Assembly (NCBI GenBank): GCA_030602805.1
Contig: JAUVZA010000006.1
Span: 1-36,748, forward strand
Reading direction: 5' to 3'
DNA length: 36,748 bases
Origin: Dehalococcoidia bacterium
GTDB lineage: Bacteria > Chloroflexota > Dehalococcoidia > Dehalococcoidales > JAUVZA01
Within the stretch, counting starts at the first letter, position 1, and each line of letters begins with the position of its first letter. Below the pieces are notes generated by a model. It saw nothing but the letters and a program-made list of their open reading frames with translations, was not told the DNA's origin and ran no database searches. The translations under genes were made by a program, and so were the position numbers. This document shows positions 1 to 36,748 of the stretch, piece by piece.

Positions 1-2
1 CT

Positions 3-533
3 ATCTTTACTCCAGTATGCAAGGTTAATTTTACCGTTGAGCCAGTTCATGTTGGCCTGGAGACTAGCCGTGAGCGGTTATGTCTGGAGGTATGGACCGA
101 TGGGACTATATCACCGGTAGATGCCATCAGCCACGGTGCTGACATTTTGATAAAGCAATTCTCTCCATTTGCCGATTATGTTGCGATTTCCCAGATGAAA
201 GAGGAGGAGCAGCTCATTCGCTTATCTATTCCTGATGAAAAATATAATATGCCTGTGGAGCAACTGGACTTATCAGTGCGTACCATGAATTGCTTAAGGC
301 GCAACGGCATCTCTACCATGGGGGAGCTCATAAGTAAAGGTGAGCAGGAGTTGCTGGCGCTACGGAATTTTGGTCAGAAGTCTAAACAAGAGTTGGAGGA
401 GCGTCTCAACGCATTGGGGCTCTCTCTTACTCCACAAGTTGAAGAAGGGGTGGAAAGGGAAGAGTCCGCGCAGCCGGAGGAAGCCGCGGATTTAGCTACT
501 GGAAGCCTGGATGAGAGTCAACCTGTGGAATGA
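3..533 (+). CDS. rpoA: DNA-directed RNA polymerase subunit alpha (3' part)
   Basis: This is the C-terminal part of the RNA polymerase alpha subunit; the 5' end lies before the window. The frame is open from base 3, upstream of the TTG at 147 used by the ORF track, and reads the end of the N-terminal assembly domain (LEVWTDGTISPVDAI). A linker follows, then the alpha C-terminal domain that contacts promoter UP elements and activators (PVEQLDLSVRTMNCLRRNGI, then LLALRNFGQKS). The tail is acidic. It is the first gene of an rpoA-rplQ-truA-rplM-rpsI string, the usual end of the S10/spc/alpha ribosomal region. The internal TTG is not a real start because family homology continues through it. Confidence 0.97.
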   Translation: MFTPVCKVNFTVEPVHVGLETSRERLCLEVWTDGTISPVDAISHGADILIKQFSPFADYVAISQMKEEEQLIRLSIPDEKYNMPVEQLDLSVRTMNCLRRNGISTMGELISKGEQELLALRNFGQKSKQELEERLNALGLSLTPQVEEGVEREESAQPEEAADLATGSLDESQPVE

Positions 534-578
534 CAATCAGGACAGTCGCATTTGGTCGCTTACTAAGGTAGGGGTAAC

Positions 579-932
579 ATGAGGCATAAAATAGCTGGTA
601 GAAAGTTAGGCAGAAATACAGGTCACAGGAGGGCGATGTATCGTAATCTGGTGACTGACCTTTTGGGCTATGAGAAGATTACTACTACTGAGGCTAAAGC
701 TAAAGAGGTGCGTGGCTTGGCTGAGAAGATGATTACATTGGGCAAGGAGGGTGACCTTCACTCCCGTCGCCAGGCACTGTCATTTATTATAGATAAAAAG
801 GTAGCCGAGAAGGTATTTACTGAACTTGCCCCAAGGTATGCTGAGCGCCCTGGTGGCTATACCCGTATCACTAAATTAGGACCTAGGTTGGGCGATGGGG
901 CAGCTATGGTTCAGCTTGAGTTGGTAAAGTAG
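579..932 (+). CDS. rplQ: 50S ribosomal protein L17
   Basis: Large-subunit ribosomal protein bL17, 117 residues, the normal bacterial length. The N-terminus [17 protein letters not shown] is the family signature, and the protein ends in MVQLELVK as usual. The ATG has a G-rich Shine-Dalgarno (aaggtagggg) just upstream. It follows rpoA after 45 bases, the classic rpoA-rplQ pair, and is presumably on the same transcript. Confidence 0.98.
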
Positions 933-946
933 AGAAAGGCTGTCAC

Positions 947-1717
947 TTGGCAACGACCACCAAGATGGTATTAATTGTGGAATATAATGGCACAGACTAC
1001 CACGGTTTTCAGCTACAGGCTAATCTGCCCACCATTCAATGGGAAATGGAAAAAGCACTATGGGAACTTACTGGAGAGAGGACTCGGGTGATGGCGGCTA
1101 GCCGAACTGATGCTGGGGTTCATGCTAAGGGGCAGGTGGTCAGTTTTAGGACTAAGTCGTCTCTTCCTCCACAGACATTTGTTAACGGGCTAAACTACTA
1201 TTTATCTAGGGACATTGCCATTAGGACGGCATATAGAGTAGGTGATTCTTTCAATGTTAGGCGTGATGCTACTAGCCGGGAATATAACTATTATATATTA
1301 AATAGTTTAATCCGGTCTCCAATCCGAGAAGGTTTTTCTTACCGGGTGGGTGGACATCTAGATATTGAAGCTATGAATCGGGCGTGTCAAGCTCTTATTG
1401 GGGAGCATGACTTTATCTCATTTGCCAGCTCTACGGGGGTTGGAACAAAGAACACAGTGCGAAGGGTGTATCGGGCCGAAATGGAGAAGGATGGGGAATT
1501 GGCTGTTTTTAATATAGTAGCTAACTCTTTCTTGCCCCATCAGGTGCGCAATACAATAGGTACACTAATCAGAGTTGGCTTGGGTAGGATGAGGGTTGAT
1601 GAGCTTTGTAGTATAATGGAGGCGAAGAAACCTGGTCTGGCTAGACCAAGTGCTCCTGCTTGTGGGCTGTGCCTTATGCGGGTAAATTATCCATATCCCT
1701 TTGAGGAAGAAACATAA
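947..1717 (+). CDS. truA: tRNA pseudouridine(38-40) synthase TruA
   Basis: Isomerises uridines 38-40 in the tRNA anticodon stem-loop to pseudouridine. At 256 residues it is full length. Seen: [14 protein letters not shown] near the start, the catalytic aspartate in [11 protein letters not shown], and the C-terminal [17 protein letters not shown] motif. The TTG at 947 is preferred because gaaagg lies 7 bases before it; the in-frame ATG at 965 has no such site. The stop overlaps the rplM start by one base (TAATG), which suggests translational coupling. Confidence 0.96.
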
Positions 1718-2160
1718 TGAAAACCTATAGCACTAAGGCGTCTGATATTAAGCGAGAGTGGCAGGTTATTGATGCTTCAGACCAAATTTTAGGCAGGCTA
1801 GCTACTCAGGTGGCTAGCTTACTTATGGGCAAGCACAAGCCAATATTCACCCGCAATCTGGATACGGGCGAGTTTGTTGTTATTATCAACGCTGATAAGG
1901 TTCGTGTTACCGGTAATAAAGCCAGGCAGAAGCTCTATTATAGACATTCAGGATATCCTGGGGGACTTAAAAGTATCAGTCTGGAGAAGATGATGCAGAC
2001 TAATCCTACCCGGGTGATTGAGTATGCTGTCAAGGGGATGTTGCCCCATAATCGCTTGGGTGCTAGTATGATGAAAAAGCTCAGGGTCTATGTTGGTGAT
2101 TCTCACCCTCACTTAGCTCAGACTAAGGCTACCTCAGCTAGGGGTGAAGTAGGCAGGTAG
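1717..2160 (+). CDS. rplM: 50S ribosomal protein L13
   Basis: Large-subunit ribosomal protein uL13, 147 residues. Family motifs seen include [49 protein letters not shown] and GMLPHNRLG. The ATG overlaps the truA stop by one base, and the gene is followed 30 bases later by rpsI, the near-universal rplM-rpsI pair. Confidence 0.98.
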
Positions 2161-2190
2161 CCAATAAAAACCTAGAGGGATAGGGTTCAA

Positions 2191-2586
2191 ATGGAAAAGT
2201 CAACTTATTTCCATGGGACGGGTAGACGCAAAACAGCTGTGGCTCAGGTAAGGCTGTTACCGGGTAACGGCGCTATTATCATAAATGGTATGCCCTATGA
2301 AGAGCTATATCCCTGTCTTGAGCACCGCCAAACGATAATGCGATCTCTTCTAGTTACTGATAGTATTGGTAAGTATAATGCTGTGGTTAAGGTAGCTGGG
2401 GGTGGCGTATCGGGACAGAGTGGTGCCATTTCTCATGGTGTCGCCCGGGCTCTGGTAAGGGCTGATGAAAGCCTTAAGCCCATACTGCGTCAAAACGGAT
2501 TGCTTACCCGAGATTCTCGAGCTAAGGAGAGAAAGAAGGCTGGTCTTAAACGGGCTCGCAAAGCACCACAATATACTAAGAGGTAA
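2191..2586 (+). CDS. rpsI: 30S ribosomal protein S9
   Basis: Small-subunit ribosomal protein uS9, 131 residues. It opens with GTGRRKTAVAQVRL and has the GGGVSGQSGAISHGVARAL motif. The basic tail ends in the invariant ...YTKR, whose lysine-arginine end reaches the P-site tRNA. The start lies directly at the end of a 16-base string (agggatagggttcaaa) that occurs again at 16711-16726, so its Shine-Dalgarno may come from a dispersed repeat (inference). It is the last gene of the plus-strand operon and is convergent with the next gene. Confidence 0.98.
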   Translation: MEKSTYFHGTGRRKTAVAQVRLLPGNGAIIINGMPYEELYPCLEHRQTIMRSLLVTDSIGKYNAVVKVAGGGVSGQSGAISHGVARALVRADESLKPILRQNGLLTRDSRAKERKKAGLKRARKAPQYTKR

Positions 2587-2648
2587 CGAGCTGGTGCACA
2601 GGAAACCAAAAGTTTTGTGATGTTGTGCCTGTTGTAAGCCTAAGGCGT

Positions 2649-3431
2649 TTATGCTAGCTTTTCACTCTCCGAAGAGATTTCTGCTGCAGACTTTTCCCAT
2701 AGCTGCTTATAGGTTATTTCGATTTTTCTCCGAGCAACAGCTTTACCATCGCCACGAATCCACTTATTTATAGAGCCGTGTAAACGAACACACGGGTGCT
2801 TTAGCTTATATCCAAACCTATCTCCATAAATTCGGTCAATTACTGTTTTTTGGCTACTAACTATGTTCTTAGTAGCATCTTGGATGTTATTGTTGTTGCG
2901 CAAAATACCAATGATATTGTCTAGCTTCCTACTGGAAAGCTTTATCTGGTCAGGGACTGGGCCACTTATCCCCAGAGCCTCGGGGCGTATTTCTATATTA
3001 AAACCCTTGCGACCACTGAAAAATATGCGTAGGTCATCTAAAGATAACTCAAGCTCTGTTGTCAGATACGTTACCACCTGTTTGGTTGCACCTTGAGCGT
3101 CATCTAAGTTTTCACTAGAGTTGTCAATGTCCACCAAGAACGGCCCCAAAAAGGCTGGCTTTATTTTCTGGTCGAAGACCTTTAAGGTTCTGTAAACATT
3201 GGTGTTCTTACAAGCACTCCTCCACTTGTTAAGTAAATTGATATGGTAGTATCGAATGTTATTTGAGAGATACCCTTCTTGGTCAAATGAACGATACCAA
3301 CTATCAAGAGGTGGCACATCTTCACCATCAGCTACCTCTTTATGATGCCCTACACCTATTAGTAAATCCTCGATTGGTACATTCCTTGGCAACCACCAAA
3401 AATCACTTATTAAGCTGGGCCCACTATTCAT
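2649..3431 (-). CDS. Archaeo-eukaryotic primase (AEP) superfamily-like protein, altered motif II
   Basis: A 260-residue stand-alone protein with the layout of the AEP fold of small primase subunits and primase-polymerases. Seen in order: motif I DID at residues 101-103 after LGPFLV; the motif II segment FFSGRKGFNIEI at 137-148; a motif III candidate VID ending at D199; then RLHGSIN at 216-222 and a basic segment, which correspond to the family's RLPxSIN...K ending. The usual motif II histidine (SGxKGFH) is asparagine N145 here. No helicase or zinc domain is attached. It is the last gene of a minus-strand set, 4 bases after the PGI/PMI stop, with Shine-Dalgarno ggatagggg. Fold assignment is by motif recognition only; activity is uncertain. 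It could be a degenerate or repurposed primase. Confidence 0.6.
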   Translation of the reverse strand: MNSGPSLISDFWWLPRNVPIEDLLIGVGHHKEVADGEDVPPLDSWYRSFDQEGYLSNNIRYYHINLLNKWRSACKNTNVYRTLKVFDQKIKPAFLGPFLVDIDNSSENLDDAQGATKQVVTYLTTELELSLDDLRIFFSGRKGFNIEIRPEALGISGPVPDQIKLSSRKLDNIIGILRNNNNIQDATKNIVSSQKTVIDRIYGDRFGYKLKHPCVRLHGSINKWIRGDGKAVARRKIEITYKQLWEKSAAEISSESEKLA

Positions 3432-3435
3432 TCCC

Positions 3436-4512
3436 CTATCCTTTAGCCAGCTGCTCTTTTAAGTAGTCTATGGCTTCTACCGGCGTGGGGTCAACCTTAT
3501 ATAAAATTGCCAGGTAGTAGCTAACATAGTCGCCGAATAGCACCAGGCTCATTATTTGGCTCAAGGGGTTAATGCCTTCGCCATCCACAATTTGGTAGCC
3601 AACTTTAGCTTGTCCTAAGAGCTGGCAGGTTAGTTGGTAGCGAAGCTGGATGCGCTTGGATAGATAAGCTGACCGAAGTAGAACTACCACTATTTTGCTG
3701 GCTAACTCCGGGGGGAACTGGTAGCCGACCACAGCGTTGTGGTTGAGTTCAGGGAAAACCTCATAGAAAGCCCAGGCTTTACTATTCTCATTAAGCTGGG
3801 TTTTCCAACGATGCGCTACCTCAGATAATATGTCGGCTCCATATATTATTGGTAAGTGACCGTATAGCCTATTTGCCAGTTGCTTAGCTGGGTTTTGGGG
3901 TAGTAACACGCCCTCATTTATTCTCCGGGATAGTTTTTCTAGAGCCTCAGTTGCCTCCGCCACGTCTGCTGACTTGTCACTGATGAAGCCAAGCCTTTGT
4001 AGAAAACCGAGGATAGGCAGGAAGCTGAAGGGTAGGGCAGCACGAGGTTGAGCCTTATAGTCAAAGCTAAAAACAGGAACATTTCTTTCTTCAGCCATAA
4101 TTTTCAGCTTACCGCCGGTAGTAATTACCAGCTTCTTTGAATCTGTTTCTAACGCTTGTTCGAATGAGGACAGGGTTTCTTCGGTCATTCCTGAGTAGCT
4201 GGAGGCAATAACCAAGGTCTTACTATCAATAAAGGCGGGCAAATTATAGTCACGATGGACAAGGATAGGTAGCTTAGCCTCTGATGTCACTAAATTACTT
4301 ACCAAATCACCACCGATAGCTGAGCCGCCCATGCCCAGGATGACCACTTTACTAACCTCGGGGTAGTCTTGAGGCAGGTCGAAATTCATAGCCATTTGCC
4401 AGGCTTGCTGACAAAGCTGTGGCATTTCATGGAGGTGAATTAGCATACCCTCTGGGTCATATTGCTTATAAACCTGAGGGTCATCTAAGTTAGGATTATT
4501 TATCTGCCTCAC
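3436..4512 (-). CDS. Bifunctional phosphoglucose/phosphomannose isomerase
   Basis: SIS-domain sugar isomerase that interconverts fructose-6-phosphate with glucose-6-phosphate and mannose-6-phosphate. 358 residues, normal for the PGI/PMI family. Seen: the first SIS motif VVILGMGGSAIGGD, the phosphate-binding SSYSGMTEETL, and ELNHNA in the second SIS half. The N-terminus NLDDPQVYKQYDPEGML is conserved in the family, so the GTG at 4512 is favoured even though its purine-rich site (aaaggg) abuts the start. Its leader is very similar to that of the upstream phosphomannomutase gene. The two genes would feed nucleotide-sugar or glycan synthesis. Confidence 0.9.
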   Translation of the reverse strand: MRQINNPNLDDPQVYKQYDPEGMLIHLHEMPQLCQQAWQMAMNFDLPQDYPEVSKVVILGMGGSAIGGDLVSNLVTSEAKLPILVHRDYNLPAFIDSKTLVIASSYSGMTEETLSSFEQALETDSKKLVITTGGKLKIMAEERNVPVFSFDYKAQPRAALPFSFLPILGFLQRLGFISDKSADVAEATEALEKLSRRINEGVLLPQNPAKQLANRLYGHLPIIYGADILSEVAHRWKTQLNENSKAWAFYEVFPELNHNAVVGYQFPPELASKIVVVLLRSAYLSKRIQLRYQLTCQLLGQAKVGYQIVDGEGINPLSQIMSLVLFGDYVSYYLAILYKVDPTPVEAIDYLKEQLAKG

Positions 4513-4553
4513 CCCTTTAGTTTAATTTTAGCAACCCTACTCCGTTCCCCAGT
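4510..4553. repeat. Partial copy of the dispersed leader repeat
   Basis: The 43-base gap before PGI/PMI, read on the minus strand, resembles the leader of phosphomannomutase: a G-rich block ending GGGTT, an A/T-rich stretch, then CTAAAGGGG-TGAGG followed by AGATAAATAATCC in the coding start. It lacks the hairpin part present in the copies at 5985-6112 and 21490-21618. Called a repeat by eye alignment. Confidence 0.5.
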
Positions 4554-4554
4554 C

Positions 4555-5979
4555 TCAAACCCCAGCTAATTCCTTACCCAGTTCAAGTAGCTTTTCTACC
4601 CGAGTCGGGGTATTGCTTTCGGCATAGATGCGAAGTACTGGCTCGGTTCCCGAAAATCTGATGAGCAGCCAAGCAGTATCAGCCAGAACAAATCGGAAGC
4701 CGTCTCTAGTATCCGTCTCTATCACCTTAACCCCCTCAATGGACTCGGGAAAATTACCTTTAATGCGATTATTTATCGCCTGGCGCTCTTCCTCGGCAAA
4801 CTCTATATCCACGCGGTTAAAGTAATGAGGACCTACTTTACTGTAGAGATAGTCCAAGAGTTCTGAGGGGGTTTTACCTGTCTTGAGCATCAGGTCGAGG
4901 AAATAGAGACCAGCCAGGATGCCATCGCGCTCTGGCATATGACCTCGGAAGCCATAGCCCCCGCTTTCCTCCCCACCTATAAGGGCATTTTCAGCGAGCA
5001 TTATCGGGGCAACATATTTAAAGCCTACCGCTGTCTCATAGACTGGCACCTTAAATATTTCGCCTAAGCGGTAGAGCATACTGGTGGTAGTTATTGTCTT
5101 GACTATGACCCCTCGCTCTCCGCGTATCTCCAGCAGGTAAAGGCAGAGCAAGGCAAAGACCTGGAGTGGGGTTAGAAACATCCCCTTTTCGTCTATGATG
5201 CCAATGCGGTCAGCATCGCCATCGGTAGCTAATCCTACATTAGCCCCTTGTTTTTTAACTGTAGCTGAAAGCTTGGCTAAATTAGCGGCAATTGGCTCAG
5301 GTTGTATTCCTGGAAACAGGGGATTGCGTTCGTTATTTATTTCTATTAGCTCGGTAGCTCCATCGCCTAGCAGCATCTTGAAATAGCCAGCTCCGGCGCC
5401 ATACATAGGGTCAACCACTATCTTCAGTCTGGCTTGACGCAGTTCATTCAGGTTAATCAGCCTGGTTAAGTGGTCTAGGTAAATTGGAGCCAGGTCAAGG
5501 TATTCTACCAATCCTTGCTTTAGGGCTTGGGCCAGCGGCACTTTGTTTATTTTCCCTGTGGTAATGGTGTGAGAAATGTGCTTTTCTATCTCAGTTGTAA
5601 CTTCAGGTGGGGCACTGGAGGCGTATTCAGATTTGTATTTAAAGCCATTCCAGGTAGCTGGATTGTGACTGGCAGTTATGATGATAGCCCCGCCAGCCTG
5701 TTTGGCTAGAATGCCATAGCTTATTACTGGTGTTGGGGTAGCCCTGGGGCAGAGGTAGACCTTTATTCCGTTACCGGCAACTACCTCAGCCGCGGCTGAG
5801 GCAAAGTCCTCGGAGGCAAAGCGGGTATCATAGCCCACAATTAACCCCCGGCTGGCTAGGCCGGTTTGTTTAAGATAGCTAGCTACCCCTTGAGCGCAAG
5901 CCCGCACATTATCAAAGGTAAAATCCTGGGCGATAATCCCCCGCCAGCCGTCGGTACCAAATTTAATCGGACTATCTAT
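4555..5979 (-). CDS. Phosphomannomutase/phosphoglucomutase, start codon disrupted
   Basis: Alpha-D-phosphohexomutase moving phosphate between C6 and C1 of glucose or mannose. Seen: phosphoserine loop TASHNPATWNGFK, metal loop DGDADR, sugar loop GGEESGGYGFRGH, and the C-terminal phosphate loop RFSGTEPVLRIY. The conserved N-terminus IKFGTDGWRGIIAQDF is encoded upstream of the GTG at 5907 used by the ORF track, so the real protein is longer (about 470 residues). Between that motif and an in-frame TAG at 5980-5982 there is no ATG, GTG or TTG. A GTG at 5986-5988, placed like the PGI/PMI start, is followed by AGG then TAG. Either an ATA/ATT start is used, the amber is suppressed, or this is a nonsense allele. 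End coordinate is the first sense codon after the TAG. Confidence 0.85.
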   Translation of the reverse strand: MDSPIKFGTDGWRGIIAQDFTFDNVRACAQGVASYLKQTGLASRGLIVGYDTRFASEDFASAAAEVVAGNGIKVYLCPRATPTPVISYGILAKQAGGAIIITASHNPATWNGFKYKSEYASSAPPEVTTEIEKHISHTITTGKINKVPLAQALKQGLVEYLDLAPIYLDHLTRLINLNELRQARLKIVVDPMYGAGAGYFKMLLGDGATELIEINNERNPLFPGIQPEPIAANLAKLSATVKKQGANVGLATDGDADRIGIIDEKGMFLTPLQVFALLCLYLLEIRGERGVIVKTITTTSMLYRLGEIFKVPVYETAVGFKYVAPIMLAENALIGGEESGGYGFRGHMPERDGILAGLYFLDLMLKTGKTPSELLDYLYSKVGPHYFNRVDIEFAEEERQAINNRIKGNFPESIEGVKVIETDTRDGFRFVLADTAWLLIRFSGTEPVLRIYAESNTPTRVEKLLELGKELAGV

Positions 5980-5984
5980 CTACC

Positions 5985-6112
5985 TCACCCCCTTTAGGTT
6001 TTTATTAGGTAACCCCATCCCCTTTATCCCCTTCCCCTTGATAAGAGGAAGGGGAAGACAGTTTCTATAGAGGGGCTTCGCCCCTCTTAGACTCCCCTTA
6101 TTTATCAACAGA
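5985..6112. repeat. Dispersed GC-rich hairpin repeat, copy 1
   Basis: Intergenic element with an AACCCCATCCCCT block, a CCCCTTCC/GGAAGGGG inverted repeat, and a hairpin agaggggc-ttc-gcccctct followed by ttagactcccctt. The same order of blocks occurs at 21490-21618. It carries no coding potential and sits in the promoter/leader zone of the phosphomannomutase gene, so it may also act as a terminator or RNA-processing structure. Confidence 0.7.
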
Positions 6113-6127
6113 GTAGAGAGGTATCCC

Positions 6128-6490
6128 TTAGCAATCCTTATTATAGACCTCTATCCCAGAAAGCCCTGGAACAGGGCCTTCTCCTATACGGAACGTACGA
6201 ATTTGTTCTGGCACGGCAGCGGCCAAAAGTCCCATACAAATGCGGGCTATGCGATGATTGAAGAACTCTTCAGGCAGGTTCTGCTTTGTAAGAATACCGT
6301 GCTGCATTGCTAGGCGATAACACCATAGCAGATAGTATCTACTGGGATTGGCTCTCCTGCCTTTTATTTCGACCAAATCTTCTGACACAGTTATTACCCG
6401 ATTTGGTCTCCTTCGCTGAGGAGTAAGTACAACTTGTCCCTCCAAGTTATGCATTTGACTCCACAATTGTTCATCCGTTAAGGCTATCAA
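6128..6490 (-). CDS. Hypothetical protein (orphan downstream of metK)
   Basis: 120 residues, not recognised. It is mixed charged/hydrophobic with no signal peptide or membrane segment. The N-terminal half (LEGQVVLTPQRRRPNRVITV) looks like a small beta-rich segment, followed by helical stretches and a C-terminus GEGPVPGLSGIEVY. The TTG at 6490 has a strong Shine-Dalgarno (aaggagg, 6 bases away) that overlaps the metK stop region; the gap to metK is 11 bases. This supports real, co-transcribed expression in an ahcY-metK-orphan unit. No function is assigned. Confidence 0.7.
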   Translation of the reverse strand: MIALTDEQLWSQMHNLEGQVVLTPQRRRPNRVITVSEDLVEIKGRRANPSRYYLLWCYRLAMQHGILTKQNLPEEFFNHRIARICMGLLAAAVPEQIRTFRIGEGPVPGLSGIEVYNKDC

Positions 6491-6501
6491 TATCTACCTC
6501 C

Positions 6502-7719
6502 TTATTGTTTACCTAGCGCCTCAGCTTTGAGAATCTCGGCTTTATCTAGCTTTTCCCAGGGGAGGTCAAGGTCATCTCGACCGAAGTGCCCATAGCAAGC
6601 AGTAGGTCTGTAGATAGGGCGGCGAAGGTCAAGGGTTCGGATAATAGCTTCGGGTCTGAGGTCAAAGTGCTTATTTATCAGGTTAATTATGACCTCCTGG
6701 TCAACCTTGGCTGTGCCAAAGGTCTCAATAGAGACAGAAAGGGGATGAGCAACACCAATAACATATGAAATCTGGATTTCCAGGCGTTCGGCTAGTCCAG
6801 CAGCCACCATATTTTTAGCTATATAGCGAGCAGCGTAAGCCGCCGAACGGTCGACCTTAGTCGGGTCTTTGCCTGAGAAGCAGCCACCACCATGTCGGGC
6901 AATACCACCATAGGTATCAACCAGAATCTTGCGACCGGTGAAGCCAGTATCGGAGACCGGACCGCCGATTACAAACCGACCGGTAGCATTGATATAGAAT
7001 TTGGTTCTATCATCTATTAATCGGGCTGGGACAACTTCTCTAATTACCTGTTCAATAATATCCTTCTCGAGCTTGTCGTGGTTGACATCAGGATTATGCT
7101 GGGCTCCTATTACTACACTATCTACTCGTCTGGGAACACCATTATGATATTCTACAGTTACCTGTGATTTTCCATCGGGGCGAAGGTAGGGTAGAATATT
7201 ATCCTTTCTGACCTGAGCCAGGCATCTGCACAGCTTGTGTGCCAGCGAAATGGGTAGGGGCATAAGTTCAGGCGTCTCGCTGCAGGCAAAGCCAACCATC
7301 ATCCCCTGGTCGCCAGCACCAATCTTATCAAGGTCATTGTAACCGGTTGAAACCGATTTCACCTCCAGCGATTTATCTACGCCTAAGGCAATGTCGCTGG
7401 ATTGTTCCTTAATGGAAACCATTACTCCACAGGCTTGATACTCAAAGCCATATTCGGGATAGGTGTAACCTACATCACGAACCACTTCCCGCACTACCTG
7501 AGGGATTTCAACATAGCAATCAGTAGTAATCTCACCTAAAACTATTATCAACCCATTGGTTACCGCTGTCTCACAGGCTACCCTGGCATATGGGTCTTTT
7601 TCCAGAATGGCATCCAAAATAGCATCTGATATCTGGTCGCATAGCTTATCCGGGTGCCCCTCGGTAACCGACTCTGAGGTGAGCATGTATTTAGGTGAGC
7701 TAGCAAAACTATTAGTCAT
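6502..7719 (-). CDS. metK: S-adenosylmethionine synthetase
   Basis: Makes S-adenosylmethionine from ATP and methionine in the cytosol. 405 residues. Seen: [23 protein letters not shown] with the ATP-binding histidine and metal aspartate, the signature [10 protein letters not shown], and the P-loop-like [22 protein letters not shown] at 7719 with ggagg 5 bases upstream. It follows ahcY by 13 bases, so SAM synthesis and removal of S-adenosylhomocysteine are likely co-transcribed. Confidence 0.98.
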
Positions 7720-7732
7720 TTTTCCTCCATTT

Positions 7733-9001
<1,269 letters not shown>

Positions 9002-9031
9002 CTACTCCTTAATTTGTCTAAAATCTCTCTT

Positions 9032-9895
9032 CTATCGCCTGAACTGCTTGGCAACATAATTGGGTATGTCCAATGTGCCCATAAGGAGCGGTTTTTGATG
9101 GCAATCACTACCCCCGGTCATCACCAGACCATGCTTCCTGGCAAACTCGATGTAGAAAACAGTGGTCTTCGCATCGTGTCTTGGATGCCAGCACTCAACA
9201 CCATCTATATAGTCTAGCATATATTCCTTGATAATCCTTGCCTGTCCATTCAAATCAGGCGTTATGCTTACCAGAGAAGTCCCATTCGGGTCATTGGGGT
9301 GAGCATGTATGAGTATACCACCGGCGTTCCTGACTAATTTTGACGCTTCAGCCAGGGAAAGCGGGTATTTAGGGACATCGCACTTAACCAGATATTTATC
9401 AAATGCCTCTTGCTTATCCCTGACAATCCGTTTTGCTATCAGGTAGTTGGCTATATGGGGTCGACCAAAGGCGCCATCAACACGAGCCTGTATCTTCTTG
9501 AGGTCTTCCTCGGTGAATCTTTTGATATTCTCTTTATCAAACTCAACGTTCAATCTCTCTAAGATTTGGCGCGCCCTTGTTTCTCTATGCTCTCTTATCA
9601 ATTGAAGTTTATTCTTTAGCGCTTGGTTGTTGATATCATACTGGTATCCCAGGAAATCCAAGGAGATAGATTTGCTACCAGGATACTGGAATGTTACATT
9701 CAATTCTACCCCGGGAATGTAGGTTATGCCATACTCTCTGGCCAGAGCGATTGCCCTTTCCTGGCAGCCTATGGAGTCGTGGTCAGTTATCGACGTTAAA
9801 TCGATATTTCTCCTTTTTGCCTCTTTGAAAACCTCTTCAATAGACAGATTACCATCGGAACCGGTTCTGGTATGGATGTGTAAATCTATTTTCAT
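9032..9895 (-). CDS. PHP-domain metal-dependent phosphoesterase
   Basis: Polymerase/histidinol phosphatase-type phosphoesterase, 287 residues, related to enzymes that hydrolyse nucleotide or oligoribonucleotide phosphates. Seen: the metal motif DLHIHTRTGSDG at the start, ITDHDS, GVELNV, IHAHPNDPNG and the final GGSDCHQKP. The start is set at the ATG at 9895. The ORF track begins 29 codons upstream inside a 69-base inverted-repeat element (9927-9995), so that N-terminus is an artefact. Upstream is a P-loop kinase on the same strand. The substrate cannot be read from sequence. Confidence 0.88.
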   Translation of the reverse strand: MKIDLHIHTRTGSDGNLSIEEVFKEAKRRNIDLTSITDHDSIGCQERAIALAREYGITYIPGVELNVTFQYPGSKSISLDFLGYQYDINNQALKNKLQLIREHRETRARQILERLNVEFDKENIKRFTEEDLKKIQARVDGAFGRPHIANYLIAKRIVRDKQEAFDKYLVKCDVPKYPLSLAEASKLVRNAGGILIHAHPNDPNGTSLVSITPDLNGQARIIKEYMLDYIDGVECWHPRHDAKTTVFYIEFARKHGLVMTGGSDCHQKPLLMGTLDIPNYVAKQFRR

Positions 9896-9926
9896 TGCTA
9901 CTTCTGTAACAAGGCACTCTTTGTTT

Positions 9927-9995
9927 CCTGTCATTCTGAGCCAAGCGAAGAATCTGGGATTCTTCATTCCACTTTGTTCCATTCAGAATGACAGG
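9927..9995. repeat. Small MITE-like inverted-repeat element (69 bp)
   Basis: Perfect 13-base terminal inverted repeats, CCTGTCATTCTGA and TCAGAATGACAGG, enclose a second inverted repeat GAAGAATC-tgg-GATTCTTC. This matches the widespread bacterial small repeat that contains GTCATTCTGA and GAAGAATC. It lies between the stop of the kinase gene and the start of the PHP gene, has no coding capacity, and may fold as one long RNA hairpin. Confidence 0.85.
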
Positions 9996-10000
9996 GCACT

Positions 10001-10621
10001 TCAGGCCTTTTCTACACCAGTGATACGCCAATCTTCAGGTGAGTCGTGCCGGGTATCGACTATTAAGTGGGTGATACTAAGGTTGGGATACAAGTCCTTC
10101 AAGTCATTCAGGTCTACTTTTTCAAACCTCTTTTTATTGTTGAGGTAGGCTTGTTCGGTCAGTGCGTTCGATACATAATTCTCTTTAGTTCGTTTTAGTA
10201 TCCGTCTGATTGATACCTCCTGCGGACAGTCCGTTTGAAGGATGACGAACCTCAGATTGTGTTTAGCGACTATTGCTGCGGCACGCCTCCTTAATGATTG
10301 GGTGACAAAGGTGGCATCAAGTATTACACCATCACCCTTTTTCAGGGTCTCATCTGCCTGTCTGAACATCTCATCATATACCATTACTCGTTTATTCATA
10401 TTTGAGGCGACCTTTTCGTCGAAAATATCCTCATTTTTCAGCACCTCTAGTCTAATCAGGTCGGAGCGAAGGAGTGAATAGCCCTTAATCTTGGCTACCT
10501 CCTCAGTGGTCTCAGTTTTCCAGGTACCGGGAAGCCCACAGGCGATAAGCAAGAAACCAGACCCTAACTCGCTTTCTATATATTTCCCAAATGGCTCTCT
10601 CAATTTATCGTCTCCTGTCAT
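10001..10621 (-). CDS. P-loop predicted kinase (AAA_33/zeta-toxin-like) with atypical Walker A
   Basis: 206-residue single-domain predicted kinase. The Walker A at residues 29-36 reads GLPGTWKT, so the glycine before the lysine is tryptophan. It continues with a LLRSDLIRLEVL segment typical of small-molecule or polynucleotide kinases, VILDATFVTQSLRR as the Walker B/acceptor region, and an arginine-rich lid (IRRILKRTKE). The start overlaps the DUF5714 end by 17 bases without a clear Shine-Dalgarno, suggesting coupled translation. The substrate is unknown. The next gene is a PHP phosphoesterase. Confidence 0.8.
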   Translation of the reverse strand: MTGDDKLREPFGKYIESELGSGFLLIACGLPGTWKTETTEEVAKIKGYSLLRSDLIRLEVLKNEDIFDEKVASNMNKRVMVYDEMFRQADETLKKGDGVILDATFVTQSLRRRAAAIVAKHNLRFVILQTDCPQEVSIRRILKRTKENYVSNALTEQAYLNNKKRFEKVDLNDLKDLYPNLSITHLIVDTRHDSPEDWRITGVEKA

Positions 10622-11336
10622 AAAACGGGCAGCTATCTCTTATGCATTCTTTGTTTAAAGAATTAAACTCACATTTTACATTTTTATTCATATTTTCTAT
10701 ACTAAAGTTCTCGCTTAAAAAATCTATTGCTTGGATTATCGATAAAAATGCAGTTCTTTTACAACATCTGGGTCCGCCTACATTTGCTATAGAAAACAAG
10801 CTCTTCGCCGTCATCATATTACTCAATTTCCATTCGTGTTTAGATAATGGAGTTGCCCCGGTAATCAAACTGATAAAAATACCAGTACCCACCGCGGCCC
10901 CACAATCACCGTAGTAGCCACAGAATCCGCCTAAAATGTTTTTAGCTCTTTTTTCTGATTCTTCTATCTTTTCTGTCTTTTTCTCCTCATCTTTTTTAAG
11001 GTTGTAGTAAGCAGAAAGCAAAACTGCGGGTACTAAGAAATGATGCTCTGGTCCGTGCATTTTAACCTGCGGGTTTCTCATTAGGATTAAAGCCGTTACC
11101 AGAGGATCTTCTGATTGGCTATTAATACAGAACTGCTTTATTAGCTTGCTGGCTGGTAAATTGTGGCAGTTATCGCAGATAAAGTGTCCTTTTGCACATT
11201 TTACGTTTGACTCGTAAACCTTTTTACAATAATAGCACTCTGATTTATTAGAGTTAGTACTATAAACCAAATCACTGCCGCACACGAGGCAGTTTGTTTT
11301 GTAACCCGTTGCATTCATATCCAATTTTTCCGACAC
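10605..11336 (-). CDS. DUF5714-family cysteine-rich protein
   Basis: About 243 residues. The N-terminus has zinc-finger-like pairs (CLVCG, CYYCKK, CAKGHFICDNC). The core carries the DUF5714 hallmarks MHGPEHHFLVPAVLL, GGFCGYYGDCGAAVGTGIF, ITGATPLS and GGPRCCKR. Many conserved Cys and His suggest metal or Fe-S binding. The family occurs mainly in anaerobes and has no established function that I know. The start is placed at the GTG at 11336, preceded by gaggag, rather than the TTG at 11351. It overlaps the following kinase gene by 17 bases. Confidence 0.8.
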   Translation of the reverse strand: MSEKLDMNATGYKTNCLVCGSDLVYSTNSNKSECYYCKKVYESNVKCAKGHFICDNCHNLPASKLIKQFCINSQSEDPLVTALILMRNPQVKMHGPEHHFLVPAVLLSAYYNLKKDEEKKTEKIEESEKRAKNILGGFCGYYGDCGAAVGTGIFISLITGATPLSKHEWKLSNMMTAKSLFSIANVGGPRCCKRTAFLSIIQAIDFLSENFSIENMNKNVKCEFNSLNKECIRDSCPFYDRRR

Positions 11337-11381
11337 TTTTTCTCCTCGCAATGGTCTGGATGAAGCCAGGGTTTGCTAATC

Positions 11382-11425
11382 TGATTTATTTTGACCTATT
11401 CTATACATCATACCTACGATTTGGC
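11382..11425. repeat. Direct repeat, copy B, after the DPH6-like gene
   Basis: About 43 bases nearly matching 12090-12133 (minus-strand core TATAGAAT[A/G]GGTCAAAATAAA preceded by AATCGTA). The sequence begins 4 bases after the DPH6-like stop codon, so the DPH6-like gene is bracketed by the two copies. Confidence 0.55.
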
Positions 11426-11428
11426 AAT

Positions 11429-12082
11429 TTATAGTGAATATTTAAGGGTATCTAGGAACCAGTGGTCATCTCTTGTAATCGGCTGGCTCTTGGTTATTTT
11501 TATTTTCTTCCTGAACACGGGACCATCGGTTACAAAGGTGTGGTATTCACCATTTTCCCCACAAAGGTCAATATTATTGTCTTTTAGATGGCTCAAAAAT
11601 TCTCTACCTACCTTCCGACCCATCCATTTATCGTCAAATAGGTCGGATTTAGCACTAACTATCGTTGCCTCAAAACCAGCATCTATAAAGTCAAGGAGAA
11701 CTCTTTCTGGGTCTTGCCCCCAAAGCGGCTCAATTGCTTCAATGCCTAATTCTCGGCAAACCCTTTCTACCCAATCCTTATGCTCTTGTAGATATATATC
11801 ACCAAAAACCATGCCGGTTACACCATTAGGAATCAAGCTTCTCACCGCGTCTTTGAACTCCTGTTCATATCCATTCCAAGTAGTTTCTTTTTGCAATAGG
11901 GGGATGCCGATTGCCTCAGCTTGTAATTGAATTAATTTAGCTTCCGTTCCATGAAAACTTACCCTTTTAAACTCTTTAGAAATAAAATTCAACAGGTGAG
12001 ATACATTGTATCCCTCACGGATTGCCTGGTAACAGGCGAAACAACTATCCTTACCACCGCTCCAAGATGAAATATAGCTCAT
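11429..12082 (-). CDS. DPH6-like ATP pyrophosphatase (COG2102)
   Basis: 217-residue N-type ATP pyrophosphatase. Seen: PP-loop SWSGGKDSCFA near residue 8, and GENGEYHTFVTDGPVF in the C-terminal half, the signature of the diphthine-ammonia ligase family. In archaea and eukaryotes this family completes diphthamide on EF2; bacteria lack diphthamide, so the bacterial role is unknown, and an amidation or thiolation of another substrate is inference. ATG at 12082 with aaagg upstream. Lies between an APH-like kinase and DUF5714 on the same strand and is flanked by direct repeats. Confidence 0.88.
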   Translation of the reverse strand: MSYISSWSGGKDSCFACYQAIREGYNVSHLLNFISKEFKRVSFHGTEAKLIQLQAEAIGIPLLQKETTWNGYEQEFKDAVRSLIPNGVTGMVFGDIYLQEHKDWVERVCRELGIEAIEPLWGQDPERVLLDFIDAGFEATIVSAKSDLFDDKWMGRKVGREFLSHLKDNNIDLCGENGEYHTFVTDGPVFRKKIKITKSQPITRDDHWFLDTLKYSL

Positions 12083-12089
12083 AAGTTTA

Positions 12090-12133
12090 CCTTTTTATTT
12101 TGACCCATTCTATATTTCTACATACGATTCGGC
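12090..12133. repeat. Direct repeat, copy A, at the 3' end of the APH-like gene
   Basis: Covers the last seven codons and stop of the APH-like gene plus the leader of the DPH6-like gene. Aligned by eye with 11382-11425: roughly 36 of 43 positions agree with one gap. Confidence 0.55.
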
Positions 12134-13117
12134 AAGCTCAAAATAGCTTCTGGCAATAGCCAAAACCTTTGTCTTTTCCTCTTCCGAGATATAAGGGTCA
12201 TCAAGCTTGAAGCTTTCTACCTTGCCTCTGACATAAGCCCGGTAGCATTTGTAGAAATTAAGCAGCCTGAGTAGCTCCTCATCCCGGCTCTGAGCTACAT
12301 AAGCATTAACGAAGCTCTGGGATAGGTCAGCCTGTCGGTAGTGGTCTAAATCCATAGCCAGGAAGGCAACCTCTGAGGCGACATCACAGTATCTAAACCT
12401 ATCATTAAATTCTATACAATCATAGATGCAGATGCCATTAGTAAAGCAAATATGAGCAGCGTGAAGGTCTCCATGGCAATCTCTTATCCTGCCACCGATT
12501 ATCCTTTTATGAAATAAAGAGTTATTTTTATCAATAAAGCTATCAGTATAATCCTTGATGCGCTGATACTTTTCCTGGGAAATGGTGTTGCCAATGTATT
12601 TTTCGGTCTGGGTAAAGTTCTCCTCAGTATTCTTGGTAATAGCATCAAGGTTACCAAAGGTACTGATATTGGCATTGGTCTCTGCCCTACGGTGGAACTC
12701 CACCAGCTTTTGCGCTAGGCTAGTTACCATCTGTGGCGACACTTGGTTATTGGCTAGTAGCCCATCCATCATTGCCTCTTGGGGGAGGCGGCGCATCTTT
12801 ACGGCGTATTCTATAACCTCGCCCTGACCTTCTACAAAAGTATCACCCTGGCGCTGGGTTATTGGCACTACACCCCGATATACATCAGGGCAGAGCCGTT
12901 GGTTAAGTTCAACCTCCCGCTGGCAATAAAACTGGCGTCTATCCAGGGTGGTATAGTCCAAATAGCCCAGATTTACCGGCTTCTTCACCTTATACACATA
13001 GTCATCGGTCAGGAAAACAAAGGACATCTGGGTTTGCACCAGCTCTATTCCTTGTGGAGTATCAGGGTAGGCTTTCGGGTCTAGCAATGCTTGAACCAAT
13101 TCTGGTAGCTGTGGCAC
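12110..13117 (-). CDS. APH-fold predicted kinase (COG2187-like)
   Basis: 335 residues, aminoglycoside-phosphotransferase-like fold. Seen: TDDYVYKVKKPVNLGYLDY with the ATP-binding lysines, the catalytic loop RDCHGDLHAAHI, and the metal site YDCIEFND, then a helical C-terminus. The stand-alone COG2187 family is widespread and its substrate is not established. GTG at 13117 has a strong aaggagg 9 bases upstream. It is the first gene of a possible unit with the DPH6-like, DUF5714, small kinase and PHP genes. Its 3' end is partly duplicated after the DPH6-like gene. Confidence 0.85.
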   Translation of the reverse strand: MPQLPELVQALLDPKAYPDTPQGIELVQTQMSFVFLTDDYVYKVKKPVNLGYLDYTTLDRRQFYCQREVELNQRLCPDVYRGVVPITQRQGDTFVEGQGEVIEYAVKMRRLPQEAMMDGLLANNQVSPQMVTSLAQKLVEFHRRAETNANISTFGNLDAITKNTEENFTQTEKYIGNTISQEKYQRIKDYTDSFIDKNNSLFHKRIIGGRIRDCHGDLHAAHICFTNGICIYDCIEFNDRFRYCDVASEVAFLAMDLDHYRQADLSQSFVNAYVAQSRDEELLRLLNFYKCYRAYVRGKVESFKLDDPYISEEEKTKVLAIARSYFELAESYVEI

Positions 13118-13205
13118 CAGCCCTTGCCTCCTTCAGCCTTTGTTGACATTTTGCACAAACATTAGCTCTTTTATATCGGTATTTAAGCTGTTGGGAAAGT
13201 GCCTT

Positions 13206-15677
13206 CTAAAACCTAAGCTTTAAGGTTACTATCTCAAAGGGGTTCACTTGCAATATAAATCCACGCCTGGTAAATGGTATTTCCTTGTCTTCCCTTTCCA
13301 GTAAATCTACCAGAGTCACTCTCTTAATCTCTCGGAAAACCTCGACCCTAGCCAGTGTAGCCTCTCCCTTAGTCTCAAAGAAGCGAAGGATGACCTCATC
13401 ACTGTCTTCGGCTTTCTTCAAGGCGGAGAGGATAAGGTTATTTGGCGAAATCTCTATGAAGGATAATTCTGGAGCCAAATCTCCATTACCTTCAGCCTGG
13501 GTGGCAATAGGCAAATGGTGAAATTCCTGTGCCTGTTTATACATCTCAGCCTGCCGCCAATCTCCACTATGAGGCTGCAAAGCATATTCAAAGGTATAAC
13601 GCTTTAGCTCCAAGGCATCCTGAGTAGGGACAAAAGGACCGGCTATACCATCAGCCGAGAGTTCATTTACGCTCCTGAGTAGGGTGATATAGATGAAGTT
13701 TTTTATTATTTCTACCGCTGGCAGCCCCTTATTCATAAAGGTTATCCCTCTTACCCCATCGCTTACATCAAACCAGCTCATAAAATTGGGTATCCTGGAG
13801 GGTTCGCTTCGCCAGCTATCACCTGATTTAACAAAGTGCTCAGTAGGCTCGGTGACAACCCCAAATTGTGTCTCCCGAAAGTAGCTTTTTCTCTCTATTC
13901 CGGTATCAAATTTAACTCTCAGCCTGACATTGGGGTATTTATTATCTATTCTGGTAGTAAATTCAATTCGCGGGATGTCTCTGAAAACTGTAATCTCCTT
14001 ATAGATATCTAGCGTTTTATATTTGTAAAGCATGGGAGGAAACCTCTCCTTTAATCTATAGGGCCAGGTGAGGCAGTAATATTCATTTTCAAAAGCTATC
14101 TTCACTCTTGAGCCTCTCTCTTCTATCCGAAAGCCTTTAGGCTTAAAGCTTCCATATTGAAAGCCTCCCCCTGATTCGCTCTTGATTAGCTCAGGTGAGA
14201 ATCGGCTGCGATGATAATAAAGGTCTCCAACCTCGTCTTCAATAACAATTTCATTCCCGTTTACTAAAAGATTTCCTGCTTTATCAAAAACCTCGATAAT
14301 TCCGTTCTTCTCACCTACCTTTAAGTTAAAAAAGGGCGTTTCTATCTTGTTTCCGTCAACTTTTATCTTATCTGCCGGCTTCTTTTCCTCGGGGATGACC
14401 TTATATACCTTGTAGCCTAAGGGGGGAATATCGGCGACAAAGCCCCCCTTTACCGACTTGACCTCTTTATCTTCTATGCCGGCTTGTTCTTTCTCTCCTT
14501 CGGGCAAATCCGGGTTCGTTTCAACCCAATTACTTGTCCGCCAGGGGAGAGGGTTAAAGACCACTATTCCTCTACCATTGGTGTTTACCTTACTAGCAAT
14601 ATAGTTTAGTGACTCGGCCAAGATTCGGGAAAGGTCAGCCTTAAGAATAACGAAAATTTCCCTTATGTCTTCATAAATCTCATCCACCCCACAGCCGGTG
14701 ATTACATCATGAAAGGCAATGTATGAAATCTCCTTCCAGGCATCCCGCAATTCATCGGCAGGATATTGAGCACCGAGAAGCCAGGCAATGGTGGCAAATT
14801 CCTCAGCAGTACAAAGTAGGGCTTCGCACTCCCTGAAGCCTTGAACTATCCATATCCGGCTGGAACATACCTGAGGGAATACTTCAGCAAGTTCGTCATC
14901 ATATAATTCACCCTCTATTACTTCAAGCTTCTTTCCGGAACTCTCTAGATTTTGGAAGAACTCTCTTGGATTGGTTATCTTCATTTCAATATCAGGGTGA
15001 AGTTGGTTCCAGTCCTTTACTGCCTGGGGGATTTCAGGCTGGGGGGGCATGGAGCCACTACCACAGGGCATTAAAATATAAGAGGTTGAGGCAAATTTAT
15101 TAAGCTCAATAAATGTTTCTTCCCATTTATCAATATCAAGCCCTGCCCGGTAGCTGAGAGGGAACCAGTGAGCCACGATGGTAGTCCCATCCAGTCCCTT
15201 CCACAGGAATTCGCTCTCTTTAATATCTGCCCGGGCTCCCCGCCTAAAAGCAAGCCACTTGTATCCTACTTTCTTGTAGATTTGAGGAAGCTGAGCGTTC
15301 ATGCCAAAGCTATCGGCTACCCAGGCCACGGGAACCTCAACGCCAAATTTCTCCTTACAATACCTTTTCCCAAGGAGTATATTCCTTACTAATACCTCAC
15401 CGCAGGGGAGCATAGTATCAGCCATAAGGTATTGCCCATCGACTATCTCAAGCTTTCCCGCTTTTATCATTTTCTTGAGCCTTTGGAAAAGATTGTGGTT
15501 CCTCTTACTTATTTGGTTCAATAAAAAGGTTTGCTCCACGCAGAACTTAAACTCTGATGTTTCCATCAACCTTGTAGCTTCCTCAAGGATTCTTTCATTT
15601 ATCTGGAGATACTCTTCCTTGGTAAAAGCCCAAGCGGCATCATAATGGGTATGGGGAACAAGATAAATCGTCTGCAT
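13206..15677 (-). CDS. Glycoside hydrolase family 38 alpha-mannosidase
   Basis: Retaining alpha-mannosidase, 823 residues, no signal peptide, so probably cytoplasmic. Seen: zinc motif VPHTHYDAAW at residues 7-16, the catalytic nucleophile aspartate in AWVADSFGMNAQLP (about D122), then a central helical domain (HDVITGCGVDEIYEDI) and long beta-rich C-terminal domains. The start at 15677 has ggagg at the right distance; the ORF-track start 4 codons upstream does not. Likely trims mannosides or recycles glycans; pairing with the mannose-phosphate genes 8 kb away is inference. It is the last gene of the long minus-strand run that begins at mtnA. Confidence 0.93.
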   Translation of the reverse strand: MQTIYLVPHTHYDAAWAFTKEEYLQINERILEEATRLMETSEFKFCVEQTFLLNQISKRNHNLFQRLKKMIKAGKLEIVDGQYLMADTMLPCGEVLVRNILLGKRYCKEKFGVEVPVAWVADSFGMNAQLPQIYKKVGYKWLAFRRGARADIKESEFLWKGLDGTTIVAHWFPLSYRAGLDIDKWEETFIELNKFASTSYILMPCGSGSMPPQPEIPQAVKDWNQLHPDIEMKITNPREFFQNLESSGKKLEVIEGELYDDELAEVFPQVCSSRIWIVQGFRECEALLCTAEEFATIAWLLGAQYPADELRDAWKEISYIAFHDVITGCGVDEIYEDIREIFVILKADLSRILAESLNYIASKVNTNGRGIVVFNPLPWRTSNWVETNPDLPEGEKEQAGIEDKEVKSVKGGFVADIPPLGYKVYKVIPEEKKPADKIKVDGNKIETPFFNLKVGEKNGIIEVFDKAGNLLVNGNEIVIEDEVGDLYYHRSRFSPELIKSESGGGFQYGSFKPKGFRIEERGSRVKIAFENEYYCLTWPYRLKERFPPMLYKYKTLDIYKEITVFRDIPRIEFTTRIDNKYPNVRLRVKFDTGIERKSYFRETQFGVVTEPTEHFVKSGDSWRSEPSRIPNFMSWFDVSDGVRGITFMNKGLPAVEIIKNFIYITLLRSVNELSADGIAGPFVPTQDALELKRYTFEYALQPHSGDWRQAEMYKQAQEFHHLPIATQAEGNGDLAPELSFIEISPNNLILSALKKAEDSDEVILRFFETKGEATLARVEVFREIKRVTLVDLLEREDKEIPFTRRGFILQVNPFEIVTLKLRF

Positions 15678-15719
15678 TTTAGCCTCCACTTTTAAGTAAT
15701 ATTGTCAGGGAACATTATA

Positions 15720-16253
15720 CTATAGTTTGAGGGACTCTGTAGCTTTTAGCCAGCGCAATAACCCTTCTAGCACCTGAGGGTAGGTGGCTCTGGTTACGGT
15801 TATTAAATTTACTTGAGGCTTAAGCTTAATAGCATCTGCCCATGGGTTGGCGTTGAGCATAATGGTTCCTAGAACTCTTTTCCCGCTGTTAATTATCTGC
15901 AAAATAGCTCCCCTGAAGTTAGCTGAGAATAGCTCCATCTTCCCGATTTCGTCAACGACTACCAGGTCACACTGCTGTGCCGCCTTGAGCAGGGCAGAAA
16001 CACCTACTCGGTCTAAATTATCAATGTCAACGCCATACTTACTTACCCGGTATGGGCTGTGAATATTGACATGAGCCAGTATGGCGCTTTGACCGTCTAG
16101 GGTAACCAGCCTGAAGCCCAGCCTAACTCCCTCACTCCGTATTTCCTCGGTGTAAAAACCGCCAGCTTTGCTTCCCATCCCGGCTACTGCTTGTTTGATG
16201 AGGCTGGTTTTCCCTGTCCCCGGTTTGCCGGTGAGCAAATAAACTTGCTTCAT
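15720..16253 (-). CDS. THEP1-type nucleoside-triphosphatase
   Basis: 177 residues, COG1618/NTPase_1 family related to THEP1 and the human cancer-related NTPase. Seen: Walker A LLTGKPGTGKTSLIKQ at residues 6-21, GGFYTEEIR, and Walker B VVVDEIGKMELFS. These enzymes hydrolyse NTPs in vitro; the biological role is not settled. Only a weak Shine-Dalgarno (taagag) precedes the ATG at 16253. It stands directly upstream of the alpha-mannosidase. Confidence 0.9.
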   Translation of the reverse strand: MKQVYLLTGKPGTGKTSLIKQAVAGMGSKAGGFYTEEIRSEGVRLGFRLVTLDGQSAILAHVNIHSPYRVSKYGVDIDNLDRVGVSALLKAAQQCDLVVVDEIGKMELFSANFRGAILQIINSGKRVLGTIMLNANPWADAIKLKPQVNLITVTRATYPQVLEGLLRWLKATESLKL

Positions 16254-16277
16254 AGCTCTTACTGCTATAGGCTATTT

Positions 16278-16370
16278 TCAGGCTAGAGTCTTCTCGGCTT
16301 TTCTTTTTGCCTCCAGCTTCTTTCTCTTGCGCCGATGCTTAAGGTCAGCTACTCTTTTTCTCTTATTCAT
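16278..16370 (-). CDS. Very small lysine/arginine-rich protein (30 aa)
   Basis: Not in the ORF track. An ATG at 16370 opens a 30-codon frame, MNKRKRVADLKHRRKRKK..., almost entirely Lys/Arg/Ala/Glu and likely one amphipathic helix. It occupies the otherwise empty gap between DUF6485 and the THEP1 NTPase. The shape resembles tiny basic ribosome-associated or nucleic-acid-binding peptides, but I cannot name a family. No good Shine-Dalgarno is visible, which lowers confidence. Confidence 0.45.
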   Translation of the reverse strand: MNKRKRVADLKHRRKRKKLEAKRKAEKTLA

Positions 16371-16391
16371 CGTTAGGTAATATAACCTAAA

Positions 16392-16610
16392 TTAGCTTTT
16401 TCTGCCACTTTTGGCCTTGTAAGCAAAGACGTCTACAAACTTAGCAAAGGAGCGGTTGTAGGTCTTCTCCACCTCCAGAGGGAAAACACAGGCAGGAAGC
16501 TCGTCAAATTCAAGGTGGTAGGCGATACATTCACAGCATTTGCCTTTTCTTGAGCAGGGCTCATAGGTGCAAGGGCATTTTGCTTTATTGACCTCAATCC
16601 GGCATTCCAT
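16392..16610 (-). CDS. DUF6485 small cysteine-rich protein
   Basis: 72 residues from the ATG at 16610. Pattern MEC...[21 protein letters not shown]...LPACVFP is that of DUF6485, a small Cys-rich protein of anaerobes that probably binds metal. The ORF-track start 7 codons upstream is less likely because family members begin MEC and aagg sits 8 bases before that ATG. It is followed by the 30-residue basic peptide on the same strand. Confidence 0.8.
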
Positions 16611-16734
16611 TGGTAAACCTTCTCCTCTCATTAAAATATAAACTTGTTTGCCAGTGGTGGGTTGAAGGAGCTTTGTCCTCTAAAGAAACTGTTCTCTCTT
16701 CTCTCCTCGTAGGGATAGGGTTCAAACTCAAACT

Positions 16735-17763
16735 CTACATATAGCGTTTTCTTATCTTTGCCGACAGCTCAGCCAGTAGCTCCAGGGCTCGGCCAGATGC
16801 CTCCTTAGTAGCTAGAGGTGCCAGCCCACAGCTAGGAGTAAGCAGCCCTTGTTCTATCAATTGTTTGAAGCGGATGCCCTTTCTGGTAAAGGGTGCCATT
16901 GCCTCCTCTAGGCGGTCCTTGAGACTGGCTACTGTTTCCTTGGCTAGTGACTCTTCCTGGTTAGGGACAATCCCCCAGGCAATAGTTCCCTGCCTGTCAA
17001 GGAACCTCTTTACTTCAGCCGGGTACAGGCTTAGCGACTGAGCATAGTTGTAAGCGTCAAAACTCACTATATCAGTGCTGGTCTCCAGCAAAACTGACCA
17101 GTCGGTGTTGCCGCAGCAATGGATTCCCTTCAGCCCGCTAATACCACTAAAAACCTCTTCCAGCAGGCTGATGATTCTTTCCTTGGATAATGAGATGCCG
17201 ACCGAGCCGAAGGCAGCCATATAGGGTTCGTCAATAAAGATAATGGTATTTGTGGAGATTTTCCTTAGCGCCTTTTCTTGCCAGCTTGCCTTTAGTTTGA
17301 GCAACTTAGCTACGGCATCACCTAGAACATCATCATAGATTATAGCCCGACGGCTGCCATCGGTAACGGTTAGCCCCCAGGTGACCGGTCCTGTTATCTG
17401 ACCCTTAACTACCAGAGGCGACAGGTTAGTTAAGGATAGAAACGAGTGGAGTCCAGCAGCATATTCAGCACTAATAGGATATTTATCGAAATCATTGTCT
17501 AAATAGGCAGCATAGAGTTTCTCCAGTGGCTTATCCAAGTCCTGGGAGCGGTCGATAAAGATTTTATTCTCTTCAACCACCACACCGGGGAAGCCATGGC
17601 TGAACTGGACATACATATTCTCTAAAAAGGAGCGTTTAGGTAGCTGGGGCCAGGCGGGAATGTCTTTAAGGTAGTGGGCGACCTGCTCGCATGCCCCCGA
17701 TGAGTCAGTATGAGGCATACTGCCAATAACAGTTGGTAGACAGCCAAATTCGGTATAGGGCAT
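16735..17763 (-). CDS. Core MetE-type methionine synthase (UROD/MetE fold)
   Basis: 342 residues, matching only the C-terminal catalytic barrel of cobalamin-independent methionine synthase; the N-terminal folate-binding half is absent. Seen: LPTVIGSMPHTDS at the start, VKGQITGPVTWGL, FIDEPYM, zinc ligands in GIHCCGNTDW, and LLTPSCGLAPL. Stand-alone core enzymes (families named MesA-D) transfer methyl groups to homocysteine from non-folate donors such as corrinoid proteins; which donor is used here is inference. It starts 5 bases after the mtnP stop, and the operon holds mtnP and mtnA, with metK and ahcY nearby, which fits a SAM-cycle role. Confidence 0.82.
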   Translation of the reverse strand: MPYTEFGCLPTVIGSMPHTDSSGACEQVAHYLKDIPAWPQLPKRSFLENMYVQFSHGFPGVVVEENKIFIDRSQDLDKPLEKLYAAYLDNDFDKYPISAEYAAGLHSFLSLTNLSPLVVKGQITGPVTWGLTVTDGSRRAIIYDDVLGDAVAKLLKLKASWQEKALRKISTNTIIFIDEPYMAAFGSVGISLSKERIISLLEEVFSGISGLKGIHCCGNTDWSVLLETSTDIVSFDAYNYAQSLSLYPAEVKRFLDRQGTIAWGIVPNQEESLAKETVASLKDRLEEAMAPFTRKGIRFKQLIEQGLLTPSCGLAPLATKEASGRALELLAELSAKIRKRYM

Positions 17764-17768
17764 AAGGT

Positions 17769-18644
17769 TTAAGCCTTTCTATCACTAATATATTTACCTA
17801 TTAGCGGGTTTAGTTTTTTCCTCTGCTCGGCTGGTATAAGTTCTGGGTCAGTAACAATAGCTGTCTCAAGTGCTGTAGCGCAGCCACAGTTGCGCTTTTC
17901 AGGTATTCTGCTTACCGCCAGTTTAATAATTTTCTTGGCGGTATCAATGTTTTGGTGCAGGACATTCAGGATAACATCTATCGTAATTGGCTGACTTCTC
18001 TCCTGCCAGCTATCGTAGTCAGTAACACAGCCAATAATAGCGTAGCAGATTTCTGCCTCCCGTGCCAGCTTGGCTTCGGGTAGTGCCGTCATACCAATAA
18101 TGTCAGCCCCCCACGAGCGGTAGAGCCGTGATTCAGCTCTAGTGGAAAAAGCGGGACCTTCCATAGCCACATAGGTGCCTCCTTGATGGACTTTAGCTCC
18201 TACCTCTTTGGCTGACTCGTATAAAACTTGGCTCAGCACTGGGCAAAAAGGCTCAGCAAAGGGGATATGGGTAACAATACCATTACCAAAAAATGAATTA
18301 ACCCGGCTTCGGGTGCGGTCAATGAGCTGGTCGGGGATAACCAGGTCGCCGGGCTTTATCTCTTGCTTAAAGCTACCCGCTGAGCTAACGGCAATTATGT
18401 GCTCTACCCCCAGCGACTTTAGAGCATAAATATTAGCCCTCACCGGGAGCTCGGTAGGGGAGATGCGGTGCCCCTTACCATGTCTGGGCAAGAAGGCAAT
18501 CCCCACCCCCTCCAGCTTACCGATGATAATGGAATCGCTCGGCTGGCCGAAGGGTGTAGTTATGTCAACTTCTTCAATGTCAGTCATCCCCCCAATATCA
18601 TACAGCCCCGTCCCCCCGATAACTCCGATTTTAGCCTGCGGCAT
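17769..18644 (-). CDS. mtnP: S-methyl-5'-thioadenosine phosphorylase
   Basis: Phosphorolyses methylthioadenosine, the by-product of SAM use, to adenine and methylthioribose-1-phosphate. 291 residues. Seen: IGVIGGTGLYDI, the phosphate-binding PRHGKGHRISP, AVSSAGS, YVAMEGPAFSTRAE and GMTALPEAKLAREAEICYA. The substrate preference for MTA over purine nucleosides is supported by mtnA in the same operon. The Shine-Dalgarno aaggagg lies in the end of the upstream OLD-type gene. Confidence 0.94.
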   Translation of the reverse strand: MPQAKIGVIGGTGLYDIGGMTDIEEVDITTPFGQPSDSIIIGKLEGVGIAFLPRHGKGHRISPTELPVRANIYALKSLGVEHIIAVSSAGSFKQEIKPGDLVIPDQLIDRTRSRVNSFFGNGIVTHIPFAEPFCPVLSQVLYESAKEVGAKVHQGGTYVAMEGPAFSTRAESRLYRSWGADIIGMTALPEAKLAREAEICYAIIGCVTDYDSWQERSQPITIDVILNVLHQNIDTAKKIIKLAVSRIPEKRNCGCATALETAIVTDPELIPAEQRKKLNPLIGKYISDRKA

Positions 18645-18656
18645 TAAGCTACCTCC

Positions 18657-20474
18657 TTAATAAATAGCGTCATAAATTTGAGTAAGCTTAGTTTTTACCT
18701 CAGGATCAATCTGTTCAGGCTTCATCTCCTTGATTACCTTCTCTGCCAAATTCTTTTTCCACCAGTCCCCATTTAGAAGTTCACTAAGCTTTTTAACTGT
18801 TTCTCCTTCTTTTATCTCATCTGGGATTTCATCTTCTCTTCTGTTCTTCTTCGGAGCAAATTCCCTAGCGAATTCCAGAACCAAGTCACGTGGATAGTAA
18901 TCCTCAATGTCTCTTCGTTTGAGAGTGAGGATGTTTTCATCAGGGACTATTCCTTCAACAGCTTTTCTCACACTATCCTTAGCGTTTTTGTCATATAGGG
19001 TATAATTCCTGAAACAGGTTCCCTGTATCACCTCGGATAGTAAGTACTCCTTGATATTGCCAGCACCTTTAACATCGAGGACGAGAATAGAGGCTCTCTC
19101 GAACGGTTTCCCTATCTTCCCAGCCCAGTCTGTATAAACATCTTTGTCTGTTATCCCTTCTACAACTAGAATTCCATTGGCAAGGAGAAGATCTGAAGGT
19201 TTTATCCCTAAATCCCTAAATAGGTGTAGCAAGTTTTCCTTATTGAGAAGTTCGACTTGCGAGTATTTTGGGCCAGTCTCCTTGTCTTGTTTTAGATAGA
19301 CATAAAAGACATTTTCCTCCATATTTATAAATTCATCAATGAATATATGAGAGTGACTAGCTATGAGATATTGATGAGCGAAGGTTCGCTGATTCTCCCT
19401 TAAGAACCTTATAAACTTCCTTTGTAATTCGGGGTGAAAATGAGCTTCTGGTTCTTCTATTAGAATTACCTTATTTGAGCCATAGCGGACAATTTCTGCG
19501 GCAAGAGCAAGCATCTGCTCCACGCTGGAGCCAAAGTGACCAAGAGGTAATACTAGGTCTCCTATTGCTATCTCTATACGTTTCGCTCCAGTTTTTCCAG
19601 GAAAGCGAAATTCAATGCTTTGCCCTTCATTAGTGAAGATGAGCTCGTTTATGAATCTTTGCACCCTAGAAAACATCCTGTGCTCGTCCTGTCTACCATT
19701 TTTTAGAGTGGCTAACACTTCGGAGACCTCGTCACCAACTGGTTCAATTTCACGAATAGCAGGAATATTTACGAGTAGCTTCTCGAAGACTTTATCGTAA
19801 AGCTGGCTTATAAAGCTACGGACTGCCTTAAGTACAGGCAAAAAATCCGCTTTCGTTTGGCTCTCATCAACATTCCTGTAGTGAAGTATTTTCCAGACTT
19901 GCTCATCGCGAAAAGGTCCTGGTCTAAGAGCTAATATCTTTTTCGTCTCTCTGTCAAATAGGATGGGGTCTTTCTTATAGGCCTCGTGGTCGTTAGGTAT
20001 CTCGACCTTGGTAATCGTTGACAGGGGGTGTTCTGCCTTATATTCGATAAACCCCGTTATCTTAAGCACTTTGGGCCAGTCGTCTTTGCGTTCGAACATG
20101 AATGAGATGGGATTTCTATCTTCATCATGTTTGTAAGGCGGTATGTTTAAAGTTGTCTGGTCAGCCTGTTCAATTTCGAGCGAGAAGGAAAAATCGATTT
20201 TCCCTGATGGCTCTTGAGCAAAAATCCAGTCCTTGAAATAGCGCGGCTCTGTTTCAAGGACTAGGGGAAGGTCTTGTAGAGATTCGGTACCACTTTCTCG
20301 AACTGAGCGCAGCATGATCTTTAAAACTTCCATGAGTTTTAACACATTGGATTTTCCAGCATTATTACTCCCTATAAATAGATTGAAATCGCCTGATTGG
20401 ATATGATTATCCTTGTTCAAGCCCTTGTCGCCGAAGCTTAGGCAATTCTTAATTGACAATTCTCGGATTTTCAT
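18657..20474 (-). CDS. OLD-type ATP-dependent nuclease (AAA ATPase + TOPRIM)
   Basis: 605 residues. SMC/ABC-like ATPase: N-terminal MKIRELSIKNCLSFGD, Walker A IGSNNAGKSN at 34-43, then signature-like GSSVEQMLALAAEIV, Walker B KVILIEEPEAHFHPELQ and H-loop ASHSH. A TOPRIM domain follows (ILVVEGITDKDVY), but the second acidic motif is only YDKN, weaker than usual. OLD proteins are ATPases/nucleases, often part of phage defence (for example Gabija GajA), but no partner such as a UvrD-like helicase is beside it. The ATG overlaps the mtnA stop (ATGA) and mtnP follows 12 bases later, so it is built into the methionine-salvage operon. Confidence 0.85.
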   Translation of the reverse strand: MKIRELSIKNCLSFGDKGLNKDNHIQSGDFNLFIGSNNAGKSNVLKLMEVLKIMLRSVRESGTESLQDLPLVLETEPRYFKDWIFAQEPSGKIDFSFSLEIEQADQTTLNIPPYKHDEDRNPISFMFERKDDWPKVLKITGFIEYKAEHPLSTITKVEIPNDHEAYKKDPILFDRETKKILALRPGPFRDEQVWKILHYRNVDESQTKADFLPVLKAVRSFISQLYDKVFEKLLVNIPAIREIEPVGDEVSEVLATLKNGRQDEHRMFSRVQRFINELIFTNEGQSIEFRFPGKTGAKRIEIAIGDLVLPLGHFGSSVEQMLALAAEIVRYGSNKVILIEEPEAHFHPELQRKFIRFLRENQRTFAHQYLIASHSHIFIDEFINMEENVFYVYLKQDKETGPKYSQVELLNKENLLHLFRDLGIKPSDLLLANGILVVEGITDKDVYTDWAGKIGKPFERASILVLDVKGAGNIKEYLLSEVIQGTCFRNYTLYDKNAKDSVRKAVEGIVPDENILTLKRRDIEDYYPRDLVLEFAREFAPKKNRREDEIPDEIKEGETVKKLSELLNGDWWKKNLAEKVIKEMKPEQIDPEVKTKLTQIYDAIY

Positions 20475-21499
20475 TTCAGCTCCTCCCCATACGGCTCTTT
20501 TATTATACCCCTTTCGGTGATGATGGTGGTTATGTACTTATGGGGGGTAACATCAAAGGCGGGGTTGGCAACGTTTATGCCCTCGGGGGCAATGCTTACC
20601 CCCTGAATGTGAGTTACTTCGTTGGGGTTTCGCTGCTCAATGGGGATTTCATCCCCCGAGGCTAGAGACAGGTCAATGGTGGTGGTGGGGGCGGCGACAT
20701 AGAAGGGGATGCCATTCTCCTTAGCCAGAACTGCCAGACTATAGGTGCCAATCTTGTTGGCAGTATCACCATTGGCGGCAATGCGGTCGGCACCAACAAT
20801 GACGCAGCTAACCTCTCCCCGGCTCATAAAATAACCAGCCATTGAGTCGGTGATGAGGGTAAACGGGATATTAGCCCTCTTTAGCTCCCAGGTGGTAAGG
20901 CGTGCCCCCTGGAGCAGAGGGCGGGTCTCGGTGGCAAGAACCTTTATATTTTTGCTCTGCTCTTTTGCCCGCTTAATTACCCCCAGGGCAGTGCCGTAGC
21001 CGGCGGTAGCCAGCGTCCCGGTATTACAATGGGTCAGGATGCTAAAGCCATCCTGAATTAACTCAGCACCAAGCTGGCTGAGCTTTTTGGTTGCCTCAAC
21101 CTCTTCAGAGTGTATTTTAACTGCTTCGTCAATAAGTGCTTTTTTAGTCTGTTCTATATCTTCACCCACAGCGGCTACTTGCTGCATTCGGTCAATAGCC
21201 CGGAAAAGATTTTTGGCGGTGGGTCTGGTAGCGGCAAGGGTCTGGCTGATGCCTTGGAGCCTTCTTAGAAACTCATCTCTTGACTTAGCCTCAATTTCTA
21301 AGGCACCTAAAGCCACTCCATAACTTCCAGCTACTCCAATGGCTGGAGCCCCCCTAATTTTCAATCCTGTGATGGCTGAGGCTATAGCCTGGTAGTTGTT
21401 AAGCTCCAGATAAACCTCTTCTTGGGGGAGCCTGGTCTGGTCAAGGATTCTTACCCTGTTACCCAGCCATTCTATCGGTGGATTATTTATCTTTTTCAA
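20471..21499 (-). CDS. mtnA: S-methyl-5-thioribose-1-phosphate isomerase
   Basis: Converts methylthioribose-1-phosphate to methylthioribulose-1-phosphate after MtnP. 342 residues. Seen: KIRGAPAIGVAGSYGVAL, catalytic cysteine C158 in THCNTGTLATAG, catalytic aspartate D238 in VGADRIAANGDTANKIGT. The TTG at 21499 lies right at the edge of the dispersed repeat copy 2, whose gggatagggtt serves as the only purine-rich site. First gene of a minus-strand unit mtnA-OLD-mtnP-metE-like. The next salvage enzyme (aldolase or dehydratase) is not in the window. Confidence 0.95.
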   Translation of the reverse strand: MKKINNPPIEWLGNRVRILDQTRLPQEEVYLELNNYQAIASAITGLKIRGAPAIGVAGSYGVALGALEIEAKSRDEFLRRLQGISQTLAATRPTAKNLFRAIDRMQQVAAVGEDIEQTKKALIDEAVKIHSEEVEATKKLSQLGAELIQDGFSILTHCNTGTLATAGYGTALGVIKRAKEQSKNIKVLATETRPLLQGARLTTWELKRANIPFTLITDSMAGYFMSRGEVSCVIVGADRIAANGDTANKIGTYSLAVLAKENGIPFYVAAPTTTIDLSLASGDEIPIEQRNPNEVTHIQGVSIAPEGINVANPAFDVTPHKYITTIITERGIIKEPYGEELK

Positions 21500-21618
21500 C
21501 CCTATCCCCTGTGTCCCCTTCCCCTTCAGAGGGGCAGGGAATTAGTTATATTAAGAGAGGCTTCGCCTCTCTTAAACTCTCCTTCCTTCAAATTCCATAA
21601 TTTTTGGGAGGGGGTCCC
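21490..21618. repeat. Dispersed GC-rich hairpin repeat, copy 2
   Basis: Blocks in the same order as copy 1: AACCCTATCCCCT, tccccttcccctt, a hairpin aagagaggc-ttc-gcctctctt, then aaactctccttcc. It extends into the mtnA start region on one side and toward the methyltransferase-like gene on the other. No coding potential is seen. Confidence 0.7.
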
Positions 21619-21650
21619 TTCTACTTTGGCTGGTTCTATGTTGCCGAACA

Positions 21651-21977
21651 CTATTTTCGTTTACCAAACCTGGAGATGAACATGGGCACGTTTTTCTTAT
21701 ATTTAAGGTATTGCTTGCCAAATCTCTTCTCCATCTCCTTTTCTTCAATAGTCCTAAGATAGAGGATGTTCAGGCAGATAAATAGCGGGGTAAAGATGAG
21801 GAGCAGGGAAATTGAATTCAGCAGTATCCCCACTCCGAGTAGCATTGGATTTCTAATCTGGGAGTAGAGCCCGGTGGTTATAAGCTCTATTACTCTGTCA
21901 CAAATTGCTGATGTTTTCGTGCCCCAGTAGGATTCATGAGTTGCATACCTTTGGTCATAAGGGTTATCTGTTTCCAT
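21651..21977 (-). CDS. Truncated ICMT/PEMT-like membrane methyltransferase
   Basis: 108 residues that match only the C-terminal part of isoprenylcysteine carboxyl methyltransferase-like proteins: TTGLYSQIRNPMLLGVGILL for the SAM-binding region, a hydrophobic hairpin (LLNSISLLLIFTPLFICLNIL), then EEKEMEKRFGKQYLKYKKNVPMFI. Members normally have additional N-terminal membrane helices. An in-frame TGA upstream of the ATG prevents extension. It may be a decayed gene or a short functional version. Only a weak aagag precedes the start. Confidence 0.65.
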   Translation of the reverse strand: METDNPYDQRYATHESYWGTKTSAICDRVIELITTGLYSQIRNPMLLGVGILLNSISLLLIFTPLFICLNILYLRTIEEKEMEKRFGKQYLKYKKNVPMFISRFGKRK

Positions 21978-21990
21978 TGTTTTACTCTTA

Positions 21991-22020
21991 TTGTGAGGAG
22001 ACTGTCACAATGAAATTATA
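21991..22020 (-). promoter_or_regulatory. Putative -10 box with overlapping palindromic operator
   Basis: On the minus strand TATAAT is followed 4 bases later by TTGTGA-N8-TCACAA, a perfect 6-base inverted repeat that would span the transcription start. The spacing (8) differs from the CRP site (6), and no good -35 box is seen 17 bases upstream. It would control the truncated methyltransferase gene starting at 21977. Confidence 0.45.
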
Positions 22021-22134
22021 TCACATTACTGATAAGAATATATTAAGAAAGGAACCTTTTTAGGCTGCACAACATGACGGAATGTGCACTTGCCGCCAGC
22101 ATACATTGACAAACTCCCACAAGAGGACTAGACG

Positions 22135-23412
22135 CTAAGCCCCTAAATATCTTCTTGCCAATTGCATAAGGAATTCCGATTTTAGCCGAAGGCTATCAAT
22201 GTCAATCTTTTCATCTTTACCGTGTATAGATTGCCTCATTTTATCGTCCAAGTTTAGCGCCATCATTCCTATCCCATAGCAAGGTATGCCTATCGCTCTT
22301 AGATGTCTAGAGTCGGTGCCTCCTGAAGAGACACAAGGTAAAACTATGTTATCATCGACATACTCTTTCATGGTATTCAAAACAAGCCTATAGAATTCGT
22401 TATCTGTCGAAGAAAACGTGGGCGTATTGTATTGGGTTATCTCAATTTCAACACTACTGATGACTTGCTCAAGCTCCTTAACAACATACTCCTTGTCCTG
22501 TCCAGGTAGAACCCTGATATCCACATCAGTTTCACAACTATCTGGAACGATATTTACTTTCACCCCGCCGTGAATCACGTTTGGCGAAACTGTCATTCTA
22601 GTAATTGCTGTGAGGTACCCAGCCAGGACTCTATCCCCTAGCCGTTGTATTACCTGATCGGTATTGTTATTATTTATCTCGTTACCAAGGCCTTCAAGCT
22701 TCGCCACTGCTTGGATAAGCTGCCTAACTTCGGGGGTTAAGACCATTTGGGGCTGATATTCAGCTAAGCCCTTTACAACGTCGGCCATTTTTGCCACAGC
22801 GTTGTCGCCGAACATAGGAACTGAGCCATGACAGGAAACGCCCCTTGCCCTCAGTTTCGGCCGAATAATACCTTTCTCACCGGTCTGAACAAAATTGCAA
22901 ACCTTGCCGCCTATTCTCATTGGGTTCCAGCCACCTTCGGTAATCGTAAAATCTGCCACGAGTTTATCCTTGCAATTTTCGACCAGCCACTTCACACCAA
23001 CCACCCCACCGGTTTCCTCGCCAGCGGTAGCAGCAAAGATAAGTCTTCCTTTTAGTTTGGCAGTAGTGGCTAGCTGGATTACTGCATAAGCTTGAGCTGC
23101 TACTAGACCTTTGCAATCCAAGGCTCCGCGGCCATGCACAAAGCCATCCTTTATCTCCCCAGAAAAGGGGGCAAAACTCCAGCCTTCGGATACGGGCACC
23201 ACATCAGTATGAGACAAGTATAAAAGACTCCTCTCCCCTTCTCCCAGATGGGCGAGGAAGCTACCGCGACCTGGACTGGGCTCAATGAGCTCATTGGCAA
23301 TCTGGTACTCATCAAATAGACGCTTGAGATACTTGGCAACTTCTGCTTCGCCACCAGGCGGGTTAACGGATTGAATCTGTATGAGATCGGATAACAAACT
23401 CTCTATTTTCAA
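22135..23412 (-). CDS. M20-family metallopeptidase (ArgE/DapE type)
   Basis: Zinc-dependent amidohydrolase, 425 residues. Seen: LSHTDVVPVSEGW with the first zinc histidine H68, HGRGALDCKG with the bridging aspartate D99, TAGEETGG with the catalytic glutamate, a lid domain, and GGTDSRHLRAIGIPCYGIG near the C-terminus. The exact substrate (acetylornithine, succinyl-diaminopimelate or a peptide) cannot be fixed, and no arg or dap genes are adjacent. TTG at 23412 with aaggagg 8 bases upstream. A TTGATA-N17-TAGAAT promoter lies about 90 bases upstream. Confidence 0.92.
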   Translation of the reverse strand: MKIESLLSDLIQIQSVNPPGGEAEVAKYLKRLFDEYQIANELIEPSPGRGSFLAHLGEGERSLLYLSHTDVVPVSEGWSFAPFSGEIKDGFVHGRGALDCKGLVAAQAYAVIQLATTAKLKGRLIFAATAGEETGGVVGVKWLVENCKDKLVADFTITEGGWNPMRIGGKVCNFVQTGEKGIIRPKLRARGVSCHGSVPMFGDNAVAKMADVVKGLAEYQPQMVLTPEVRQLIQAVAKLEGLGNEINNNNTDQVIQRLGDRVLAGYLTAITRMTVSPNVIHGGVKVNIVPDSCETDVDIRVLPGQDKEYVVKELEQVISSVEIEITQYNTPTFSSTDNEFYRLVLNTMKEYVDDNIVLPCVSSGGTDSRHLRAIGIPCYGIGMMALNLDDKMRQSIHGKDEKIDIDSLRLKSEFLMQLARRYLGA

Positions 23413-23502
23413 AACTGTGCCCTCCTTATCTGCTTTATTGCCACTAGCCTAGCAAGCGCTAATGTGTCTTACTTAATATCTTGTTTATGCTAAGCAGTAG
23501 AC

Positions 23503-23531
23503 ATTCTAATTATCGGGTCTTTATTTATCAA
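23503..23531 (-). promoter_or_regulatory. Sigma-70-type promoter of the M20 peptidase
   Basis: Minus strand: TTGATA, 17-base spacer, TAGAAT, about 90 bases before the TTG start at 23412. The rest of the 255-base gap to the radical SAM gene shows nothing I can name. Confidence 0.5.
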
Positions 23532-23667
23532 TAGCAAGTGAAGAAGGTAGGGGGTAACCGTGTTCACTAGACACGCCCATACTGCTCTTACTGGGTGATT
23601 CTTAGTCCACGTTGTTGGGTTATTATGCCCCTCTTAATTTTTATGATTGCACTCGTTACAAACACTG

Positions 23668-25179
23668 CTATGAAAGTGGCGTGAAATGTCTTGATTTTTG
23701 GGTTAGTGCTGTCTGCTCTCTTTTAAGGGTGACTTTCAAACGTTTACGTGCATAATCATGGAAATTTACACCCCATCCCAGTAACCCAAGAGAAGTACCT
23801 CTCTGTTTCCACAACCCTTTCAGCACAAACCAAGTTCTATTTATGTCTTTACTTAAAAGGACTCTGAAGATTAGAAGGAATTTTCTCCTTTTGCTATAGT
23901 AATCCTCTAATACCCCTCCATTAGCCCATACTTTAGTAAATCTTCGATAAAGTGCTTTATATGAGTAAATTTGTTGTAGTACCCAATTGCGCCCGTGTTC
24001 CAATGCTTTTAAATCCATCTTAGGCTTAAAACAAATGGATTCTAAATTGTACTTCGACCAATCTTTATGTAGTATCCTTTCTTCTTTTTCCAGCCTTTTA
24101 TATAACGGTGTCCCTGGAAAAGGGGTGAGGATGTTGATCATTGCTAAGGGAATGCCTGCATCTGTAATGAACTTTACCGTGTGCTCAAAGATATCTTCAC
24201 CCTCGGTCTCATTCCCCAAAATGAAAGAGCCAAAGACTATTATTCGATTAGAATTGACCTTTTCCACAATTTGAATATACTCATCAGCCTTATTCACTAC
24301 GCCTTTATTCAGTAAATCCAGAGTCGCCTGTGTAACAGATTCAAAACCAACAAATATTGCCTCACAACCACTCTCATGCATAAGTTCTAAAAGCTCATCA
24401 TCTCTCAGCCTATTTATTGAAGCTTGACACCACCATTTTATCTTGAAACGGATAAGAAGCTTCAAGAGATCTCTTGAATAGGCTGGGATACTAAGGAAAT
24501 TATCATCGGCAAAGAATATTGTTTTGTCTCTATCGATTTCTTGTAAGGTTTGAATTTCTTTGAGTACATTTTCTAAGGGTTTATGGCGGTAACTTCTCCC
24601 ATTGAATGCTGTTACTGAGCAAAAATCACAGTTATATGGGCATCCCCTTCCGACTTGCATATGATGCGCACCGTATAACTTAGACTTTAGTAAGTCCCAA
24701 CGTGGGGTAGGAGAGTTTTTTAAATCGGGAAAATTAGAAGACTGATAGAGTTTTTGCAACTTGTGTTCCGCAAAGTCACGGATAAGCTGTGGCCAAGTTT
24801 CTTCCGCCTCTCCTATTACTACACTATCTGAGTGCTGGATTGCTTCCTGAGGTAACATCGAGGCATGAATACCCCCCAAGACCACCTTGATTCCTCTAAC
24901 TCTGAATTCATCGGCAATTTCATAAGCACGAGGGGCAAGGGGGGTCATAAAAGTTATCCCCACAAGATCCACTTTTTCATCAAAATCGATGGACTCGACA
25001 TTTTCATCAGTGAGAATCACTTCCACATCTGGAGGGGTAAGGGCAGCAAGGGTAGGCAACGCTAACGCAGCTACTAAGGCTCCTTTATCCTTGAATTGGT
25101 GCTTTATTAAAGTTTCTAACCCCCAGAAATCCTCCCCCCGTTCAGTTTTCCTTGCTGGGGCTATGAGTTTGACCCGCAT
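23668..25179 (-). CDS. B12-binding-type radical SAM protein with DUF4070-like tail
   Basis: 503 residues. Residues 1-150 resemble the cobalamin-binding Rossmann domain (VDLVGITFMTP, VVLGGIHASMLPQEA), though the classic DxHxxG histidine is not seen. The radical SAM cluster motif is CPYNCDFC, with C180, C184 and C187, followed by FFADDNFLS and GFESVTQATLDLLNKG. The C-terminal part (WSKYNLESICFKP...) resembles DUF4070, found in HpnJ/HpnP-like and other methyl or carbon-skeleton enzymes. The substrate is unknown. ATG at 25179, weak Shine-Dalgarno. Confidence 0.88.
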   Translation of the reverse strand: MRVKLIAPARKTERGEDFWGLETLIKHQFKDKGALVAALALPTLAALTPPDVEVILTDENVESIDFDEKVDLVGITFMTPLAPRAYEIADEFRVRGIKVVLGGIHASMLPQEAIQHSDSVVIGEAEETWPQLIRDFAEHKLQKLYQSSNFPDLKNSPTPRWDLLKSKLYGAHHMQVGRGCPYNCDFCSVTAFNGRSYRHKPLENVLKEIQTLQEIDRDKTIFFADDNFLSIPAYSRDLLKLLIRFKIKWWCQASINRLRDDELLELMHESGCEAIFVGFESVTQATLDLLNKGVVNKADEYIQIVEKVNSNRIIVFGSFILGNETEGEDIFEHTVKFITDAGIPLAMINILTPFPGTPLYKRLEKEERILHKDWSKYNLESICFKPKMDLKALEHGRNWVLQQIYSYKALYRRFTKVWANGGVLEDYYSKRRKFLLIFRVLLSKDINRTWFVLKGLWKQRGTSLGLLGWGVNFHDYARKRLKVTLKREQTALTQKSRHFTPLS

Positions 25180-25237
25180 GATGTAATTCTACACCAAAGA
25201 GATCTCAAAGGAAAGGGAGAGCCTAAATCCCGACCAT

Positions 25238-25266
25238 TTGTAAGTGGAATTCCTTTGTGGTATTCT
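25238..25266 (+). promoter_or_regulatory. Putative promoter of the aldehyde oxidoreductase relic
   Basis: TTGTAA, 17-base spacer, TATTCT, about 60 bases before the relic's GTG. It fits the consensus moderately. Confidence 0.35.
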
Positions 25267-25326
25267 TATGAAGCGTGATCGATTCTAGCCAGCGAAAGGC
25301 AGCTTAATTTGTAAGCGGGGGTCAAA

Positions 25327-25398
25327 GTGTTCAAACAATATGGATATGCCGGAAAGATCCTTAGGGTAGATTTAGGTTCAAGCCGCATCCCCGAATAA
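25327..25398 (+). pseudogene. 5' relic of an aldehyde ferredoxin oxidoreductase gene
   Basis: A GTG with ggggg 5 bases upstream opens 23 codons reading FKQYGYAGKILRVDLGSSRI before TAA. This is the strongly conserved N-terminus of tungsten aldehyde:ferredoxin oxidoreductases (GYAGKILRVDLS). The following sequence in any frame does not continue the family (GGRGLG motif absent). The remainder of the 377-base gap 25180-25556 holds two promoter-like sites and nothing else recognised. I read it as the stump of a deleted gene; a short leader peptide is less likely. Confidence 0.6.
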
Positions 25399-25477
25399 GA
25401 TTCGAACTCGGTTCCAATTGAACGAAAAGCCAGAATGTGACAATGTGCAATTTTGTTTAACCTTATCTTACCGTTCC

Positions 25478-25506
25478 TTGACAATCCCTACCAGTAATTG
25501 TATTCT
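25478..25506 (+). promoter_or_regulatory. Sigma-70-type promoter of the EEP-family gene
   Basis: TTGACA, 17-base spacer, TATTCT, close to consensus. The predicted transcription start (about 25513) falls after the ORF-track GTG at 25509, which supports the ATG at 25557 as the true start. Confidence 0.65.
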
Positions 25507-25556
25507 TCGTGCACGATACACGTAAAAGAGCCGAAGATAGCAAGGGGAGGCTGGTC

Positions 25557-26738
25557 ATGGCGGCAAAGCAATTCACATCGGCAGAGTGGAAGGCGATAAG
25601 GAAGACTTTGGACAAAGACCCAGAGAAATTTGGCTTGCCGAAACGAGTATATGGCTCTGTGACGCTGGGGTCGTTCAACATTCGTAAACTCGGATCCTTC
25701 CGAAATCGAAACCAGACTACCTGGGAATTTCTCGCTCACGTCTGCGAACACTTCGACCTTCTTGCACTACAGGAGATCCTGGATGACCTTAGCGGACTGA
25801 GGCGATTAATGAGCCTTCTTGGCCCCGACTTCGGGCTCGTTATTTCGGACACGACGGGGGCATTTCCGGGCAGGCGCGGACTGGCTGAGAGACTAGGCTT
25901 CATCTACAATCGGCGGCTTGTCGAGAGGACAGAGATAGCCACAGATATTACTTATGATAGGACTGAGATCCTCAAAACCCTGGCTCGTAACAGAGACACT
26001 ATCCGCCCAGTGATGAACCGATACGGGAAGTATCTCGAGAGTGTCAAAGCTTGGGAGGACAGCGGAAGGGCAGGTCCGAAGCCAACGGCACTGACGAAAG
26101 CGAAGCTCCGCATGCCTGTCTTCTTGACGTTCATCCGCCAGCCATTCTGCGCGGGCTTCAGGATTCGCGGTCATCCCGGCACAGAACCTTATGAGTTCAT
26201 GGCAGTCGATGCTCATCTTAACTATGGCGACCCTAAACATGACCCCAAGCAGGAGTTCTACGCCTTGATGAATTGGATCGTTGCCCGTGCCGGACAGAAA
26301 GGTAAGACTTACCACCCCAACTTCATCCTGCTCGGTGATCTCAATATGGACTTTGATGACCCTGAAAAAGATAAGGAAAGGCTGGAGAAAGACATCAAAG
26401 AGCTCAATGCGATAACGCAGGAGGGTGTCAGCGTCAATTTCCCCTTCCTTGACATTCACCCCGGCCAAAGTGAGGTCTTCCGGACAAATGCCAGGCTTTC
26501 CCAAACATATGATCAGATCGGGCTGTTCTCTTGGGATAAGCGGCTGCCCGCCTACAAGGATAATGAAACAATAATGAGCAAAAACCCGACGGGCCCCGAC
26601 TATGGCGTGTTTAACTTCGTCAAACTGTTTTCCGAAGCGTTGAAGGTGCCAGAATCTCAGTGGGAGGGTCTAATAGAAAGATTCCACCACAAGGTGAGCG
26701 ATCACATGCCTCTGTGGCTGAGGCTGCCTCTGCCTTAG
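25557..26738 (+). CDS. Endonuclease/exonuclease/phosphatase (EEP) family protein
   Basis: 393 residues, DNase I/exonuclease III-like fold. Seen: LGSFNIRKLGS (metal-binding Asn), LLALQEILDD (metal Glu), VDAHL, FILLGDLNMDF (GDxN), TYDQIGLFS and VSDHMPLWLRL with the catalytic Asp-His. There is no signal peptide. The ATG at 25557 has ggggagg 6 bases upstream and a promoter before it. Codon use is visibly richer in G/C-ending codons than the flanking genes, suggesting acquisition by transfer. Substrate (DNA, phospholipid or nucleotide) is not evident. It may be paired with the membrane-anchored gene downstream. Confidence 0.88.
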   Translation: MAAKQFTSAEWKAIRKTLDKDPEKFGLPKRVYGSVTLGSFNIRKLGSFRNRNQTTWEFLAHVCEHFDLLALQEILDDLSGLRRLMSLLGPDFGLVISDTTGAFPGRRGLAERLGFIYNRRLVERTEIATDITYDRTEILKTLARNRDTIRPVMNRYGKYLESVKAWEDSGRAGPKPTALTKAKLRMPVFLTFIRQPFCAGFRIRGHPGTEPYEFMAVDAHLNYGDPKHDPKQEFYALMNWIVARAGQKGKTYHPNFILLGDLNMDFDDPEKDKERLEKDIKELNAITQEGVSVNFPFLDIHPGQSEVFRTNARLSQTYDQIGLFSWDKRLPAYKDNETIMSKNPTGPDYGVFNFVKLFSEALKVPESQWEGLIERFHHKVSDHMPLWLRLPLP

Positions 26739-26817
26739 AGAAGATTCGCTTGCTCTGCGGTGCGCAGGGACAGTTCAGAACTGATTGCTGTGGCAACAAT
26801 ACACTTCTGGAGGAAAT

Positions 26818-27591
26818 ATGCTTGATAACGTGCTCTTAATAACTATTATCTTCATCATCGTCACTACCATCGTCGGCACTTTCATTAGCGGTCGAATTAG
26901 AGACCGATGCTTGACTAGCTTTCGTGACTTTATGGTTACCTTACTTGAAAAGAATGGTAAACGGGTTTGGGGGCATTTAACCCTGGAGGCGTCCGGGTTA
27001 GAATTACTATACTCGGAAGACTACCTGGATGAAGACCATATAGAGACCAGTTACATCCTCTTCAAAGAGGAGTACAACAATATCTATCTTCTTCTCAGGT
27101 TCCACAGCGAACTTAGTGAGGTAAACAAGCGCAAGCGAATCCAGGAGGTCAAAAGGGCCTATCACCCGTGGCCTCCACGCTTGCTGGCTCGGAAGGCGAG
27201 AAACGTCGTCAACACCTGTAAGGATGCGATTTTTGAGGTGCTGGGGGTGGCGATGACGCGAGCCAAGACGGCCAATCCAGCACTGGCAACGCTTGATTCA
27301 CAGCAAAAACACATTACGAAGCTTGAGAAAGATGTGGTTGGCTATCTTGGCAGGTCGTATGACCCTATCCTAGAGAAACACTTTGGGAAGCGGGTTGTTC
27401 TGGAGATTACAACAACTGACGGAGAGGTACAAGAATATGTTGGCATTTTTAAGGAGTACAGTTCAAAGTTTCTCCAGGTTATGGATGTCTCCTACCCGGA
27501 CGGAGGTCAGGAAAGACTCTGCGACATCATCGTGCCCCGAGCTCACGCATCTATTCGCCATGGAGCCGAAGCTTCACATAAAAGCAGTTGA
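26818..27591 (+). CDS. Membrane-anchored protein of unknown function
   Basis: 257 residues. One N-terminal transmembrane helix (NVLLITIIFIIVTTIVGTFI) leads to a basic, probably cytoplasmic, region rich in Lys/Arg. The last 60 residues (RVVLEITTTDGEVQEYVG...) look like a small beta-barrel, possibly Sm/SH3-like. No family recognised. ATG at 26818 with ctggagg 5 bases upstream; the ORF-track start 11 codons earlier has none. Lies 79 bases after the EEP gene on the same strand and shares its composition, so likely co-acquired. Confidence 0.75.
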   Translation: MLDNVLLITIIFIIVTTIVGTFISGRIRDRCLTSFRDFMVTLLEKNGKRVWGHLTLEASGLELLYSEDYLDEDHIETSYILFKEEYNNIYLLLRFHSELSEVNKRKRIQEVKRAYHPWPPRLLARKARNVVNTCKDAIFEVLGVAMTRAKTANPALATLDSQQKHITKLEKDVVGYLGRSYDPILEKHFGKRVVLEITTTDGEVQEYVGIFKEYSSKFLQVMDVSYPDGGQERLCDIIVPRAHASIRHGAEASHKSS

Positions 27592-27651
27592 ATCCGAGTC
27601 TAAGACTAGTCACAATAGGGTGTTTGAAGACATAGGGCAGGGAGGTGATCC

Positions 27652-27711
27652 ATGACATCAGCGCCAAGTGATCAGTTTATTGAACAGTCCGTCATTTTGT
27701 TCACCGCTTAA
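27652..27711 (+). CDS. Possible 19-residue ORF or gene-start relic
   Basis: ATG preceded by a very strong agggaggtgatcc, then 19 codons (MTSAPSDQFIEQSVILFTA) and TAA. Not recognised. It may be the stump of a truncated third gene of the EEP unit. Low confidence because of length. Confidence 0.25.
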   Translation: MTSAPSDQFIEQSVILFTA

Positions 27712-27768
27712 CAATGGGGCGAATTGTTTAATTTAGGTAACAAAAGTCCATAATGTGTGACCACGATA

Positions 27769-27804
27769 AAAAGGCTGGGTATCAGTGCTGATACCCAGCC
27801 TTTT
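27769..27804. terminator. Bidirectional intrinsic terminator
   Basis: Perfect 17-base stem AAAAGGCTGGGTATCAG with a 2-base loop and the complementary arm ending in TTTT. On the minus strand the stem is followed by five T residues. It separates the plus-strand EEP unit from the convergent DUF5679 gene and can serve both. Confidence 0.92.
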
Positions 27805-27824
27805 CCAGTCTGATGCCCTCTATG

Positions 27825-27965
27825 TTAGGCTTTTCCTATCCTGAACATTTTCGTCCCGCATGTGGGGCATAGACCCTGAGTTGCTGGTTTACCATTCTTC
27901 ATAGTTATTGCCCTGGCATCCTTCATTTCCCTCTTAGCACGGCACTTCACGCAGTATGCTTGCAT
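27825..27965 (-). CDS. DUF5679 zinc-ribbon protein (46 aa)
   Basis: Too short for the ORF track. From ATG at 27965: MQAYCVKCRAKREMKDARAI then TMKNGKPATQGLCPTCGTKMFRIGKA. Two CxxC pairs form a zinc ribbon, and the sequence matches the DUF5679 pattern known from Chloroflexota and others; function unknown. Strong gggagg upstream; terminated by the hairpin at 27769-27804. Confidence 0.88.
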   Translation of the reverse strand: MQAYCVKCRAKREMKDARAITMKNGKPATQGLCPTCGTKMFRIGKA

Positions 27966-28142
27966 CGATCAACCTCCCTTTTTGGTATGAATTATACACT
28001 ATTCTCTGCTGTGATGTCAATAGCTACACAACCCGGCCTGTCCCGGTATGCCATTTAGACGGGAATATGCTATGTAGGTATTCGCTTCGACAACACAGCC
28101 CGGCCAACTGGTAGCGGGGTTTGGCGCTAGTTATGCCACCAC

Positions 28143-28171
28143 TTGACAAAAATCTGCTCTTCGGCTATACT
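28143..28171 (+). promoter_or_regulatory. trp operon promoter
   Basis: TTGACA, 17-base spacer, TATACT, immediately upstream of the T-box leader. The 177 bases before it (27966-28142) show nothing recognised. Confidence 0.85.
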
Positions 28172-28177
28172 TATAGT

Positions 28178-28482
28178 TGTTTAGAAAACAGAATAAATAA
28201 AGGCTGGGAACGAGACTAGTATACCCCCAGCGAGGCTCAGAGAGCCGGGTAAGATGTGAGCCGGTGCCAGGCGCAGGGGTTGAATGGACTCGGGAGCTGC
28301 AAACCGAAAGGGATTTCCCCAAGTAGGCTTTGACGGAAAGGGTACCGTTATTAGAGCCCAGGGTATCGCTTCATAGAAGTGAAGCTGTACTTGAAAGAGA
28401 TGGTTGCCTAAGGCAGACGGCAATCAATTAGGGTGGCACCGCGAAGAATTAACCTCTCGCCCCTATGGGTGAGAGGTTTTTA
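28178..28482 (+). ncRNA. T-box leader responding to tRNA-Trp
   Basis: About 300-base untranslated leader. Seen in order: Stem I distal features (agagagccggg and gtgagccggtgcc), a specifier region gaaTGGactc with codon TGG at 28285-28287, the linker elements agtaggctttgacgg/ccgtta, the T-box core AGGGTGGCACCGCG at 28430-28443, and a terminator aacctctcgccc/gggtgagaggtt with a T-run at 28451-28482. Uncharged tRNA-Trp should pair with TGG and the core to form the antiterminator and allow trp transcription. Confidence 0.93.
28451..28482 (+). terminator. T-box regulated intrinsic terminator
   Basis: 12-pair hairpin with one G-T pair followed by TTTTTAT. It competes with the antiterminator that includes the AGGGTGGCACCGCG core. 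Confidence 0.88.
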
Positions 28483-28504
28483 TTTGTCATATCGGGGAGG
28501 TATT

Positions 28505-29977
28505 ATGTACTATCCAACGTTACAAGATGTTAAGAAACTTAGCCAGGACGGTAATGTGGTACCTATTTACCGTGAAATCGTTGCTGATCTCGAGACCCCG
28601 GTGTCTGCTTTTCTCAAAATCAATCGTGGTGGCTATTCCTTCCTTCTAGAAAGTGTTGAGGGTGGTGAACGTCTGGCCCGTTACAGCTTCATAGGCACCG
28701 AGCCCTATCGTGTACTTATTACTAAAGGAGAGAATAAGACCGATCCGCTCCCTCTCATTGCTGAGGAACTAGGCAGGTATAAGATAGTGCCAGTTAGTGA
28801 GCTTCCCAAGTTCTGCGGTGGTGCTATAGGCTATCTTAGTTATGAAACGGTGACTCGCTTCGAGGAGTTACCCTCTCCTGACCGCGCTCCCTTGGGCTTA
28901 CCCGAATCGCTATTCATGTTCGTGGATACTTTGCTTGTCTTTGACCATGTCACTTATAAGATTAAGGTCTTGAGCCATGTCCATCTAGATGGAGACATAC
29001 AGGAAGCATATCAAAAAGCAGTAGATAAGATAGACAACCTGGTGGAGAGATTGAACCAACCACTTAAGCCGAGCCAGCAGATGAACGCGGCTACTCGGTC
29101 TACAAGTGAGTCCAGGCTTTCCTCAAACTTCTCTAAGGAGGGGTTCGAGAAAAGTGTGCTTAAGATAAAGCAGTATATAACTGCTGGTGAGGCTATTCAG
29201 GTGGTCTTATCCCAACGCTTGGCCCAGCCTGCTGTTGCTGACCCCTTTGAAATCTACAGGGCACTACGTACCATCAATCCCTCGCCATATATGTTCTTCC
29301 TTGATTTTGCTGACTTTTACCTTATTGGGGCTTCCCCTGAGATTCTGGTAAGAGTAGAGGATGGTGTCGTAATAACCCGCCCTCTGGCTGGGACTAGGCC
29401 ACGGGGGAAAAGCCTGGCTGAGGATGCTATGTTGGAACAGGAACTTCGCAGTGATGAAAAGGAGCGTGCTGAACACATTATGCTGGTGGACTTGGGGCGC
29501 AATGACATCGGGCGCGTGAGCGAGCCCGGCACCGTTGAAGTCAGTGAACTGATGGAGGTGGAACGTTACTCCCATGTTATGCACCTCGTTACCCATGTTC
29601 AGGGTAAGCTACGGCGTGACATGAGCGCCTTCGATGCTTTGCGAGCTTGTTTTCCGGCTGGTACTGTCTCTGGGGCTCCAAAAATCCGGGCTATGGAAAT
29701 AATCGCTGAGCTTGAGCCTGAGAAAAGGGGGCCGTATGCCGGAGCTGTAGGCTACTTCTCATTCTCAGGCAATATGGACATGGCCATAGCCATAAGAACT
29801 ATGGTGGTAACCAAAGGTATTGCCTATACGCAGGCAGGAGGTGGCATTGTCTACGACAGTGTACCTGAACGTGAATATGAAGAAACTATGAACAAGGCGC
29901 AGGCGCTACTTAAAGCTATCCGCCAGGCGGAGAGTTCAAACCTGATACCCGGGAGGAATCATGCTGCTACTAGTTGA
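28505..29977 (+). CDS. trpE: Anthranilate synthase component I
   Basis: Aminates and aromatises chorismate to anthranilate, using ammonia from TrpG. 490 residues from the ATG at 28505, which has ggggagg; the ORF-track start lies inside the T-box and terminator and is rejected. Seen: the tryptophan feedback motif [56 protein letters not shown] and the chorismate-binding [16 protein letters not shown]. Overlaps trpG by 17 bases. Confidence 0.97.
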
Positions 29978-30542
29978 TAACTACGATAGCTTCACCTATA
30001 ACCTATTTCAATACTTGAGTGAGTTGGGTGAGGAGGTAATGGTAGTGCGCAATGATAAGACCACTCTTGAGGAGATTGATAGGATGAAGCCACAGCGGCT
30101 CGTTATCTCACCTGGACCGTCGACACCGCTGCGGGCTGGTATCTCCAACGAGGTCATCAAACATTTCGGGCCTACCTTACCAATACTTGGCGTCTGCCTA
30201 GGGCACCAGTGTATTGGTTATAGCTATGGTGGCTTAATTGGGCAAGCTAAGGAGATAATGCATGGCAAGTCGTCTCTAATATATCATAACCGCCAGGGAG
30301 TGCTGGCTGGGCTACCTAATCCGTTCTCCGCTATTCGCTACCACTCATTGGTGGTGCTGCCTGGCGGAATCCCCGACTGCCTTGAAGTAACGGCATGGAC
30401 GGATGACGGCACTATTATGGGTCTGCGGCATCGCCGCTACCCGGTAGAGGGCGTCCAGTTTCACCCCGAATCGTTTATGACTGAAGTAGGGAAGGATTTA
30501 TTAAGAAATTTTCTAGCAAAGAGGAGAAATAAGCATGATTAG
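29961..30542 (+). CDS. trpG: Anthranilate synthase glutamine amidotransferase component
   Basis: 193 residues, class I amidotransferase supplying ammonia to TrpE. Seen: [26 protein letters not shown], nucleophile C79 in LGVCLGHQCIGY, and VEGVQFHPESF with the catalytic His-Glu. Not fused to TrpD. Its Shine-Dalgarno is inside trpE (17-base overlap), and its end overlaps trpD by 8 bases. Confidence 0.97.
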   Translation: MLLLVDNYDSFTYNLFQYLSELGEEVMVVRNDKTTLEEIDRMKPQRLVISPGPSTPLRAGISNEVIKHFGPTLPILGVCLGHQCIGYSYGGLIGQAKEIMHGKSSLIYHNRQGVLAGLPNPFSAIRYHSLVVLPGGIPDCLEVTAWTDDGTIMGLRHRRYPVEGVQFHPESFMTEVGKDLLRNFLAKRRNKHD

Positions 30543-31557
30543 AGAAGCTATTGGAGCTTTAGTATCTGGAAATTCGCTAACCGTGGAGGAGGCAGCCTCG
30601 GTTATGGAAGAGATAATGGGGGGCGAGGTCACCCCGGCTCAATTTGGTGCCTTTGTCACTGCACTCAGGCTCAAGGGAGAAACCGTTGATGAAATCACTG
30701 GCTTGGCTAAGACGATGAGGGCTAAAGCCATTCCAGTAACCATTGCCGAGCCGGTAGTGGATACCTGTGGCACTGGTGGTGATGGTTCACACACCTTCAA
30801 TATCTCCACTGCGGCTGCCTTTGTCGCTGCTGGAGCCGGGCTTAAGGTAGCCAAGCACGGCAACCGCGCTATGAGTAGTCAGTGTGGCAGCGCTGATGTA
30901 TTAGAGGCGTTAGGAGTCAAAATCGACCTTAATGCCGAACAGGTGCAGCGGTGCTTACAGGAAGTAGGGATAGGCTTCATGTTCGCTCCGATATTCCACC
31001 CGGCTATGAAACATGCGTCTGCTCCCAGGCGTGAGATTGGAATTCGCACCGTGTTTAATATCATCGGTCCGCTGACTAACCCGGCTGGTGCCAAGGCTCA
31101 GGTGCTTGGTGTTGCCGACGAATCGCTGGTGGAGAAGCTAGCCCTGGTACTGCAAAGTCTGGGCTGTCATCACGCCCTGGTCGTCCATGGTGAGGACGGT
31201 TTGGACGAAATCACGGTTACCGGGAAAACCCAGGTCTGCGAGCTCAAAGACGGTCGTATCAAGAGCTATTCTATTAGTCCTGAGGACTTCGGCTTATCTC
31301 GGGCTAGCTTAGATAATCTGAAAGGTGGCACTATTGATGAAAACGCTGCCCTGTTGCGTAGAATCCTAGCCGATGCCCCAGGTCCTCGGCGGGATGTGGT
31401 GTTAATGAATACTGCTGCGGCTCTAGTTGTTGGAGATAGGGTGGAAACGCTTAGGCAGGGGGCAGCCTTAGCTAAAGAAGTAATAGACGGCGGTCATGCC
31501 TTGGCCAAACTAGAACAACTAATTGAGTTTAGTCAAAGCTTCATCCAGAAGGCATAG
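30535..31557 (+). CDS. trpD: Anthranilate phosphoribosyltransferase
   Basis: Attaches PRPP-derived ribose-5-phosphate to anthranilate. 340 residues. Seen: DTCGTGGDGSHTFNISTAAAF (PRPP loop), KHGNRAMSSQCGSADVLEALG, and TVFNIIGPLTNPA. gaggag lies upstream of the ATG; one base separates its stop from the trpC start. Confidence 0.97.
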   Translation: MIREAIGALVSGNSLTVEEAASVMEEIMGGEVTPAQFGAFVTALRLKGETVDEITGLAKTMRAKAIPVTIAEPVVDTCGTGGDGSHTFNISTAAAFVAAGAGLKVAKHGNRAMSSQCGSADVLEALGVKIDLNAEQVQRCLQEVGIGFMFAPIFHPAMKHASAPRREIGIRTVFNIIGPLTNPAGAKAQVLGVADESLVEKLALVLQSLGCHHALVVHGEDGLDEITVTGKTQVCELKDGRIKSYSISPEDFGLSRASLDNLKGGTIDENAALLRRILADAPGPRRDVVLMNTAAALVVGDRVETLRQGAALAKEVIDGGHALAKLEQLIEFSQSFIQKA

Positions 31558-31558
31558 A

Positions 31559-32335
31559 ATGATTTTAGACCAAATAGTAGCCGATAATAGGCTGGAACTT
31601 GAGACTAGAAAGGACAGCTTCCCTTTGGAGGAGCTGCGAAGGGTAGCCCTGGAGCAGCCTCTACCCCTCGACTTCGCTTCGGCTCTGCGTGGTGAGCGTG
31701 TTCAGCTCATCACCGAGGTTAAGAAAGCGTCACCCTCTCGGGGTGTCATCCGTTCTGATTTCAACCCAGCGGAGATAGCCCAGACCTACGCCAGTAATGG
31801 AGCTTCGGCTATATCGGTACTAACCGAGGCTAAATACTTCCGGGGTAACATCAACCACCTGAGAGACATCAGAAAGGCACTGGGAAATAAGAGTTTGCCT
31901 CTGCTCAGAAAGGATTTCATTCATGACCCCTATCAGGTGTACGAGTCTCGGGCTTATGGTGCTGATAGCTTGCTACTCATCGTAGCCATCTTGAGACCCG
32001 AAAAGTTACAGGAGCTTCTGCGGCTGAGTCACGAGTTGGGCATGGACTGCTTGGTAGAGGTACACGATGAAGCCGAGCTTAAGATTGCCCTGAGGAGCCA
32101 AGCCAAGGTCATCGGCATCAATAACCGGAACCTGCGCACCTTTACTGTGGACCTGACTACCACCGAGCGTCTACGACCGCTTATCCCGGCGGATAGAATA
32201 GTGGTCAGCGAAAGTGGTATAAAAGACCGCAGCGACATGGAAAAGCTGAGGAAGTGGGGTGTTGATGCAGTTCTTATTGGCGAATCGCTACTATCTGCGC
32301 CCAATATCGCAGCTAAGATGAAGGAGCTATTGTGA
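31559..32335 (+). CDS. trpC: Indole-3-glycerol phosphate synthase
   Basis: 258 residues, TIM barrel, closes the indole ring. Seen: [48 protein letters not shown] and [13 protein letters not shown]. The start is the ATG at 31559, one base after the trpD stop, with agaagg upstream; the longer ORF-track start would overlap trpD. Stop overlaps trpF (GTGA). Confidence 0.97.
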
Positions 32336-32982
32336 CCAAGGTCAAGATTTGTGGGCTATCTGAGATAGAGCATGCTTTAGTGGCAGGCAGGGCTGGTGCC
32401 GATTTTATAGGGCTGGTTTTTGCCTCCAGTCGACGTCAGGTCTCTGCCGAAAAGGCATTACAATTAGTTGAAGCAGTTCATAGTCAGAGACCCTGCCCGG
32501 CTGTGGTTGGTGTTTTTGCGAATGCAGTAGCTCAGGAGGTTAGCCACATTGCCGACTACTGCCGATTGGACTGGGTGCAGCTCAGCGGCGATGAAAGCTG
32601 GCAATATTGCCAGGAGATTAAGCGACCAATTATCAAGGCTGTTCATGTATCAGCCAGTAGAACGGCTGAGGAAATCCTAGACGAGATAGAGGTGGGTTAT
32701 CAGTTATGCTTAAAATATGACCTTATTTGCCTTCTTGATTCAAGGGTCAGGAACGCTTATGGTGGAACGGGTGAGGCCTTTGACTGGCAATTAGCTGAGG
32801 AGGTATCGGCCAGATTCCCAGTGATTATTGCCGGTGGACTTACTTCGGCGAATGTTGGTCATCTGGTCAGGGAGGTTCGGCCCTGGGGGGTTGATGTCTC
32901 CACAGGCATAGAGACACGTGGTCAAAAAGACGTTTCAAAAATTAGGGCCTTTATCGAGGCGGTGAGAAAAGCCGAGAGGTAG
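32332..32982 (+). CDS. trpF: Phosphoribosylanthranilate isomerase
   Basis: 216 residues, TIM barrel isomerase. Seen: [12 protein letters not shown] with the catalytic cysteine, [38 protein letters not shown] with the catalytic aspartate, and [16 protein letters not shown] start overlaps the trpC stop by 4 bases. Confidence 0.96.
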
Positions 32983-32999
32983 GCAGAAGGAGGTCGTTA

Positions 33000-34187
33000 T
33001 TGCTGCCGGATAACAGGGGATACTTTGGAGACTATGGGGGGCGGTTTGTCCCTGAGACGCTGATGCCGGTCCTAGATGAGCTGGCGGCAGCCTACCAGGA
33101 GGCAAAGGCTGACGTTGCCTTCTGGGATCAGTTTGACTCATTGTCTCGTGATTATTCAGGAAGACCGACACCACTCTACCTAGCTGAAAGACTAACTAAG
33201 CACTGCGGTGGTGCCCGCATCTTTCTTAAGCGGGAGGACTTGGCTCATACCGGAGCCCATAAGATTAACAATGCTCTGGGGCAGGGTCTTCTTGCCCGGA
33301 GAATGGGAAAGCAGAGAATCATTGCCGAGACTGGGGCTGGGCAGCACGGGGTGGCTACTGCTGCCGTATGTGCCATGCTGGGGCTGGAGTGCATCATTTA
33401 CATGGGTGCGGAAGATGTAAGACGTCAGTCACTTAATGTCTTCCGGATGAAGCTAATGGGCGCCGAGGTAAGGCCGGTCTCCGGGGGAAGCCGAACACTA
33501 AAGGATGCCATCAACGAGGCGATAAGAGATTGGGTAACCAATGCCAGGGATACATACTACCTCCTCGGCTCAGTCGTGGGTCCCCATCCCTATCCCATGA
33601 TGGTGCGGGATTTCCAGTCGATAATCGGTAAGGAAACGAGGCAGCAGGTACTGGATAAATCGGGCCGCCTGCCTGACTATATAATTGCCTGCGTCGGCGG
33701 TGGTAGTAATGCCATTGGTATCTTCTATCCCTTTTTGAATGATAAAGCTGTTAAGCTTGTCGGAGTAGAGGCTGCTGGTAGAGGGCTTGAGACTGGGGAG
33801 CACGCCGCTCCATTAATGGCTGGAGAAGTAGGAGTACTCCATGGGGCAAAATCTTATATTCTCCAGGACAGTGAGGGGCAGATTAGAGAGACACACAGTA
33901 TCTCTGCCGGGCTGGATTACCCGGGAGTCGGCCCTGAGCACAGTTATCTCAAGGACACCGGACGTGCTACCTATGTGGCAGTAAGCGATGATGAAGCGCT
34001 TGACGGCTTTCAGCTGCTGTGCCAGACTGAGGGCATTATCCCAGCACTGGAACCAGCTCACGCCATATTCTATGCTGCCAGGATAGCCGGTTCGCTAGAT
34101 AAGGAGCAAATCATCGTAGTTAACCTCTCTGGGCGCGGTGATAAGGATATGGATATCGTAGTTGAAGCACTGGGGGTAAAGCCTTGA
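33000..34187 (+). CDS. trpB: Tryptophan synthase beta chain
   Basis: PLP enzyme joining indole and serine. 395 residues, TrpB1 type. Seen: [32 protein letters not shown] lysine K88 in [26 protein letters not shown], and the phosphate-binding [11 protein letters not shown] at 33000 has aaggagg 6 bases away. Overlaps trpA by 4 bases (TTGA). Confidence 0.97.
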
Positions 34188-34981
34188 GCCGTATAGCTTC
34201 CGTTTTTAAGCAACCAGCTCACAAAGCTCTTATACCCTATATTACTGTAGGTTACCCCAGCCTTGAAGCCACCTTGGAGGTAGTTCCTGTTCTTGCCAGC
34301 AGCGGTTGCGATATAGTGGAGCTGGGGATACCCTTCTCCGACCCCCTGGCTGACGGAGTCACCATACAAAAGGCAAGCTTTTGTGCCCGGAAGAATGGAG
34401 TTACCCCTCACCTTTGCTTTGAAGTAGCCAGTAAGTTAAGTCAAAAGGTTGACATACCATTAGTGTTTATGACCTATTTTAATCCGGTCTTTAGTTATGG
34501 TCTTGAAGAATTCTGTAGTGCCTGTAACAGGGCTGGTATTGATGGCCTAATCATTCCAGACTTACCCCCAGAGGAAGGCTCAGAGCTGGAGGCGAGCACA
34601 CAAAAGCAAGGGCTCGACCTCATTTACCTCCTGGCTCCGACCAGTACTGAAACACGCATAAGACTGGTCACTCAGAGGTCTCAAGGATTCATATACTTGG
34701 TTTCAGTGACTGGCGTTACGGGGGCTAGGGACAGATTACCCGCGGATTTAGAGGCATTTGTGGGCAGGGTGAGGCAGGTAGCCACCCAGCCACTTTGTGT
34801 TGGGTTCGGGATATCTACTCCAGAGCAGGCAAGTCGGGTGGCCCGGATAGCTGACGGGGTGATTGTGGGTAGCCGAATAGTTCAGTATATGGAAGCTGAC
34901 GATAGCTTGCTATCAGTGGGTAATTTCATAAAAGGGTTAAGGCATGTTCTTGATGAGTTGCCTGGGGAAGAAAAGCGATAA
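34184..34981 (+). CDS. trpA: Tryptophan synthase alpha chain
   Basis: Cleaves indole-3-glycerol phosphate and channels indole to TrpB. 265 residues. Seen: [18 protein letters not shown] with the catalytic glutamate, [12 protein letters not shown] with the catalytic aspartate, [12 protein letters not shown] and [12 protein letters not shown] start overlaps the trpB stop. Last gene of the operon; the 200 bases after it hold no gene and no clear plus-strand terminator. Confidence 0.97.
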
Positions 34982-35111
34982 AGGTAATCAGAAAGGTAGG
35001 TGGCATGCTGCTGTTACCATCAAACAGCTGCCCAGAATGTGCAGTTGAGGTAACAAAAGCTTGAATTGTTCAATAGAGATAGGAAATAACCCCTCCCGTG
35101 GCGTGGTAAAT

Positions 35112-35149
35112 AAAAAAGGGGATCGGAGTTTTACCCCCGGACCCCCTTA
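35112..35149 (-). terminator. Intrinsic terminator of the 38-aa zinc ribbon gene
   Basis: On the minus strand, AAGGGGgTCcGG pairs with CCGAtCCCCTT around a short loop and is followed by TTTTTTATTT. One mismatch and one bulge. Confidence 0.65.
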
Positions 35150-35182
35150 GTAATATACTACTAGTAAACTTTACGGCTTTTT

Positions 35183-35299
35183 TCATTCCTCCTTGTGCTT
35201 CCAAACGTGACCACACTTCAGACACTTAAAGATAATTTTATCACGGTTCTCAGTCTCTGTACTTCCACACTTGGGGCACTTGAGTAGAAATGACCTCAT
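35183..35299 (-). CDS. Small zinc-ribbon protein (38 aa)
   Basis: Missing from the ORF track. From ATG at 35299: MRSFLLKCPKCGS ... IIFKCLKCGHVWKHKEE, with two CxxC pairs in a rubredoxin/zinc-ribbon arrangement. aaggagg lies 4 bases upstream and a terminator follows, so it is an independent small gene. It could bind nucleic acid or protein; no function is assigned. Confidence 0.82.
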   Translation of the reverse strand: MRSFLLKCPKCGSTETENRDKIIFKCLKCGHVWKHKEE

Positions 35300-35570
35300 T
35301 TTGCCTCCTTTCTTTGTTCTTAGCATACTAGACATTAGAAGCCAAATAGATTAACCAAACAAGCTGACGAAGTGTTCAGTTTGTAGGAGCTAGACTGCCC
35401 ATCTTTCTTAGGTGATTCGAGTCGCTTTATGTCCACTTAAGGGGACGAAGCCTGGAACTCTCCGCCAACGTCAGCAAGATTCAAGTTGGCCGGGGAGAAT
35501 CTTTTCAGTGACGTTTATCTGGCCGCCGGTTAAGGACAAAGTGGAAGTGCGCTAAGAAGTATGTTGTGCT
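35300..35570. other. Intergenic region with two mutually exclusive hairpins
   Basis: No gene seen. At 35458-35504, CTCC-GCCAAC can pair with GTTGGC-CG-GGGAG, while AAGATTC inside that loop can instead pair with GAATCTT just downstream. This may be the end of the yqeY transcript; no T-run supports a normal terminator. Confidence 0.3.
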
Positions 35571-36029
35571 TCAATGGAAGTCGGACAGTAACTCAGTTAC
35601 TATAGCATTTATCTCTCGCCCATCCGCTCTCCCTTTAAGCTGAGCAATAAGCTGAGGCATAACCTTTCCCTTGTCGCCAGCTCCCTGCGCCCCTATCCCT
35701 TCAATAACCTGACGAGCAGCAACTATAATCTCTCCCCGGGTCATCTGCCGAGGTAAATACTCGTTTAGAATAGTCAGCTCAGCTTCTTCTTGAGCCACCA
35801 GGTCTTGGCGATTTCCCTGCCTAAAGGCTTCAATACTCTCACGACGCTGCCTAACCTCCTTAGCAATAATACCAAGGATATCTGTATCATCTAGAGTAGC
35901 TTGCCTGGCGATTTCAGCATTTCTAATGGCGGCTATCACCAATCGGATAACTGAACGCCTTACCTTATCCCCACCCCTCATCGCCTGCTTAAGGTCGTCC
36001 GACAGTTTTTGTCTTAAACCTACTTCCAT
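35571..36029 (-). CDS. GatB/YqeY domain protein
   Basis: 152 residues, helical YqeY family related to the tRNA-binding tail of the GatB amidotransferase subunit. Seen: LKQAMRGGDKVRRSVIRLVIAAIRNAEI, EVRQRRESIEAFRQGNRQDL, EEAELTILNEYLPRQ and the C-terminal GKVMPQLIAQLKGRADGREIN. Function is unproven in bacteria. Follows rpsU by 27 bases, the common rpsU-yqeY pair. Confidence 0.93.
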   Translation of the reverse strand: MEVGLRQKLSDDLKQAMRGGDKVRRSVIRLVIAAIRNAEIARQATLDDTDILGIIAKEVRQRRESIEAFRQGNRQDLVAQEEAELTILNEYLPRQMTRGEIIVAARQVIEGIGAQGAGDKGKVMPQLIAQLKGRADGREINAIVTELLSDFH

Positions 36030-36056
36030 TTTAGCCTACAACTGAAGTAATACTTG

Positions 36057-36239
36057 CTATCTATATGTTCTAGCACTCCGGCGTCTCTTAGCTGCCTTTC
36101 GCTTGCGCTTATCACTGGGCTTCTCATAGTGTTCTCGACGGCGTGCTTCACTCAGGATACCAGCCTGTTGCACCTTTTTGCTAAACCGCTTGAGCAAACT
36201 CTCAAAGCTCTCATTATCACCAGCCACTACATCAGACAC
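36057..36239 (-). CDS. rpsU: 30S ribosomal protein S21
   Basis: 60 residues, bS21. Seen: [39 protein letters not shown] and a basic tail. GTG at 36239 with aaggagg about 10 bases upstream. Upstream is an inverted repeat at 36265-36296 holding TATAAT-like boxes. Confidence 0.96.
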
Positions 36240-36264
36240 ATAGCATCATCCTCCTTCTTACTCA

Positions 36265-36296
36265 ACCTATAATACCTCGATTTGCTTATTATAGGT
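36265..36296. promoter_or_regulatory. Inverted repeat with TATAAT-like boxes upstream of rpsU
   Basis: ACCTATAAT, 14-base gap, ATTATAGGT: perfect 9-base arms. Each arm contains a -10-like box on one strand (one on plus, one on minus). It may be the rpsU promoter/operator; no clear -35 box is seen. Confidence 0.4.
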
Positions 36297-36409
36297 AGGT
36301 TAATAGTATCACCCCCATTCTAGCCGACATGAGCCACCCCGTCAAGGAATGGCAGACAGATTGCACCCTTCTTAATAAGGCAACCCACATATAGAGGTTA
36401 ATAAAGGTC

Positions 36410-36748
36410 TTAGTGTCCACTCCTCCTTAATATCTCACGAGCTGCCACCACACCAGAAGCTGATGCCTCGATTAAACCACGACTAATACCAGCTCCATCA
36501 CCAGCAGTAAACATATTGCTAACCTCGGTCTCCAGACCAGGGCTAAGTTGAGGTCGACAGGAATAGAATTTGACCTCAACTCCGTAAAGCAAGGTATGGT
36601 GTGAGGCAACACCTGGAGCCAGCTTATCCATTGCCTGAAGCATCTCAATTATTCCGGTAAGATGACGATAAGGAATGACAAAGCTAAGGTCACCAGGGGT
36701 AGCACTCTTCAAGGTGGGCTGAACTAAGCCCCGCTCAATGCGAGCTGG
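36410..36748 (-). CDS. FAD-dependent dehydrogenase (COG2509-like), 3' part
   Basis: C-terminal 112 residues of a gene whose start lies beyond the window; the frame is open to the last base, so the ORF-track TTG at 36712 is internal. Seen: ATPGDLSFVIPYR, HTLLYGVEVKFYS, then NMFTAGDGAGISRGLIEASASGVVAAREIL, the FAD-binding C-terminal motif of COG2509 uncharacterised dehydrogenases. The family has a Rossmann FAD domain and unknown substrate. It reads toward rpsU, 170 bases away. Confidence 0.85.
   Translation of the reverse strand, partial: PARIERGLVQPTLKSATPGDLSFVIPYRHLTGIIEMLQAMDKLAPGVASHHTLLYGVEVKFYSCRPQLSPGLETEVSNMFTAGDGAGISRGLIEASASGVVAAREILRRSGH

Follow-up and report, generated by a model that had tools for sequence, protein, structure and literature searches.

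Introduction

Some dispersed bacterial repeats and MITEs, such as Correia elements and Rickettsia palindromic elements, provide genes with regulatory signals or with coding sequence. On the side of translation initiation, the AUU codon of Escherichia coli infC and pcnB is a weak start that is read by the ordinary initiator tRNA and discriminated against by IF3. Bacteria hardly ever begin translation at AUA. AUA starts have been documented for infC, ccpN and citZ of Staphylococcus aureus, in a report that also refers to the AUU starts of E. coli infC and pcnB, and an extended Shine-Dalgarno (SD) sequence was described as directing the choice of AUA in S. aureus infC and ccpN (PMC13009471). These AUA starts are conserved in the lineage and are predicted to give lower, condition-dependent expression; in poor medium AUA reporters yielded about 10% of what AUG gave, and in rich medium ccpN reached up to 30% (PMC13009471).

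Here we analysed a stretch of 36,748 nucleotides from a Dehalococcoidia MAG (the window) in which a phosphohexomutase gene has an in-frame TAG where its start would be expected. Judging from sequence comparisons, we consider it very probable that this gene starts at AUA behind a strong SD. The SD and the ATA lie at the end of a dispersed repeat, and in related genomes this module stands in front of many genes that have nothing else in common.

Results

The phosphohexomutase gene has a strong SD and no canonical start ahead of its N-terminal motif

The gene encodes a phosphomannomutase/phosphoglucosamine-mutase-like phosphohexomutase (PMM; Table 1). The protein reached the cut-off of none of the NCBIfam families, and "PMM" is used as a label that leaves the exact substrate unsettled. 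The minus strand reads CTA AAG GGG GTG AGG TAG ATA GAT AGT CCG ATT AAA TTT GGT ACC GAC GGC TGG CGG, with the N-terminal motif IKFGTDGWRG downstream of the leader, which confirmed the observation of an earlier note on this sequence that no ATG, GTG or TTG follows the TAG up to GTDGWRG. A canonical start does not appear until the GTG at 5907, 24 codons past the ATA, and a mechanical ORF search consequently returned 4555..5907, a protein of 450 aa without the motif, as against 474 aa when read from the ATA. Alignment of the longer protein with PDB 1tuo begins at residue 2, indicating that the first 24 residues are part of the protein.

Pairing of the leader AAAGGGGGUGA with the anti-SD sequence, which was read from 18 relatives and not from this MAG, gave 11 paired positions including one G-U, a free energy of −16.7 kcal/mol and a 5-nt spacer to the ATA, and an SD of this strength was found in 1.2% of 248 ORFs of the same genome. 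The ATT four codons past the ATA (ATT AAA TTT GGT) is a documented rare start codon at a conserved residue, yet it lies at the wrong spacing, 17 nt from the SD end, varies among ATT, ATA and ATC over orthologs and is internal in all orthologs that start normally; initiation there is therefore very unlikely. AUA at 5979–5977 is the most likely PMM start.

Table 1 Features of the PMM and PGI/PMI genes and their leaders in the window
Feature	Position	Strand	Remark
Phosphomannomutase/phosphoglucosamine-mutase-like phosphohexomutase (PMM)	4555..5979	-	474 aa read from ATA
Proposed PMM start codon ATA	5977..5979	-	No canonical start from upstream stop to motif; at or beside the slot that holds ATG in distant orthologs
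In-frame TAG abutting the ATA	5980..5982	-	Read as part of the recurring leader, not as a sense codon; recurs in 8 other PMM and 4 PGI genes
Extended Shine-Dalgarno AAAGGGGGTGA	5985..5995	-	5-nt spacer to ATA; 11 paired positions with anti-SD
GTG picked by mechanical ORF search	5905..5907	-	Drops GTDGWRG motif
Dispersed-repeat copy: two hairpins and tail with SD, ATA and first codons	5969..6105	-	Genome search, alignment, fold
Bifunctional phosphoglucose/phosphomannose isomerase (PGI/PMI)	3436..4503	-	
Probable PGI/PMI start ATA	4501..4503	-	Same module with CAG replacing TAG; four relatives obligate ATA, ATG in L070 and L119

TAG-ATA recurs in relatives and the codons behind it are under purifying selection

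Scanning genome contigs yielded 80 loci, mostly from Dehalococcoidia or other Chloroflexota MAGs, every genome compared being a MAG. No in-frame ATG, GTG or TTG was present between the upstream in-frame stop and FGTDGWR in 20 of 83 distinct PMM orthologs, and 17 of these 20 carried ATA shortly after an SD, at or beside the slot that holds ATG in distant orthologs (L082, L083 and L121). As for the remaining three, L072 has ATT and L062 has GTA in the ATA slot, both without a canonical alternative, and L091 is unclear.

The TAG itself belongs to a recurring leader, GGGGGTGAGGTAG, and directly precedes the ATA in PMM of eight other genomes, seven of which share GGGGGTGAGG TAG ATA (L063, L066, L067, L068, L071, L119 and L137), with a close variant in L086. 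The earlier note had proposed that a single C-to-T change produced the TAG, and had listed a recent nonsense mutation or a sequencing error among the options. The PMM TAG does differ by a single base from the CAG found in the PGI leader; however, the recurrence of TAG-ATA in PMM of these eight genomes and in PGI/PMI of four refutes both the substitution and the recent mutation and excludes the sequencing error. Comparison with close relatives had also been called for, and in these eight genomes it returned TAG-ATA itself, with ATG in the slot in the distant orthologs. Together with an intact frame of 474 codons and the low pN/pS given below, this leaves a recent pseudogene or a sequencing error with next to no probability. 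The TAG is a component of the leader; it is not an error, and it does not serve as a sense codon.

Translation could instead begin at the GTG at 5988–5986, with the TAG read through or suppressed; GTG commonly serves as a start codon, and nine PMM genes keep the register GTG AGG TAG ATA. Against this, L065, L073 and L088 have the GTG in another frame and L089, L093, L103 and L180 lack it, the last four having divergent leaders that keep an SD-like stretch, while the ATA is kept in all seven. Moreover, the GTG falls within the SD helix and is missing from the infC leader, where ATA is present, and no amber-reading tRNA was found among those scanned (part of 46 tRNAs). Amber readthrough, likewise an option of the earlier note, is thus very unlikely.

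ATA initiation, by comparison, was listed there as one option and is backed by the orthologs, the SD and the coding constraint on the codons that follow. Over 20 codons from FGTDGWR on in the 17 obligate-ATA genomes, pS was 0.58 and pN 0.029 (ratio 0.049), and third positions held 1106 of 1260 differences. Since 18 of the 20 tested codons precede the first canonical start, such strong purifying selection requires translation to begin upstream of that start. The type of start is labile: a tree built from 66 PMM proteins shows 15 to 17 changes.

The neighbouring PGI/PMI gene has the same leader

The parallel leader GTG-AGG-CAG-ATA that the earlier note had pointed out in the PGI/PMI gene is real and lies at 4512, where the sequence reads GGGGTGAGGCAG ATA. 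Searching the whole window for GGGGTGAGGYAGATA with at most two mismatches gave 3 occurrences against 0.13 expected, and the genome contains the looser tail pattern GGGGTGAGGYNNATA 30 times but its reversed control 0 times. The likeness between the PMM and PGI/PMI leaders is not due to chance. In relatives, PGI/PMI follows GGGGGTGAGG TAG ATA without a canonical alternative in L062, L313 (= L064), L315 (= L128) and L318 (= L066), while in L070 the same leader is followed by ATG at this very codon, as is a TTA variant of the leader in L119. ATA at 4503 is the probable start of PGI/PMI.

The leader belongs to a dispersed repeat

Using the leader as a query against its own genome (1.5 Mb) returned 69 matches, corresponding to at least 40 places after palindromic self-matches were set aside. 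The aligned copies have two hairpins in common, and some carry a tail ending in GGGGGTGAGGTNNATAAAYAAT. The terminus also encodes first codons, with the consensus ATA AAY AAY (Met-Asn-Asn). With many dispersed, mostly intergenic copies and internal hairpins, the repeat resembles MITEs.

The PMM leader itself folds into two hairpins, and more stably than shuffled sequences (z −2.5), and it matches the GA-cis RNA model (RF02987) over its full length, with an E value of 0.0027 and 25.5 bits, below the gathering score of 34.7. A leader that is chiefly a structured regulatory RNA, with the start codon secondary, would account for both observations; however, none of 20 further repeat copies matched even at E 0.5, the hairpins are generic, and several ATA leaders are without them. 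We judged the GA-cis match to be chance and hold this explanation to be highly improbable.

In L073, repeat copies with the first PMM bases lie at 1210–1280 and 2967–3030; only one precedes the gene and the other is non-coding. The pair reads as a local duplication that took gene sequence along, and since the second copy includes the first PMM bases, copies of the repeat can carry gene sequence. Elsewhere in the window, mtnA (20471–21545, minus strand) has an SD and a TTG start that seemingly derive from a further member of this repeat family, and an ORF of 120 aa without an NCBIfam match lies between metK and the repeat (6128–6490, minus strand).

The module precedes unrelated genes in the ATA frame

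The exact 16-mer terminus GGGGGTGAGGTAGATA, which includes TAG-ATA, was present in 25 of 61 genomes searched, and its reversed control gave 0. Among 102 distinct module copies, ORFs of at least 100 codons were open in frames 0, +1 and +2 in 34, 1 and 7 cases, frame 0 being that of the ATA, and collapsing these to gene families left 21, 1 and 6 (binomial p = 8e−6). Of the 102 copies, 59 precede no long ORF, and the presence of the module therefore does not always mark the start of a gene. Because the TAG directly abuts the ATA, no start further upstream is possible in the ATA frame.

The families that lack an early canonical start include PMM, PGI, GatA, IspD, CobU, NadC, HisI, the beta subunit of a fumarase and a subunit of an iron-sulphur oxidoreductase, and for GatA, IspD, CobU, NadC, HisI and fumarase beta the profile match already begins ahead of the first canonical start. 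Some other frame-0 families, named from their translations as GrpE-like, PanC-like, CarA-like and IspG-like, are ambiguous, having an ATG two to four codons past the ATA, and the TsaD-like gene in L390 (also named from its translation) more probably uses a later ATG. The recognisable genes in the +2 frame have their own ATG (L084, L267, L367 and L373).

A version of the module with ATG was found at 11 places, mostly in front of genes, and is much rarer than the ATA version. After the same leader, NadC (L354/L420) and a PAC2-like protein (L358/L421) have either ATA or ATG, depending on the genome. Unrelated module-headed proteins have Ile/Met-Asn-Asn N-termini in common, matching the repeat tail.

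Initiator tRNA, infC and AUA use genome-wide

The initiator tRNA is of the ordinary CAU type, and a dedicated initiator with a UAU anticodon was not found among the tRNAs typed (part of 46). The IF3 gene, infC, starts with ATA in 17 of 18 Dehalococcoidia genomes read (L282–L310, with L286 from the genome studied here), the exception being ATC in L289, and 11 of the 17 have no canonical alternative.

Starts were further surveyed by pattern searches and, for four genomes, in about 0.4 Mb of sequence each. A genome-wide shift to AUA starts was rejected: a loose SD criterion revealed no in-frame enrichment of ATA codons in the genome of the window, and ATA stood opposite a canonical start in only 8 of 298 ortholog pairs, of which a TTG or GTG next to the ATA accounts for some. 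The survey also turned up isolated odd starts. A HIT-family-like protein of G062 (L247, reverse strand, ORF 8887–9376) has ATA after AAAGGAGAATGAA and no repeat, and its G064 ortholog (L280) has ATG at the same place. In L145, from the genome of the window, a methyltransferase-like ORF (11241–11898, reverse strand) has no ATG, GTG or TTG in the first 32 codons past the in-frame stop, its early start candidates being ATA codons. After an SD-like stretch, G062_255 has ACG where three orthologs have ATG, which may reflect either non-canonical initiation or an error in the MAG.

Discussion

We propose that the unusually strong extended SD (AAAGGGGGUGA) 5 nt upstream makes initiation at the PMM AUA possible, and that initiator fMet-tRNA would read this codon despite the third-position mismatch. 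Both elements are part of the end of a dispersed repeat, a copy of which presumably arrived at the front of the PMM gene, and this repeat end contributes the first codons as well. The expected outcome, by analogy with the S. aureus reporters and with AUA as the start of infC here, is reduced and probably IF3-sensitive translation of PMM. The sequence, its conservation, the frame bias, the purifying selection and the strength of the SD are observed, whereas initiation at this AUA, the level of expression, the control by IF3 and the way in which the repeat came to the gene are inferred.

More broadly, the repeat may act as a mobile weak translation-initiation module that, once ahead of a gene, takes over with its own SD, AUA and first codons. 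Combined with an AUA-initiated infC, this might place a housekeeping set (PMM, PGI, gatA, ispD, nadC, hisI and others) under the level of IF3, as an AUA regulon across a Dehalococcoidia lineage, a proposal that we put forward tentatively and hold to be possible rather than probable.

Because the probable AUA start lies in a repeat-borne ribosome-binding module, standard gene finding very probably misplaces the starts of module-headed genes; calls limited to ATG, GTG and TTG shorten such proteins and may delete conserved motifs, as with the 450-aa PMM. If confirmed, AUA initiation would be a recurrent trait of a bacterial lineage, beyond a curiosity of one or two genes, and a dispersed repeat would be shown to supply complete translation starts to housekeeping genes. 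These genes would then also offer natural test cases for regulation through IF3 and for the extent to which a strong SD offsets a weak start. AUA starts as such are already known; that a dispersed repeat brings them to many genes within a single lineage appears to be new. Literature searches for a repeat-borne AUA module or repeat-borne start codons gave nothing relevant, which is weak evidence given that subscription papers were mostly outside their coverage.

Compared with the described systems, the candidate AUA start of PMM resembles those of S. aureus infC, ccpN and citZ and shares the extended SD with infC and ccpN. Unlike in S. aureus, the AUA here sits in a dispersed repeat before about 20 unrelated gene families, in Chloroflexota, and is predicted from sequence. 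E. coli infC and pcnB likewise have a weak start, but there AUU occurs in single genes whereas here AUA occurs in a repeated module. The repeat resembles Correia and Rickettsia palindromic elements, as compared by copies and hairpins alone, in being short, structured, dispersed and mostly intergenic, and differs from them in supplying an SD, a start codon and the first codons.
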